Source: Sphingopyxis sp. FD7 (GTDB lineage Bacteria > Pseudomonadota > Alphaproteobacteria > Sphingomonadales > Sphingomonadaceae). Taken from it: a stretch of 64,000 nt of DNA. The notes beneath the pieces are model-generated. The model saw only the letters and a list, made by a program, of their open reading frames with translations. It did no database searches and was not told the origin of the DNA. A program made the position numbers and the translations under genes. Where the stretch lies: NCBI RefSeq assembly GCF_003609835.1, contig NZ_AP017898.1, positions 1,984,001-2,048,000 on the forward strand, given 5' to 3'. This document shows, piece by piece, positions 1-64,000 of the stretch. Every line of letters begins with the position of its first letter. Position 1 is the stretch's first letter.

Positions 1-111
1 GACGATGCGTTCAAGGATGCTGCGCACGACAAGGCTGTCGTCGACCAGCATCACCCGCACCGTCCGCGTCGGCGGATCGGGGTCGGGAGCCAGGGGTTGC
101 GCAAGCGCCAT
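1..111 (-). CDS. cheB: CheB chemotaxis methylesterase, N-terminal fragment
   Basis: Only the first 37 codons lie in the window; the gene runs off the left edge. After a Pro/Asp-rich lead the product reads VRVMLVDDSLVVRSILERIV, the start of a response-regulator receiver domain with the paired acidic residues (DD) and the following Ser. As the last gene of a cheA-cheW-cheY operon, a receiver protein is expected to be CheB, which demethylates chemoreceptors after phosphorylation by CheA. The catalytic esterase domain is not visible, so another receiver protein is possible. The ATG lies 17 bp after the cheY stop, consistent with co-transcription. Confidence 0.7.
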   Translation of the reverse strand, partial: MALAQPLAPDPDPPTRTVRVMLVDDSLVVRSILERIV

Positions 112-128
112 CGAACCGGACCTTTGCG

Positions 129-503
129 TCAGGCGACGCCGACGAGCTGCAACTTTCCTTCGAGCGTTTCGCGGTCGAACGGCTTCATCACATATTCGTC
201 CGCGCCCGCCTCGATTGCGGCGCGAATATGGTCGATGCTGTTTTCGGTGGTGCAGAAAACCACCCGCGGGCGCTCCTCATGGCCGTAATCCAGGTCATTG
301 AACGCGCCCAGAAACTCCATCCCGCTCATCACCGGCATGTTCCAGTCGAGCAGGATCACATCGGGCCGATTGGCTCGGCAATAGGTCAGCGCCTCTTGTC
401 CGTCGGCAGCTTCCTCGACCGCAAAGGACATGCTTTCAAGGATATGGCGCGCGACCTTGCGAATGACTTTGCTGTCATCAACGACCAGACAGGATTTCGA
501 CAT
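129..503 (-). CDS. cheY: CheY-type single-domain response regulator
   Basis: A stand-alone receiver domain of 124 residues, the usual CheY length. Visible landmarks are the acidic pair in CLVVDDSKVIRKVAR, the phosphoacceptor Asp in VILLDWNMPVMSG, Thr in VVFCTTEN and Lys in YVMKPFDRE. It should carry phosphoryl groups from CheA to the flagellar motor switch. I chose the ATG giving MSKSCLVVDDS; an upstream in-frame start would add eleven residues without family support. It lies between cheW and cheB on the same strand. The CheA product here also ends in a degenerate receiver, so CheY is the intact diffusible one in this operon. Confidence 0.93.
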   Translation of the reverse strand: MSKSCLVVDDSKVIRKVARHILESMSFAVEEAADGQEALTYCRANRPDVILLDWNMPVMSGMEFLGAFNDLDYGHEERPRVVFCTTENSIDHIRAAIEAGADEYVMKPFDRETLEGKLQLVGVA

Positions 504-579
504 CAAATTAACTCCGACCCCCGGACATATCGCCACGCTAATGGCAAGACGTGTGCAGCGCGTTAATGAACGGCACGAT

Positions 580-1017
580 TCACGCCGCCTTTAGGCCGGG
601 CAAATGAATGAGATGCGACGGATCGACGACGAGCAGCGAAGCGCCGTCATGTTCGATCATCGCGTCGGCGACGCGCGCCCATCCCGGAAGCAGCTTTCCG
701 GCGATGCGCGTCTCGGGTGCCTCGATGAAGCAGACATCCTCGATCTCGTCGGCAAGCAGCGCATAGCCATGTTCGGCGACTTCGATCACGATCACCCTTT
801 GCCCGGCGACGACGGGGACCGCAGGCAGGCCGATCACGACATGCGGATCGATCAGCGTGAAAACGCGGCTGCGCAGAGCGAACAGCCCCGCGACGTGCGG
901 CGGGGCGGCCGGCACCTCGACCGGCGTTCCGACGGTCACGACCGAGTGGATGGTCCGGCTCCGCAACGCGACACGCGTGTCGGCGATGCGGGCGATCAGA
1001 TAGAGTTTCTCCATCAT
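580..1017 (-). CDS. cheW: CheW-like chemotaxis adaptor
   Basis: A 145-residue CheW-fold protein. CheW proteins join chemoreceptors to the CheA kinase in the signalling array. The sequence has the expected beta-rich pattern with the receptor-binding region around HVAGLFALRSRVFTLIDP (the RG.V.PV.DL-type loop of the family, here diverged) and a C-terminal VVDPSHLI segment. The start codon overlaps the cheA stop as ATGA, so the two are probably translationally coupled. A longer in-frame extension upstream would lie inside cheA and is rejected. Confidence 0.88.
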   Translation of the reverse strand: MMEKLYLIARIADTRVALRSRTIHSVVTVGTPVEVPAAPPHVAGLFALRSRVFTLIDPHVVIGLPAVPVVAGQRVIVIEVAEHGYALLADEIEDVCFIEAPETRIAGKLLPGWARVADAMIEHDGASLLVVDPSHLIHLPGLKAA

Positions 1018-3407
1018 GGCCGTGCCCCCCCCACGCGGCGGCGCATCGCGGCGAGCAGCGCCTCGCGGTCGTAACGATAGACGCTCTGGTCGTCGGGCGC
1101 CGTCGCCTCGATCGACGATCGCAGGCGGATCACCGGCACCTCGCCCGCGCCATGGTCGCAAAGCTCGCTCTCGTCCGACAGGCAGAGCAGCAGGTCGGGA
1201 GTTTCGTCGGCGGTCTCGCCCGCGAGCGTGACGCGATACCCCGCGCCGCGCAGGATCGGCGCCAGGAAATTGGCGCCCCAGCCGTCATGGTCGTCGGCCA
1301 GATGGCAGAGCGGTTCGCGCAGCGGCAACGGGGCCGGGCGAACGGCCTGTTGTTCCATCAGCCAGAAGGGGTCGATCAGCTCGACCGGTTCGCCGCCAAT
1401 CAGTGCGACGCCCGCGATCAACCCCGGCGTCGGCGATGGCTGGATCGCATCGGGCAGCCGAACGATGTCGATGACTTCGGCGATCGGGTAGCACAGCACC
1501 GATCGGCCGTCGTGGAGGCGGAGAAGCTTGATGTTGCCCTCTCCGGCCGGCGGCTGGGCGGTGTGGACCGGGAAAATCGCCTCGCCGATCTGCGCCTGCA
1601 CGCGGCCCGCACTTTCGAACAGCGCGGACGCCGGGACGTCCTCGACGCGCTCGATCACCGACAGGCGGATGCCGCGCACCCGCTTGTTCAGATCGCGGAA
1701 CAGCAGCAGCTGCGTCGCGTTGCGCGTCGCCAGCGCGTCGGCCTCGGCGTCGGCCAGCCCGTCCTTGCTGCGCCCCGCTTCGCTGGCGTCGATCCCCGCG
1801 ACCGCGAGCAGCCCCTGCACGTCGAGGAGGAGCACCGGGCGGCCGTTGTCGGGCAGCGTCGTCCCCGCATAAAGCCCCGTCGCCATGATCATCGGCGCCG
1901 CGGGCTTGATCACCAGTTCCTCATGGTCGTGGATCGCCGCCACGCTCAGCGCATAGCTTTGCCCCTGCCCCGGCCGCACGATCACCAGCGCGCGGTCGTC
2001 CGCGTCATCGTCGCTGCCGCATTCGCAGCCGAGAATGGTCTCCAGGCGCAGCAGCGGGAATTGTTCGCCGCGCACCGTCGCCAGCTCGCCGCCGCCGACG
2101 CGGTCGACGCGCACCGTGTCGCCGCTCTCGAGCAGGATTTCACGCACCGCGCCGCGCGGGATGGCGAAATACTGCCCCGCCGCGCGCACCATCAGCCCCG
2201 AAATGATCGTCAGCGTCATCGGCACGCGCAACAGGATGGCGAGCCCGCGTCCCTCGTCATTGCGCAGCTCGACGATGCCGCCGATCTTCTCCACATTGGC
2301 CTTGACGATGTCCATGCCGACGCCGCGGCCTGACACCGCGGTGACCTTTGCCGCGGTCGAAAAACCGGGGCGGAAGATGAGCTCGAGCTTTTCCCTGGGC
2401 GACAGCGCGCGGGCGTCGGCCGCGGTCAGCAGCCGCGACGCGATCGCTTTCGCGACCAGCGCGTCGGGCGACAGGCCGCGCCCGTCGTCGCGCACCTCGA
2501 TTTCGATCTGGTTGCCCGACTGGCGCGCCGCGACCGAAATCGTCGCCGTAATATCCTTGCCCGCGGCGACCCGGTCGTCCAGCGTCTCGATGCCATGATC
2601 GATCGCGTTGCGGACGATGTGGATCAGCGGATCGCGGATATTTTCCATCATCTCGCGGTCGAGTTCGACTTCGCCGCCGCTCGTCTGGAACGCGACCTTC
2701 TTGCCCAGTTCCTGCGCCAGATCGCGGACGATGCGCGGCAGCGGCGCGAACAATTTGTCGATGCGCTGCATCCGCATCTGGCTGACCGACTGGCGCATCC
2801 CGGCGATCGAATCGGACAGGCGGTCGAACGCGGCGATCGTCGCGCTGTCGGCGCCCGATTCGCGCAGCATCCGGGCAAATTCGTTGCGCGCCAGCACGAT
2901 GTCGGTAACCCCGGTCATCACGCTGTCGAGCAAGGGCAGCGGCACGCGGATCGACCGCCAACCGTTGACGTCGGCGCCGACATCCTCTTCGCGGCGGAGC
3001 GGGACACCCGCCACTTCGACAGGCGCAGGCGCTCCCGCCTCCTGCCGTGCCAGCGCGCCGATGACGTCGCTGTCGTCGCCGACGGGCTCGGCGCCGTCCT
3101 GCCCCAGCGCGGCGCACAGCGCGTTCAGCCGGTCGATGACCGCCAGCACGCCCGACACGAGCGCGGCGTCGGCGGCGCGGTGGCCGCGACGCACCTGGTC
3201 GAGCGCATCCTCGGCGGCGTGCGCCAGCGCGGTGACGCGCGGCAGCGCCAGAAAGCCCGAACTGCCCTTGATCGTGTGGACGAGGCGAAAAATCGCGTCG
3301 AGCTGCGCGCGGTCGGCGGGGTCCGCCTCCCACGCGACGATCGCCCCGCCCGCATCGGACAGGATTTCGGCCGTTTCGGCCAGAAAGTCGTTCAGCAGAT
3401 CGTCCAT
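1014..3407 (-). CDS. cheA: CheA hybrid histidine kinase with two CheW domains and a degenerate receiver
   Basis: Chemotaxis kinase of about 797 residues. In order: an Hpt domain with the phosphorylated His in LVHTIKGSSGF (about residue 44), a dimerisation segment, a CheA-type ATPase with N box HIVRNAIDHGIE and G boxes DDGRGLS and GRGVGMDIV, a CheW-like domain (about 410-540), a second CheW-like domain (about 560-690), and a C-terminal region of about 100 residues shaped like a receiver. That last region lacks the phosphoacceptor Asp: CHLADDHDG is present but LLLCLSDES replaces the usual D-containing strand. I prefer the ATG giving MDDLLNDFLAE, the family's normal start; an ATG 21 bp upstream adds seven residues. 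No clear CheY-binding P2 domain is seen. chpT lies upstream on the same strand. Confidence 0.92.
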   Translation of the reverse strand: MDDLLNDFLAETAEILSDAGGAIVAWEADPADRAQLDAIFRLVHTIKGSSGFLALPRVTALAHAAEDALDQVRRGHRAADAALVSGVLAVIDRLNALCAALGQDGAEPVGDDSDVIGALARQEAGAPAPVEVAGVPLRREEDVGADVNGWRSIRVPLPLLDSVMTGVTDIVLARNEFARMLRESGADSATIAAFDRLSDSIAGMRQSVSQMRMQRIDKLFAPLPRIVRDLAQELGKKVAFQTSGGEVELDREMMENIRDPLIHIVRNAIDHGIETLDDRVAAGKDITATISVAARQSGNQIEIEVRDDGRGLSPDALVAKAIASRLLTAADARALSPREKLELIFRPGFSTAAKVTAVSGRGVGMDIVKANVEKIGGIVELRNDEGRGLAILLRVPMTLTIISGLMVRAAGQYFAIPRGAVREILLESGDTVRVDRVGGGELATVRGEQFPLLRLETILGCECGSDDDADDRALVIVRPGQGQSYALSVAAIHDHEELVIKPAAPMIMATGLYAGTTLPDNGRPVLLLDVQGLLAVAGIDASEAGRSKDGLADAEADALATRNATQLLLFRDLNKRVRGIRLSVIERVEDVPASALFESAGRVQAQIGEAIFPVHTAQPPAGEGNIKLLRLHDGRSVLCYPIAEVIDIVRLPDAIQPSPTPGLIAGVALIGGEPVELIDPFWLMEQQAVRPAPLPLREPLCHLADDHDGWGANFLAPILRGAGYRVTLAGETADETPDLLLCLSDESELCDHGAGEVPVIRLRSSIEATAPDDQSVYRYDREALLAAMRRRVGGARP

Positions 3408-3471
3408 CGCCGTATCGGTGCGCCCCATAAACTTGCGGCGACACCATGGCGGACAATGGTTAAAAGTGGCT

Positions 3472-4116
3472 TTACCCGCGCCCCCGCAGCACCGCGCCGA
3501 CGAGCAGCGAGGTCGGCGTTTCGCGCGCCAGCATCACCCTGCCCTCGCTCTGCCGCGCCACCGCCTGCACCAGCACGGCGGGTGCGGTGCGCGACGTCAT
3601 CGGGCTGGCGTCTTCGCCCTCGGCCAATATGCGCTCAACGTCGGCGTCGAGGAAGATGCGCTCGGCCTCGACGTGCAGCGCAATTTCGATGCCCTCTCCC
3701 TGCTTTTCACAGCCGACGTCGAGCCGCCCGCCGCGCACCAGCGCATCGATCAGCAGCAACGCGAGGTTGAGGACGATCTTGACCGCGGGTTTGGGCAGCG
3801 GGTCGGCGCCGATCATCCAGTTGAGCGTGATCGCGCGGTCGCCGATGATCCCCTCGATCGCCGATTTGGCTTCCTCCGGCGGAACGAGCTCGCCGAAACC
3901 GCCCGCCGACCCAAAGGCCAGACGAAAGAATTTGAGCTTGTTCGCCGACGTCCGCGCGCTCTGCTCGAGCAATTCGACACAGCGCGCACGCATTTCGGGG
4001 TCTTTCTCGTCGGCGAGCAGTTCGAGCCCGTTGGCGAAGGCGCCGACAGGGCTGAGCAGGTCATGACACAGGCGCGAGGCCAGCATGGAGGCGAAATCGA
4101 CGCGGTCGTCGGACAT
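3472..4116 (-). CDS. chpT: ChpT-like histidine phosphotransferase
   Basis: A 214-residue protein with the HPT motif ASRLCHDLLSPVGA near residue 15 and a degenerate kinase-like ATPase fold behind it. In Caulobacter, ChpT relays phosphate from CckA to CtrA and CpdR, controlling cell cycle and flagellar genes. The match rests on the His motif, the length and the KFFRLAFGSAGG block typical of ChpT. It is upstream of cheA on the same strand with a 60-bp gap, so co-transcription is plausible but not shown. A chemotaxis-specific phosphotransfer role cannot be excluded. Confidence 0.87.
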   Translation of the reverse strand: MSDDRVDFASMLASRLCHDLLSPVGAFANGLELLADEKDPEMRARCVELLEQSARTSANKLKFFRLAFGSAGGFGELVPPEEAKSAIEGIIGDRAITLNWMIGADPLPKPAVKIVLNLALLLIDALVRGGRLDVGCEKQGEGIEIALHVEAERIFLDADVERILAEGEDASPMTSRTAPAVLVQAVARQSEGRVMLARETPTSLLVGAVLRGRG

Positions 4117-4242
4117 GGATGAACAGGCTCCCCAGCGCAGCCGCCGGATTTACCCGGCGTGCGCCGCTCCTAGTGCAGCCAGGGGGGAAAGGGCAAGCGC
4201 GATGCGGGCTGCTTCACCGCCATTCGCCCTTCCCCATTTTGC

Positions 4243-4320
4243 CGTCATCCCGGCGCAGGCCGGGATCTCGCCGGTGCGTCAGGTTGTGAGGGCGAGATCC
4301 CGGCCTGCGCCGGGATGACG
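4243..4320. repeat. Palindromic repeat, CGTCATCCCGGC family (30-bp arms)
   Basis: Two 30-bp arms, 4243-4272 and 4291-4320, are perfect reverse complements separated by 18 bp. Each arm is itself a small hairpin (ATCCCGGC, GCAG, GCCGGGAT). Related copies lie at 17501-17528 and 56404-56480, and a diverged one at 18361-18386. It sits between the divergent chpT and rluD genes and ends 65 bp before the rluD start. Confidence 0.95.
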
Positions 4321-4385
4321 AAATGGTGGCGCGCGCGACGCCCCGGTCCCTTGAAAATCGGCGCGCCAAACACACATCCCCGTCA

Positions 4386-5342
4386 ATGTTGGGGGACGAC
4401 GAGATACTGACCGTGACGCTCGATGACGCGGCGGCGGGGCTGCGGCTCGACCGGGCGCTTGCCGAAGCGCTCCCCAGCCTGTCGCGTGAGCGGTTGAAAA
4501 GCCTTATCAAAGGCGGCCGCGTGCTCGACGTTCACGGCGCAATCCTGTGGGATCCCGCCGCGAAAACCGTGCCGCCTGCGACGATCGAAATCCGCCTGCC
4601 CGCTACGCTGCCCGCGCACAATGTCGCGCAGGACATGGGCCTCGTCATCGCCTATGAAGACGAGCATCTGATCGTGATCGACAAGCCCGCGGGAATGGTG
4701 GTCCACCCCGCCGCGGGCAATCTCGACGGCACGATGGTCAATGCGCTGCTCCATCATTGCGCGGGGCAGTTGTCGGGCATCGGCGGCGTCGCGCGGCCGG
4801 GAATCGTCCACCGCATCGACAAGGATACGAGCGGGCTGATCGTCGCCGCCAAGCATGACAAGGCGCACGAAGGGCTCGCAAAACAATTTGCCGCGCACAG
4901 CATCGACCGCCGCTATCTGGCGATCGCGACCGGACGCCCGATGCCCGCGAACGGCACCGTCGACGCCGCGCTCGGCCGGTCGGCGACCAACCGCAAGAAG
5001 ATGGCGGTCGTCGCCGCGGGCCGCGGCAAACATGCGATCACCCATTATCGCACGATCGAGCCACTCAAGGGTGCGACCTTGATCGAATGCCGGCTGGAGA
5101 CCGGACGCACGCATCAGGTGCGCGTCCATATGGCGCATATCGGCCATCCGCTGGTCGGCGATCCGGTCTATGGTCGCGCCCGAAAGCCGCTTTCGGATGT
5201 GTTGAAGGCCTGCAATTTCGCGCGGCAGGCATTGCACGCGGCCCATTTGGGCTTTATTCATCCGGTGACCGGTAACAGCATCGCGCTCGACAGCGAACTC
5301 CCAGCGGACATGCGGGAACTGATCGATGAACTGCGCGTTTAG
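4386..5342 (+). CDS. rluD: RluD-family 23S rRNA pseudouridine synthase
   Basis: A 318-residue RluA/RluD-family enzyme that converts uridines to pseudouridine in large-subunit rRNA. An N-terminal S4 RNA-binding domain (LRLDRALAEALPSLSRERLK) is followed by the synthase domain with catalytic Asp in GIVHRIDKDTSGLIV, the LIVIDKPAGMVVHPA block and the C-terminal LETGRTHQVRVH motif. The ATG giving MLGDDEILTV is chosen; the frame is open upstream but crosses the palindromic repeat. rpoH follows on the same strand after about 80 bp, a common alphaproteobacterial arrangement. Assignment to RluD rather than another RluA-type enzyme rests on the S4 domain. Confidence 0.93.
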   Translation: MLGDDEILTVTLDDAAAGLRLDRALAEALPSLSRERLKSLIKGGRVLDVHGAILWDPAAKTVPPATIEIRLPATLPAHNVAQDMGLVIAYEDEHLIVIDKPAGMVVHPAAGNLDGTMVNALLHHCAGQLSGIGGVARPGIVHRIDKDTSGLIVAAKHDKAHEGLAKQFAAHSIDRRYLAIATGRPMPANGTVDAALGRSATNRKKMAVVAAGRGKHAITHYRTIEPLKGATLIECRLETGRTHQVRVHMAHIGHPLVGDPVYGRARKPLSDVLKACNFARQALHAAHLGFIHPVTGNSIALDSELPADMRELIDELRV

Positions 5343-5420
5343 GTTTCGAATAAAAATCTATTTTGACCGCCGGAGCCAACCGCGGCAAGATGATTTCAGG
5401 TTTTAGGGAAGACACTCTCC

Positions 5421-6323
5421 ATGGCTAACAAAAGCAATGTTCCGGCAGTGGTGCCCGCGCTCGGCGGTGAGGCGAGCCTGAACCGCTATCTGGCCGAAAT
5501 CCGCAAATTTCCCCTTCTGACGCCCGAGCAGGAATATATGCTCGCCAAGCGTTTTCAGGAGCATGGCGACAATGAGGCCGCCGCGCAGCTCGTCACCTCG
5601 CACCTCCGCCTCGTCGCGAAGATCGCGATGGGCTATCGCGGCTATGGCCTGCCGGTCAGCGAGCTGATCAGCGAGGGCAATATCGGCCTCATGCAGGGCG
5701 TGAAAAAGTTCGACCCCGAACGCGGCTTCCGCCTCGCCACCTATGCGATGTGGTGGATTCGCGCGTCGATCCAGGAGTTCATCCTGCGGTCTTGGAGCCT
5801 CGTGAAGATGGGCACCACGGCGGCGCAGAAAAAGCTGTTCTTCAACCTCCGCCGGATGAAGAACAATCTCGAAGCCTTCGAGGACGGCGACCTCAGCCCC
5901 GAACATGTCGCCAAGATCGCGACCGACCTCGGCGTCACCGAGGAAGAAGTCGTCAGCATGAACCGTCGCATGGCGATGGGCGGCGACACGTCGCTGAACG
6001 TCCCGATGGGCGAAGATGGCGACAGCCAGTGGCAGGATCTGCTGGGCGACGAAGGCCCGTTGCAGGACGAGCGCGTCGCCGAGGCGCAGGAGCGCGACGT
6101 GCGACATGAGCTGCTGACCGAGGCGCTCGATACGCTGAGCGAGCGCGAGCGCCATATCCTGACCGAGCGCCGCCTGACCGACGATCCCAAGACGCTCGAG
6201 GATTTGAGCCAGCTTTACGACGTCAGCCGCGAGCGCGTGCGCCAGATCGAGGTGCGCGCCTTTGAAAAGCTGCAAAAGGCGATGCTGAAGCTCGCCGGCG
6301 ACCGGCGCCTCCTCACCGCCTGA
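5421..6323 (+). CDS. rpoH: RNA polymerase heat-shock sigma factor RpoH (sigma-32)
   Basis: A 300-residue sigma-70 family protein. It shows region 1.2 (LNRYLAEIRKFPLLTPEQEY), region 2 (LVTSHLRLVAKIAMGYRGYG, ATYAMWWIRASIQEFILRSW), the RpoH-specific box AAQKKLFFNLRRMK, and region 4 with the helix-turn-helix TLEDLSQLYDVSRERVRQIE. The RpoH box separates it from RpoD, which is encoded elsewhere in this window. It directs transcription of chaperone and protease genes during heat or folding stress. Alphaproteobacteria often carry several RpoH paralogues; this is the only one here. Confidence 0.96.
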   Translation: MANKSNVPAVVPALGGEASLNRYLAEIRKFPLLTPEQEYMLAKRFQEHGDNEAAAQLVTSHLRLVAKIAMGYRGYGLPVSELISEGNIGLMQGVKKFDPERGFRLATYAMWWIRASIQEFILRSWSLVKMGTTAAQKKLFFNLRRMKNNLEAFEDGDLSPEHVAKIATDLGVTEEEVVSMNRRMAMGGDTSLNVPMGEDGDSQWQDLLGDEGPLQDERVAEAQERDVRHELLTEALDTLSERERHILTERRLTDDPKTLEDLSQLYDVSRERVRQIEVRAFEKLQKAMLKLAGDRRLLTA

Positions 6324-6349
6324 CGCGGCACGGCGCCGGGCACCCGACG

Positions 6350-7180
6350 ATGATCCGTCCGCGCGCGCCCGTTACCCGCGCCGGATGGAGCGGCCTGACG
6401 CTGGCGGCATGGACGCTGGTGGCGCTCGCACAGGCCGGGCAAGGCTATTTCGTCGCGGCGTATCGCGGCCATGCGCAGGACTGGTGGCCGACGCTCGGCT
6501 ATGTTGCGGCCATCTATTCGATCTGGGCGCTGCTCAGCTGGCCGGTCGTCGGCGCGGCGCTGGCCATCGAACGCCGGATCAGGCCGTGGTGGGGGCGTAT
6601 CGCCGCCTATCTGCTGCTGTGGCCCGTCACCGTTTACGCGCACGTCCTGCTGTTCGGGCTGATCTATTGGCCCGTCTATCGCAGCGCGCGCGTCGCAACG
6701 CGGGGCGCGATGGCCGACATCATGTTCGTACGCAATTTCGACACCAACACGATGCTTTACGCGGGCGTTGTCGCACTGACGATCGCCTGGACGCGTTGGC
6801 CGCGCCGACAGCGGGAGGACGGCTCTCGCGCCGATGCCGTCATCGAGATACGCAGCCGCGGACGGCTGACGCGCATCCCGCCGGACACGATCGACTGGAT
6901 CGGGGCCGCGGGCGACTATGCCGAAATCCATGCGGCGGGACGCACGATGCTGATCGAGGAATCGCTGACCTCGCTTGGCCAGCGCCTGCCCGCCGCCGAG
7001 TTCGCGCGCATCCACCGCGGCGCGCTGATCCGTATCGACCGGGTGCGCGAGATCGCGCCGATCGGGCGCGGCGACGCGCTTGTCCGGCTGATCGGCGGCG
7101 AACAATTGCGGCTGAGCCGTCGTTTCCGGGACAATCTCGCCGCGCTGCTCGACCCCCGGCCCGCTCGTCCGGGCGAATAG
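6350..7180 (+). CDS. Membrane-anchored LytTR-domain transcription regulator
   Basis: A 276-residue protein with about four hydrophobic segments in its first 150 residues and a cytoplasmic C-terminal LytTR DNA-binding domain (about 165-265; IDWIGAAGDYAEIHA, EFARIHRGALIRIDRVREI, LRLSRRFRDNLAALL). LytTR proteins bind direct repeats through a beta fold. Here the domain is fused to a membrane region rather than a receiver, so the likely signal is membrane- or envelope-derived; the ligand is unknown. It starts 27 bp after rpoH. An M23 peptidase gene follows, which may point to cell-wall regulation, though that is inference. Confidence 0.82.
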   Translation: MIRPRAPVTRAGWSGLTLAAWTLVALAQAGQGYFVAAYRGHAQDWWPTLGYVAAIYSIWALLSWPVVGAALAIERRIRPWWGRIAAYLLLWPVTVYAHVLLFGLIYWPVYRSARVATRGAMADIMFVRNFDTNTMLYAGVVALTIAWTRWPRRQREDGSRADAVIEIRSRGRLTRIPPDTIDWIGAAGDYAEIHAAGRTMLIEESLTSLGQRLPAAEFARIHRGALIRIDRVREIAPIGRGDALVRLIGGEQLRLSRRFRDNLAALLDPRPARPGE

Positions 7181-7258
7181 TCCCGCTCGCCGATTGGCGA
7201 TCGTCCGCGGCGCCCTTTCCCACCATGACGGCCTCCCCTTCATCGTGGAGACCCGTCT

Positions 7259-8353
7259 ATGCCGTTCAGCCTCTTGTTCCTCCTCCTCTCCGCCGCGCCC
7301 GATGCTCCGCCCGCGATGGCCGAGGTGCGGCCGTTTCAGTCGCTGCATCTCACCGTCCCGCACAGTCCGCCGGTCGCGCGGATCGACGGCGAGGACCGGC
7401 TCGTCTACGAGCTTCATGCGACCAATTTCGCCGCGCAGACGCTGACCGTCACCGCTGTCGAGCTGCGCGCGGCTGACGATGGCGCGATCATCGCCCGCAT
7501 CGACCCGGCCCGAGTCATGCGGCGGATCGGCGCCCAGCCGGGCGGCGCGCACGACCTTGCCCCCGGTCAGCGGGCGATCTTCTATCTCGCGGTGCCGTGG
7601 CGCCGCTGCGACGTGGAGCCGCTGACCCACCGGATCGGCCTGGTGCCGCAACGCGCGGATGCTCCGGGCGATCCGGTCGCGATCGAGGGGGGCGCCTTCG
7701 CGCCGCAGCCCGCAACCGACCTCGACATCGGCGCGCCGCTGCGCGGGGGGCCGTGGGCCGCGGTGGCGCTGCCCGAACTCGATAACGGCCATCGCCGCTA
7801 TCCCTATGCCGTCAGCGGGCGCGTCCGCCTGCCCGGACGCCACGCGATCGACTGGATGCCCGCGGCGGGGTTCGACCGCGCCTCGGCGGGGAGCGATGTC
7901 GCCGCCGACGGATCGGGCGCCGACGTGCTGGCGGTCGCCGATGGCGAAATCCTGGTCGTCAAGGATCCGGCTGCCCCCGAAGCGCGCGCCAGCGTCGAGG
8001 ACGAGACGGGAACGATGATCGTCCAACGGCTGCCCGGCGCCCGCTATGCCTTTTACCAGCATCTGATGCCGGGCATCCCCGTCCGGCAAGGCGAGCGCGT
8101 TCGCAAAGGGCAGGTCATCGGCCGGGTCGGAGCGACCGGCCATGTCACCCAGCCGCACCTGCATTTCCACGTCGCCGACGCCATCGCACCGCTCGACGGC
8201 GAAGGCCTGCCCTATCGGCTGGCCGCCGGGCGTGTTGTGGGGGCCTATGCGACCCGCGAGGATTTTGGGGAAGGAAAGCTCTGGCGCGCCGAAACCCAAC
8301 GCCCCGTCGACGGCCTGCCCGCCCCCTATGCCGTGATCCGCTTCGACCCCTGA
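7259..8353 (+). CDS. M23-family (LytM-like) metallopeptidase, secreted
   Basis: A 364-residue protein with a short hydrophobic N terminus ending near AMAEVRPF, consistent with a signal peptide. The C-terminal half carries M23 zinc motifs: GRHAIDW (His and Asp ligands), YQHLMPGIPVRQGERV, and QPHLHFHVAD with the HxH ligand pair. M23 enzymes cut peptidoglycan cross-bridges or, when degenerate, activate amidases. All visible ligands are intact, so catalysis is expected. The N-terminal 180 residues form a beta-rich domain I do not recognise. It lies just after a LytTR membrane regulator. Confidence 0.85.
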   Translation: MPFSLLFLLLSAAPDAPPAMAEVRPFQSLHLTVPHSPPVARIDGEDRLVYELHATNFAAQTLTVTAVELRAADDGAIIARIDPARVMRRIGAQPGGAHDLAPGQRAIFYLAVPWRRCDVEPLTHRIGLVPQRADAPGDPVAIEGGAFAPQPATDLDIGAPLRGGPWAAVALPELDNGHRRYPYAVSGRVRLPGRHAIDWMPAAGFDRASAGSDVAADGSGADVLAVADGEILVVKDPAAPEARASVEDETGTMIVQRLPGARYAFYQHLMPGIPVRQGERVRKGQVIGRVGATGHVTQPHLHFHVADAIAPLDGEGLPYRLAAGRVVGAYATREDFGEGKLWRAETQRPVDGLPAPYAVIRFDP

Positions 8354-8427
8354 ACCGGCGATTTGACTCGGCGAGACAATCGGCTAGCCTGCCCGCCGGG
8401 TCGCGTTTACCGTGAGGGGGAAACAGC

Positions 8428-9072
8428 ATGTGGAAATGGATCCGGATTCCCAAGGGCATCGCCCTCGTCGCCTTCCTGCTGCCGTGGATGACGATCAGCT
8501 GCTCCGAACAGAAGATCGCCGAAGCGACGGGCTTTGGCCTTGCCTTTGGCAATGTCACGACGATGGGGCGCGCGGCGTCGGCGGGCGATGGCGCGGCGAT
8601 GAACCTGTGGCTGATCCTGGCGCTGCTGGCGATTGCGGGAGGTCTGTTCCTGCTCTTCACGCGCGGGCGCGAAGCGGCGAAGCTGGTGCTCGGCACGTCG
8701 GTCGCCGCGCTGGTGCTGATCTTCCTCGGCACCTGGCGCTACAGCAAGGATGCGATCATGGCCGAGGCCGCGAAAAACGGCGGCGGCGGCGACATGGACC
8801 GCGCGGCGATGGCGATGATCCAGGTCAATTGGGAAATCGGATATTGGCTCGCCCTGTTCGCGCTGATCGCCGCCGCGGCGATGGCGTGGGTCGTGATGAG
8901 CGGCAAGGAAGCCGAAGCCGAGGCGAAGATGCGCTCGCTCGCGTCCGACGCCGCCGACGCGGCCAGGGGCGCCGCCGCTAAGGCGGGCGAGGCGATCGAC
9001 GCCGCCACGGACAAGAAGGACGGCGACAAGAAGCATGGCGACGGGCCGGGCGGCGAACCGCCCAAGGCCTGA
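8428..9072 (+). CDS. Hypothetical membrane protein with about four membrane segments
   Basis: I do not recognise a family. The 214-residue product has four hydrophobic stretches (near IALVAFLLPWMTI, LWLILALLAIAGGLFLLF, GTSVAALVLIFLGTW and YWLALFALIAAAAMAWVVM). It ends in an alanine- and charge-rich, probably helical tail (AADAARGAAAKAGEAIDAATDKKD) and a Lys/Gly/Pro end. The second hydrophobic region is preceded by a 30-residue, Ala/Gly-rich loop. It stands alone between the M23 peptidase and mtgA; a hairpin follows at 9093-9121. No function is proposed. Confidence 0.75.
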   Translation: MWKWIRIPKGIALVAFLLPWMTISCSEQKIAEATGFGLAFGNVTTMGRAASAGDGAAMNLWLILALLAIAGGLFLLFTRGREAAKLVLGTSVAALVLIFLGTWRYSKDAIMAEAAKNGGGGDMDRAAMAMIQVNWEIGYWLALFALIAAAAMAWVVMSGKEAEAEAKMRSLASDAADAARGAAAKAGEAIDAATDKKDGDKKHGDGPGGEPPKA

Positions 9073-9092
9073 CGCCCCTCCCGACACCAAAC

Positions 9093-9121
9093 AGCCGCTT
9101 GCCGCGCGTCGGCAAGCGGCT
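9093..9121. terminator. Strong hairpin after the membrane-protein gene
   Basis: AGCCGCTTGCCG and its perfect reverse complement enclose a five-base loop, giving a 12-bp stem. It follows the stop at 9072 and ends 12 bp before the mtgA start. There is no T-run on the plus strand, so it is not a canonical intrinsic terminator. It may limit read-through into mtgA or stabilise the upstream mRNA. Confidence 0.55.
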
Positions 9122-9132
9122 AATGAACCATC

Positions 9133-9840
9133 ATGCCCACTGCGAAATCGACCCGGCGCCGTAAATCCCATTGGCTTCTCCGTCCGCTCAAATGGCTGTT
9201 ATGGCTGATCGCCTTTTCGGTGCTGTGGGTGCTCGTCTATGCCGTGGTGCCGCCGCCGGTGACCTTCACCATGCTGGCCGACCGCAACGGCATCACCAAG
9301 GACTGGACCAGCCTGTCGGACATCGACCGCAACATGGTCCGCGCGGTGATCGCGGCGGAGGACGGGAAATTCTGTAGCCACAGCGGCTTCGACACCGAGG
9401 CGATCGAGGAAGCGATCGAGCGCAACGCCAGGGGCAAGCGGCTGCGCGGCGGATCGACGATCAGCCAGCAGACCGCGAAAAATGTCTTTCTGTGGCAGGG
9501 CAGCGGCTGGACGCGCTATGTCCGCAAGGTGCCCGAAGTCTGGTTCACCTTCCTGATCGAGACGATCTGGGGCAAAAGGCGGATCATGGAGGTTTACCTC
9601 AACGTCGCCGAGACGGGGATCGGCACCTATGGCGTCGAGGCGGGGGCGCGGCGTTATTTCAAGAAGGGCGCGGCCAAGCTGACCCCGCGCGAGGCGGCGC
9701 GCATCGCCGCCATCCTGCCGCTGCCCCGGAAGCGCGAGGCGGTGAGCCCGTCGGGCTTCACGCGCCGCTATGGCAACACCATCGCCGCGCGCATCGGCCA
9801 GGTCCGGCGCGACGGGCTGGATGCGTGCGTTTACGATTAG
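9133..9840 (+). CDS. mtgA: Monofunctional peptidoglycan glycosyltransferase
   Basis: A 235-residue GT51 enzyme that polymerises lipid II into glycan strands without a transpeptidase domain. One N-terminal membrane anchor ([25 protein letters not shown]) is followed by the GT51 motifs: the catalytic Glu in [28 protein letters not shown], the [13 protein letters not shown] helix and the second Glu in [12 protein letters not shown]. The length suits MtgA. It is on the plus strand between an unknown membrane protein and moaC. Confidence 0.93.
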
Positions 9841-10015
9841 GCGCCGGATGTCCGCTTCGGGGCGCGGAGCGGTCGGCACGGCCCCGGCGCAATCGGTCCA
9901 AAGGTCAGGAAAGGTCAGCCTTGTGCGGCTGGTGTGGGGTGGATTCCGGCCGTTCCCCGACAATTCCTCCTCTGTCCCCCTTGCCTTTCGCCTCGCCCCT
10001 TGCTTCGCTCCCCTT

Positions 10016-10489
10016 ATGACCCTCAAACCGACTCATCTCGACGACAGCGGCGCCGCGCATATGGTCGATGTCGGCGCCAAGCCCGCGACGCAGCGTCGCG
10101 CCGTCGCCGGCGGACGCATCGCCATGTCGGCGGAGGCTCTCGAAGCCATCCGCGGCGGCAATGCGCCCAAGGGCGACGTGCTTTCCACCGCGCGTATCGC
10201 CGGCATCATGGCAGCCAAGCGCACCGCCGACCTCATCCCGCTCTGCCATCCGCTCGCGCTCACCAAGGTTGGCGTGGATTTCGCGTGGGAGGACAATGGC
10301 ATCGCCGTCACGGCGGTCGCGCAGACGACCGGGCCAACCGGCGTCGAGATGGAGGCGCTGACCGCCGCGTCGGTCGCGTTGCTCACCCTCTATGACATGG
10401 CCAAGGCGCTCGACCGCGCGATGGTGATCGGCGACGTCCGCCTGCTCGAAAAGAGCGGCGGCCGCTCGGGCGACTGGCGCGCCGAATGA
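10016..10489 (+). CDS. moaC: Cyclic pyranopterin monophosphate synthase MoaC
   Basis: A 157-residue MoaC, which with MoaA converts GTP to cyclic pyranopterin monophosphate in molybdenum cofactor synthesis. Conserved blocks are [34 protein letters not shown] and [17 protein letters not shown], followed by [18 protein letters not shown]. The ATG giving [16 protein letters not shown] is typical; an upstream in-frame extension is not supported. The stop overlaps the moeA start (ATGA). moaA lies about 51 kb away in the window rather than in the same operon. Confidence 0.96.
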
Positions 10490-11676
10490 GCGCGCTCTTG
10501 CCCGTCGAGGAGGCGCAGGCGCGCCTGATCGGGCTGCGCGCGCCGCTCGCGGGCGAAACGGTCGCGCTTGCCGAAGCGCATGGCCGCTATCTCGCCGCCG
10601 ACGTCCTCGCCGGGCGCGACCAGCCCGCGGCGCCGCTGTCGGCGATGGACGGCTATGCGATCCGCTTCGACGACCTGCCCGGCCCGTGGGCCGTGACCGG
10701 CGAGGTCGCCGCGGGTGCGGCGCCCGACCGCGCGGTCGGCGTCGGCGAGGCGCTGCGCATCTTCACCGGCGCGATCGTCCCGCCCGGCGCCGACACGGTG
10801 ATCGTGCAGGAGGATGTCGCGCGCGAGGGCGACCGGCTGGTCCTGACCGGCGACGGTCCGGGGAGCCGCGGTCGCCACATCCGCGCGCGCGCCGCCGATT
10901 TCGCGGCCGGCGACGCGCTGCTCGCGGCGGGCTCATGGCTGACGCCCGGCGCCATCGCCACCGCGGCGATGAGCGGCGCGGGCACGCTTCCCGTCGGCGC
11001 CCGACCGCGCGTCGCGATCCTCACCACCGGCCACGAACTTGTGGCCCCAGGCCGCGCGCTCGGCCCCGGCCAGATCCCCGACAGCAACGGCGTGATGCTC
11101 GCCGCGATGCTCGCGGGCGAGGTCGCCGTGCCCGTGCAGCCGCTCCACGTCCGCGACGACCGCGCGGCGCTGGCAGGGGTTCTCAAGGATCTGGCGCGGC
11201 ATCACGACGTCATCGTCACCGTCGGCGGCGCGTCGGTCGGCGATCATGACCATGTCCGCGGCGCGCTGGTTGATGCGGGCGGGCGGCTCGATTTCTGGAA
11301 GATCGCGATGAAGCCCGGCAAGCCGCTGATCGCCGGAACGCTGGGCGATGCGATCCTGCTCGGCCTGCCCGGCAATCCCTCGTCGGCCTTCGTCACCGCG
11401 ACGCTGTTCCTACTCCCGCTCGTTCGTCATCTCGCGGGTGCGCGCGCACCCTTGCCGCCGGTGCAGCGCGCGCCGCTCGCCGCGCCGCTGGATGCGGGGG
11501 GAACGCGCCGCGACTATCTGCGCGCGCGGGTCGAGCGCGGGCTGCTCACCCCGCTCGTGGGGCAGGAAAGCGGCCGCACCCTCCCGCTCGCCGCGGCCAA
11601 TGCGCTGCTGATCCGCGATATAGACGCCCCGGCGCGCAGCGCGGGCGATGCAGCGGACTATATCGCCATCGCTTGA
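10486..11676 (+). CDS. moeA: Molybdopterin molybdenumtransferase MoeA
   Basis: A 396-residue MoeA, which inserts molybdate into adenylylated molybdopterin. Recognisable parts are the N-terminal [13 protein letters not shown] motif, [19 protein letters not shown], the nucleotide-binding-fold core [24 protein letters not shown] and [12 protein letters not shown], and a C-terminal barrel domain. It overlaps moaC by four bases, indicating coupling. Its stop codon overlaps the -35 element of the lexA promoter, so the two transcription units abut. Confidence 0.95.
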
Positions 11677-11704
11677 CAAGTTCTGCTTTGTTCCACTATC
11701 GTTC
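11673..11704 (+). promoter_or_regulatory. lexA promoter with overlapping LexA operator
   Basis: A TTGACA -35 hexamer at 11673-11678 is followed after 17 bp by CTATCG at 11696-11701 as a plausible -10. Across the -10 lies GTTC-CACTATC-GTTC (11690-11704), an exact match to the alphaproteobacterial LexA box GTTC-N7-GTTC. A further GTTC at 11680-11683 precedes it. Placement over the -10, 47 bp before the lexA start, fits autorepression. Confidence 0.85.
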
Positions 11705-11750
11705 CCGCTATGTCCGGCCTGACGCTCCAGGCCTTCATGGAGAATGACCG

Positions 11751-12434
11751 ATGTTGACCGCGAAGCAGCATGAACTGCTCCACTTCATCCAGCAGCGCCT
11801 CGACGCGAGCGGCATCTCGCCCTCGTTCGAGGAGATGAAGGAGGCGCTGGGCCTCAAGTCGAAATCGGGCATCCACCGTCTGATAAGCGCCCTGGAAGAA
11901 AGGGGCTTTCTCCGCCGCCTGCCCAATCGCGCGCGCGCGCTGGAGGTGCTGAAGCTGCCCGAAGCCGCGAAGTCCGTGGTGAACAACAATCGCGACAATG
12001 TCGTCGCGCTCCGCAAGACGCCCCCCGCACTCAAACCGATCGCCGCGAACGACATTATCGAAGTGCCGCTGCACGGCAGAATCGCCGCGGGTGTCCCGAT
12101 CGAAGCGTTTGAGGACCATGAGCAGCTCGCCGTTCCCGCGGCGCTGCTCGGCGCGGGCGAACATTATGCGCTCGAAGTGTCGGGCGACTCGATGGTCGAG
12201 GCGGGCATTTTCGACGGCGACTATGCGCTGATCCAGAAAGCGGATACGGCGCGCGAGGGTGACATTGTCGTCGCGCTTGTCGACGGGCAGGATGCGACAC
12301 TCAAATTTTTCCGCCGCGAAGGCAAGATGATCCGGCTCGATCCTGCGAACAGCGCCTATGAACCGCAACGCTACCCTGCCGAGCGCGTCATTGTGCAAGG
12401 GCGTCTGTCGGGATTGCTTCGTCGTTACCACTGA
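11751..12434 (+). CDS. lexA: SOS repressor LexA
   Basis: A 227-residue LexA. The N-terminal winged helix ([36 protein letters not shown]) binds the operator. The C-terminal S24 domain has the Ala-Gly self-cleavage site in [13 protein letters not shown], the catalytic Ser in [16 protein letters not shown] and Lys in [12 protein letters not shown]. RecA-stimulated cleavage would derepress SOS genes. A matching operator overlaps its own promoter. The last 47 bp overlap the 3' end of comEC on the opposite strand. Confidence 0.97.
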
Positions 12435-14547
12435 CCTGCTGCGGGCGGCGCCACGGATGCTCGGCGCCGGATCGCAATGCGGCGACGGCTTTGGGCCGTT
12501 CGCCAAGATAGAGCGCGAGCCCGCCCGTTTCGGCGAGGCTGTCGCGCTCGATCGTCAGCCAGCGGCCGACGCATTCGCGCGGCAGCCAGCGGTCGCTGAT
12601 GACAATATCGGCGGCGGCGCACGCCGCGGCCATGTCCGTGCCCTCGACCCGGTCGCGCCCGCGCGAGGCGAGGATGATGCGCCGCGCCGTCCCCGCGCCC
12701 TGCACCCAGCGGCAGAAATCGCGGTTGCACTCGACATGATCGAGATCGGCGAGCGTGGCGAGCGGGGCGTCGATTCCGGCGGCTTCGGCCATGCTGTCGC
12801 GGACATAGTCGCCCGCGCGATCGCGGAGCAGCGCGTAACCGCCGTCGGGCAGGGCCGCGGCGATGTGCCGTCCGTCGCCGGTGACCAGCAGGTCGGGGCG
12901 CGGCTGCGCAAACAGCACGGCGGCGCCCGCCGCGAGCGGAATCATCCCCCATCGGCGCCAGCGCGTCTTCCACAGCAATATCCACAGCCCGCCGAATAGC
13001 GCCAGGCCAAAGCCCCATGGCGGAAAGCTGGGCAGCGTCGTCACCGCCCCCGGCGCGCCCGAAACGGCGTGGGCGAGCGCAATCAGCAACCGCAGCGCCT
13101 GTTCGGCGACCCACCAGAAGGGCGCCCCAAGTCCGACGCTGTCGAACAGTAGCGCCAGTGCCTCGGCAGGCATGACGACAAAGGTTGTGAGCGGGATCGC
13201 GATGACATTGGCGAGCGCGCCGTACAGCCCCGCCTTGTGGAAATGGAAAAGCGCGATCGGCGTGAGCGCGACCTCGACGACGAGGCCCGTAATCAGCAAG
13301 CCGATGACGCCGCGCCCCAGGCGAAACGGCCACGATTCCTCACGGCGCGCGAGGAACGCCTGCATCGCCGGGCTTTCGTGGAGGGCGACGATCGCGGCGA
13401 CCGCGGCAAAGCTCAGCTGGAAACTCGGCCCCGCCAGCGCCTCGGGCCGCCACAGGAGCACGATCAGCGCCCCCGCCGCGACGAGCCGCAAGGTCAGCGC
13501 CTCGCGTCCCATCAGGAAGGCGACGAGCACGAGCAACGCGGCGATGAACGAACGCAAGGTCGGCACTTCGGCCCCGGCGAGCCATGTATAACCCCCGCCC
13601 GCGAGCGCCCCCGCCGCCGCCGCGAGCGGCAAGACAAGGCCCGCGAGCGCGAGCCGCTGGCTCAGCGCGAACAGCCGCATCGCCAGCAGCATCGCGAAAC
13701 CGACGACCGCCGTGACGTGCAGCCCGCTGATCGACAGCAGGTGCGCGAGCCCGCTCCGCCGCATTGCCTCTTCGTCGGCCTCGGCAATCGCGCCGCGGTC
13801 GCCGGTCACCAGCGCCGCCGCGATGCCGCCCGCCGAGCCTTCGACCTCACCCTGAATATGCGCGCTCAGCCGTGCGCGCAGCGGCGGTTCGGCATCCGCC
13901 CGGCCTGGCACGCGCGCGACGTCGCCGAGCACCGTTCCCACCGCGCCGATGCCGTCGAACCACGCGCGCCGCGCGAAATCATAGCCGCCGGGCAGGCTGG
14001 CGGTCGGCGGCGGCATCAGCCGCGCGCGCACCCCGATCGCCTCGCCCGCGGCCAGGTCGCCCGCCTGTTCGGTGCGCAGGGTCAGGCGGATGCGCGGCGG
14101 CAGGTCGGCGCGCGCGCTTGGCCGGGCAAGAATCCGCACCTGCCCCCTGGCGGGCCGCGGCTCGACGCGTTCGACGATGGCGGAAAATTCGGTGACGACC
14201 GGCTGCACGAGCACGGGCGCTGCAACCCACAGCGCGCGGCCCCAGATGAGCAGCATCCCCGCCGCCATCACGCCGCAGCCGACCGCGACCGCTCGGCCGG
14301 CGCGGCGGCGCCAGCCAATCATCAGCCCGCCGAGCACCCCGGCGGCGAGTAGCAGCAACGACCCGATCCAGTGCCCCCTGGTCGGCAGTGCGAGCCATGC
14401 GGCGATGCCCGCCCCCAGCGCGACGGGGAGCCAGAGGCCGATGCGTTCGCGCTCCGCCTCCAGTCGCGTTTCGAGCGCCGCGACGAGCGCTTTCCAGCGG
14501 GCGGCGCGGCGGGGTGCAATGGGCGTTTGAAGCGGACTTGTCGCCAT
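12388..14547 (-). CDS. comEC: ComEC/Rec2-family DNA-uptake channel protein
   Basis: A membrane protein of about 719 residues with many hydrophobic segments. It has an N-terminal soluble domain (DUF4131-like), the competence-domain signature [21 protein letters not shown], and a C-terminal soluble region resembling the beta-lactamase-like domain ([21 protein letters not shown]). ComEC forms the inner-membrane channel for transforming DNA. In many alphaproteobacteria it persists without other evident competence genes, and none are seen here. I chose the ATG giving MATSPLQTP; upstream sequence in frame would overlap the divergent gltX region. It converges with lexA and overlaps it by 47 bp. Confidence 0.88.
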
Positions 14548-14605
14548 GCTAGGGGCACCCCCGATCCCGCCCGACCGGGCGGCAAAGTGAGTGAAAGAGG
14601 CCGTG

Positions 14606-16072
14606 GTGGCAACCGAAAACCCAACCAAAGTGGCAGAAGCGACGCCCGAGGCGACCGGCGCCGACGTGGTGACGCGCTTCGCGCCCTCGCCCACCGGCTA
14701 TCTGCACATCGGCGGCGCGCGCACCGCGCTGTTCAACTGGCTGTTCGCCCGCCATCACGGCGGCCGGTTCCTGCTGCGGATCGAGGATACCGACCGCGCG
14801 CGGTCGACCGACGCGGCGATCGACGCGATTCTGGACGGGATGCGCTGGCTGGAGCTCGACTGGGACGGCGAGACGGTGTTCCAGTTCGCCCGCGCGCCGC
14901 GCCATGCCGAGGTCGCGCACGAACTGCTCGCGCGCGGCGCGGCCTATCGCTGTTACCTGACGCCGGACGAGCTTGCCGCGATGCGCGCCGAGGCGCAGGA
15001 AAAGCGCCAGCCATTCCGCGTCCGCAGCCCGTGGCGCGACCGCGCCGACGGCGACCCCGCGGCGCCGCACGTCCTTCGCCTCCGCGCGCCGCAGGACGGC
15101 GCGGTGACGATCGCCGACCGGGTGCAGGGCGAGGTCACGGTGCAGAATGCCGAACTCGACGATTTCATCCTGCTGCGCAGCGACGGCACCCCCACCTATA
15201 TGCTGAGCGTCGTCGTCGACGATAACGACATGGGCGTCACCCATGTGATTCGCGGCGACGATCACCTCAACAACGCGTTCCGCCAGCTGGCGCTGATCCG
15301 CGCGATGGGGTGGCGCGAGCCGGTCTATGCCCACGTCCCGCTGATCCACGGCGCCGACGGGGCGAAGCTGTCGAAGCGCCACGGCGCGCTCGGCGTCGAT
15401 GCGTACCGCGACGCGATGGGATACCTCCCCGAAGCGGTGAACAATTATCTGCTCCGCCTCGGCTGGGGGCATGGCGATGACGAGATCATCAGCCGCGCCC
15501 AGGCCGTCGAATGGTTCGACCTCGACCATGTCGGCCGCTCGCCCTCGCGCTTCGATTTCAAGAAGCTGGAGAATCTCAACGGCCATTATCTCCGCGAAGC
15601 CGACGACGTCCGCCTTGCCGGCCTCGTCGCGCCGCGGGTCGAAATGCTGGTCGGCCGCGCGCTGGACGATGGCGACCGCGCGCTGCTGACCCGCGCCATG
15701 GCGGCGCTCAAACCGCGCGCCAAGACGCTGGGCGAGATCGCCGAGGGCGCGACCTTCCTCTTCGCCCCCGACCCCATGCCGGTGGACGAAAAGGCCGCCG
15801 AAGTGCTAGCCTCTGCCCCCGAAGGCCTGCTCGCCGCGGTGACGCAGCGCCTCAGCGGACTCGGCGACTGGACGAGCGACGAGCTGGAAGCCGCGGTGCG
15901 CGCCGAAGCCGAAGCCGCCGGACTGGGGCTGGGCAAGCTGGCGCAGCCGCTGCGCGCCGCGCTGACCGGCCGCACGGTTTCGCCCGGCATTTTCGACGTG
16001 CTGCTGCTGCTCGGACGCGAAGTCAGCCTGGCGCGACTTGACGCAGCGCAACATTATCCGGCAGGGGCGTAG
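14606..16072 (+). CDS. gltX: Glutamyl-tRNA synthetase
   Basis: A class I aminoacyl-tRNA synthetase of about 488 residues charging tRNA-Glu. The HIGH signature is [20 protein letters not shown], the KMSKS signature is [13 protein letters not shown], and IEDTDRARS is the glutamate-recognition region. The C-terminal helical anticodon-binding domain is present. The start is uncertain: GTG codons lie at 14591, 14603 and 14606. The last has an AGAGG five bases upstream and is preferred. It is divergent from comEC, with only about 58 bp between starts. Confidence 0.96.
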
Positions 16073-16110
16073 CCGCAACATTCTCCCGCCGTCAGAACAG
16101 GGAAGCTAAT

Positions 16111-17394
16111 ATGACCGACACCGCAAAAATCACGCTGGGCGACAAGACCGTCGACAGCCCTGTCCTGTCGGGCACCGTCGGCCCCGACGTGGTCGATATC
16201 CGCAAATTCTATGCCCAGACCGGCGCCTTCACCTACGATCCCGGCTTCACATCGACCGCGAGCTGCGAATCGAAGCTGACCTATATCGACGGCGACGAGG
16301 GCGTGCTGCTGCACCGCGGCTATGCGATCGGCGACCTCGCCGAACATTCGTCGTTCATGGAGGTGTGCTACCTCCTGCTCAACGGCGAGCTGCCGACCGC
16401 CGACGAGCTTCAGGCGTTCGACAATACCATCACCCGCCACACGATGCTGCACGAACAGCTCGCGACCTTTTACCGCGGCTTCCGCCGCGACGCGCACCCG
16501 ATGGCGATCATGTGCGGCGTCGTCGGCGCGCTCAGCGCCTTCTATCACGACTCGACCGACATCCAGGACCCGCACCAGCGGATGATCGCCAGCCACCGGC
16601 TGATCGCCAAGATGCCGACGATCGCGGCGATGGCGTATAAATATTCGGTGGGCCAGCCGTTCATCTATCCCGACAACAAGCTCAGCTACACCGGCAATTT
16701 CCTGCGCATGACGTTCGGCGTTCCGGCCGAGGAATATGAGGTCGTGCCCGCCGTCGAGCGCGCGCTCGACCGCATCTTCATCCTCCACGCCGACCATGAG
16801 CAGAATGCGTCGACCTCGACCGTCCGCCTGGCGGGTTCGTCGGGCGCCAACCCCTTTGCGTGCATCGCCGCGGGCATCGCCTGCCTGTGGGGCCCGGCGC
16901 ATGGCGGCGCGAACGAGGCCGCGCTCAACATGCTGCGCGAGATCGGCCGCCCCGAACGCATCCCCGAATATATCGCCCGCGCCAAGGACAAGGACGACCC
17001 GTTCCGCCTGATGGGTTTCGGCCACCGCGTGTACAAGAATTACGATCCGCGCGCGACGGTGATGCAGAAAACGGTGCGCGAGGTGTTCGACGCGCTGAAG
17101 GTCAACGACCCGGTGTTCGAGGTCGCGCTGCAACTGGAGGAAATGGCGCTGAACGACGATTATTTCGTCGAGAAAAAGCTGTTCCCCAATGTCGATTTCT
17201 ATTCGGGCGTGATCCTGTCGGCGATCGGTTTCCCGACGACGATGTTCACCGCGCTCTTCGCGCTGGCCCGCACCGTCGGCTGGGTCGCGCAGTGGAACGA
17301 GATGATTTCGGACCCCGCCCAGAAGATCGGCCGCCCGCGCCAGCTTTACACCGGCCCGGCGCACCGCCCCTATGTGCCGGTGAGCCAGCGCTAA
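16111..17394 (+). CDS. gltA: Citrate synthase
   Basis: A 427-residue type II citrate synthase, condensing acetyl-CoA and oxaloacetate at the entry of the TCA cycle. Visible active-site regions are the first His in [14 protein letters not shown], the second in [16 protein letters not shown], and the C-terminal Asp region [16 protein letters not shown]. The N-terminal small beta domain typical of the Gram-negative hexameric type is present. It is 38 bp downstream of gltX and followed by a strong intrinsic terminator. Confidence 0.97.
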
Positions 17395-17426
17395 GCCAAG
17401 CGCCGCACAGTAAGGAATGTGAGGAA

Positions 17427-17452
17427 GGGGCCGCGCTTTGCGGCCCCTTTTT
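17427..17452 (+). terminator. Intrinsic terminator of gltA
   Basis: GGGGCCGC and GCGGCCCC enclose a five-base loop and are followed by five T residues (17448-17452). It lies 32 bp after the gltA stop. Confidence 0.92.
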
Positions 17453-17500
17453 CGTGGGCGGCGGCGGGGCGAACGGCGCATCCCCCCTTCCCGCCTGAAA

Positions 17501-17528
17501 CGTCATCCCGGCGAAGGCCGGGATGACG
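17501..17528. repeat. Short palindrome, CGTCATCCCGGC family
   Basis: A single-unit form: CGTCATCCCGGC, GAAG, GCCGGGATGACG, a perfect 12-bp inverted repeat with a four-base loop. It corresponds to one arm of the longer elements at 4243-4320 and 56404-56480. Confidence 0.93.
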
Positions 17529-17948
17529 GGATTGGGAGGCGATGCCAGACCCGATCGCGCGCTTAACTTGTCAAACTTGTCACCTTCATGCGCCGGAAAT
17601 CAGGGGCTTGCGAAGAGCGCGCGGACGGTGGCGGACGTCGGCAAGGCGCGCGGGCTGCGGCCAAAAGTCAGTAAAGGTCAGCCCTGCGCGCTGTCCTGCG
17701 TGCTCCCCCGTGGCGCGGGAAAAGACGGCCGGGCGCGCCGCGTCCACAGCGGGGCGACGAGCATTATATCCATGATGCGAAAGAGCCAAATCAAAGGCTG
17801 GCACAGCGGCGCCATGTAGGACAGCGTTTTTATGAAGCCCCGCTTCCATTCGTCACGCCGGACCCGATCCGGGGTCCATCGACACCAGCGATTAGGGATG
17901 CCGGATCGAGCCTTGCCTGACCCTGTCCGGGTGGGCGGGAATAAAATG
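17529..17948. other. Intergenic stretch without a supported gene
   Basis: About 420 bp with several overlapping short frames but no recognisable protein, no consistent codon bias and no RNA gene. It contains the motif AAAAGTCAGTAAAGGTCAGC near 17663-17682, which has a near copy at about 9900-9919 upstream of moaC. It also holds an imperfect GC-rich inverted repeat (GGACCCGATCCGGGGTCC) around 17861-17878. Confidence 0.6.
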
Positions 17949-17949
17949 G

Positions 17950-18236
17950 TCTCACGCAAAGGCGCGAAGGCGCGAAGAAGAAGAGAGATTTTTCACACAA
18001 AGACACAAAGATGGCCGTTTCGGCCACTGTCGTCGGCGTGTCAGACGAGCGCCGGTCGGTTTCGATGCCGGACGAAGTCCGGCCTCAAGCCATCCGACGC
18101 CCGATCGGCATCCATGACTTACCAGCCCAAACCGCCATCTTTGTGTCTTTGTGTGAGACCCGACGCCGCCAGTAGGCAAAAGCCGCCCGCGACAGATCAC
18201 CAGCCCGTCTTTGCGCCTTTGCGCCTTTGCGTGAGA
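17950..18236. repeat. Long inverted repeat built of CACGCAAAGGCGC and CACAAAGACACAAAG units
   Basis: The left part (17950-18015) carries CTCACGCAAAGGCGCGAAGG and then CACACAAAGACACAAAGATG. The right part (18134-18236) carries their complements in mirrored order: CATCTTTGTGTCTTTGTGTG, then a TTGCGCC iteration and GCGTGAGA. The whole forms a roughly 287-bp inverted repeat with degenerate 9-10-bp internal iterations. It abuts the 3' end of the monooxygenase pseudogene at 18237. Confidence 0.88.
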
Positions 18237-18578
18237 TTATTCTTTCTGCACCGACACCAGCGTCGCGGTCATATCCTCCGCCGCATAAATCCGGATCACC
18301 GGCGGTTCGGGCGACAGCGCGCGCATGTCGGCCACGAAGGCGCGCGACACGGGCAGCGCAATCCCGGATCACGTCCGGGATGACGGCGCGCGCACGGCAT
18401 CGACGCTCTCCCACTCCTCGACGAACATCAGCCGGTCGGAGTTCTCGACATCGATATCGCAATTATGCGCCAGACACCCCGGCTCGGAACGCGACCGCGC
18501 GCTATGCTCGGCGCCGAGCGCGATCATGCGGTTGCGGTGGTCGAGGGTGAGGATGATGTGGCCGGTGATGAGGATCAT
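18237..18578 (-). pseudogene. ABM-type (quinol monooxygenase-like) protein with an in-frame stop inside a palindrome
   Basis: The frame reads from ATG at 18578 (MILITGHIILTLDHRNRMI, LMFVEEWESVDAVRA) to a TGA at 18369-18371, then continues in the same frame through PVSRAFVADMRALSPEPPVI to TAA at 18237. The EEWES block and the C-terminal strand match antibiotic-biosynthesis-monooxygenase-fold proteins of about 100 residues. The stop lies inside a palindrome of the CGTCATCCCGG type (18361-18386). The frame matches on both sides of a 33-bp foreign-looking stretch, so a repeat probably inserted into a working gene. Product before the stop: 69 residues, missing the last beta strands. Confidence 0.8.
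18361..18386. repeat. Palindromic repeat inside the monooxygenase pseudogene
   Basis: ATCCCGGA, TCACG, TCCGGGAT followed by GACGG. It is a diverged relative of the CGTCATCCCGG palindromes elsewhere in the window. On the minus strand it supplies the premature TGA. Confidence 0.85.
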
Positions 18579-18687
18579 GCATCCTCCAATTGTTTGCTTG
18601 ACAGAAATTTGGAGAAAGACACATTACATGCTCATTTGATCGAAATAGTCGCCCGTTTCGTTAGCCTGCAAGCCTTGGATAAAGCAA

Positions 18688-19326
18688 ATGAGCATGCCCG
18701 TTAAAAACATAAAATTTGGCGAGATAGACGCGAAGAATGAAGTATTCGAGCAAGGGCGAACTGGAAGTCACGTTTTCAAAAACTCATTTCAGATACCGCC
18801 AGGCATTGAAATGCACAAACTCACCAGCGGCGCGAAGTACTTTATTCACGGTCAAAAGGGGTGCGGAAAGACCGCATTACTTTTATATCTGAAATCTATT
18901 TTAGATGAGAGTAACTGCAAGACAAAAACTATACTTTTCAAATCTGGAATAACTGAGCCGGAGCGGCAAAAAATTGCCGCAGGTCAAGGCTTCCAGATTG
19001 TACAACAAAACGACATTCCGGTCGTTGAATACGATTATAAGATCAACTGGCTCTGGTACATATATAGGAATCTTCTTAGAGAGGTTTCTGAAGACCAAGT
19101 GTTTGAAGGGAAAGACACTCTTTCATCTCTAAAAAGGCTCCTAGGTATCCACGCCGAAACCAGCACCTCCTTCTTGTCAGACCTAACCACAAAGAGAATC
19201 AAAGCCCATGCAAAAGCCGGCATTGGAGCAGGCCCCTTCTCAGGCGAAATTGGAGCCGAAATCGAAGCAGTTAGCCAAAACGATGAAAATATAGAAATAG
19301 AAATAATAGAAATTGTTGAAAGACAC
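18688..19326 (+). pseudogene. P-loop ATPase, 5' part, interrupted by an IS3-family element
   Basis: Codons 1-213 of a gene split by the IS at 19327-20595. The Walker A motif is in YFIHGQKGCGKTALLLYLKS (about residues 51-70). The region is clearly AT-richer than the neighbours and has different codon use, which suggests horizontal acquisition. Joined to the 3' part it gives 525 residues in one frame. The overall look (single early P-loop, FDELELF Walker B, long helical C terminus) resembles Sll1717-type P-loop ATPases, but this family name is tentative. On its own the fragment ends three bases into the IS, at a TGA at 19327-19329. Confidence 0.85.
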
Positions 19327-19358
19327 TGACGTGACCCCCTGGTTTCCACCAGCGGGGA

Positions 19359-20270
19359 TTAGAGCCCAGCAGCTTTGTTGCGCATGAGCGCAGTGTAAGC
19401 AATGGCCTGTGCAGCGGAGCCCGAAGGGCGTAGCTGCACAGGCCATTGCTTATGCAGTTCGGCGGCGAACGCCGCCGGTGTCTCATATCCAAGGGCCGAG
19501 TGTGGCCGCGCCTGGTTGTAATCTTCGGCCCAGGCCGCGATCACTGTGCGGGCATGATCGAGGTCGAGGAACAGCGTCTCGTTCAGAAGCTCATCGCGCA
19601 TCCGGCCATTGAAGCTCTCGACATAGCCGTTCTGCATCGGCTTGCCCGGCGCGATATAATGCCACTCGACCCCGACCTCACCGCACCATGCGAGCACCGC
19701 GTTCGATGTCAGCTCGGTCCCATTGTCGCTGACGATCATCCCCGGTCTGCCGCGCTCCTCGATCAGATCGCTGAGCTCGCGCACGACCCGGCGCCCGGAG
19801 ATCGACGTGTCGGGCACCGCGCGCAGGCACTCCCGCGTGACATCGTCCACGATGTTGAGCACCCGGAACCGCCGACCTGACGCCATCTGATCATGCACAA
19901 AGTCGAGGCTCCACCGCTGGTTCGGCAGCGCGAGCACCGGTGCGGGCGCCCGCGCACCGATCGCCCGGCGCCGGTTGCGTCTTCGTCGGACCATCAGCCC
20001 CTCCTCTCGATACAGGCGCTGGGTCTTCTTCCTGTTGATCATCACGCCCTCCCGGCGCAGCAGGATATGCAGGCGCCGATAACCGAACCGGCGACGCTGC
20101 TGCGCCAACTCGCGCAGCTTCTCCCGAACCTCGGCATCGTCGCCACGCTGCGACCGGTAGCGCATGCTCTTCCGATCGGCGCCTGTGACACGGCACGCCC
20201 GCCGCTCGCTCATCCCATGGCAAGCCTGGAGATGGGCGACCGCTTCCCGCTGAACGGCGGGCGTCACCAT
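19359..20270 (-). CDS. IS3-family transposase OrfB (DDE integrase domain)
   Basis: A 303-residue rve-type integrase. An HTH_21-like N-terminal region ([27 protein letters not shown]) precedes the DDE core: first Asp in [10 protein letters not shown], second in [11 protein letters not shown], Glu in [14 protein letters not shown]. It normally acts as an OrfAB fusion made by -1 frameshifting on the A7 run just before its ATG. The last 35 or so residues ([20 protein letters not shown]) are coded by a 19-bp inverted repeat, unlike most relatives I know. Confidence 0.95.
19397..19451. repeat. 19-bp perfect inverted repeat within the transposase 3' end
   Basis: AAGCAATGGCCTGTGCAGC (19397-19415) and its exact complement (19433-19451) flank a 17-bp loop. 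It lies inside the orfB reading frame about 70 bp from the left end of the IS. It could form a strong mRNA hairpin. Confidence 0.93.
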
Positions 20271-20530
20271 TTTTTTGTGAGAAGATCCTTCAGCGCCGCA
20301 TTGTCCAGCATCGAGTCCGCAAGCAACCGCTTCAGCTTCGCGTTCTCGTCCTCGAGCGAGCGTAGCCGCTTCGCCTCCGACACCTCAAGGCCGCCATACT
20401 TGGCCTTCCAGTTGTAGATCGTTGCTTCCGACACCCCGTGTCGCCGCGCCAGCTCGCCGGTCTTCGCGCCCGCCTCCGCTTCCTTCAACACCCCGATGAT
20501 CTGCTCTTCCGAAAACCTCAAACGCTTCAT
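20264..20530 (-). CDS. IS3-family OrfA (helix-turn-helix protein)
   Basis: An 88-residue protein with an HTH ([40 protein letters not shown]) and a C-terminal leucine-zipper-like helix ([20 protein letters not shown]). It binds the IS ends and supplies the N terminus of the OrfAB transposase. It ends [10 protein letters not shown] over an A7 stretch that is the likely -1 frameshift site into orfB. Confidence 0.95.
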
Positions 20531-20595
20531 CTGTCCGTCCTTCCTTCAAGACCGGACTCTAATCACTGTTGGAGGAAAATCAGGGGGTCACGTCA

Positions 20596-21538
20596 ACACA
20601 TAGGTAAAGTTAAAATTTATCCCAGGCGTCGAACAGCACTGCTGTTTGATGAGTTGGAATTATTTTGGAATAAAACAGATCAAAGATCAAGAGATTTATT
20701 TCTTATTCGAGATTTGTTATATGCTGTATCTCGCTGCAACCAAACATTTGGAATGGATACGGCGGCCCTCATGGTTGTAGCCTGCGTTCGGTCGGAGGTT
20801 CTTCACGAAGTTAACAGAGTAGGTCCCGAGATTAGCAGAGACGTGGACGATTTTGGTGTCCGCGTGAACTGGAACGTTACAATCGAAAACGAAAATCAGC
20901 CCATTTTACGCATCGTCGAGGCAAAGATAAATGCGTCCGAAATCGAGTCCGATGAAGAACCAACCCATCCGGAAGAAATTTGGGTAAAATATTTTCCAAG
21001 GAGTGCGTTTGGTAGGAAGTTCAAGCAGTATATTCTTGATAATGCGATGTTTAAGCCAAGAAATATAGTTAATATGTTGACACTGGCGCGCGATCTGAGA
21101 CCAGATGATCACTCAATATCATTTTCATCTATTGATCAAGTTCAGTTAGAATTCTCTAAGAGAACTTGGCGGGAAATTGAAGAAGAACTTTCCGGAGAAT
21201 ATTCATCTGATGAAGTTGCGGCGATAAAATCTACACTCATAGGATTCGCGTCAGAGTTTGATATTCCAAAACTACAAAAGAGAATAGATCACCTTTCCAA
21301 ATTCGATCCAAACGTTCATTCTTTTTCATCAAAGTATAAAGCATTTGATATGATAACTTCTCTGTACAGAGTTGGAGCGATTGGAAATCTGTATTTTGTT
21401 GGAAGCGCCAAGAAGGAGATCCGTTTTGGATGGATATTCCGCGATAACTACGATCCACTCTACGACAAGAAATTCATGGTTCACGAGTCTCTAAGAAAAT
21501 TTCTGCAACTCTCCTTTAGGGCTGAGGGGAAAAAGTGA
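20596..21538 (+). pseudogene. P-loop ATPase, 3' part, after the IS
   Basis: Begins with the second ACAC copy of the target duplication. Codon 214 (ATA, at 20600) continues exactly from His213 of the 5' part, reading HIGKVKIYPRRRTALLFDEL. The segment ALLFDELELFW resembles a Walker B strand with the catalytic acidic pair. The rest is helical and charged, with no recognisable nuclease or membrane motif, ending FLQLSFRAEGKK. AT-rich like the 5' part. No good start codon or ribosome site lies near the break, so this half is probably silent. Confidence 0.83.
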
Positions 21539-21551
21539 CGTGGTCTTTTAC

Positions 21552-21590
21552 ATGACACTTCCATGACACTCCCTGTCACAAACACGTCAC
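21552..21590 (+). promoter_or_regulatory. Tandem Pho-box-like array upstream of pstS
   Basis: Two pairs of 7-bp half-sites, each with a 4-bp spacer: ATGACAC-TTCC-ATGACAC (21552-21569) and CTGTCAC-AAAC-ACGTCAC (21573-21590). The 11-bp period is that of PhoB boxes. The second pair is close to the CTGTCAC consensus. The array is 82 bp upstream of the pstS start, and phoB itself lies in this cluster. Confidence 0.75.
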
Positions 21591-21671
21591 ACAAAACCCC
21601 CATTGGGCGCTCAGCGAGTCGCCGCGGGGGTGGCGGCTTGGTTCGGTAACGACCCCCGACAGGACTTTTTC

Positions 21672-22733
21672 ATGTTCAAGACATTCGCTCCCAAGATGCT
21701 TGGCGTCGCTGGCGCCGCGACGTGCGCGCTGGCGCTTTCCGCGTGCCAGGATCAGGCGTCTTCGGGTGGCGGCGCGCGCGATTATATCAGCGCGGTCGGC
21801 TCCTCCACCGTCTATCCCTTTGCCACCGCGGTCGGCGAACAATTTGCCGAAGCGACGGGCAACAAGACGCCGAAGATCGATTCGACCGGCACCGGCGGCG
21901 GCTTCGAGCGGTTCTGCGCCGGCGTCGGCGGCGACACGCCCGACATCGCGAACGCATCGCGCCGCATCAAGAAAAAGGAATTCGACACCTGTCAGGCCAA
22001 TGGCGTGAAGGACATTGTCGAAATCCAGATCGGCATCGACGGCATCGCGCTGGGCGAAGCGACACGCGGCCCCGGTTTCAAGCTGACCGAAGAAGACGTC
22101 TATAAGGCGCTGGCCGCCAACCCCTATGGCAAGCCGAACACCGCGAAGACGTGGAGAGACGTCAACCCCGCGCTGCCCGCGGTCGCGATCTCGGTTTTCG
22201 GCCCGCCGTCGACCAGCGGCACCTATGATGCGTTCAAGGAGCTGATCCTCGGCCGCGGGTGCGACGCGAACCCCGAAATGAAGGCGCTGAAGGCCAGCAA
22301 CGCCGACGAACATGAAGCGACCTGCACCACGCTGCGCGGTTCGCCCTATTATGTCGAGCAGGGCGAGAATGATAACCTCATCATCTCGAAGCTCGACAAG
22401 AATCCGACCAGCCTTGGCATATTCGGCTTTTCCTATCTCGATGCGAACAAGGACAAGATCAAGGCGGTGCCGATCCAAGGCGTCGCGCCCACTTACGCGG
22501 CGATCGCCGATGGCAGCTACCCCGGTTCGCGCCCCCTCTTCATCTATGTGAAGAAGGCGCATGTCGGCGTCGTCCCCGGCCTCGCCGAATATGTCGCCGA
22601 GTTCCTGAAGGGCGCGGCCGACGGCGGGTATCTGAACGCCAAGGGGCTGATCGTGTCGCCCAAGGCCATCGCCGACAAGGCGCGCGCCGCGGGCACCGCG
22701 ATGACCCCGCTGGATGGCAGCGAGCTGAAATAG
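21672..22733 (+). CDS. pstS: Phosphate ABC transporter substrate-binding protein PstS
   Basis: A 353-residue periplasmic phosphate-binding protein. The N terminus has a signal peptide with a lipobox (ALALSACQ), so it is likely a lipoprotein. Phosphate-contact regions are ISAVGSSTVYPF and DSTGTGGGFERFC, and ASRRIKKKEF follows. This is the PBP-like type in which Cys residues (FCAGVGG, FDTCQANG) accompany the binding site. It is the first gene of the pst cluster, behind Pho-box-like repeats and followed by a terminator-like hairpin that may set its higher expression over the permease genes. Confidence 0.95.
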   Translation: MFKTFAPKMLGVAGAATCALALSACQDQASSGGGARDYISAVGSSTVYPFATAVGEQFAEATGNKTPKIDSTGTGGGFERFCAGVGGDTPDIANASRRIKKKEFDTCQANGVKDIVEIQIGIDGIALGEATRGPGFKLTEEDVYKALAANPYGKPNTAKTWRDVNPALPAVAISVFGPPSTSGTYDAFKELILGRGCDANPEMKALKASNADEHEATCTTLRGSPYYVEQGENDNLIISKLDKNPTSLGIFGFSYLDANKDKIKAVPIQGVAPTYAAIADGSYPGSRPLFIYVKKAHVGVVPGLAEYVAEFLKGAADGGYLNAKGLIVSPKAIADKARAAGTAMTPLDGSELK

Positions 22734-22746
22734 GTTCCTCCCGCAA

Positions 22747-22786
22747 GGCGGCCGGGCGGGTTCGCCCGGTCCGGCCGCCGGTTTTT
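22747..22786 (+). terminator. Intrinsic terminator-like hairpin after pstS
   Basis: GGCGGCCGG (22747-22755) pairs with CCGGCCGCC (22771-22779) around a smaller inner hairpin, followed by GGTTTTT. It would allow partial termination between pstS and pstC. Confidence 0.8.
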
Positions 22787-22828
22787 CCCTTCGTCGAGAG
22801 GCAAGAACGATCCACTATCCCGTTCGCA

Positions 22829-22890
22829 TCGAGCGAAGTCGAGATGCCCATCCGGCATACACTCCCGAGGGGTGTCTCGACTTCGCTCGA
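22829..22890. repeat. Inverted repeat TCGAGCGAAGTCGAGA
   Basis: Exact 16-bp arms at 22829-22844 and 22875-22890. The flanks continue the partial symmetry (CCCGTTCGCA on the left; ACACGAGCGGG on the right). It occupies the pstS-pstC gap. Confidence 0.9.
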
Positions 22891-23014
22891 CACGAGCGGG
22901 GAATGGAGCGCTCGACACGAACGGGGATGTGGGTGAGAAATAGGACCGCGAGTCACGAAACTGCCATCCCGCCCCGCTTTGGGTCGGCACGGGCATGATG
23001 ATAACGGGGATCAA

Positions 23015-24391
23015 GTGACCTTCAACGCCGCCGCCCTCTTGCTGTTGATTGCGGGCCTTGCGCTGATCGGCTGGCTGGCCGGGCGCGCGCGGTCGAACCT
23101 GCTCGCGGGGCGCGCGGGGACCAAGCTGCATTCGCGGCCGCAATATCATGGCTGGTATGTCGCGCTGTGGCTGTTCGCCCCCGCGGCGATCTTTCTCGCC
23201 GTCTGGTCGTCGGTGTCGCCCGCGCTGATTACCAATCAGGTGCTGGCGAGCGAAGCGGCGCAGGGCCTGCCGAGTTTCGGGTTCGAGCGCGGGGCGATCC
23301 TGTCCGACGCGCGCGACGTGGCGCAGGGGCGCGCCGCCGAGGTGCGCCTGCCCGCCGCCGAACCGCTGGTGAAACCCTATGCCGACGCATCCCGCAAATA
23401 TGCGTGGATCGGCATCGCGGCGATGCTGGCGCTGGCGCTGGCGGGTGGGCTCTATGCGTTCACGCGCATCCGCCCCGATTTCCGCGCGCGAACGCGGGTC
23501 GAGCGGATCGTCATGCTGGTGCTGCTGCTCGCGTCGCTCGTCGCGATCCTGACGACCTTCGGCATCGTGCTGTCGCTGCTCTTCGAATCGATCCGCTTCT
23601 TCCGCCTCGTCTCGCCCGCCGAGCTATTGTTCGGCACGACCTGGGCCCCGCAGAGCGGCGCGCCGCAGCCGGGTACCTTTGGCGGCATTCCCTTGTTCTG
23701 GGGCACGGTGCTGATCGGCGCGATCATCGCGATGATCGTCGCGATCCCGATCGGGATGATGACCGCGGTATATCTGACCCAATATGCCGCGCCCGCGGTT
23801 CGCCGCTGGGTCAAGCCCCTGCTCGAGATCCTCGCGGGCGTGCCGACGGTGGTTTACGGCTATTTCGCCGCGCTGACCGTCGCGCCGGCGCTGCGCGAAT
23901 TTGCGGTGATGCTGGGCATTCCCAACGCCTCGACCGAAAGCGCGCTGGCGGCGGGGATCGTGATGGGGGTGATGATCATCCCCTTCGTCTCCTCGATGGC
24001 CGACGACAGCATCAACGCGGTGCCGCAGGCGATGCGCGACGGGTCGCTGGCATTGGGCGCGACGCCGAACGAGACGATCCGCCAGGTGCTGATCCCCGCG
24101 GCGCTGCCCGGCGTGATGGGCGGCATATTGCTCGCGGTCAGCCGCGCGATCGGCGAGACGATGATCGTCGTGATGGCGGCGGGCCTGTCGGCGAACATGA
24201 CCGCCAACCCCTTTGCCAGCGTCACCACGGTGACCGCGCAGATCGTCAAGCTGCTGACCGGCGACCAGGAGTTCGACAGCGCCAAGACGCTCGCCGCCTT
24301 TGCGCTGGGGCTGGTGCTGTTCATCGTCACCCTGCTGCTCAACATCGCCGCGCTGCGGATCGTGAAAAAGTATCGTGAAGCTTATGAATAG
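23015..24391 (+). CDS. pstC: Phosphate ABC transporter permease PstC
   Basis: About 458 residues, longer than classical PstC because of an extra N-terminal membrane helix and a periplasmic segment (about 60-140) before the BPD-type permease core. The core has the coupling motif region DGSLALGATPNETIRQVLIPAALPG (EAA-like loop) and roughly six membrane helices. It pairs with PstA to form the phosphate channel. I chose the GTG at 23015, with AGCGGGG-like purines not obvious; the frame is open further upstream, so the start is uncertain. pstA overlaps its 3' end by 8 bp. Confidence 0.93.
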   Translation: MTFNAAALLLLIAGLALIGWLAGRARSNLLAGRAGTKLHSRPQYHGWYVALWLFAPAAIFLAVWSSVSPALITNQVLASEAAQGLPSFGFERGAILSDARDVAQGRAAEVRLPAAEPLVKPYADASRKYAWIGIAAMLALALAGGLYAFTRIRPDFRARTRVERIVMLVLLLASLVAILTTFGIVLSLLFESIRFFRLVSPAELLFGTTWAPQSGAPQPGTFGGIPLFWGTVLIGAIIAMIVAIPIGMMTAVYLTQYAAPAVRRWVKPLLEILAGVPTVVYGYFAALTVAPALREFAVMLGIPNASTESALAAGIVMGVMIIPFVSSMADDSINAVPQAMRDGSLALGATPNETIRQVLIPAALPGVMGGILLAVSRAIGETMIVVMAAGLSANMTANPFASVTTVTAQIVKLLTGDQEFDSAKTLAAFALGLVLFIVTLLLNIAALRIVKKYREAYE

Positions 24392-25640
24392 GGACACCGC
24401 CCCCACCGACTGGAAAGCCGCGGCGATGCAGAAACGCATCGCGGGCCGCTATGCCGCCGAGCGCCGGTTCAAGATGATCGGGCTGGGCGCGGTGCTGCTG
24501 TCGGGCGCGTTCCTGGCCTTTCTGTTGTTCGTGATGGTCGGCAATGGCGCGCGCGGCTTTACCTATACGCATGTCGCGGTGCCGATCGATTTCAAGGCGA
24601 TGCCGCTGACGATCGACGCATCGCGGCTCGACGATCCCGATGCCGACCAGCTGATCGCGAACGCGGGGCTGGCCGACATCGTCGCCTTTGCCGCCGAGGA
24701 GGCGCTGGGTGACGACGGGGCCGAGCTGATCTCCGAAAATGCGTGGAAAGAGGTGCGGAGCGCGATCAAGGCCGATCCCGAGTTGCTCAATGGCAAGAGC
24801 GTGTTCGAGCTGCCAGCTTCGTCCGAAGTCGACATGATCGCCAAGGAAGGCGGTCGCGGCGAACTCGGCGCGCGGGTCGAGGCGCTGGAAAAGGCCGGCA
24901 AGCTGGGGACCGGCATCCACTGGCCCTTCTTCCGCAACGCCGACGCCACCGACCCGGCGGTCGCGGGCATCTGGGGGGCGCTCAAGGGATCGGTGCTGAC
25001 GATCATCATCGCCTTCCTGATCGCCTTTCCGACCGGCGTGCTCGCGGCGCTTTACCTTGAGGAATATGCGCCGAAGAACCGCTGGACCGACCTTATCGAA
25101 GTGTCGATCAACAATCTCGCCGCAGTGCCCTCGATCATCTTTGGCCTGCTCGCGCTGGCGGTGTTCATCAACTGGTTCGGCCTCTGCCAGGCGAGTCCGC
25201 TCGTCGGCGGGCTGACGCTCGCGCTGATGACGATGCCGGTGATCGTGATCGCCAGCCGCAACGCGATCAAGTCGGTGCCGCCGTCGATCCGCGACGCGGC
25301 GCTGGGCGTGGGCGCCAGCCCGGTGCAGGTGGTGTTCCACCACGTCCTGCCGCTCGCGCTGCCCGGCATCCTGACCGGCACGATCATCGGCATGGCGCGC
25401 GCGCTGGGCGAAACGGCGCCGCTGCTGCTCGTCGGGATGCGCGCCTTCATCGGCGACGTGCCGGGGGGCATCTGCTCGCCCTCGACCGTGCTGCCGATGC
25501 AGATTTTCCTCTGGTCGGACGAAGTCGACCGGGGCTTTGTCGAGAAAACCTCCGCCGCGATCATCGTGCTGCTTATCGTGCTGCTGTCGATGAACGCCTT
25601 TGCGATCTATCTTCGCAACAAATTCGAAAAACGCTGGTGA
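24384..25640 (+). CDS. pstA: Phosphate ABC transporter permease PstA
   Basis: About 418 residues. A long N-terminal part with one helix ([20 protein letters not shown]) and a periplasmic domain (about 60-190) precedes the permease core with the EAA-like loop [18 protein letters not shown] and the motif [14 protein letters not shown]. The enlarged N-terminal region matches the alphaproteobacterial PstA form (DUF3333 type). Translation likely starts at ATG 24384, overlapping the end of pstC; an in-frame ATG at 24375 is an alternative. Confidence 0.93.
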
Positions 25641-25642
25641 CC

Positions 25643-26440
25643 ATGACCCCCTCAACCATGACAAACGACGATCTTACCATCGCCGATCCCAAGATGCGGG
25701 CGCAGGGCGTCAACGTCTTTTACGGCGAGAAACAGGCGATCAACGATGTGTCGATCGACGTCGGCACCGACCTGGTCACCGCCTTTATCGGCCCGTCGGG
25801 GTGCGGCAAGTCGACCTTTCTGCGCTCGCTCAATCGCATGAACGACACGGTGGCGAGCGCGCGGGTGACGGGCACCATCCTGCTCGATGGCGAGGACATT
25901 TATGCGCCGTCGATGGACGTCGTGCAGCTGCGCGCGCGCGTCGGCATGGTGTTCCAGAAGCCCAATCCCTTTCCCAAGTCGATCTATGACAATGTCGCCT
26001 ATGGCCCGCGCATCCACGGCCTGGCGCCGTCGAAGGCCGACCTTGACATGATCGTCGAACGCGCGCTGGTCCGCGCCGGCCTGTGGGAAGAGGTCAAGGA
26101 CCGGCTCAGCGAAAGCGGAACCGCATTATCCGGCGGCCAGCAGCAGCGCCTGTGCATCGCGCGCGCGATCGCGGTCGACCCCGAAGTCATCCTGATGGAC
26201 GAGCCCTGCTCGGCGCTCGACCCGATCGCCACCGCGAAGATCGAGGAGCTGATCCACGAACTGCGCGGCAAATATGCGATCGTGATCGTCACGCATAACA
26301 TGCAGCAAGCGGCCCGCGTGTCGCAGCGCACCGCCTTTTTCCACCTCGGGACATTGGTCGAATATGGCAAGACCACCGACATCTTCACCAACCCGAAGCA
26401 GGAACGGACCAAGGATTATATCACGGGTCGCTATGGGTAG
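25643..26440 (+). CDS. pstB: Phosphate ABC transporter ATP-binding protein PstB
   Basis: A 265-residue ABC ATPase. Walker A is [19 protein letters not shown]; the signature is [16 protein letters not shown]; Walker B is [16 protein letters not shown]; the switch His is in [15 protein letters not shown]. The Cys in DEPCSALDP is typical of PstB. The start is ATG 25643, two bases after the pstA stop; another ATG at 25658 also fits the family. Confidence 0.96.
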
Positions 26441-26475
26441 AGATTTTCACGAAAATGCGGCGCTCCCACTTCCTT

Positions 26476-26578
26476 CGTCATGCTGAACTTGTTTCAGCAT
26501 CCACGGCCTGCGCTATCCATCAGCGCGGCGCAGGTGGAGAGGGCCGGTCATGGATGCTGAAACAAGTTCAGCATGACG
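26476..26578. repeat. 28-bp perfect inverted repeat, CGTCATGCTGAAC family
   Basis: Arms 26476-26503 (CGTCATGCTGAACTTGTTTC...) and 26551-26578 are exact complements separated by 47 bp. It lies in the pstB-phoU gap and could form a long hairpin in the operon transcript. Confidence 0.95.
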
Positions 26579-26636
26579 GGTTAGACAAAAGCTGGGCTCC
26601 CGATTTCAGGGCAGCCGCCAGGATAGGACAAGTAGG

Positions 26637-27356
26637 ATGGCATTAACGAACGATCATACGGTCAAAGCCTTCGACGAAGACCTCAACCGCCTGCGCGGGC
26701 TGATCAGCGAGATGGGCGGTCGCGCCGAACAGGCGCTGCTCCAGGCGATGACCGCGCTGAAACAGGGCGACCTCGACCTTGCCGCGCAGGTGGTGCGCGA
26801 CGACAGGAAGATCGACGCGCTGGAAGCCGAGGTCGAGCAGCTGGCGGTCCAGACCATTGCCCTCCGCGCCCCGATGGCCGACGATCTGCGCGAGATGATC
26901 GCGGCGCTGAAGATCGTGTCGGTCGTCGAGCGGATCGGCGATTATGCCAAGAATATCGCCAAGCGCGTCGCGCTGATGGACCAGACGCGCTCGATCGAGG
27001 CGATCCCGCTGCTGATGTCGATGTCGTCGAACGTCGCCGAACTGGTGCATGACGCGCTCGACAGCTTTGCGGCGCGCGACGCCGAACTCGCGGTGCGGGT
27101 GACCGTCCGCGACAAGAATGTCGACGATTTCTACAACAGCATCTTTCGCACCCTCGTCACCTTCATGATGGAAAATCCGAAATATATTTCGGAAAGCGCG
27201 CACCTGCTGTTCGTCGCCAAGAACCTCGAGCGCATGGGCGACCATGCGACCAACATCGCCGAGATGGTCTATTATGTCGTGACCGGCGAACATATGGAGG
27301 AGCGCGAGCGCGGCGAACAACCCGAAGATGGCGCCGCGGAGCGGGAGCAAGGCTGA
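26637..27356 (+). CDS. phoU: Phosphate-signalling complex protein PhoU
   Basis: A 239-residue all-helical protein made of two PhoU repeats. Metal-binding motifs are seen as ERIGDYAKNIAKR in the first repeat and ERMGDHATNIAEM in the second. It links the PstSCAB transporter to the PhoR kinase and dampens the Pho response when phosphate is sufficient. The charged C-terminal tail (EERERGEQPEDG) is variable in the family. Its stop overlaps the phoB start. Confidence 0.96.
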   Translation: MALTNDHTVKAFDEDLNRLRGLISEMGGRAEQALLQAMTALKQGDLDLAAQVVRDDRKIDALEAEVEQLAVQTIALRAPMADDLREMIAALKIVSVVERIGDYAKNIAKRVALMDQTRSIEAIPLLMSMSSNVAELVHDALDSFAARDAELAVRVTVRDKNVDDFYNSIFRTLVTFMMENPKYISESAHLLFVAKNLERMGDHATNIAEMVYYVVTGEHMEERERGEQPEDGAAEREQG

Positions 27357-28054
27357 TGCCGCAGCCCGACCTGCTGCTGATCGAGGATGACGAGGCGATC
27401 GCCGAGCTCATCGTCTGGCATTTCGCACGCGAGGGTTTTTCGGTCCGGCAGACGCCCGACGGCGAACAGGCGCTGGTGCTGGTCGAGGAGCGCGTCCCCG
27501 ACATCGTCCTGCTCGACTGGATGATCGAAAGCCTGCCCGGCATCGAAGTGTGCCGCCGCCTGCGCCGCAACCCCAAATCGGCGAACGTGCCGATCATCAT
27601 GCTGACCGCGCGCGGCGAGGAAGAGGACCGCATCCGCGGCCTCGAAACCGGCGCCGACGATTATGTCACCAAACCGTTCAGCCCGCGCGAACTGGTCGCG
27701 CGCGTATCGGCGGTGCTCCGCCGCCTGCGCCCCGCGCTCGCGGGCGAAATGCTGAGCTATGCCGACATCGAACTGGATTCGGTTGCGCACAAGGTCGTGC
27801 GCGGCGGCCAGGTCGTCGCGATGGGACCGACCGAGTTCCGGCTGCTGAGGCATTTCATGGAACATCCCGGCCGCGTCTTTTCGCGCGGGCAATTGCTCGA
27901 CAGCGTGTGGGGCCAGGACAGCGACATCGAACTGCGTACCGTCGACGTCCATATCCGGCGGCTGCGCAAGGCGATCAACCTGCCCGGCACCGCGGACATC
28001 ATCCGCACCGTGCGATCGGCGGGCTATGCGCTGGATGCGGGGAAGAGCATCTGA
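27356..28054 (+). CDS. phoB: Phosphate regulon response regulator PhoB
   Basis: A 232-residue OmpR/PhoB-family regulator. The receiver has the acidic pair in LLIEDDEAIAEL, phosphoacceptor Asp in IVLLDWMIESLPG, Thr in IIMLTARGEEED and Lys in YVTKPFSPRELVAR. The winged-helix DNA-binding domain follows (MGPTEFRLLRHFMEHPGRVF, TVDVHIRRLRKAI). It overlaps phoU by one base (TGATG). The Pho-box-like array upstream of pstS is its likely target. No phoR gene is found in this window. Confidence 0.95.
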   Translation: MPQPDLLLIEDDEAIAELIVWHFAREGFSVRQTPDGEQALVLVEERVPDIVLLDWMIESLPGIEVCRRLRRNPKSANVPIIMLTARGEEEDRIRGLETGADDYVTKPFSPRELVARVSAVLRRLRPALAGEMLSYADIELDSVAHKVVRGGQVVAMGPTEFRLLRHFMEHPGRVFSRGQLLDSVWGQDSDIELRTVDVHIRRLRKAINLPGTADIIRTVRSAGYALDAGKSI

Positions 28055-28167
28055 GGGACACGCCCGGGTTGGGGCACCGCAGGGGACGTTCGGCGCCTCC
28101 CCGGAACGCGGCGGCGCGGATGATGACAGCTTGCTTCCCGAAGCCGCGCTTCGTTCCGCCGTCGCCC

Positions 28168-28800
28168 CTACCGCGCGCCGAAACGCCAGCGCAGCAGCGG
28201 CCGCGCGAGGAACAGTCCCGCGAGGAAACCCCCGACATGCGCCCAGATCGCAATGGCGCCGAACCCGGCCCCGCCCGCGAAGCCGAGGAGTATCTGCACG
28301 CCGATCCACGCCGCCGCGAGCCAGAGCGCGCGCACCCAATGGCCGGGAATCGGTCCGATCGCGGGCGCCTGGCTGCGGCTGAAGATCAATGCGAACACCG
28401 CAATCAGCGCCGAAATCGCGCCGCTCGCGCCGATCATCGGCGCGGCCGAGGCGGGATCGGCGAGATATTGGGCGAGCGCGCCGCCATAGGCGCCCGCCAC
28501 CAGCAGCACCGCCATCGCCCTGGCCCCCAGTGGCGCTTCCAGCTGGCGGCCGATGAACAGCAGCACGACCATGTTGAAGGCGATGTGCAGCACCCCGCCG
28601 TGCAGGAATGCCGACGTCAGCGGCGTGAGAACAAAGGGAACCAGCGTCCCCGGCGGCACGATCAGCTCGCCGTCGAGGCGCGCGGGAATGAAGCCCGCGC
28701 GCACGATCGCGTCGATCTGGAATCCGGTGATCCAGAGCAGGACGAAAAGGATGACGCAGGCCAGCGCATAGCCCGTGACCAGCGGCGCATCGCGTTTCAT
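28168..28800 (-). CDS. Rhomboid-family intramembrane serine protease
   Basis: A 210-residue membrane protein with about six helices. The rhomboid signatures are present: HGGVLHIAFNMVVLLFIG (helix 2), catalytic Ser in IGASGAISALIAV and catalytic His in IWAHVGGFLAGLFLARP. Rhomboids cut substrates within the membrane; no substrate can be inferred. It is on the minus strand with greA 26 bp upstream. Confidence 0.92.
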   Translation of the reverse strand: MKRDAPLVTGYALACVILFVLLWITGFQIDAIVRAGFIPARLDGELIVPPGTLVPFVLTPLTSAFLHGGVLHIAFNMVVLLFIGRQLEAPLGARAMAVLLVAGAYGGALAQYLADPASAAPMIGASGAISALIAVFALIFSRSQAPAIGPIPGHWVRALWLAAAWIGVQILLGFAGGAGFGAIAIWAHVGGFLAGLFLARPLLRWRFGAR

Positions 28801-28826
28801 CGACCCGATCCGACCCCGGCCGCGCG

Positions 28827-29303
28827 TCAGATGAACTCGATCTTGGTCACCAGATAATATTTGTCGCCCGACGGCACGGTCACTTCGACCTCGTCGTCGA
28901 CGCGGCGCCCGATCAGCGCGCGGCCGAGCGGCGAATTATAGCTGATCTTGCCCGCCTTCGCGTCGGCTTCGGCCTGCCCGACGATCTGATATTTGACCGG
29001 CTTGTCGTCCTCGTCGGCAAGGGTGACGGTCGCGCCGAACACGATGCGGTCGCCCGACAGCGTCGTCGGGTCGATCACCTGCGCGCGCGAAAGCTTGTCC
29101 TCGAGGTCGCCGATCGTCGCTTCGACCTGGCCCTGGCGCTCCTTGGCGGCATGATATTCGGCATTTTCCGAAAGGTCGCCATGCGCGCGCGCTTCCTCGA
29201 TCGCATCGACGATCAACGGTCGCTCGGCTTTCAGCGCCGCGAGTTGCGCGGTCAGCTTTTCATAGCCTTCTGCCAGCATCGGAACCTTTTCAACGCTTGC
29301 CAT
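28827..29303 (-). CDS. greA: Transcription elongation factor GreA
   Basis: A 158-residue GreA. The N-terminal coiled coil ([40 protein letters not shown]) carries the acidic tip residues that stimulate RNA polymerase transcript cleavage. The C-terminal domain has [20 protein letters not shown]. The ATG giving [10 protein letters not shown] is the usual start. It lies downstream of carB on the same strand, 96 bp away, as in many alphaproteobacteria. Confidence 0.96.
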
Positions 29304-29399
29304 TATCCTGTTGTCCTTCGTCAATAATCCTGCCCCGGCGGTTGCGCGCCGGGCGGCTGAGCCGCTGTTTCCGTCGATGTGGGGAGGTGGAGCGGTGGT

Positions 29400-32720
<3,321 letters not shown>

Positions 32721-32722
32721 GA

Positions 32723-32751
32723 TTGACTTCTATGCTTTCATTGCATACATT
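32723..32751 (+). promoter_or_regulatory. Likely promoter of the toxin-antitoxin cassette
   Basis: TTGACT at 32723-32728 and TACATT at 32746-32751 are separated by 17 bp, good sigma-70-type spacing. They point toward the antitoxin and away from carB. A repeated ATTGCAT (32740-32746 and 32753-32759) overlaps the -10 and may be the antitoxin operator. Confidence 0.6.
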
Positions 32752-32771
32752 GATTGCATTGGAGACATCGC

Positions 32772-33155
32772 ATGGCGACGCTGACGGTCCGGAACATTCC
32801 CGACGATGCCAAACACCGTTTTCGGCAAATCGCGGCTGCGCACGGGCGCTCGATGGAAGAACATTTGCGGCAACTCGTGATTGAGGCCGATTTCGGCGAG
32901 AGCGCATCGCCTCCGAGCAGCGTTAACGATGCCCGCCGCAATTTCCGGCGCGAGCCGACAAGGGAGGAATGGGTGCACGAGCTGATCCGAAAGGCCGACG
33001 GTGCAGGCGAAGGCGTGTTCGACCGCGGGAAATATGCCGATATCCGCTTTATGTCGGCAAAGGACGCGCTGGCCGAATTGCGCCGACTCGCGAATGGCGT
33101 CGGCCTCGACCTGCCCCCGCGGCTCAACACCAAGCGTGAAGCGCCCGACTTTTGA
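32772..33155 (+). CDS. FitA-like ribbon-helix-helix antitoxin
   Basis: A 127-residue protein. The N-terminal 40 residues are a FitA/Arc-type ribbon-helix-helix DNA-binding domain (TLTVRNIPDDAKHRFRQIAA, HGRSMEEHLRQLV). The C-terminal part (about 50-127) is longer than in typical FitA proteins of about 80 residues and should hold the toxin-binding segment. The ATG giving MATLTVRNIP follows a GGAG six bases upstream. Its stop overlaps the toxin start. The pair sits antisense to the car operon. Confidence 0.88.
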   Translation: MATLTVRNIPDDAKHRFRQIAAAHGRSMEEHLRQLVIEADFGESASPPSSVNDARRNFRREPTREEWVHELIRKADGAGEGVFDRGKYADIRFMSAKDALAELRRLANGVGLDLPPRLNTKREAPDF

Positions 33156-33610
33156 TTTTGGTCGATACCAATGTGTGGAGCGAGTTGGCAAAGCCCGACG
33201 GCGATCCAACCGTTCTCGCATGGCTGGAGGCGAACGATCACCAGCTGGCGCTGTCCACGCTGGTGATGGCCGAAATTCAATATGGCATCGAGCTGCCCAA
33301 AGCGGCGCGGAAGCGCCCCCACCTGACGCTGTGGCTGCGCGGGCTGGAGGAGCGCTATTGGAGCCATGTGTGGCATTTCGATGCGGAGGATGCCCGTGCC
33401 TATGGCCGCCTTGCGGCCAGCAAGGAAGCCAACGCCCGCGATCCGCAAATAATCGACCTGCAACTGGCCGCGCAGGCGCTGGCACGCGGCGCATCGCTCG
33501 CGACCCGCAATGTGAAGGATTTCGCATGGACCGGGGTGCCCGTGATCGACCCGTGGGAAAATGAACCGCAGCAGAACCCACAGCATCCGTCGCAAATGCC
33601 CGACCGATAA
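33152..33610 (+). CDS. VapC/FitB-type PIN-domain toxin
   Basis: A 152-residue PIN ribonuclease. Acidic residues expected at the active site are visible in ILVDTNVWSELAKP, LVMAEIQYGIEL, DPQIIDLQLAAQA and ATRNVKDFAWTG. Translation probably starts at TTG 33152, overlapping the antitoxin stop. The last four codons (MPDR and the stop) lie inside the duplicated carB 5' sequence, so the present C terminus was set by the duplication. The usual role is RNA cleavage when the antitoxin is lost. Confidence 0.9.
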   Translation: MILVDTNVWSELAKPDGDPTVLAWLEANDHQLALSTLVMAEIQYGIELPKAARKRPHLTLWLRGLEERYWSHVWHFDAEDARAYGRLAASKEANARDPQIIDLQLAAQALARGASLATRNVKDFAWTGVPVIDPWENEPQQNPQHPSQMPDR

Positions 33611-33665
33611 CGATCGGGTCCGCGCCGATGACGAGGATGGATTGGATGTCGGTTCTTTTGGGCAT
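33598..33665 (-). pseudogene. Duplicated 5' end of carB (68-bp direct repeat)
   Basis: On the minus strand ATG at 33665 reads MPKRTDIQSILVIGADPIVI, nearly identical to the true carB start at 32720 ([20 protein letters not shown]). The two copies (32653-32720 and 33598-33665, offset 945 bp) differ at about five of 68 positions, then diverge completely. The remnant starts two bases after the stop of the gene at 33668-34261, the position a carB gene would take. Confidence 0.92.
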
Positions 33666-33667
33666 TT

Positions 33668-34261
33668 CTAGCCTTTGACTAAATATTCAATGTAGAGTTC
33701 GAGCAGTTTCGCAGCCGCCATGCCCAAGGCAGTTTTTCCATAAGTTGAAATTAGTCTTGAAAGCACTTCAACGACCAGTTGGTAGAACAGATATGCACGA
33801 ATAGATTCCGAGCGAACCAACTCTCTGGCGGCGGCCAATTGCGCCAAAAAGCGCTGACGGAGAGGCTCGTCGCCATCTACGGCGTTAACCCGTTGGAGCT
33901 CACTGATTAATTCCGTCGATACACCATCTAGCGCAGCCTGCTGATTGTGATTTAGATTAACAATGCGATCAGATGCAGGAACCGGAACATTTGCGCTATG
34001 GCCTGGAGCAAGCCTCTGCTCCTCAATCAGCCTGTAACCTTTTTCGGTGATTATATAAACCGGCGGGTTACGATGATATTGCCCTTCTAGACATTCATCA
34101 TTCGCCAATCGCTGCACCGCCATGCGAACTCTTGCATTAGGAAGGGCTAGAGCCTCTGCAATCTCCTCATAGTTCAGCCATTGTCCTGACGAATTCGCTT
34201 CGTCAAAGAAAGCAGACAATACTGAATCTTGAATGGAGTTTTGAGTAATCTCTTGCGCCAT
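33668..34261 (-). CDS. Hypothetical protein between carA and carB with a winged-helix-like N terminus
   Basis: I do not recognise the family. The 197-residue product has an N-terminal segment that looks like a winged helix (NYEEIAEALALPNARVRMAV followed by YHRNPPVYIITEKGYRLIEE). A mostly helical C-terminal half has LYFQ-like aromatic helices near AYLFYQLVVEVLSRLI. Base composition is AT-richer than the neighbours. Its ATG overlaps the carA stop (TAATG), so it is translationally coupled to carA, and its stop lies two bases before the duplicated carB start. It may be a recent arrival or an older operon member. Confidence 0.8.
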   Translation of the reverse strand: MAQEITQNSIQDSVLSAFFDEANSSGQWLNYEEIAEALALPNARVRMAVQRLANDECLEGQYHRNPPVYIITEKGYRLIEEQRLAPGHSANVPVPASDRIVNLNHNQQAALDGVSTELISELQRVNAVDGDEPLRQRFLAQLAAARELVRSESIRAYLFYQLVVEVLSRLISTYGKTALGMAAAKLLELYIEYLVKG

Positions 34262-35541
34262 TAACGAAGCCCACCCACAAACTTCTCGAACAGATAGAAG
34301 CTGTCCTGCGGCCCCGGGCTCGCCTCGGGATGGTACTGCACGCTAAACGCATTCTTCCCCGTGATCGCGATGCCGCAGTTCGATCCGTCGAACAGGCTCT
34401 TGTGCGTCTCAACGACGCCCGCGGGCAAGGTCGCCGCATCAACCGCGAAGCCGTGGTTCATGCTGGTGATTTCGACCACGCCGTCGGCGAAATCGCCGCC
34501 GACGCGCTGGACCGGATGGTTCGCGCCGCGGTGCCCCTGGTGCATCTTCACGGTTTTCGCCCCCGCGGCGAGCGCGAGCAGCTGGTGGCCGAGGCAGATG
34601 CCGAAGATCGGGACGTTGCGGTCGAGCAGCCCCCGGATCACCGGCACCGCATAGTCGCCCGTCGCGGCGGGGTCGCCGGGGCCGTTCGAGAGGAACACGC
34701 CCGCGGGCTCCAGCGCCAGCACTTCGTCGAGGGTCGCGGTCGCGGGCACCACGGTGACGCGCGCGCCGGCCTTCACCAGATTGCGGAAGATATTGTCCTT
34801 CGCGCCATAATCGATCGCGACGACGTGGGGGCGATCATCTCCCTTCCCGCTTGCGGGAGGGGTCGGGGGAGGGCCTGTTTCGGTCGAGGATGGCGACATG
34901 CCCTCCCCTAGCCCCTCCCGCAAGCGGGAGGGGGACTGATAGCCCTGCCCCAGCACCCACGTTCCCGCATCCCACGCCGCCGTATCCGTACGGCTGACCT
35001 CTTTCGCAAGGTCCAGCCCCTCCAGCCCCGGCCAGCTCCGCGCCAGCGCCAGCAGCTCGTCGATGTCGAACCTGCCCTCCGCGCTGTGCGCGATCACCCC
35101 GTTCGGCGCGCCCGCATCGCGGATGCGGCGGGTGAGCGCGCGCGTGTCGATGCCCGCCAGCCCAATGACGCCCTGTTCCGCCATCCATTCGGGCAAGGTC
35201 TGGACGCTGCGAAAATTGCTGGGCTGCGTCGGCAGCTCGCGCGTGATGCACCCCAGCGCGCCATGCACGCCGCGCTCCATATCTTCGGGGTTCGCGCCGA
35301 CATTGCCGATGTGCGGAAAGGTGAAGGTGATGATCTGCCCGGCGTAGCTCGGGTCGGTCAGGATTTCCTGATAGCCCGTCATCGACGTATTGAAACAAAT
35401 CTCGCCTACTGCCGCACCCCCGGCGCCATAGCCGACGCCCCACAGGATGGTGCCGTCGGCAAGGACGAGCACGCCGGTGGCGCCGGACGGCTGGCTTCTG
35501 GGCGCGACTGATGGGTTGGCCAAAGGGCTGGCAAGTGCCAT
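34261..35541 (-). CDS. carA: Carbamoyl-phosphate synthase small subunit with a repeat-encoded insertion
   Basis: A 426-residue CarA, which releases ammonia from glutamine for CarB. The N-terminal domain has FNTSMTGYQEILTDPSYAGQ. The class I glutaminase domain has the oxyanion region VFLSNGPGDP, nucleophilic Cys in FGICLGHQLLALA and the His/Glu pair in VQYHPEASPGPQD. Between the two domains, at about residues 202-236, lies SPSRLREGLGEG through PPPTPPASGKG, a stretch coded by a two-arm palindromic element and not expected in the family. The usual length is about 390. All catalytic residues are present, so the insertion is probably tolerated. Confidence 0.96.
   Translation of the reverse strand: MALASPLANPSVAPRSQPSGATGVLVLADGTILWGVGYGAGGAAVGEICFNTSMTGYQEILTDPSYAGQIITFTFPHIGNVGANPEDMERGVHGALGCITRELPTQPSNFRSVQTLPEWMAEQGVIGLAGIDTRALTRRIRDAGAPNGVIAHSAEGRFDIDELLALARSWPGLEGLDLAKEVSRTDTAAWDAGTWVLGQGYQSPSRLREGLGEGMSPSSTETGPPPTPPASGKGDDRPHVVAIDYGAKDNIFRNLVKAGARVTVVPATATLDEVLALEPAGVFLSNGPGDPAATGDYAVPVIRGLLDRNVPIFGICLGHQLLALAAGAKTVKMHQGHRGANHPVQRVGGDFADGVVEITSMNHGFAVDAATLPAGVVETHKSLFDGSNCGIAITGKNAFSVQYHPEASPGPQDSFYLFEKFVGGLR
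34841..34934. repeat. Two-arm GC-rich palindromic element inside carA
   Basis: The left arm has the hairpin TCCCGCTTGCGGGA then GGTCGGGGGAGGGC. The right arm has GCCCTCCCCTAGCCCC then the hairpin TCCCGCAAGCGGGA. The centre is about 25 bp. The whole element is open in the carA frame. It is the same family as the elements at 58106-58201, 36134-36227 and 36590-36686 and the arms around both DUF559 genes. Confidence 0.93.
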
Positions 35542-35672
35542 TTAACATGCTCCGGACGGGGGGCTAAACGGCCGACCAATTAGGCGGCAAAAAAGTGATT
35601 CACAAGCTATCGGATTTGGAATCTTCCCGCTAGAGAGGGCCTTTCCGAAATTTGAGAGCCATGGGGACACGC

Positions 35673-36125
35673 ATGATTCGCGATGACATCAAGGCTGCGC
35701 AGGTTGCCGCGATGAAGAGCGGCGACAAGGCGCGCCTGGGCACGATCCGGCTGATGCTGGCCAAGATCAAGGACAAGGACATCGAGCTGCGCACCGGCAC
35801 CGCGCCGGCCGACGACGATGTGCTCGTCACCGACGTCTTGCAGAAGATGGTCAAGCAGCGCCGCGAATCGATCGCCATGTACGAACAGGGCGGGCGGCAG
35901 GAACTGGCCGACATCGAGGCGGCCGAGGTCGCGGTGATCGAGGATTTCCTGCCCGCGCAGCTGAGCGACGAGGAGGCGGTCACGGCGATCAGGGCGATCG
36001 TCACGGAACTGGGCGCGTCGAGCCTGAAGGATATGGGCAAGGTGATGGCCGCGGTGAAGGACCGGTTGGGCTCGCAGCTTGACATGAGCAAGGCGAGCGG
36101 GTGGGTGAAGGCGGCTTTGTCGTAA
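35673..36125 (+). CDS. GatB/YqeY domain protein
   Basis: A 150-residue YqeY-like protein, related to the tRNA-binding C-terminal domain of the amidotransferase subunit GatB. Landmarks are AAQVAAMKSGDKARLGTIRL, the MVKQRRESIAMYEQGGRQEL helix and DFLPAQLSDEEAVTAIRAIV. The role is not firmly known. Its place ahead of dnaG and rpoD is the usual alphaproteobacterial arrangement, here interrupted by a DUF559 gene and repeats. The ATG giving MIRDDIKAAQ is chosen over an upstream in-frame start. Confidence 0.92.
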   Translation: MIRDDIKAAQVAAMKSGDKARLGTIRLMLAKIKDKDIELRTGTAPADDDVLVTDVLQKMVKQRRESIAMYEQGGRQELADIEAAEVAVIEDFLPAQLSDEEAVTAIRAIVTELGASSLKDMGKVMAAVKDRLGSQLDMSKASGWVKAALS

Positions 36126-36133
36126 GGGGACAG

Positions 36134-36227
36134 GCCCTCCCCTAGCCCCGCCCGCAAGCGGGAGGGGAACTGGACGGTTGCGATCCCGCTTCTCCCCTCC
36201 CGCTTGCGGGAGGGGTCGGGGGTGGGC
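36134..36227. repeat. Two-arm GC-rich palindromic element upstream of DUF559
   Basis: GCCCTCCCCTAGCCCC plus a hairpin (36134-36167), then a hairpin plus GGTCGGGGGTGGGC (36194-36227), about 26 bp apart. The right arm also serves as the left arm of the DUF559 unit. The arm order is the reverse of that in carA and mfd. Confidence 0.93.
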
Positions 36228-36624
36228 ATACGCCCTATGATGGACGGACAGTTTCAGCCCCGCGACACGCAGCGTGCAAAAGAGCTGCGAAATGCCGCAG
36301 CGCCAGCAGAGCGAACCCTGTGGCGTTGCCTGTCGGGCCGGAAAGTCGGCGGCTGGAAATTCAGCCGCCAGATGCCTGTCGGTCCCTATTTCGCAGACTT
36401 TCTTTGCCGCGAAGCGCAATTGATTGTCGAACTCGACGGATGTTCGCACGATATGCGCCAAGCCTACGACGATCGTCGGGATCAATGGCTTGCAGAAAAC
36501 GGGTTTCGAGTCCTTCGTTTCACGAATGGCGACGTGATGGCGAACATCGACGGCGTCGTGAGCGAAATCGAGCGCAGCCTTGCCCTTCTGCCCACCCCTA
36601 ACCCCTCCCGCAAGCGGGAGGGGG
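36194..36624 (+). mobile_element. Candidate mobile unit: arm-DUF559 gene-arm (copy 1)
   Basis: The left arm (36194-36227) ends TCGGGGGTGGGC. The DUF559 frame starts ten bases later. The right arm (36590-36624) begins GCCCACCCCTAA and is read as the C terminus of the protein. The arms are inverted repeats of each other. The unit interrupts the usual yqeY-dnaG-rpoD order. Copy 2 at 48935-49385 has the same arrangement. Mobility is inferred. Confidence 0.6.
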
Positions 36625-36632
36625 ACATATGA
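36237..36632 (+). CDS. DUF559 (Vsr-like endonuclease fold) protein, copy 1
   Basis: A 131-residue protein of the DUF559 family, related by fold to very-short-patch-repair and restriction-like endonucleases. Family blocks: RAKELRNAAAPAERTLWRCL, the Asp in MPVGPYFADFLCREAQLIVE, ELDGCSHDMRQAYDDRRDQW and FRVLRFTNGDVMANIDGV. Asp and Glu of the ADF...ELDG region fit a metal-binding nuclease centre. The last residues (LPTPNPSRKREGDI) are coded by the palindromic arm. ATG pairs at 36237 and 36240 are both possible starts. The function of stand-alone DUF559 proteins is unknown. Confidence 0.9.
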   Translation: MMDGQFQPRDTQRAKELRNAAAPAERTLWRCLSGRKVGGWKFSRQMPVGPYFADFLCREAQLIVELDGCSHDMRQAYDDRRDQWLAENGFRVLRFTNGDVMANIDGVVSEIERSLALLPTPNPSRKREGDI

Positions 36633-36686
36633 ACTCGAACACGGATCCTTTCCCCTCCCGCTTGCGGGAGGGGCCGGGGGTGGGCA
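36590..36686. repeat. Two-arm GC-rich palindromic element between DUF559 and dnaG
   Basis: GCCCACCCCTAACC plus a hairpin (36590-36624), a centre of about 28 bp, then a hairpin plus GGCCGGGGGTGGGC (36653-36686). The element ends 10 bp before the dnaG start and contains the DUF559 stop. Confidence 0.93.
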
Positions 36687-36696
36687 TGGCACACCC

Positions 36697-38574
36697 ATGA
36701 CCCTAACCCCGCAATGGCTCGACGAACTGCGCTCGCGCATCACGCTGTCGACCCTCATCGGCCGCACGGTGAAGATCACGCGCGCGGGGCGCGAGTACAA
36801 GGCCTGCTGCCCCTTCCATAACGAAAAGACGCCCAGCTTCACGATCAACGACGAAAAGGGATTCTATCACTGCTTCGGCTGCGGCGCGCATGGCGATGCG
36901 ATCCGCTGGATGACCGACCAGCGCGGCCTGTCGTTCATGGATGCGGTCAAGGAACTCGCGGCCGAAGCCGGGATGGACGTCCCCGCCCCCGACCCGCGCG
37001 CCGCGAAAAAGGCCGAGGAGCAGGCGAGCCTGCGCGACGTGACGCAGGCCGCGGCCGAATGGTTCGCACAGCAGCTCGAGAGCAGCAACGGCGCCCCGGC
37101 GCGCGAATATCTCGCCAAGCGGGGCATTTCGGAGGCGACGCGCAAGGCCTTCGGCTTCGGCCTCGCCCCCGACAGCCGCACCGCGCTGAAGGAGGCGCTC
37201 AAGACGTTTCCCACGGCGATGCTCGTCGAGGCAGGAATGCTGATCGCGGTCGACGACAAGGAGCCCTACGACCGCTTTCGCGGCCGTTTGATGATCCCGA
37301 TCCGCGACGCGCGCGGGCGGGTGATCGCCTTCGGCGGCCGCATCCTCGGCGACGGCGAGCCCAAATATCTCAATTCGCCCGACACGCCGCTCTTCGACAA
37401 GGGGCGCACGCTCTACAATCTCGACAAAGCCTCGCCCGCCTCGCGCCAGACCAACCGCATCATCGTCGTCGAGGGCTATATGGACGTGGTCGCGCTCGCC
37501 GAAGCGAGGATTGCCGATGCGGTCGCGCCGCTCGGCACCGCGCTCACCGAAAACCAGCTCGCGATGCTGTGGCGCATGGTGCCGGTGCCCATCCTCTGCT
37601 TCGACGGCGACAGCGCGGGGCAGAAGGCGGCGATGCGCGCCGCGACGCGCGCGCTGCCGCTGCTCCGCCCCGGCTTCAGCCTCGCCTTCGCGACGCTGCC
37701 CGCGGGGCAAGACCCCGACGATCTGGTGCGCGCCAAGGGCGCCGACGGTTTCGCGGCGATCCTGGCCGACGCCCAGCCGCTCGTCGAACGCCTCTGGGCG
37801 CATGAAGTCGCCGCCGGCCCGCTCGCGACGCCCGAGGAGCGCGCGGCGCTCAAGACCCGGCTGCTCGCCCATGCCGATGCGATCGAGCATGCCGATGTGC
37901 GCCACCATTATCGTGAGGCGTTTCGCGAAAGGCTCGACGCACTATTTGCAAGGGCGCGGCCCGACCAGGGGCCCCGCGTGCCCTGGGCGCCGCAGCCGGG
38001 GCGCGGCGGCCGCCGCTTCGCGCCCGACCCGCGCCTCCAGCCGCCCGCCGCGGAAACGCGCGCGCTTGGGCAGGCGGGGATTGCGGGACCGCTTGTGGCG
38101 GCCTTGCTCGGCGGCCTGCTCCGTTATCCGGAGGCAATCCGGCGCAACGAAGAGGCGCTGGCCCGCCTCGCGATCCCCGATTCCGGCGACGCCGAACTGC
38201 TCGGCCTGATGCTTGACATCGCAAATGCCCGCGAAGGGCTTGATTGCGAGGGGTTGCTTGCCATATTGGAGCCGATGAAAGTGTATAATAGGGCGATGAC
38301 ATTGCTCAGAGCCGATGGAATGCACTTCTCGTTCAATCGACGGCTCGAAGGCGAAGAGGTTGATGCGGCACGCGAAACCGCGCTGCGCGACCTGGACGAA
38401 TATATCGGCGTGCTCGTGACGCAGCCCGAAATCCGTGCCCGGCTTGCCGAGGCGACCGCGGATTATATGCGCACGATGGACGACGAAGGCCATGCGCGGC
38501 AGCAAAAGCTGCGCGCGATGGACGAGGATCTGACCCGCCGCCTGGCCGCGCTGTCCGACAGCCGCAGCCAGTAG
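36697..38574 (+). CDS. dnaG: DNA primase DnaG
   Basis: A 625-residue primase. The N-terminal zinc-binding domain has [13 protein letters not shown] and [11 protein letters not shown] (Cys, His, Cys, Cys). The TOPRIM core includes [33 protein letters not shown] and [12 protein letters not shown], with the catalytic acidic residues. A less conserved helical C terminus should contact DnaB helicase. The ATG giving [11 protein letters not shown] is the family start; the frame upstream runs through palindromic repeats. rpoD follows after 35 bp. Confidence 0.96.
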
Positions 38575-38609
38575 CGACCCGTAAATGCCCCCGCAGGCAA
38601 GGAACGAAT

Positions 38610-40622
<2,013 letters not shown>

Positions 40623-40665
40623 GTGCGAGCCTGTAACCCGCTGACGACATTCATCGAATTTTGAC

Positions 40666-40695
40666 GGCGGCCGGTCTAACCGGCCGCCTTTTTTT
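40666..40695 (+). terminator. Intrinsic terminator of rpoD
   Basis: GGCGGCCGGT and ACCGGCCGCC enclose a three-base loop, followed by seven T residues (40689-40695). It is 43 bp after the rpoD stop. Confidence 0.95.
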
Positions 40696-40883
40696 CGCGC
40701 GACCCTTGTAGGGAAAAGGCCGCCGCCCATATTCGGCGGCGCTCTCCCCCGAGTTCACGCCATGAAAAATGATACAGTATGATGGTGACATTTCCCGACT
40801 GATGGGACAATTTTCCAACTCATGCGCCGTTCGCTCGACAGCGCATGGGTCGAATCGGCCGGAAATCCACGCATCTGAACAAT

Positions 40884-40898
40884 TGGCACGCCCTTTGC
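40884..40898 (+). promoter_or_regulatory. Sigma-54 (RpoN) promoter upstream of the PspC gene
   Basis: TGGCACGCCCTTTGC matches the -24/-12 consensus TGGCACG-N4-TTGC exactly, with GG and GC ten bases apart. It lies 56 bp upstream of the PspC-domain ATG, giving a leader of about 45 bases with AGAGGAAAG as ribosome site. The stretch between the rpoD terminator and this site (40696-40883) holds no gene I can support, and could carry the enhancer-binding site. Confidence 0.85.
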
Positions 40899-40953
40899 GA
40901 AGCATGGGGCACGAGCGCGGGGCTGAGCCCGCAGCCAGAGGAAAGACGCAAAA

Positions 40954-41250
40954 ATGCAGAATGAAACCACCAATCTCTTCCGCCGCCGTGACACCTTCTT
41001 CGGTATCTGCGAGGCCGTGGGCCAGGATTTCGGCTTCAACCCGCTCTATCTGCGCCTGGCGTTCATCGCGCCGCTCTTCTTCTTCCCGGTGCAAAGCTTT
41101 GCCGCCTATTTCGGGCTCGGCCTCGTCGTGCTCGTGTCGCGCCTGCTTTTTCCGGCCAGGGTCGCGCCGACGGCCACCCCCGCGCTCAGCATGACCGAGG
41201 GCGGCGCGCAGTCGGCGTCCAAGGCCGACGAGCTCGCACTCGCAGCTTGA
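40954..41250 (+). CDS. PspC-domain membrane protein
   Basis: A 98-residue protein with a PspC domain (LFRRRDTFFGICEAVGQDFG, NPLYLRLAFIAPLFFFP) and two hydrophobic stretches. It ends in a polar, Ala/Ser-rich tail. PspC proteins take part in the phage-shock response to inner-membrane damage. The only Psp gene seen here, it has its own sigma-54 promoter, as Psp operons do in other proteobacteria. Shorter than classical PspC (about 120), so it may be a stand-alone variant. Confidence 0.82.
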   Translation: MQNETTNLFRRRDTFFGICEAVGQDFGFNPLYLRLAFIAPLFFFPVQSFAAYFGLGLVVLVSRLLFPARVAPTATPALSMTEGGAQSASKADELALAA

Positions 41251-41520
41251 GCCGAAGCGGCCGGGTTCTCCCTCTCCCCGAGTCCGCCGTTTCGCTCCGA
41301 TGGCGCGTTTCGCGCGCCATATATGGGACCGCCGAGCCTCTTCCCGGGGCTCGTCGGTCCCTTTATCCTTTGCAGGCCCACCGGCGCTGTCCCCCCCTGA
41401 AACAATCGCGCCGCAAATCCGTCCGCCCATATAAACGCGTCGTTTACGACGTTCGCCTATGACGGATCGCGAGCCATTCCATCGGCTTGGCCCCGGTCAG
41501 GCTCCAGAAAGGAACCCGCG

Positions 41521-42192
41521 TTGAGTCAGTCGCCGCAAATCCGAATGCCGACGCGCAGCGCCGCCGAACTGCTCGACGCGCTCGTCGCGCGCGAAGGCAC
41601 CGGCGCGCATCCGCACATCCGTTCGGGCGCGCTGTCGAGCGGCGCCGACGCGATGCGCAACCTTGCCGATGCGGTCCACTTCCTCTGCCTGCTCCACGGT
41701 CGCCATCCCGGCGTGATCGACAGCGCGGCGCGCAAGGCGGTCGATCCCGCGGCGCGCGCATGGATGGACCAGGCCGCCGCCGCCTTTGTCGATGAGCGCG
41801 CTTTCCTGTCGAAAATTGCCTCGGCGGCCGGCCCGGTGCCGAGCACAGCGGGTCAGGCGCAATGCGAGGCCGCGGTCGCCGCGCAATGCAAAGCGCTCGA
41901 CATGCTCGCCGAATCGGACCGTCACGGCTGCGCGCTCGGCGCGGCGATCGCGCTGACGCTCGACTGGCGGACGATCCGCGTGCTGCTCGACATCAGCGCG
42001 CTGCGGCTCGACCTCGCGCCGCCTGCCTGTTCGCTTCCCGACCTTCCCGGCACCGCGCGGCTCGCCGCGAGCGCCGCCGATACGCCTGCGGTCGAACGCG
42101 CGATGCTGTTCGGCGCGCAGCAGCTGATCGCGCAGCACAGCGGCCTGTGGGATCTGCTGGCGGCGCGCGCCGCCAGCCGCGCGCACAGCTGA
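41521..42192 (+). CDS. Hypothetical alanine-rich helical protein
   Basis: I do not recognise it. The 223-residue product is rich in Ala and Leu, predicted all-helical, with no signal peptide or membrane segment. It has a Cys near ALCLLHGRHPGV-like sequence (HFLCLLHGRHPGVIDSAARK) and paired Cys in CALGAAIALTLD. The proposed start is TTG 41521, 7-8 bases after AGGA; an in-frame ATG at 41545 is an alternative. It is followed by a GC-rich hairpin and then moxR on the same strand. Confidence 0.72.
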   Translation: MSQSPQIRMPTRSAAELLDALVAREGTGAHPHIRSGALSSGADAMRNLADAVHFLCLLHGRHPGVIDSAARKAVDPAARAWMDQAAAAFVDERAFLSKIASAAGPVPSTAGQAQCEAAVAAQCKALDMLAESDRHGCALGAAIALTLDWRTIRVLLDISALRLDLAPPACSLPDLPGTARLAASAADTPAVERAMLFGAQQLIAQHSGLWDLLAARAASRAHS

Positions 42193-42194
42193 AT

Positions 42195-42217
42195 CCCTCT
42201 CCCGCAGGCGGGAGGGG
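42195..42217. repeat. Single GC-rich hairpin (half of the two-arm family)
   Basis: CCCTCTCCCGCAGGCGGGAG followed by GGG, lying 3 bp after the stop of the preceding gene. It resembles one arm hairpin of the DUF559-associated family but lacks the GGGTGGGC tail. Confidence 0.7.
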
Positions 42218-42291
42218 AGACAAGCTTGCGCCCTCTCCCTCCCCCCGCTATGCCCGCTTGACGTTCACGTTAAGGGAAAGGCAGCCAGCCG

Positions 42292-43137
42292 ATGCGCTTT
42301 GAAGGAACCAGCGCCTATATCGCCACCGACGACCTCAAGGTCGCGGTCAACGCCGCGACACTCCTCCGCCGCCCCCTGCTCGTGAAGGGCGAACCGGGCA
42401 CGGGCAAGACCGTGCTCGCCGAGGAGATAGCGAAAGCATTCGACGCGCCGCTGATCACCTGGAACATCAAATCGACGACCAAGGCGCAGCAAGGGCTTTA
42501 CGAATATGATGCGGTGGCGCGCCTGCGCGACGGGCAACTTGGCGAAGAGCGCGTTCACGACATCCGCAACTACATCAAGCGCGGCAAATTATGGGAAGCC
42601 TTCACTTCGCCCAGGCTTCCCGTGCTGCTGATCGACGAGATCGACAAGGCGGACATCGAGTTTCCGAACGACCTGCTTCAGGAACTCGATCGCATGGCCT
42701 TCCACGTCTATGAAACCGACGAAACGATCAGCGCGAAGGAACGCCCGATCGTCGTCATCACCTCGAACAATGAAAAGGAACTGCCCGACGCCTTTCTGCG
42801 CCGCTGCTTCTTTCACTATATCAAGTTTCCCGATCGCGACACGATGGCGGCGATCGTCGAGGTCCATTTCCCCGGCATCCAGAAGACGCTGGTGAGCCGC
42901 GCGATGGACATTTTCTATGATGTGCGCGAGGTGCCGGGGCTCAAGAAAAAGCCGTCGACGAGCGAACTCATCGACTGGCTCAAGCTGCTGCTTGCCGAGG
43001 ACATGCCGCTCGAAGTGCTTCAGAACCGCGATGTCGGCAAGGCGATCCCGCCCTTGCACGGCGCCCTCCTCAAGAATGAACAGGATGTGATGCTGTTCGA
43101 AAAGCTCGCCTTCATGGCCCGGCGACAGGGGGGCTGA
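42292..43137 (+). CDS. MoxR-family AAA+ ATPase
   Basis: A 281-residue AAA+ protein. Walker A is VKGEPGTGKTVLAEEIAKAF; Walker B is LPVLLIDEIDKADIEF; sensor 1 is VVITSNNEKELPDAF; the Arg finger region is LRRCFFHYIKFPD. MoxR ATPases work with VWA-domain partners to assemble or activate enzymes. A VWA (CoxE-like) gene lies 2.2 kb downstream at 45374, separated by a chemoreceptor on the other strand. It overlaps the next gene as TGATG. Confidence 0.92.
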   Translation: MRFEGTSAYIATDDLKVAVNAATLLRRPLLVKGEPGTGKTVLAEEIAKAFDAPLITWNIKSTTKAQQGLYEYDAVARLRDGQLGEERVHDIRNYIKRGKLWEAFTSPRLPVLLIDEIDKADIEFPNDLLQELDRMAFHVYETDETISAKERPIVVITSNNEKELPDAFLRRCFFHYIKFPDRDTMAAIVEVHFPGIQKTLVSRAMDIFYDVREVPGLKKKPSTSELIDWLKLLLAEDMPLEVLQNRDVGKAIPPLHGALLKNEQDVMLFEKLAFMARRQGG

Positions 43138-43568
43138 TGGCGTATAGCGGCGAATGTTCGTGCGGTGCGGTCAAGGTGCGCATCGACGCCGAGCCGTTGA
43201 CGGTGCGGCAATGCTGGTGCCGCCGCTGCCAGAAGATCGCCGCGGGCGGGCCGACGCATAATGCGATCTTTCCGACCGAAAGCATCGTCGCCGACGGCCT
43301 TCTGGCGTCGGACAGCTATATCGCCGACAGCGGCAACACCCTGACCCGCTGGCATTGCGCGGCGTGCGGCACGCCGATGTTCAGCGCCTCATCGGCGCGC
43401 CCGCAGCTGCGCGTCGTCCGCCTGGGCGTTCTCGACGGATCGCATGGCTTGAAGCCCACCGTCGCGATCTGGACGAGCGAAGCGCCCGATTGGGCGATCA
43501 TCGATCCGTCGATGGACCAGTTTCCGGAGCAGCCGCCCGCGCCGCCACCCCAGAATTGCCGGAATTGA
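43137..43568 (+). CDS. GFA-domain (CENP-V/GFA fold) protein
   Basis: A 143-residue protein with the GFA zinc ligands: YSGECSCGAVKV, VRQCWCRRCQKIA and HCAACGTPMFS. The fold is that of the glutathione-dependent formaldehyde-activating enzyme family, though most members have no proven substrate. It is coupled to moxR by a one-base overlap. The proline-rich end (EQPPAPPPQNC) is not part of the domain. Confidence 0.9.
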   Translation: MAYSGECSCGAVKVRIDAEPLTVRQCWCRRCQKIAAGGPTHNAIFPTESIVADGLLASDSYIADSGNTLTRWHCAACGTPMFSASSARPQLRVVRLGVLDGSHGLKPTVAIWTSEAPDWAIIDPSMDQFPEQPPAPPPQNCRN

Positions 43569-43610
43569 TCGCGGCGCGGGCGTAACCCTCCCCCGCGCGG
43601 CCGTCCGTCG

Positions 43611-45008
43611 TCAAAGCTGGTATGCCACCTCGACATCGCCCCAGCGGCGTCCGCCGATGATCGCGGGCATATAGACGTTGCGCACGGTCAGATAATTGAT
43701 CCCGTCGCCTTCCTGGCGATAAACCGTCATGAAAAAGGGCGCCGTGCTGCGTTTCGCCGCGGCGTCGGTTTCGTCGAACAGGATGCGCCCGTTGCGGCAG
43801 TGCGCCGTGTCATGTTCAAGGTCGCCGGTCGGCGTGCGCGAACAGTCGGTGATGTGGGTCGGCAGAAAGCCGTTCATGTCGCCCGCCGACGACATCTTGA
43901 TTTCGGGATGCTGCGCGACGACGCGGTCGAACAGCGGGCGCCAGTTGGCGTCGGCCCAGTCGCTGAGCGTGGTGCGAAAACGTTCGGGGTTCGAGTTCGG
44001 TACACGCACATAATCGGTGTCGAACAATTGCTCCATCGTCAGCTCGCCGCGCGCGAGCGCATGTTCGGCGATTTCGACGAACTCATCGCGCACCTTGGCC
44101 GCGAGCGCGACGATTGCCGAATCCCGCGGGCTGACCCCGGCGGAAATCACCGCATTGAACATGCGGTTCGATACATGCTCCATCGTCAGGATCGAATCGC
44201 GCGTGCCGATCAGGGTCGAACTATTGTCGCGCACCGACGCGACGACGCGGTCGAGCGCCTCGCGCACCTTGGCCCCGTTTGCGTGGACCATCGCGCTCGA
44301 CTGCGCGATGCGGTCGCTCTGGTCGTCGAGCAGCGCGACGAGGTGCGTTGCATCGTGAAGCGCATCGGTGATCGTTTCAAACTGCGCCTCGGCGCGGCTC
44401 GACTGTTCGACCCCCGACTGGATTTCGGTGACCAGCCCGCTCGCTTCGACGGCGAGGCTGCCGATCGAACGGCGGATTTCGTCGGTCGCGCCGCGGGTAT
44501 TCTGCGCCAGCTTCTTCACCTCGGCGGCGACGACGGCAAAGGTGCGCCCGGCGTCGCCCGCGCGTTCGGCCTCGATCGCGGCGTTGAGCGCGAGCATGTT
44601 GGTGGTCTTGGCGATCGACTCGATCGACTGGCTGACCTGCTGCACCTGCTCCATCACCGCGGCGAAATTGGTGACATGTGCGCCCAGTCGCGCGATGAGG
44701 TCGATGACCGACCGGAACTCGCTGACCGCCGCGTTGACGCGCTCGGCCCCGACATCGAGCTGTTCGCGCGCGCGCGCCGAGAGCAGCTTCGCTTCGTCGG
44801 TCGAATCGGCGATCTGGCGCTGGTCGGCCTCGAGGCTGACGACGTAATTTTCGAGCCGCCCAAGCTCGGCGATCTGGCGGTCCATCTGGTCGGTCGCGCG
44901 CTTGATGCGCCCGGCGGCATCGCTGCACCCAACCGCCAACTCGCCGCAATCGCTGGCGACCGACTGGTCGAGAATCGGCGTCGCCGGATTGATCGGATCA
45001 TATTTCAT
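43611..45008 (-). CDS. Soluble methyl-accepting chemotaxis protein with a C-terminal sensor-like domain
   Basis: A 465-residue chemoreceptor without membrane segments. The coiled-coil signalling part has the hairpin tip [20 protein letters not shown], then [20 protein letters not shown], near residues 150-200. The C-terminal 150 residues (from about [18 protein letters not shown] to [20 protein letters not shown]) form a separate domain reminiscent of PAS/Cache-type sensors. This order, signalling part first and sensor last, is unusual among classical receptors. The ATG giving [10 protein letters not shown] is chosen. The che operon at the left edge could serve it. Ligand unknown. Confidence 0.87.
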
Positions 45009-45123
45009 TGGCTTGCCCACATCCCGGAATGATCGCAAAGCTATGCCCAACATTGGTTAACGGGGCGTCAATGGGTGCGCGGCGGCGATGACGGCTTTGG
45101 GGTGGGGAGCGGACGTTGATGGT

Positions 45124-45249
45124 CCTCCCCCGCAGGGGGAGGGGGACCACCCGAAGGGTGGTGGAGGGGTACAGGCCCGCATAGGCCCGTTCGACCGATG
45201 GTACCCCTCCACCATGCTTCGCATGGTCCCCCTCCCCGTTCCGGGGAGG
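45124..45249. repeat. Bipartite palindromic repeat with compensatory changes
   Basis: Two 49-bp halves (45124-45172 and 45201-45249) are inverted copies separated by 28 bp. Each has two internal hairpins. The left has CCTCCCCC/GGGGGAGG and ACCACCC-GAA-GGGTGGT. The right has CCTCCCC/GGGGAGG and ACCATGC-TTC-GCATGGT. The stems differ in sequence but stay paired. Confidence 0.92.
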
Positions 45250-45373
45250 AACTTACAGGTCCGCAACCGGCCGAACGGCGCCATCCGAAAATCGACCTTG
45301 CCCCGGCCGCCCATCACTTTCCGTAAACGTAAAGTGATTGCACCCGCCGCGTCGACAGGTTACCCCTGCGTCC

Positions 45374-46552
45374 ATGTTTTTCGGTTTCCTCGACGAGCTT
45401 CGCGCCGCGGGCATTCCCGCCAGCCTGAAAGAGCATCTGATGCTGCTGGAGGCGCTCGACCGCGAGGTCATCGACCGTACCCCCGAACAATTTTATTATC
45501 TATCCCGCGCGATCTATGTGAAGGACGAAGGCCTGCTCGATCGTTTCGACCAGGTGTTCAACAAGGTTTTCAAGGGGTTGCTTGCCGATTACGGTCAGAA
45601 TCCCGTCGACATTCCCGAAGAATGGCTGAAAGCCGTCGCCGAGAAATATCTCACCGCCGAAGAGCTGGAAGCGATCAAGTCGCTGGGCGACTGGGACGAG
45701 ATCATGGAGACGCTGAAAAAGCGGCTCGAGGAACAGCAGAAGCGCCACGAGGGCGGCAACAAATGGATCGGCACCGGCGGCACCAGCCCCTTCGGCAATT
45801 CGGGCTATAATCCCGAGGGCGTGCGGATCGGCGGCGAGAGCAAGCACAAGCGCGCGCTCAAGGTCTGGGAAAAGCGCGAGTTCCAGAATCTCGACAACAC
45901 GAAGGAACTCGGCACCCGTAACATCAAGATCGCGCTCCGCCGCCTGCGCAAGTTCGCGCGCGAGGGCGCAGCCGACGAGCTCGACATAGCGGGCACGATC
46001 GACGGCACCGCGCGGCAGGGCTGGCTCGACATCAAGATGCGCCCCGAGCGGCGCAATGCGGTCAAGCTGCTCCTGTTTCTCGACGTCGGCGGATCGATGG
46101 ATCCGTTCATCAAGCTGTGCGAGGAATTGTTCAGCGCCGCGACGAGCGAGTTCAAGAATCTGGAGTTCTTCTATTTCCACAACTGCCCCTATGAGGGGGT
46201 GTGGAAAGACAATAAGCGCCGCTGGTCCGAACGCACGCCGATGTGGGACATCCTCCACAAATATGGCCATGATTACAAGGTCGTCTTCGTCGGCGATGCC
46301 TCGATGAGCGCCTATGAAATCACCCATCCGGGCGGCAGCGTCGAGCATTTCAACGAGGAATCGGGCGCGGTGTGGCTCCAGCGGATCACCCATGTCTATC
46401 CTGCCGCGGTGTGGCTGAACCCCGTGCCCGAGGCGCATTGGGGCTACACCCAGTCGGTGAAGCTCATCAAACAGCTGATGAACGACCGCATGTACCCGCT
46501 GACCCTCGCCGGCCTCGACGACGCGATGCGCGAGCTGACGCGCAAGCATTGA
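45374..46552 (+). CDS. VWA-domain CoxE-like protein
   Basis: A 392-residue protein of the CoxE/VWA group. The C-terminal half contains a von Willebrand A-like domain with a MIDAS-like start LLLFLDVGGSMDPF and VVFVGDASMSAYEITHPGGS. The N-terminal half is helical and charged (EEWLKAVAEKYLTAEELEAI). The Gly in DVGGS replaces the first Ser of the classical DxSxS motif, which may affect metal binding. CoxE-like proteins act with MoxR-type ATPases; the MoxR gene at 42292 is the likely partner. Confidence 0.9.
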   Translation: MFFGFLDELRAAGIPASLKEHLMLLEALDREVIDRTPEQFYYLSRAIYVKDEGLLDRFDQVFNKVFKGLLADYGQNPVDIPEEWLKAVAEKYLTAEELEAIKSLGDWDEIMETLKKRLEEQQKRHEGGNKWIGTGGTSPFGNSGYNPEGVRIGGESKHKRALKVWEKREFQNLDNTKELGTRNIKIALRRLRKFAREGAADELDIAGTIDGTARQGWLDIKMRPERRNAVKLLLFLDVGGSMDPFIKLCEELFSAATSEFKNLEFFYFHNCPYEGVWKDNKRRWSERTPMWDILHKYGHDYKVVFVGDASMSAYEITHPGGSVEHFNEESGAVWLQRITHVYPAAVWLNPVPEAHWGYTQSVKLIKQLMNDRMYPLTLAGLDDAMRELTRKH

Positions 46553-46569
46553 CGTAGCGCGATCGGGCG

Positions 46570-48057
46570 ATGGCAAGAACTCTGTTGGCCCGTATCGGCC
46601 TGGTCCTGACGGGATTACTGCTGTTTCTTGTCGCCGCGCTGCTCTGGCCGCCAGCGAACGCGCCGCTGCCAGCACGACACGCCAGCCTGCTGATCGACGG
46701 AGCGCGGATTATTGATGTCGAAAGCGGCACGGCGGGCGACCCCACCCGCATACTGGTGCGCGGCGGGCGGATCGCGGCGATTGCGCCGGACCTCGCGCCG
46801 CCCACGGGCGCCCATCGCGTCGACGCGCGCGGCCGATGGCTGATGCCCGGCCTGTGGGACATGCACAGCCACAGTTTCAAGGTTTCGCCGCAACTCCATC
46901 TCCCCTTGCAGCTGGCATCAGGGATAACCGCGGTGCGCGACATGATGGGCTGCCCCGAAAGGACCGATCCGCTGCTCGCCTGCCATGCCGACAAGCGGCG
47001 CTGGTCGGCGGCGGCGGCGGCGGGGACGATGGCGAGCCCGCGCTTCATCGCCGATGCAAGCTTCTATTATGAGGATCCTTCGCTGACCCCCGCGACGGTC
47101 AAGGCGCGCGTCGCCGAAGATCGCGCGCGCGGTGCGCGCTTGCTCAAGGTCTATAACAATCTGCCGCTCGCCGCCTATCGCACGCTTGCAGGCGAAGCCC
47201 AGGCCCAGGGCATGTCGCTGGTGGGTCATGTCCCCAAGGCGGTCCCGCTCGCCGAAGCGGTTGCGCGTGGCCAGCGCAGTTTCGAGCATGGCCGGATTTT
47301 CATCGAGGGTTGTTTCGCCGACGCCGCTCGCTGGCGCGCCGGACATTATGACAAGCTGCCCCGCCCGCAACTGATCGCGCATATGCTCGGCGCGCGCAAT
47401 CGCGCTGGCTGCGAGGCGATCATGGGCGGCATGGCCGCGCGCAATATCGCTTTCGTTCCGACGCTGGTGACGCGCGAGGAGGATGCACGGGCGCATGACC
47501 CCGCCTATTTGCGTGACCCGCGTCTCGTCTATGCTGATCCGCTGTCGCGCTGGGCCTTTGGCGACGATGCGGCGGGAACCGCAGCGATATATGCCGCGCC
47601 CGAGGATCGCGCGCTGCTTGCCGGGGTGCTGCGACAAGCGCAGGCCGACACGCTGGCCGCACATCGCGCCGGCATGCCGGTGCTTGTGGGCAGCGACACG
47701 ATCATCGCCGGCCCGAAGTTTCACGACGAGATGGGGCTGCTGGTCGACTCCGGGCTGACGCCCGCCGAAGTGCTCCGCGCCGCCACCCTCGACGCCGCGC
47801 GCTTCGCCGGACTCGATCGCGACTATGGCAGCGTCGCGGTCGGAAAGCATGCCGACCTGTTGCTTCTCGACGCCGATCCGCTGGCCGACATCGGCAACAG
47901 TCGGCGAATCGCGGCCGTTATTCTGGGCGGCCATCTCTACGACCGCGGGGGCGTCGCAGCGCTGCTCGATTTCGTGCGCGCGCAGGCCGCGCATCCCGGC
48001 AACGGTATTCGGCTTATCTGGGGCTTTCTGACCAGCCCCGCCAGCGCGGACCTGTGA
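46570..48057 (+). CDS. Amidohydrolase-family protein with an N-terminal membrane anchor
   Basis: A 495-residue metal-dependent hydrolase. One N-terminal helix (LARIGLVLTGLLLFLVAALL) suggests export with the anchor retained. The core has the His pair in PGLWDMHSHSFK, a likely metal-bridging Lys in LLKVYNNLP, His in SLVGHVPKAVPL and Asp in VLVGSDTIIAG, followed by the usual GSVAVGKHADLLLLDADPL end. The family includes imidazolonepropionase-like and dipeptidase-like enzymes; the substrate cannot be assigned. The stop overlaps the start of the next gene. Confidence 0.86.
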   Translation: MARTLLARIGLVLTGLLLFLVAALLWPPANAPLPARHASLLIDGARIIDVESGTAGDPTRILVRGGRIAAIAPDLAPPTGAHRVDARGRWLMPGLWDMHSHSFKVSPQLHLPLQLASGITAVRDMMGCPERTDPLLACHADKRRWSAAAAAGTMASPRFIADASFYYEDPSLTPATVKARVAEDRARGARLLKVYNNLPLAAYRTLAGEAQAQGMSLVGHVPKAVPLAEAVARGQRSFEHGRIFIEGCFADAARWRAGHYDKLPRPQLIAHMLGARNRAGCEAIMGGMAARNIAFVPTLVTREEDARAHDPAYLRDPRLVYADPLSRWAFGDDAAGTAAIYAAPEDRALLAGVLRQAQADTLAAHRAGMPVLVGSDTIIAGPKFHDEMGLLVDSGLTPAEVLRAATLDAARFAGLDRDYGSVAVGKHADLLLLDADPLADIGNSRRIAAVILGGHLYDRGGVAALLDFVRAQAAHPGNGIRLIWGFLTSPASADL

Positions 48058-48917
48058 GTATTACGCAGCGACCGGGCGTGTCGCACAGCCGCTTCCACGC
48101 GGTCCGCACGCGGCTGGAGGCGATGGCGGTCGCGCCGGGACCGCGCGGCTGGTTCCTGGAGTTTCTGGTGTTCGGGTTCAAGCAGGGCTGGGCGTGCCTG
48201 TTCGGCGGCCTGATGCTCGCGCTGCTCCTCGGCACGCATGTCTTCTGGCCCGACGATGCGCCGCTCCATCGCTACGACGCGATCACCATCGGCGCGGTGC
48301 TCATCCAGCTCGCCATGCTCGCCTTCCGGCTCGAAACGCCGAAGGAAGCGCTGGTCATCCTGCTCTTCCACATCGTCGGCACGGTGATGGAGCTGTTCAA
48401 GACCGCCGCGGGATCGTGGCAATATCCCGAAGCGAGCCTGCTCCACATCGGCGCGGTGCCGCTCTTCTCGGGTTTCATGTATGCCGCGGTCGGCAGCTAT
48501 ATCGCGCGCGTCTGGCGCATCTTCGATTTTCGCTACACGGGCTATCCGCCGGTCTGGACGAGCTATGTGCTCGCCGCCGCCATCTATATCAATTTCTTCG
48601 CGCACCATTGGACCTATGACATCCGCTGGTTGCTGTTCGCGGCGACCGGCCTGCTCTTCTGGCGCTGTCAGGTGTGGTTCCGCCCGCTCCACGTCCATCG
48701 CCGGATGCCCCTGCTCGTCGGCTGGGGGCTGGTCGCGCTGTTCATCTGGTTCGCCGAGAATATCGGCACCTTCGCCCGTGCCTGGACCTATCCCAGCCAG
48801 AATGACGGCTGGCATATGGTCGGGCTGGAAAAGCTCGGCAGCTGGTATCTGCTGATGATCATCTCGTTCGTGCTGGTCAGTTTGGTGCAGCGGCCGAAGG
48901 AGCCAGGTCACTTGTAG
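48054..48917 (+). CDS. DUF817 membrane protein
   Basis: A 287-residue protein with about eight hydrophobic segments, matching the DUF817 family. Landmarks are LEFLVFGFKQGWACLFGGLM, HIVGTVMELFKTAAGSWQYP, GFMYAAVGSYIARVWRIFDF and the end ENIGTFARAWTYPSQNDGWH. Function unknown. It starts at GTG 48054, overlapping the preceding stop (GTGA), so it is coupled to the amidohydrolase gene. Its 3' end overlaps the convergent DUF559 gene by 10 bp. Confidence 0.9.
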   Translation: MSITQRPGVSHSRFHAVRTRLEAMAVAPGPRGWFLEFLVFGFKQGWACLFGGLMLALLLGTHVFWPDDAPLHRYDAITIGAVLIQLAMLAFRLETPKEALVILLFHIVGTVMELFKTAAGSWQYPEASLLHIGAVPLFSGFMYAAVGSYIARVWRIFDFRYTGYPPVWTSYVLAAAIYINFFAHHWTYDIRWLLFAATGLLFWRCQVWFRPLHVHRRMPLLVGWGLVALFIWFAENIGTFARAWTYPSQNDGWHMVGLEKLGSWYLLMIISFVLVSLVQRPKEPGHL

Positions 48918-49315
48918 CGCGGCCGCCTCACTCTCCCCTCCCTGAAAGGGAGGGGTTGGGGGTGGGTACCGCCGAGGCACTCGGCGGCTTCTTGGAGGAT
49001 CAGCCGGGCGACGCCTTCTGGATTAGAGAGTGCGTCGTTGTTCCAAATCCGCATGACTCGCCAGCCTTCGGACTCGAGAAACTTCGTCCGGCGATCGTCA
49101 TAGTTTTGCTGCTCAAGATGCTGGCTGCCGTCGAATTCGATCGCCAACTTTGCTTTGCGGCATGCGAGATCGACTATGTACGAACCCACCACGAGCTGCC
49201 GAGTGAACGATGGCCGATAATTGGAAAGCAGCTGCCACATGGCCCGCTCAGCAGGCGTTGCCTCGTTACGCAACCGGCGCGCACGATCAGTCATTTCTTT
49301 CGGCACGCGACGCAT
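48908..49315 (-). CDS. DUF559 (Vsr-like endonuclease fold) protein, copy 2
   Basis: A 135-residue DUF559 protein. Shared blocks with copy 1: RARRLRNEATPAERAMWQLL, RQLVVGSYIVDLACRKAKLA, IEFDGSQHLEQQNYDDRRTK and GWRVMRIWNNDALSNPEGV. The Asp in YIVDLAC and Glu/Asp in AIEFDGSQH are the expected metal ligands. The C-terminal end (GGTHPQPLPFREGRV) is coded by the palindromic arm, as in copy 1. The copies have clearly diverged in sequence, so neither is a recent duplicate of the other. Confidence 0.9.
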   Translation of the reverse strand: MRRVPKEMTDRARRLRNEATPAERAMWQLLSNYRPSFTRQLVVGSYIVDLACRKAKLAIEFDGSQHLEQQNYDDRRTKFLESEGWRVMRIWNNDALSNPEGVARLILQEAAECLGGTHPQPLPFREGRVRRPRYK

Positions 49316-49385
49316 GATCGATAGGTAGCGCGGCGAGCTTCGCTCGCCAACCCACCCCTAACCCCTCCCTGAAGAAGGGAGGGGG
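48935..49385 (-). mobile_element. Candidate mobile unit: arm-DUF559 gene-arm (copy 2)
   Basis: The left arm (48935-48967) is the hairpin CCCTCCCTGAAAGGGAGGG with a GTTGGGGGTGGGT tail. The right arm (49350-49385) is ACCCACCCCTAACC and the hairpin CTCCCTGAAGAAGGGAG. They are inverted copies facing inward with the gene between. Here there are no extra outer arms. The gene lies in the same orientation relative to the arms as in copy 1. Confidence 0.6.
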
Positions 49386-49387
49386 AC

Positions 49388-50638
49388 TTAGGCAAAAGGC
49401 CTATCGATCGACGGCGGCGGTTCGCTGAACCATGTCGGCCCGCTGGCGGTCATGTAAAAACAATCCTCGAGCCGGATGCCGAACTCGCCCGGAATATAAA
49501 TCCCCGGTTCGTTCGAAAAACACATGCCCGGTGCCAGCTTCACCGTCTCGCCGCGCACCAGATTGACCGGCTCATGCCCGTCGAGACCGATGCCGTGCCC
49601 GGTGCGATGCGACGTGCCGGGCAGCTTGTAACCCGGCCCCCAGCCGAGGCTTTCATAATAGGCGCGCACCGCGTCATCGACCGCGCCCGCCGGGGTGCCG
49701 AGCTTCGCCGCGGCGAAGGCGACGTCCTGTCCCTTGCGCATCTGGTCCCAGACCTGCCGCTGGCGCGGGCTCGCCTTGCCGTAAACGAAGCTGCGCGAAA
49801 TGTCGGACTGATAGCCATGGACCGAGGCGCCGCAGTCCATCAGCACCACCTCGCCCGTCTTCACCGCCTGTGGCTTGCCGCTTCCATGCGGATAAGCGCT
49901 CGCCTCGCCGAGCAGAATCAGCTCGAACTCGCTCTTGCCGCCGAGCGCCACGGTCGCGGCGCGCATGATCGCGCCGATCTCGGCGGGCGTCATCCCGGCC
50001 TCGATCCGCGGCGCCGTGTAGCGATAGGCGGCAAGCGTGATGTCGTTTGCGAGCTGCATCAGCGCGATTTCGGCGGGCGACTTGTGCATCCGGCACCCGC
50101 GCACGACGGGCGCGCCATTGACCACGGTGGCGTCGGGCATGGCTTTCTCCAGCCCGTCGACCGCGAAATACCGCACCGTTTCCTCGACGCCGATCTTGCC
50201 CTTCGCCAGCCCGCGCTTGCCAAGCCAGGCCGCGACGGCAGCGAGCGGGTTCTCATCCTCGTTCCACGTCAGCACCTCGGCCGCGATGCCCAGACTTTCG
50301 CGCACCGACGGTTCCTCGAAGTAGGGCGTGACCACCGCCACCTCGCCCTCGCGCGTCAGCACCGCGGCGGTCAGCCGCTCGCTGCGCGACCAGCGCACCC
50401 CGGTGAAATAAATGAGGCTCGACCCCGGCTCGATCAGCAGCGCGCCCATGTCGTTCGCGGCCATCAATTCCCTGGCCTTGGCGATCCGCGCCATGCGCTC
50501 GGCGGCGGTGATCGGAATCGCGGCTGCGGCAAGGTCGGGCAGGTCCGCCGTATCGGCGGCCAAGACCGATACCGATCCCGTTAGCGCGAGCCCAGTCAGC
50601 GCCGCTGTCCCCATGAATTGCCGCCGGTATATCACCAC
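49388..50638 (-). CDS. Exported Xaa-Pro aminopeptidase-like M24 peptidase
   Basis: A 416-residue M24 (pita-bread) metallopeptidase. The N terminus YRRQFMGTAALTGLALTGSV resembles a Tat-type signal peptide (two Arg then a hydrophobic core). Metal ligands appear in order: Asp in VLMDCGASVHGYQSDISR (two Asp), His in HRTGHGIGLDGHE, Glu in CFSNEPGIYIPGEFG and Glu in IRLEDCFYM. The N-terminal creatinase-like domain is present. Starts at GTG 50638 or 50635. Substrate is probably proline-containing peptides; localisation is inferred. Confidence 0.9.
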   Translation of the reverse strand: MVIYRRQFMGTAALTGLALTGSVSVLAADTADLPDLAAAAIPITAAERMARIAKARELMAANDMGALLIEPGSSLIYFTGVRWSRSERLTAAVLTREGEVAVVTPYFEEPSVRESLGIAAEVLTWNEDENPLAAVAAWLGKRGLAKGKIGVEETVRYFAVDGLEKAMPDATVVNGAPVVRGCRMHKSPAEIALMQLANDITLAAYRYTAPRIEAGMTPAEIGAIMRAATVALGGKSEFELILLGEASAYPHGSGKPQAVKTGEVVLMDCGASVHGYQSDISRSFVYGKASPRQRQVWDQMRKGQDVAFAAAKLGTPAGAVDDAVRAYYESLGWGPGYKLPGTSHRTGHGIGLDGHEPVNLVRGETVKLAPGMCFSNEPGIYIPGEFGIRLEDCFYMTASGPTWFSEPPPSIDRPFA

Positions 50639-50652
50639 GCTCTCTCCTGTTC

Positions 50653-50773
50653 CCGTTCGTCCTGAGCTTGTCGAAGCCTGTCCTGAGCGACTGACAAGTC
50701 AGTCGAAGGGAGCCGTTCTTGTTTTCGATGTTCAAAGAAAAGAACAACCCTTCGACAAGCTCAGGGCGAACGG
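50653..50773. repeat. Inverted repeat CCTGAGCTTGTCGAAG family
   Basis: 24-bp arms at 50653-50676 and 50750-50773 match with one mismatch. The centre has a second partial copy (CCTGAGCGACTGACAAGTCA). It lies between the M24 peptidase and the DUF1343 gene on the minus strand. Confidence 0.9.
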
Positions 50774-50789
50774 AGATGGAGGGATATCG

Positions 50790-51995
50790 TCAATAAAGCA
50801 AAAGCCCTTCCACCTCGCCTCTCCATCCCGCCTCGTCAGTCAGCGCCAGCGCGTCGAGGTCGCCCGCAACGGCGCCCGCATCGTCGACCCACTCGCGCAA
50901 GCCCGGCCCGCCGTTGATGACATCGATCGCCAGCACATCGTCGGTATATTCATATTTGAAATCGAGCCCGCGCCAGATCGGATAGTCGGGCCAGAGCGAG
51001 CGGATCGCCTTGAATCCCAGCGCCTGCACGCGCCACGGGCGAAAGGCGGCATGGGCGTACCACGCACCCTCGGCATGGATATGGACGCCGCTGCAAAGGT
51101 GCCCGACATGCTTGTGGAAGGTCGGCTGGAACCAGATGTCGCGCAGCTTGCATCCGGCCAGCCATTCGGGCGCGAGCCGGTACATTTCGGCGATCACCGC
51201 CTTGGCGTCGATGTCGGGCGCGCCAAACAGTTCGAGCGGGCGCGTCGTCCCCCTGCCTTCGCTGAGCGTCGCACCCTCGACCATCACCGTCCCGGCATAG
51301 GCGCGGGCCATGTTGACGTTCGGCGCATTGGGGCTGGGGTTGATCCAGACGCGATCCGTCGGCCAGCCGAAGCCGGGGCCATCGGGTTCCCATCCCTCCA
51401 TCTCGATGACGCGATAGTCGACATCGAGGTTGAAGTGGCGGATGAACCAGCGCCCCATCTCGCCCATCGTCAGCCCGTGGCGCATGACCATCGGCCCGGC
51501 GCCGACGAAGCTTTCCCAGCCGGGGCGCAGGCGCGTCCCTTCGATGGGTCGCCCCGCCGGATTCGGCCGGTCGAGCACCCACACCGCCTTGCCATGCTGC
51601 GCCGCGGCTTCGAGCACATAGAGCAGGGTCGTGACATAGGTGTAGATGCGACAACCGAGATCCTGGAGATCGACCAGCATGACGTCGAAACTGTGCATCG
51701 ACTGGCCCGTCGGGCGGCGCACTTCGCCATATAGGCTGAAACATGGAACCCCATACACCGGATCGGTGAAATCGGGTGATTCCATCATATTGTCCTGAAG
51801 GTCGCCGCGCACCCCATGCTGCGGGCCGAACACTGCCGTGACATTGACCCCCGCGGCAACGAGCGCGTCGAGGCTGTGCGTCAGATCGGCGGTGACCGAT
51901 GCCGGATGCGCGAGCAGCGCGACGCGCTTGCCCTCAAGCGGTTTGCGCAGGTCGGGGTCGGCGAGCAGGCGGTCGATACCGAAGGAAATGGTCAT
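50790..51995 (-). CDS. DUF1343 / NamZ-type exo-beta-N-acetylmuramidase-like protein
   Basis: A 401-residue DUF1343 protein. Characterised NamZ members remove terminal N-acetylmuramic acid from peptidoglycan fragments. Conserved regions: RVALLAHPASVTADLTHSLD, VFGPQHGVRGDLQDNM, MLVDLQDLGCRIYTYVTTLL, VLDRPNPAGRPIEG and TLSEGRGTTRPLELFGAP. No signal peptide is visible, so a cytoplasmic recycling role is possible. It overlaps the upstream DOMON-like gene by four bases (ATGA). Confidence 0.88.
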   Translation of the reverse strand: MTISFGIDRLLADPDLRKPLEGKRVALLAHPASVTADLTHSLDALVAAGVNVTAVFGPQHGVRGDLQDNMMESPDFTDPVYGVPCFSLYGEVRRPTGQSMHSFDVMLVDLQDLGCRIYTYVTTLLYVLEAAAQHGKAVWVLDRPNPAGRPIEGTRLRPGWESFVGAGPMVMRHGLTMGEMGRWFIRHFNLDVDYRVIEMEGWEPDGPGFGWPTDRVWINPSPNAPNVNMARAYAGTVMVEGATLSEGRGTTRPLELFGAPDIDAKAVIAEMYRLAPEWLAGCKLRDIWFQPTFHKHVGHLCSGVHIHAEGAWYAHAAFRPWRVQALGFKAIRSLWPDYPIWRGLDFKYEYTDDVLAIDVINGGPGLREWVDDAGAVAGDLDALALTDEAGWRGEVEGLLLY

Positions 51996-52540
51996 GCCCG
52001 CCCGCGTGCCTCAAGCGTCAGGGCAAAGCAATCGGGATGATGGAAGTCGGGCTGCCCCGGCGGATGCGCGAGCGCCCAATAGCTTTTGGTGCCGTCGAGT
52101 TCCTCGATCACCGCGGACAGGCCGAGCTTCGCGCCGACGTCGGGAAAAATCCCCGGCTCGACGCGCAGCGCATAGCTTTGCTCGCCGCGTTCCGCCGCGA
52201 TTTCCCACGGCGCCAGATCGTCGGACCGCAGCAGCGAGCGATAATCGTCGAACTGGTAACAGGCCCAGCGCCCGTCGGGCGCATAGTTGAATTCGGTATA
52301 ATCCGGCTGCCCCTCTTCGGTCAGGAACGCCTCGAAACAGGTGCTTTCCCACAGGCCGTCGGTGGCGCTGTCGGCGATGACCAGCTCGCCCTCGCCCACG
52401 GGCAGCACCAGATCGGCGATCGCGCCGTCGATCAGGAAGCGCAGCGCAAAGCCATCGTCGAACGACAGGCTGACCTCGACCGCAACCGACCGCACGGCGC
52501 GCGCGGGGGTATCGGGGTGACAGATCAGCTCCTTGCGCAT
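51992..52540 (-). CDS. DOMON-like domain protein
   Basis: A 182-residue beta-rich protein resembling the DOMON-like family of sphingomonads, with blocks [40 protein letters not shown] and [13 protein letters not shown]. Such domains bind sugars or haem in other proteins; no role is known for this one. Its stop overlaps the start of the DUF1343 gene (ATGA), so they are co-translated and may share a cell-wall-sugar role. The ATG at 52540 is used; a TTG at 52549 is possible. Confidence 0.8.
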
Positions 52541-52581
52541 GCTATCCAAATATCAAACCCCATGCTAAGCGCCCGCCCGCT

Positions 52582-53808
52582 ATGACCAACTATAAATCCG
52601 ACCTGCTGCGCCTTCTCGACGAGCGAGGCTATATCCATCAGATGACCGACGCGGAAGGGCTTGATGCGCTCGCCGCCGCGCAGATCGTCCCCGGATATAT
52701 CGGGTTCGACGCCACCGCGCCCTCGCTCCACGTCGGCAGCCTCGTTCAGATCATGATGCTGCGCCGCCTGCAACAGACGGGTCACAAGCCCATCGTGCTG
52801 ATGGGCGGCGGAACGACGCGGATCGGCGACCCCACGGGGCGCGACGAAAGCCGCAAGATGCTCTCGGACGAGACGATCGCCGCGAACATCGCGTCGATCT
52901 TCAGCATCTTTCAGCAGTTCCTGATTTTCGGCGACGGGCCGACCGACGCGGTGATGGTCGACAATCAGGACTGGCTCGGCAAGCTCGGCTATATCGAGCT
53001 GCTCCAGGAAGTGGGCACGCATTTCACGATCAACCGCATGTTGACCTTCGATTCGGTCAAGCTGCGGCTCGAGCGCGAGCAGCCAATGACCTTCCTCGAG
53101 TTCAATTACATGATCCTCCAGGGTTATGACTTTCGCCACCTGTCGCGCGAAATGGGCGTGCGGCTCCAGATGGGCGGGTCGGATCAGTGGGGCAATATCG
53201 TGAACGGCATGGAGCTGGGCCGCCGCATGGACGGCGCCGACCTCTATGGCCTGACGACTCCGCTGCTCACCACCGCCGCGGGCGCCAAAATGGGCAAAAC
53301 CGCCGCCGGCGCGGTGTGGCTTAATCCCGACCAACTGTCCCATTTTGACTATTGGCAATATTGGCGCAACTGCGACGATCGCGATGTCGGCAAGTTCCTG
53401 AAGCTCTTCACCGACCTGCCGCTCGCCGAGATCGCGCGACTGGAAAAGCTCGAGGGCGCCGAGATCAACGAGGCGAAGAAGATCCTGGCGAACGAGGCGA
53501 CCGCGATGTGCCGCGGTGCCGACGCGGCAAAGGCTGCCGCCGAAACCGCCGCGCAAACCTTTGAAAAGGGGCAGATCGGCGGCGACCTTCCGCACGTCGC
53601 TGCGCCCGCCGAGGGGATCGGCATCGTCGATGCCCTGCGCGAACTCGGCTTCGCCGCGTCGAACAAGGAAGCGCGCCGCAAGCTCGAAGAGGGCGCGGTG
53701 AAGGTCGGCGGCAGCGTCGTTCGCGATCCCGCCTATCGCATCGTCCCGTCCGACGGCGACGTTCCGCTGAGCCTCGGCGCCAAAAAACACGGGCTTGTGA
53801 CCCGTTAA
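52582..53808 (+). CDS. tyrS: Tyrosyl-tRNA synthetase
   Basis: A 408-residue class I synthetase. The HIGH-type motif is in [17 protein letters not shown], the KMSKS-type motif is [13 protein letters not shown], and tyrosine-pocket residues lie in [12 protein letters not shown] and [11 protein letters not shown]-terminal S4 domain ends the protein ([20 protein letters not shown]). It is divergent from the DOMON-like gene. Confidence 0.97.
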
Positions 53809-53855
53809 GGCGGCAAAGATCATTTACCACTTCTTCAGCATTCCGGTGGAACGTC

Positions 53856-54224
53856 ATGCCCAAACCAACAAGGTCCACGAAAATGCGCAAGATTGACATG
53901 AGCAAGGCCCATTATGTCGGCCTCGACCAGCGGATCGCTCCGCGGAGCGACGTCTATTGCCGCCTGCCCTTCGTCATGCCCGATGGTCGCCAGGAAATGT
54001 GCACCTGCGTCAACATCAGCGCCGACGGTTTGCTGATGCGTTTCGAGCGCGGGCTCGAGCCCGGCGACCTTGTCGTGTTCCGGATGCCGATCATCGGTCG
54101 GGCGGCCGCCAAGGTGGTCTGGTCGCTGGGCGGCAAGACCGGTGTGCAGTTCGAAAAATCCATCTCCGCCGAGGATTATCTGCCGATGATCCGCGCGATG
54201 GGCGCGCGCGGTGACGTGAACTAG
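53856..54224 (+). CDS. PilZ-domain protein
   Basis: A 122-residue single-domain PilZ protein. The RxxxR region is seen as DQRIAPRSDVYCRLPF, and the second motif (D/N)xSxxG is CVNISADGLLM, followed by beta strands FRMPIIGRAAAKVVWSL. PilZ domains bind cyclic-di-GMP; the R...R spacing here (QRIAPR) is slightly altered, so binding is likely but not certain. Later ATGs (53883, 53898) could serve as starts. Confidence 0.86.
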   Translation: MPKPTRSTKMRKIDMSKAHYVGLDQRIAPRSDVYCRLPFVMPDGRQEMCTCVNISADGLLMRFERGLEPGDLVVFRMPIIGRAAAKVVWSLGGKTGVQFEKSISAEDYLPMIRAMGARGDVN

Positions 54225-54231
54225 GCGACGT

Positions 54232-56298
54232 TTAGCCGCTCCTGAGCAGCGGCACCGCCGCATCGCGCTCGAAGAGGTAGAGGCAGAGCCGCACCGCCTC
54301 GCCGCGTGCGCCCTCCATGCCGCCGTCGCGTTCGACGAACAGCCGCGCATCGTCGTGCGCCACGGGCAGCAGCCGTACCAATTGTTCGGGAGCAGCAAGC
54401 CGGTAATCGGCTTCCCCCGACTGTTTGAGGCCCAGAAGCTCGCCGCCGCCGCGCAGTTCGAGATCCTTTTCGGCAATCACGAACCCGTCGTTCGTCTCGC
54501 GCATCAGCGCCAGCCGCTCGCGCGCCGTATCCGACAGGGTCGGCGAACGCAGCAGCAGGCACACCGATTTCGCCGACCCGCGCCCGACGCGGCCGCGCAG
54601 CTGGTGCAGCTGGGCCAGCCCGAAATGTTCGGCATGTTCGACGACCATCAGGCTGGCGGCGGGAACATCGACGCCGACCTCGATCACCGTCGTGGCGACG
54701 AGCACGCCGATCTCCCCGGCCTGGAAGCGCGCCATGACATCGTCCTTGTCGCCCCCCTTCATCCGGCCATGCACCAGCCCGACACGGTCGGCGCCCAGCC
54801 GCTCGCGCAGCAACGCCGCACGTTCTTCGGCCGCGGCCAGCTCGCTCGCCTCGCTCTCGGCGACAAGCGGGCACACCCAATAGGCTTGCGCGCCGGTCGC
54901 AAGATGGCGTTCGAGCGAGGCGACGACCTCGTCCAGCCGCTCGACCGACACGACGCGCGTGTCGACCGGCGTGCGCCCCGGCGGCATCTCGTCGATCCGC
55001 GACACGTCCATCTCGCCATGATTGGCGAGCAAAAGCGTGCGCGGGATCGGCGTCGCGGTCATCACCAGCAAGTGCGGCGGACGGTTGGCCTTTTGGGTGA
55101 GCATCAGCCGCTGCGCGACGCCGAAACGATGTTGTTCGTCGACGACGACCAGCGCGAGATCCCTGTATGTCACCGCCAGCTGGAAAATCGCGTGGGTGCC
55201 GACGAGAATGTCGATGCTGCCGTCGGCCAGCCCCATCAGCGTCGATTCGCGCACCCGCCCCTTGTCGCGCCCGGTCAATATGGCGAGGTTCACCGGCAGC
55301 CCGGCAAGCATCGCCTGCAAGGTCGAAAAATGCTGGCGCGCGAGGATTTCGGTCGGCGCGAGCAGCGCCGCCTGCGTCCCTGCCTCGACCGCCGTGAGCA
55401 TCGCGCGCAGCGCGACCAGCGTCTTGCCCGATCCGACATCGCCCTGCAGCATCCGCAGCATGGGCGTGTCCCGCGCCATGTCGCCCGCAATCTCGCGCCC
55501 GACGCGCTCCTGCGCGCCCGTCAGGCCAAAGGGCAGCTTCAGCGCGCCCGTCAGCCGCCCGTCGCCGGCGATCGCCCGCCCCTTGCGGTTGCGCAGCCCC
55601 TGGCGGATCAGCATCAGCGCGACCTGGTTCGCGAAAATCTCGTCATAGGCGAGCCGGTCGCGTGCCGCCTCGTCGCGGGGGCTGGCATGCGCACGCGCGA
55701 GCGCCTCGCGCCACGCGGGCCAGCCCCGGCTGGCGAGCAGGGGCGCGTCGATCCACTCGGCAAGCTCGGGCCGCCGTTCGAGCGCCACCGCCGCAAGCTG
55801 CGACAGGCGCGCGTTGGTCAGCCCCTCGGTCAGCGGATAGACAGGCTCATGCTCGGCTATCGTACCGCCATCGCCCGGCTCGGCGACATGGTCGGGATGG
55901 ACGATCTGGCGCATGTCGCCATAAAGATCGAGCCGCCCCGACACGCGGCGCGTCTCGCCGAGCGGGAAGAGCTTGCGCGCCAGCCCCGACGTCCGCCCGA
56001 AATAGACGAGCCGCACATGGTCGCCCGCACGGTCGAACGCCTCGACCCCGAACGGCGCACGCGGGCTGCGGCCGGGGCGATAATCCTGCGCGGTCACCTC
56101 GACGATGATCGTCTGCCCCGGCTGCGCGTCGTCGAGCCTGTCGACGGGGATGCGCGAGATGAGCCCGGTCGGCAGGTGGAAGAGCACGTCGACCACCCGC
56201 TCCAGCCCCAGCCGCGCCAGCGGCTTGGCCAGCTGCGGCCCGACGCCTTTCAGGTCGGTGAGCGCGGCAAAGAGTGGATTGAGGATTTCGGGTCGCAT
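54232..56298 (-). CDS. recG: ATP-dependent DNA helicase RecG
   Basis: A 688-residue RecG, which reverses stalled replication forks. An N-terminal wedge/OB region (LKGVGPQLAKPLARLGLERV, GQTIIVEVTAQDYRPG) precedes helicase motifs: motif I GDVGSGKTLVALRAM, motif II VVDEQHRFGVAQR, motif III TATPIPRTLLLA and motif VI QLRGRVGRGSAKS. The C-terminal TRG-like motif region is present. It is divergent from sdhE and mfd, with a palindromic repeat between. Confidence 0.96.
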   Translation of the reverse strand: MRPEILNPLFAALTDLKGVGPQLAKPLARLGLERVVDVLFHLPTGLISRIPVDRLDDAQPGQTIIVEVTAQDYRPGRSPRAPFGVEAFDRAGDHVRLVYFGRTSGLARKLFPLGETRRVSGRLDLYGDMRQIVHPDHVAEPGDGGTIAEHEPVYPLTEGLTNARLSQLAAVALERRPELAEWIDAPLLASRGWPAWREALARAHASPRDEAARDRLAYDEIFANQVALMLIRQGLRNRKGRAIAGDGRLTGALKLPFGLTGAQERVGREIAGDMARDTPMLRMLQGDVGSGKTLVALRAMLTAVEAGTQAALLAPTEILARQHFSTLQAMLAGLPVNLAILTGRDKGRVRESTLMGLADGSIDILVGTHAIFQLAVTYRDLALVVVDEQHRFGVAQRLMLTQKANRPPHLLVMTATPIPRTLLLANHGEMDVSRIDEMPPGRTPVDTRVVSVERLDEVVASLERHLATGAQAYWVCPLVAESEASELAAAEERAALLRERLGADRVGLVHGRMKGGDKDDVMARFQAGEIGVLVATTVIEVGVDVPAASLMVVEHAEHFGLAQLHQLRGRVGRGSAKSVCLLLRSPTLSDTARERLALMRETNDGFVIAEKDLELRGGGELLGLKQSGEADYRLAAPEQLVRLLPVAHDDARLFVERDGGMEGARGEAVRLCLYLFERDAAVPLLRSG

Positions 56299-56403
56299 GG
56301 ATCATCATGTCTAACGCTCGCCGCGCAAAGTTACACCCCCTCTCCCCTTTCGGGAGAGCGCGGCGAGAGTTGGTCCAGCTTCCGACACGCTATCCCCCTA
56401 GCT

Positions 56404-56480
56404 CGTCATCCCGGCGAAGGCCGGGATCTCGCCGGTGCGTAAGAGGGCGAGGGCGAGATCCCGGCCTTCGCCGGGATGAC
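56404..56480. repeat. Palindromic repeat, CGTCATCCCGGC family
   Basis: A left arm at 56404-56433 and right arm at 56452-56480 are near-perfect complements, about 18 bp apart, each with an internal hairpin (CCCGGC, GAAG, GCCGGG). Same structure as 4243-4320, in the recG-sdhE gap. Confidence 0.94.
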
Positions 56481-56537
56481 AAAATCGGGCAAGGCGCTTC
56501 TCTTGATACATCGCGCAACCGCTCTAAAAGGCCCGCC

Positions 56538-56798
56538 ATGATCGACCGCCTCAAACGCCTCCGATTCCGCGCCTGGCACCGCGGCACGCGCGAGGCCGAT
56601 TATATGATCGGCGGCTTTTTCGATCGTTATTCGCCCGTCTGGGGCGAAACCGAGATTGCATGGTTCGAGGCCATGGTCGAGGAGGACGACGTCGACATCA
56701 TGGCGTGGGCGCTCGGCACGGCCGCGCCGCCCGCGCATCTCGACAGGCCCGACCTCATCGCGGCGATGCGCCGGCTCGACTATATCCCGCTGCCATGA
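56538..56798 (+). CDS. sdhE: FAD assembly factor SdhE
   Basis: An 86-residue helical protein of the SdhE (DUF339) family, which promotes covalent FAD attachment to succinate dehydrogenase. The signature RLRFRAWHRGTREADYMIGG matches the RGxxE motif (here RGTRE), followed by EIAWFEAMVEEDDVDIMAW. Lying between recG and mfd is a known alphaproteobacterial arrangement. Its stop overlaps the mfd start (ATGA). Confidence 0.94.
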   Translation: MIDRLKRLRFRAWHRGTREADYMIGGFFDRYSPVWGETEIAWFEAMVEEDDVDIMAWALGTAAPPAHLDRPDLIAAMRRLDYIPLP

Positions 56799-59700
56799 CC
56801 CGAAGTGCTGCCGATATATCTGCCGCGATCGCATCGGCCGCGGCGCCGCTGACGCTCGCGCGCGCCGCCGACGGCTTCCTGCCGCTGCTGCTCGCCGACC
56901 TCGCGCGCGCGAGCGACAGGCGCCTCGTCTATATCGCGACCGACGATGCCGCGATGCAGGCGATCGCCGACGCCGCGCCCTTTTTCGCCCCCGACCTCAC
57001 CGTCCACCGCTTTCCCGCGTGGGACTGCCTCCCTTATGATCGCGCCGGGCCGTCGATGCGCGTCAGCGCCGACCGGTTGGCGACACTCTCCGCCTTGCAG
57101 GCGGCACCGAAGCGCGGCGAGCTGATCCTGACCACCGTTGCCGCGATCACCCAGCGCACGCTCACCCCCTTCCGCATCCGGCAGCTCGCGACGACCTTGG
57201 CGCCCGGCCAGCGGATCGACCGCGATGCGCTCGCCGAGCTGCTCGTCGCCAACGGCTTCAGCCGCGTCGATACGGTCGCCGATCAGGGCGAATTCGCGGT
57301 GCGTGGCGGCCTGCTCGACCTGTTTCCGGCGGGCGATGAGACGGGGCTGCGCGTCGATTTCTTCGGCGACGAGATCGAAAGCATCCGCCGCTTCGACCCC
57401 GCCGACCAGCGCAGCCTGGGGCCCGCCAAGGCACTGCAACTGCTCCCCGCGTCCGAAACCCTGCTCGACGACGCGACGATCAAGCGCTTCCGCTCGGCCT
57501 ATCGCGAATTGTTCGGCGCGCAGGCGACCGGCGATCCGCTCTATCAGGCGGTCAGCGACGGGCGGCGGCAGGCGGGCATGGATCACTGGCTGCCGCTGTT
57601 CGAGGAGCGGCTGGCAACGCTGTTCGACCATGTCGACCCGGCGACGCCGGTGCTGCGCGGCCACCGCACCGATCAGGCCGCCGAGACGCGCTTCGCCGCG
57701 ATCGCCGACTATCATGCCAACCGCGTCGCCGCCGAACGCGAATCGCCGGGCAGCTACCGCCCGCTCGCGCCCGAGGCGCTCTATCTGACCGAGGGCGAAT
57801 GGACCGAAGCAGCGGCGAGGCGCCCGATCCATGTCGTCACGCCCTTCGATGTCCCGCCCGCCGCATCGGTCGTCGATCTCGAAACCTTTGCCGCGCGCGA
57901 TTTCACCCCCGAACGCACCGCCGACCTCAACGTCTATCACAAGGTCGCCGACCATCTGTCGGACGAGCGCCGCAAGGGACGTCGGACGATCATCGCCAGC
58001 TATTCGGCCGGCGCGCGCGATCGCCTGTCCGGGCTGCTTCGCGAGCATGGCGTGACCTCGCTGGTTCAGGTCGAGACGTGGCAGGAAGCGCTGGGCCTTT
58101 CTTCCCCCCTCCCGCTTGCGGGAGGGGTCGGGGGTGGGCCGACTTCTGCACCGACGTCTGAGAATTCGCCCACCCCTAACCCCTCCCGCAAGCGGGAGGG
58201 GAATCAGGTCGCCCTCATCGTCCTCCCCCTCGATCATGGCTTCGCCAGCGACGCGATCAGCCTGCTCACCGAGCAGGACATTCTCGGCGAACGCCTCGTC
58301 CGGCGGCAGAAGCGCCGCAAGAGCGCCGACGCCTTCCTTGCCGAACTCGCGACGCTCAGCGTCGGCGATCTGGTCGTCCATCTCGACCATGGCATCGGCC
58401 GCTATGAGGGACTGACGTCGATCCCGGTCGGGAGCAGCCCGCACGATTGCGTCGCGCTGACCTATGCGGGCGGCGACAAGCTCTACGTCCCCGTCGAAAA
58501 TCTCGACGTCCTCTCCCGCTATGGCGGCGAGAGCGACGGGGTCGCGCTCGACAAATTGGGCGGCGAGGCATGGCAGCGGCGCAAGGCGCGGATGAAGGAG
58601 CGTATCCGCGAGATTGCGGGCGAGTTGCTCGCCACCGCGGCGCAGCGCGCGCTCCGTCCCGGCGAGATACTCGCGCAGGACGCCGCCTATCCCGCCTTCG
58701 CCGACCGCTTCCCCTATCAGGAAACCGACGATCAGGACCGCGCGATCGGCGAGGTGCTCGCCGACATGGCGTCGGGGCGCCCGATGGACCGGCTGGTGTG
58801 CGGCGATGTCGGCTTCGGCAAGACCGAGGTGGCGCTGCGCGCCGCCTTCGTCGCGGCGATGGCGGGGGTGCAGGTTGCGGTGGTGGTGCCGACCACCCTG
58901 CTCGCGCGCCAGCATTTCACGAACTTCGTCGAGCGCTTCAAGGGCTTTCCGGTCAATATCGGCCGCCTGTCGCGCCTCGTTCCCGCCGCCGAGGCGCAAC
59001 GCACCCGCGACGGCCTCGCCAGCGGACAGATCGACATCGTCGTCGGCACCCACGCGGTGATCGCCAAATCGGTCGTGTTCAGGAATCTCGGCCTCGTCAT
59101 CGTCGATGAGGAACAGCGGTTCGGCGTCGTCCACAAGGAGCGGCTCAAACAGCTGAAAGCCGACGTCCATGTGCTGACGCTCACCGCGACGCCGATCCCG
59201 CGCACGCTCCAGATGGCGATGTCGGGGCTGCGCGAGCTCAGCGTCATCCAGACGCCGCCGGTCGACCGGCTCGCGGTGCGCACCTATGTCGCGCCGTGGG
59301 ATCCGGTGGTGATCCGCGAGGCGCTGCTGCGCGAGCATGACCGCGGCGGGCAGAGCTTCTTCGTCACCCCGCGGATCAAGGATCTGCCCGACATCGAGGA
59401 ATATCTGCGCACCCGCGTGCCCGAGATCAAATATGTCGTCGCGCACGGCCAGATGGCGCCAGGCGAGGTCGAGGAACGGATGGGCGCCTTTTACGACCGC
59501 AAATATGACGTGCTCGTTTCGACCACGATCGTCGAATCCGGCCTCGACATCCCCAGCGCCAACACGCTGATCGTCCACCGCGCCGACCGCTTCGGCCTCG
59601 CGCAACTCTACCAGCTGCGCGGCCGCGTCGGACGGTCGAAGACGCGCGCCTATGCCTATCTGACCACACCCGAGGGCGGCGGCATCACCGACACGGCGGA

Positions 59701-60373
59701 AAAGCGCCTCAAGCTGCTCGGCGATCTCGACACCTTGGGCGCGGGCTTCCAGCTCGCGAGCCACGACCTCGACATTCGCGGCGCGGGCAATCTCGTCGGC
59801 GACGAGCAGTCGGGGCACATCCGCGAGGTCGGCTTTGAACTCTATCAGTCGATGCTCGAGGAGGCGATCCTTGTCGCCAAGGCCGAAGGCGCGGGCAAGC
59901 TGCCGCCGCGCGAGGCGCTGTCGCCCGTCATCACCATCGATGCGCCGATCCTCATTCCCGAGGATTATGTCCCCGACCTGCCGCTGCGCATGGCGCTCTA
60001 TCGCCGCCTGAACGAGGCCGAGGATCGCGCCGCGCTCGACGCCTTCGCCGCCGAGATGATCGACCGCTTCGGCCCCCTGCCCCCCGAAACCGCGAATCTG
60101 GTGCAGTTGATGGAGATCAAGGCGAACGCCAAGGCCGCGGGCATCGCCAAGCTCGACGTCGGCACCAAGGGCGCGCTGGTCAGCTTCCACGGTGACGAGT
60201 TCGCCAACGTCCCCGGCCTGATCGCCTATGTCGAACGGCTGAAGGGTCGCGCGCGCATCCGCCCCGACAACAAGCTGTCGGTCAGCGGCGAGTGGGCGAG
60301 CACCGGCGCAAGGCTCAATGGCGCTTTGCAGCTGTCAAAGGGTTTGGGGAAGCTGGCGCGGCAGGCGGCATAG
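56795..60373 (+). CDS. mfd: Transcription-repair coupling factor Mfd with a repeat-encoded insertion
   Basis: A 1192-residue Mfd, which removes stalled RNA polymerase and recruits UvrA. The UvrB-like N-terminal part (IAAPFF..FPAWDCLPYDRAGP), an RNA-polymerase-interacting region (VGDLVVHLDHGIGRYEGL), helicase motifs GDVGFGKTEVALRAAFVAAM and IVDEEQRFGVVHKERLKQL, and QLRGRVGRSKTRAYAYL are all visible. At about residues 438-469 the product reads SPLPLAGGVGGG through PTPNPSRKREG, coded by a two-arm palindromic element. It falls just before the polymerase-interacting domain. Overlaps sdhE by four bases. Confidence 0.97.
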   Translation: MTRSAADISAAIASAAAPLTLARAADGFLPLLLADLARASDRRLVYIATDDAAMQAIADAAPFFAPDLTVHRFPAWDCLPYDRAGPSMRVSADRLATLSALQAAPKRGELILTTVAAITQRTLTPFRIRQLATTLAPGQRIDRDALAELLVANGFSRVDTVADQGEFAVRGGLLDLFPAGDETGLRVDFFGDEIESIRRFDPADQRSLGPAKALQLLPASETLLDDATIKRFRSAYRELFGAQATGDPLYQAVSDGRRQAGMDHWLPLFEERLATLFDHVDPATPVLRGHRTDQAAETRFAAIADYHANRVAAERESPGSYRPLAPEALYLTEGEWTEAAARRPIHVVTPFDVPPAASVVDLETFAARDFTPERTADLNVYHKVADHLSDERRKGRRTIIASYSAGARDRLSGLLREHGVTSLVQVETWQEALGLSSPLPLAGGVGGGPTSAPTSENSPTPNPSRKREGNQVALIVLPLDHGFASDAISLLTEQDILGERLVRRQKRRKSADAFLAELATLSVGDLVVHLDHGIGRYEGLTSIPVGSSPHDCVALTYAGGDKLYVPVENLDVLSRYGGESDGVALDKLGGEAWQRRKARMKERIREIAGELLATAAQRALRPGEILAQDAAYPAFADRFPYQETDDQDRAIGEVLADMASGRPMDRLVCGDVGFGKTEVALRAAFVAAMAGVQVAVVVPTTLLARQHFTNFVERFKGFPVNIGRLSRLVPAAEAQRTRDGLASGQIDIVVGTHAVIAKSVVFRNLGLVIVDEEQRFGVVHKERLKQLKADVHVLTLTATPIPRTLQMAMSGLRELSVIQTPPVDRLAVRTYVAPWDPVVIREALLREHDRGGQSFFVTPRIKDLPDIEEYLRTRVPEIKYVVAHGQMAPGEVEERMGAFYDRKYDVLVSTTIVESGLDIPSANTLIVHRADRFGLAQLYQLRGRVGRSKTRAYAYLTTPEGGGITDTAEKRLKLLGDLDTLGAGFQLASHDLDIRGAGNLVGDEQSGHIREVGFELYQSMLEEAILVAKAEGAGKLPPREALSPVITIDAPILIPEDYVPDLPLRMALYRRLNEAEDRAALDAFAAEMIDRFGPLPPETANLVQLMEIKANAKAAGIAKLDVGTKGALVSFHGDEFANVPGLIAYVERLKGRARIRPDNKLSVSGEWASTGARLNGALQLSKGLGKLARQAA
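58106..58201. repeat. Two-arm GC-rich palindromic element inside mfd
   Basis: The left arm is the hairpin CTCCCGCTTGCGGGAG with tail GGGGTCGGGGGTGGGC. The right arm starts GCCCACCCCTAACC with the complementary hairpin. The centre is about 28 bp. Length is compatible with the mfd frame, which stays open throughout. Arm order is the same as in carA and around the DUF559 genes. Confidence 0.94.
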
Positions 60374-60379
60374 CGGGAT

Positions 60380-60474
60380 CGTCATTGCGAGCGGAGCGAA
60401 GCAATCCCCAGCTATCGGCTCGGCTCGAACCGATAGCTGGGGATTGCTTCGTCGCTACGCTCGTCGCAATGACG
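60380..60474. repeat. Inverted repeat, CGTCATTGCGAGCGGAGCG family
   Basis: The left arm (60380-60418) CGTCATTGCGAGCGGAGCGA... and right arm (60430-60474) are inverted copies, including GCAATCCCCAGCTATCGG matched exactly. The right arm has a few extra bases in the GCGTAGCGACG part. It separates the convergent mfd and EAL genes and may help terminate both. Confidence 0.93.
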
Positions 60475-60478
60475 AGCC

Positions 60479-61675
60479 TTATTCCATCAACCCCGGCAAC
60501 TGATCCCCCGGCACCGGCCCCGATTTCAGGAACCCCTGCCACGTCGCCACCCCGATTTCGGCCAGCCGCGCGAGCTGGCGTTCATTCTCGATCCCCTCGG
60601 CCACCACCAGCAGCCCCAGCGCGCGCGCCAGGTCGACGATCGCGCGCACGACGATGCGGTCGCGGTCGCTGCCGTCGATCGTGCGGGTAAAGCCGCTGTC
60701 GATCTTCAGATAATCAATCGGCAATCGCGCGAGCAGCGAGAGGCTGGAATAGCCGGTGCCGAAATCGTCGATCGCGATGGCGCAGCCGAGCGCGCGGATC
60801 TGCGCCAGCTGTTCGGCGGCGCTCGCGGGGTCGCTCAGCATCGCCTGTTCGGTAAGTTCGAGCGTCAGCCGGTCGGGATCGACCTTCGCGTCCCTGGCCA
60901 TCGCCGCGAACCGCGCGGCGAAGTCGGGGTCGCCAAGGTCGGCGGCGGTGATGTTGAGCGACACGCGCAACCGCCCCAGCTGCCGCGGCCAGCGCGCCAT
61001 TTCGGCGAGCGCGACGCGGTGCGCATGTTCGGTCAGTTCGCATTCGAGCCGCGCCGCGCGCGCCGCCGTCACCAGCGGCCCCGCGCCGAGCAGGCCAAGT
61101 TCGGGATGCTGCCAGCGCAGCAGCGCCTCCACCCCGGTCATCGCGCCGGTCGCGACGTCATATTGCGGCTGGTAATGGATCACCACCTCGTTCCGCGACA
61201 GCGCCGCATGGACCATCACCCCGTCGCGCGCCGACGCCGGCCGCGCGAGCTGGTCGCACGCCTGCAACAATTGTTCGGCGACCGATTCGTCGCGCACGAT
61301 CAGCGCCGTGGCGATGCGGATCGACAGGCGGCCGTGCGGGTCGCCGACGATCGGTTCGGCGAGCGCGACGTGCAGCGCGCGTTCCTGCGCGCGCAGCGCG
61401 CCGAGCGCGAGCGGCGTCGCCGGCACGATCAGAAAGCGCGGCCCGTCGAGCCGCTCGACGCACGAACCGGGTCCGAACTCGTCTCCGGCAAAGTTTTCGA
61501 GTCGTCGGCCGATTTCGTCGAGCACCGCGTCGCCCGCGGCGGTCCCCGCGCTGTTGTTGATACGCGCCATCTGGTCGACCTGCACCAGAATGACCCCGGC
61601 ATCCTCGTCGTGACGATCGTGCTGGGCTTCGATTTTCCGGGCACAGGCGGTCAGCGATTCGGACAAGCGATTCAT
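60479..61675 (-). CDS. EAL-domain protein with a degenerate GGDEF domain
   Basis: A 398-residue protein. The first 150 residues have the GGDEF-domain fold but no GGDEF motif (VERLDGPRFLIV at that position), so no cyclase activity is expected. The EAL domain has EALLRW (Glu of the EAL motif), NITAADLG, ELTEQAM, DDFGTGYSSLSLL, KIDSGFTR, the Glu in VVAEGIENERQL and Gln in WQGFLKS. All metal ligands seen suggest an active cyclic-di-GMP phosphodiesterase. No membrane segment. Divergent from moaA across about 50 bp. The PilZ protein at 53856 is a possible reader of the same signal. Confidence 0.92.
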   Translation of the reverse strand: MNRLSESLTACARKIEAQHDRHDEDAGVILVQVDQMARINNSAGTAAGDAVLDEIGRRLENFAGDEFGPGSCVERLDGPRFLIVPATPLALGALRAQERALHVALAEPIVGDPHGRLSIRIATALIVRDESVAEQLLQACDQLARPASARDGVMVHAALSRNEVVIHYQPQYDVATGAMTGVEALLRWQHPELGLLGAGPLVTAARAARLECELTEHAHRVALAEMARWPRQLGRLRVSLNITAADLGDPDFAARFAAMARDAKVDPDRLTLELTEQAMLSDPASAAEQLAQIRALGCAIAIDDFGTGYSSLSLLARLPIDYLKIDSGFTRTIDGSDRDRIVVRAIVDLARALGLLVVAEGIENERQLARLAEIGVATWQGFLKSGPVPGDQLPGLME

Positions 61676-61728
61676 CGGATTTCCCTAGCAGGCTTTGCTT
61701 GCCAAACGCTTGTCTTTTGCATCACAAG

Positions 61729-62751
61729 ATGCAGGTGGCTGTCATAAAATCTCCCCCCATCGCGGCGGCAGCGCCGCTGATCGACGGTCATGGCCGCCGG
61801 ATCAGTTATTTACGCTTGTCGGTGACCGACCGGTGCGACCTTCGCTGCCGCTATTGCATGGCCGAGGATATGCAGTTCCTGCCCAGATCGGCGGTGCTCA
61901 GCATCGAAGAAATGACCGAACTGGCCGAGCGATTCGTCGCGCGCGGTATCCGCCGCATCCGGCTGACCGGCGGCGAACCCTTGGTGCGGCGCGGAATCGA
62001 CACGCTGGCCATGCGGCTCGGCGCGCTGATCGGCAAGGGGCTCGACGAGCTGACGCTCACCACCAACGCGATGCGGCTCGCCGATCATGCCCCGACGCTC
62101 GCGGCGGCGGGCGTTCGGCGCGTCAATGTCAGCCTCGACACGCTCGATCCGGCGGCTTTCCGCCACATCACGCGCGTCGGCGACCTCGCCGTTGCGCTCA
62201 ATGGCATCGCCGCGGCGCGGCAAGCCGGGCTCGCGGTCAAGATCAACATGGTCGCGCTTGCCGGGCTGAACGAGGACCAGTTGCTGCCGATGCTTCGCTG
62301 GTGCGCCGACAATGGCTGCGACCTCACGCTCATCGAAACCATGCCGCTCGGCGAGGTCGCGGACGACCGCAGCGACCATTATATCCCGCTGCACCAGTTC
62401 ATCGCCCCGCTCCGCGCCGCACACGCCCTCTATCCGATCGACAAGCGCACCGGCGGTCCCGCGCGCTATTTCGCGATCGAGGACAGCCCGGTGACCCTGG
62501 GCCTCATCACCCCGCTCAGCGACAATTTCTGCGCGACGTGCAACCGCATCCGCCTGACGGTCGAGGGGCGCGTCTATATGTGCCTGGGACAGGATGACCA
62601 TGTCGACCTGCGCGCGGCGCTGCGCGAAGGCGGCGACGTCGACGGCTTGATCGACCGCGCCCTCGCTGGCAAACCCCGCGCGCACGACTTTCGCATCGAA
62701 CGCGAATCCACACCGGCGGTCGCGCGTCATATGAGTGCAACGGGCGGCTGA
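61729..62751 (+). CDS. moaA: GTP 3',8-cyclase MoaA
   Basis: A 340-residue radical-SAM enzyme, the first step of molybdenum cofactor synthesis. The SAM cluster motif is TDRCDLRCRYCMAE, the second cluster lies in CATCNRIRLTVEGRVYMCLG, and the required C-terminal Gly-Gly is present (SATGG). GGEPLVRRG is the GGE motif. The ATG giving MQVAVIKS is chosen; a TTG at 61699 is an alternative. moaC and moeA lie about 51 kb upstream. Confidence 0.96.
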   Translation: MQVAVIKSPPIAAAAPLIDGHGRRISYLRLSVTDRCDLRCRYCMAEDMQFLPRSAVLSIEEMTELAERFVARGIRRIRLTGGEPLVRRGIDTLAMRLGALIGKGLDELTLTTNAMRLADHAPTLAAAGVRRVNVSLDTLDPAAFRHITRVGDLAVALNGIAAARQAGLAVKINMVALAGLNEDQLLPMLRWCADNGCDLTLIETMPLGEVADDRSDHYIPLHQFIAPLRAAHALYPIDKRTGGPARYFAIEDSPVTLGLITPLSDNFCATCNRIRLTVEGRVYMCLGQDDHVDLRAALREGGDVDGLIDRALAGKPRAHDFRIERESTPAVARHMSATGG

Positions 62752-62781
62752 CGCGGCGGCCGCGAGGGGGAACCGGACATC

Positions 62782-63552
62782 ATGTTTCGCAAGATCGCGC
62801 TTGTCGCATCGAACGCGCCCGCCGCAATGGAGGCCGAGGCCGAACTGCGCCCGCTCTACGACTTCGTCGACATCGGCGAGGCCGATCTGCTGATCGCGCT
62901 CGGCGGCGACGGATTTCTGCTGCACATGCTCCACCAGCTGCTCGACCAGCGCCGCAGCCTGCCCGTATTCGGGATGAACCGCGGCACGATCGGCTTTCTG
63001 ATGAACGAGTTTCGCGTCGAGGGGCTGCTCGACCGCGTCGCCGCGGCGCGCCCCTATCTGATCCACCCGCTGTCCGGCGACATCGTGACGGTCAGCGGCG
63101 AGCGCCACATATTGCCCGCGATCAACGAGATTTCGCTGCTGCGCGAGACGCGCCAGGCCGCCAAGCTGGAGGTGATGATCAACGAGCGGACGATGCTGGA
63201 GGAGTTGGCCTGCGACGGCGTGCTCGTCTCGACCCCCGCGGGATCGACCGCCTATAATCTCAGCGCCAACGGCCCGATCCTGCCGCTCGATTCGGCGATG
63301 CTGGCGCTCACCCCGATCAGCCCCTTCCGCCCGCGGCGCTGGCGCGGCGCGCTCGTGCCCGAATCGACGAGCATCCGCTTCAACGTGCGCGAAGCGGCCA
63401 AACGCCCGGTCAGCGCGGTCGCCGACCAGCGCGAGATCCGCGACGTAAAGACCGTCCTCGTCACCACCGACCGCAGCCGGCCGCTGACCCTGCTGTTCGA
63501 TCCCGACCAGGGCCTCGACGAACGCATCGCGATGGAACAATTTATCGTTTGA
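62782..63552 (+). CDS. nadK: NAD kinase
   Basis: A 256-residue NAD kinase making NADP. The GGDG motif is in LIALGGDGFLLHMLHQ; NRGTIGFLMNEF and the NE/D motif region PAINEISLLRETRQ follow; STPAGSTAYNLSANGPIL is the substrate-binding loop. It starts 30 bp after moaA on the same strand, preceded by GAGGGGGAACC, and ends 60 bp before the tRNA-Asn gene. Confidence 0.96.
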   Translation: MFRKIALVASNAPAAMEAEAELRPLYDFVDIGEADLLIALGGDGFLLHMLHQLLDQRRSLPVFGMNRGTIGFLMNEFRVEGLLDRVAAARPYLIHPLSGDIVTVSGERHILPAINEISLLRETRQAAKLEVMINERTMLEELACDGVLVSTPAGSTAYNLSANGPILPLDSAMLALTPISPFRPRRWRGALVPESTSIRFNVREAAKRPVSAVADQREIRDVKTVLVTTDRSRPLTLLFDPDQGLDERIAMEQFIV

Positions 63553-63612
63553 GGGCTTGCAAAATCCGGCAAGCGGCGGCAAAGGAGCGCCTCGCCCGCC
63601 ACGGCGGGATGT

Positions 63613-63687
63613 TCCTCGGTAGCTCAGCGGTAGAGCAATCGACTGTTAATCGATTGGTCGCAGGTTCGAATCCTGCCCGGGGAGCCA
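63613..63687 (+). tRNA. tRNA-Asn (anticodon GTT)
   Basis: TCCTCGG pairs with CCGGGGA to form the acceptor stem (one T-G pair). AGCTCAGC-GGTAGAGC is the D arm, CGACTGTTAATCG the anticodon arm with GTT at 63645-63647, and GCAGGTTCGAATCCTGC the T arm. Discriminator G and an encoded CCA (63685-63687) follow. All arms fold normally. Confidence 0.96.
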
Positions 63688-63926
63688 TTTTCCTTTCCAT
63701 TGTCCGGCGTTCCGCCTTCTGCCCCTGCCTCGGTGAGCATGGGGGCGGCGGCTGTGCCGATACTGACGGCGATGGCGCTTTGCGCCCCTTGTGCGTCGCG
63801 GCGACGCCAGGCGTCGCGCGGTTCGCGTCGGAGACGCTTGCCAGGTAATGTCGGCCGCTGATGCCGGCGCCGAACAACGCCCGTTCCCCGCAAGGATGGG
63901 ACATCGCTCCGTCGCGGCGCCGCGCT

Positions 63927-64000
63927 TCAGTTCAACCGGTCCAGCAGAATCCCGATGTCGGCGACGGGCATGCAATGCCGGGCGATAAACGCATCAAGAT
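63927..64000 (-). CDS. C-terminal fragment of an unidentified protein
   Basis: A minus-strand frame entering from the right edge reads LDAFIARHCMPVADIGILLD then RLN and stops (TGA at 63927-63929). Only about 24 codons are visible, too few to assign. Codon choice fits the surrounding genes. The tRNA-to-fragment gap (63688-63926) has no gene I can support. Confidence 0.45.
   Translation of the reverse strand, partial: LDAFIARHCMPVADIGILLDRLN

Follow-up and report, generated by a model that had tools for sequence, protein, structure and literature searches.

To our knowledge, the repeats described as BoxC, PIT or intrastrand triplex motifs have been on record in Escherichia coli since the 1990s with no known enzyme, and we know of no role assigned to the DUF559 protein family, which includes E. 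coli YcjD and Neisseria gonorrhoeae 3hrl. The RAYT-REPIN system combines a vertically kept single gene between repeats with gene-less inverted pairs of constant size. In the triplex motif, the purine tail is described as the third strand of the triplex (Holder 2015, PMC4666352, as far as its available text goes). According to the same paper, the single-stranded E. coli motif formed the triplex in vitro, and no sign of a triplex came from its duplex or from in vivo footprinting; the surroundings of the E. coli motifs yielded neither a transposase nor an integrase, and earlier work had found PIT/BoxC elements to be without promoter or terminator activity. CGTC-tagged REPs are said to lack a transposase in the available part of Di Nocera 2013 (PMC3733652).

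In the window (the whole 64,000-nt stretch of the Sphingopyxis sp. FD7 genome that was analyzed), positions 36194-36623 hold two inward-facing inverted arms that enclose a DUF559 gene, just as an earlier sequence-only reading had described. The left arm (36194-36227, plus strand) is a triplex motif of the BoxC/PIT type that reads CCCCTCCCGC TT GCGGGAGGGG, TCG, GGGGTGGGC, with TCG as its second loop; the right arm (36590-36623, minus strand) is the inverted motif with TTA as its second loop, and the two are 94% complementary across 35 nt. Each of the two arms is a hairpin of a 5' pyrimidine stem and a 3' purine stem, with a loop of three bases and a tail of nine purine-rich bases; this tail, the third strand, points toward the gene and matches at 9/9 positions in both arms. 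The gene (36237-36632, plus strand) has its first ATG at 36237, the tenth base past the left arm, in a reading frame already open from a TTG at 36204 within that arm, and about 11 of its C-terminal codons (..PTPNPSRKRE..) are supplied by the right arm; the earlier reading had both the start and the borrowed C terminus right. Two further arms lie outside these with their tails pointing away from the gene: an imperfect one with a CCCCGCCC stem (36134-36167, minus strand) and a perfect triplex motif (36652-36685, plus strand). Eight triplex motifs occur in the window, compared to none in three base-shuffled windows, and the hairpin pattern with up to three mismatches has 9 matches against 0.01 expected from dinucleotide shuffles. 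Across the whole genome the exact hairpin pattern is found at 58 places and the reversed pattern at none.

The unit was also said to break the usual yqeY-dnaG order. At this site, the 36 genus genomes compared, FD7 included, comprise 20 with a DUF559 unit, 11 with a unit of similar size but other arms, and 5 with only a 60-nt gap; hence the unit does interrupt the gene order.

Judged by motif comparison, the arms fit the known BoxC/PIT/intrastrand triplex motif and are not a new repeat. Both have a polypyrimidine stem, a polypurine stem, a third purine strand, a short second loop and an arrangement in inverted pairs. Doublets in the genomes studied here measure 94 to 109 nt, versus 85 to 100 nt for the four convergent BoxC pairs of E. 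coli as read from the coordinates in Table 1 of PMC4666352, the fifth pair of that table being divergent. Stem sequences differ, many Sphingopyxis stems being GCGGGAGGGG and the BoxC/PIT motif having GGGAGAGGG, and the accessible text of PMC4666352 names no enzyme, whereas DUF559 is a regular partner here. Read in reverse, the purine stem gives a prediction of the tail in which G lies over G and either A or T lies over A. Covariation between stem and third strand is seen across 38 distinct stems (own score, 5.99; permuted mean, 5.44; own score reached by 0/1000 permutations), and among hairpins facing the gene the third strand matches at 8 or 9 of 9 positions in 172/318, compared to 367/6360 for shuffled tails. 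The reversed triplex pattern has a single match in 299 genomes. A fixed pairing of an A-type with a B-type arm was considered and is not general, since A plus B accounts for 25 and B plus B for 32 of the 59 scored DUF559 pairs, typed by a crude rule on the last base of the second loop. At six loci (L016, L025, L040, L047, L093, and L176) a variable extra hairpin replaces the second loop before the last purine strand.

The window protein is a clear DUF559 member (PF04480, 126.6 bits against a cutoff of 20.6, E value 4.9e-37) and is not Y1_Tnp by Pfam. Its predicted model (mean pLDDT, 84.8; pTM, 0.78) best resembles 3hrl from N. gonorrhoeae (Z 15.4), the homing endonuclease I-Bth0305I (3r3p; Z 11.5) and Vsr (1cw0; Z 9.4), and a sequence profile search also matches 3hrl and 3r3p. 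The model agrees with the Vsr-type fold named in the earlier reading, and DUF559 is predicted to belong to the Vsr/EDxHD branch of PD-(D/E)XK nucleases, of which we take I-Bth0305I to be an EDxHD member. Across 16 diverse members, 13 alignment columns do not vary, among them D55, E66, D68, H72, and R95 (alignment A1 numbering); the D, E, D-G, H, and R positions are invariant in both alignments (16 and 29 sequences), as is the motif E-x-D-G-x-x-H, and these residues are presumably catalytic. While the predicted fold is common to I-Bth0305I, Vsr and 3hrl, DUF559 here differs from EDxHD/Vsr nucleases in sitting between repeat arms at an intergenic site. Caulobacter VsrA is a DUF559 protein required for an SOS response in a methylase mutant, and a mismatch-repair role tied to a cytosine methylase has been proposed for it, according to the available text of PMC12907096. 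A role in defense was considered and discarded, the best PADLOC match (E value 0.012) being not significant. Phage copies of DUF559 are few (6 records).

How widely does DUF559 go with such arms? Flanks were scored by comparing the 350 nt on one side of a gene with the 350 nt on the other for similarity in inverted orientation, at loci with at least 150 nt of flank, and a locus was called armed at a score of at least 20; control open reading frames (ORFs) were computed reading frames from the same stretches. In relatives, where the search for arm-flanked DUF559 genes among sphingomonads had been suggested, 44/69 DUF559 loci are armed, compared to 1/99 control ORFs (Fisher, ~1e-21). Phylum-wide, with one locus per genome, the figures are 35/70 and 1/111 (Fisher, ~1e-16), the phylum and order loci being best matches and not a random draw. 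Named loci reaching other phyla are armed in 52/73 cases against 0/73 control ORFs, a set that is not fully independent because four of its loci (L267, L277, L281, and L336) correspond to contigs present in the earlier counts as L006, L035, L012, and L009. L022, which is the same as L045, is left out of the 44/69 count and of the protein-arm, gene-proximal-end/GC, covariation and motif-facing counts, and L326, which contains an N run, is left out of the last three; with L326 included, the named set stands at 53/74. Armed named loci come from records titled Rickettsiales, Legionellales, Syntrophales, Nitrospira, Gastranaerophilales, and Dehalococcoidia and from two rumen bacteria. DUF559 orthologues therefore do not generally lack arms, nor is the same gene conserved at its locus with arms absent, the two outcomes that would have spoken against the unit. 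Unarmed or weakly armed loci make up 25/69 of the relatives, 35/70 of the phylum set and 21/73 of the named set, and the DUF559 locus of Legionella shakespearei is unarmed; the pairing of DUF559 with arms is general, not universal. A composition artifact is ruled out by the control ORFs together with the GC-rich arms of AT-rich hosts: 11/17 loci below 52% GC are armed, and in each of them the arm GC exceeds the locus GC.

Three loci deserve separate mention. L045 has DUF559 genes at G001:C1:496426 and 499130, about 2.7 kb apart, the second of which scores 12. L082 has a DUF559 gene with near-identical inverted flanks of about 100 nt, longer than a single arm. L348, from N. gonorrhoeae, has a DUF559 gene close to 3hrl amid imperfect triplex-like repeats, with a weak pair score of 13.

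The two arms of a locus belong together and share a polarity that can be read directly. When left and right flanks were swapped between loci, a score of at least 20 was reached in 51/554 pairings, compared to 45/70 real ones (one locus counted twice). A triplex motif matching at 8 or 9 of 9 positions faces the gene on both sides at 28/69, 15/70, and 18/74 DUF559 loci of the relative, phylum and named sets, versus 0/340 control ORFs and 0/59 GIY-YIG loci, and on at least one side at 39/69, 38/70, and 37/74 DUF559 loci, versus 7/340 control ORFs. Motifs facing away from DUF559 occur on both sides at 11/213 loci and on at least one side at 45/213. At its end nearest the gene, the left arm is rich in purines in 106 of 144 armed units, mixed in 37 and rich in pyrimidines in 1.

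Protein and arm also diverge and occur together, as measured by three tests that ignore phylogeny and that vertical descent inflates: protein identity correlates with arm similarity across 90 armed units (Mantel r, 0.49; reached by 0/2000 permutations); the triplex pattern is present in 47/86 genomes with a strong DUF559 match (E value below 1e-10) and in 13/213 without (odds ratio, 18.5; P = 1.4e-19; 299 genomes surveyed); and arm counts are higher where DUF559 sits at yqeY-dnaG (one-sided P = 0.0013; 20 versus 19 genomes). Pairs from different loci at 60 to 80% protein identity have an arm similarity of at least 0.69 in 12 of 16 cases, and pairs at 40 to 50% identity have a mean of 0.46. These comparisons indicate that the arm subtype tracks the DUF559 protein, with shared descent as a contributor. 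Exceptions occur in both directions, with 39 of the 86 strong-DUF559 genomes having no exact triplex pattern and 13 of the 60 triplex-pattern genomes having no strong DUF559. Six of these 13 hold at least 10 copies of the motif (G072, G089, G094, G213, G255, and G286); loss of DUF559, a distant homologue, or another enzyme are candidate readings for them.

The pairing reaches the organism in which the repeat was described. YcjD of E. coli belongs to DUF559, its segment is present in 3365/5426 E. coli genomes, and in K-12 ycjD lies between sapF and fabI. BoxC motif 9 in Table 1 of PMC4666352 (1,351,204-1,351,239), going by the part of that paper available, falls between ycjD and fabI, and arms are found only on the downstream side of ycjD. 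Upstream of it, L346 and L351 have an inverted repeat, CATTCTGACAA..TTGTCAGAATG, with no triplex arm. Of four further E. coli records, three are without ycjD and lack the arm-like motif, which is present in the fourth, whose DUF559 is incomplete; the three hold another operon at the site and not a clean empty site (PMC12817139, from its accessible text). The open literature searched contained no paper that brings DUF559 together with ycjD, boxC or envM.

The FD7 genome has four DUF559 genes, all four with inverted arm-like flanks of differing subtypes; their flank scores are 46, 37, 15, and 18, so that two of the four fall below the threshold of 20. The second copy in the window (48935-49384) shows the like design that had been claimed for it, but with a different arm subtype. 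Its ORF (48908-49315, minus strand) runs its C terminus through an arm found by the triplex-motif scan (48935-48967, plus strand; CCCCTCCC-TGAA-GGGAGGGG TTG GGGGTGGGT), and the arm on the other side (49350-49384, minus strand) directs its third strand toward the gene. Gene-less arm pairs, or doublets, are also present, one inside carA and in frame with it (34841-34933; the left hairpin has one mismatch) and one at 58106-58201 with second loops TCG and TTA and tails inward. Arm pairs at five other places of the same genome (L107, L111, L113, L114, and L120) have a second inner hairpin (CTGCGACTA..TAGTCTCGCTG), and the longer outer flanks that they have in common (GGACATTGAG.GGTTGCGCTGG..) make them look like pieces of larger dispersed repeats.

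Which part of this system moves, the gene or the arms? Among the 90 armed units, there are 52 pairs of DUF559 proteins with at least 80% identity, and in every one of them both members sit at the same locus. The gene thus shows no sign of a recent hop, and the expectation that the gene unit is a recent mover was not borne out. It is the gene-less arm pair that spreads: pairs of about 97 nt (94 to 109) are scattered through the genomes, many inverted pairs of near-constant size being a REPIN-like feature. A 63-nt start-to-start spacing recurs among the places listed for G015, G360, and G364. Doublets near the sister-species DUF559 type have unit-like ends, TCGGGGG.. on one side and TTAGGGG or CTAGGGG on the other, and the ends of the carA doublet are the left and right end sequences of sister-species DUF559 units. 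With genes at fixed loci and doublets scattered, the gene looks like a fixed master and the doublets like the spreading part.

Species differ directly in which doublets and units they have. The carA alignment covers 26 genomes, FD7 included, with 11 partial-match loci and L018 set aside: the insert is missing from 17, is a DUF559-type pair in 8 and is a pair of the GIY-YIG-associated family in 1. Depending on the relative, a single place in the linker is thus occupied by one or the other family of repeats or by none; empty and filled sites differ by an 8- to 30-nt linker. At yqeY-dnaG, each of the five empty gaps contains a hairpin, and in three of them an arm-like tail, GTGGGC, comes after it. 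The comparison of filled and empty sites that had been proposed for yqeY-dnaG thus yielded empty alleles (5/36) but not a base-exact junction; with one genome per species and diverged junctions, neither a base-exact empty site nor a readable target duplication was obtained at carA or yqeY-dnaG.

The site used by DUF559 in some species is filled in others by a gene of the GIY-YIG family. At yqeY-dnaG, 7 of the 11 alternative units have a full reading frame starting MAFWTY, PF01541 matches are found among others in G017, G018, G010, G012, and G223, and the GIY-YIG gene of G004 is broken by a stop. In the order set, with one locus per genome, 20/30 GIY-YIG loci are armed at a score of 20 and 23/30 at 18. 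GIY-YIG is a broad superfamily and cannot be called generally armed: with 7/30 loci armed phylum-wide, the armed state holds for part of it. A loose CGTC-type tag is present in 11/23 armed loci of the order set and 4/7 of the phylum set, the remainder having other palindromes, and example GIY-YIG REPs show an 8- to 9-bp stem, a 4- to 5-nt loop and a CCA tail. Across L194 to L223, L127, L128, L137 to L139, L146, and L153, GIY-YIG often lies between inverted CGTC-type REPs or CGAGCGAAGTCGAG palindromes; L194 scores 19 and is left out of the GIY motif-facing tally. Like the arms described here, the CGTC-tagged REPs of PMC3733652 form inverted pairs, as far as its available text shows, but their sequence is unrelated to that of DUF559 arms. 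DUF559 arms are not CGTC REPs, since 78/91 armed DUF559 loci have polypyrimidine-polypurine arms, compared to 0/29 armed GIY-YIG loci, and the loose CGTC pattern occurs at 7/91. Counted by a pattern that does not pick up the ACACC subtype, GIY arms showed no significant difference in number between genomes with a GIY-YIG unit and those with a DUF559 unit at yqeY-dnaG (P = 0.12), and three of the five empty-site genomes had many GIY arms. A link between GIY-YIG and repetitive extragenic palindromic repeats was not found in the open literature.

The sequence-only reading had proposed a nuclease-driven counterpart of RAYT-REP. The two systems resemble each other in a kept gene together with a gene-less population of inverted pairs, and they differ in the enzyme, a predicted Vsr/EDxHD fold for DUF559 versus an HUH Y1 transposase for RAYT, and in the repeats, triplex motifs versus GTAG REPs; the DUF559 unit has no Y1/HUH transposase between its repeats. 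Because arming extends over many genera and phyla, the arm appears to track the protein, and RAYT-type Y1 transposases are found in 9/41 relatives, the nuclease counterpart is now a good hypothesis, although the hops of the gene that belonged to the original proposal were not seen.

We consider it rather probable that the BoxC/intrastrand-triplex repeat family has in DUF559 a stand-alone nuclease dedicated to it, with subtype-specific action and doublets copied by repair. Each arm subtype appears to have its own DUF559, and the gene would be the master copy between two such arms. The protein would recognize an arm of its own subtype, most likely single-stranded and folded into hairpin and third strand during replication; since the available text of PMC4666352 has the single strand folding and the duplex not, the lagging strand at the fork is a likely substrate. 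DUF559 would then nick or cut at the folded arm, and the break would be repaired from another arm pair, so that a short copy of such a pair ends up at the cut. Doublets of about 97 nt would thereby spread and the gene would stay, as in RAYTs and REPINs with an unrelated enzyme. We infer arm recognition, cleavage and copying by DUF559; nick-and-repair copying would account for doublets of nearly uniform size, for subtypes that match and for a gene that stays fixed.

It is unlikely, in our estimation, that DUF559 is instead a Vsr-like host mismatch-repair enzyme, around which triplex repeats simply gather or serve as regulatory or mRNA-protecting hairpins. The Vsr-like fold of the model, the presence of close DUF559 relatives at fixed loci and the mismatch-repair role with a cytosine methylase proposed for Caulobacter VsrA (in the available text of PMC12907096) fit such an enzyme. 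It would leave aside that the arms are matched, gene-facing pairs (51/554 for swapped versus 45/70 for real flanks), that their subtype appears to track the protein, and that distant AT-rich hosts keep the same arm type, and a regulatory use sits poorly with PIT/BoxC elements lacking promoter or terminator activity (PMC4666352, available text).

A homing-type element, in which the nuclease would cut at a site with one arm or none and gene conversion from an element-bearing homologue would copy in the entire unit, strikes us as quite improbable, even with a homing endonuclease, I-Bth0305I, among the closest solved relatives, with GIY-YIG, another homing family, filling the same yqeY-dnaG site, and with empty sites that retain a hairpin. 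On its own it leaves unexplained the dozens of gene-less doublets at unrelated loci, and filled and empty junctions at carA and yqeY-dnaG are not base-exact.

That a RAYT or another transposase moves the arms, with DUF559 as a passenger between two of them, would accommodate the many arm pairs without DUF559 and the 13/60 triplex-pattern genomes without a strong match but is very doubtful, since Y1 transposases occur in 9/41 relatives and 3/25 genus genomes and many of the others hold arms in number, triplex arms flank 0/8 scorable RAYT loci (13 loci, five cut by contig ends and unscored; some carry their own short inverted flanks), and a gene family paired with the same arm family across many orders and several phyla is hardly a passenger.

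In favor of the dedicated nuclease, the pairing recurs in many other bacteria, and DUF559 may thus be the partner so far missing for the spread or upkeep of the triplex repeat. What is new is the partnership, the BoxC/PIT repeat itself being already known; in the open papers covered by the search, no link between DUF559 and REP or palindromic repeats was found. More tentatively, and with slightly less than even confidence, we suggest that two unrelated nucleases drive their own folded repeats, DUF559 the triplex/BoxC motif and a GIY-YIG branch the CGTC REPs, as a general nuclease-spread class that cuts folded single strands and copies arm pairs by repair. If true, dedicated nucleases would explain the spread of both BoxC/triplex repeats and CGTC REPs, the DUF559 family, including YcjD and 3hrl, would gain a function, and REPIN-like repeat populations would be reachable without transposase chemistry. 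Both repeat-enzyme questions would become testable in laboratory strains.
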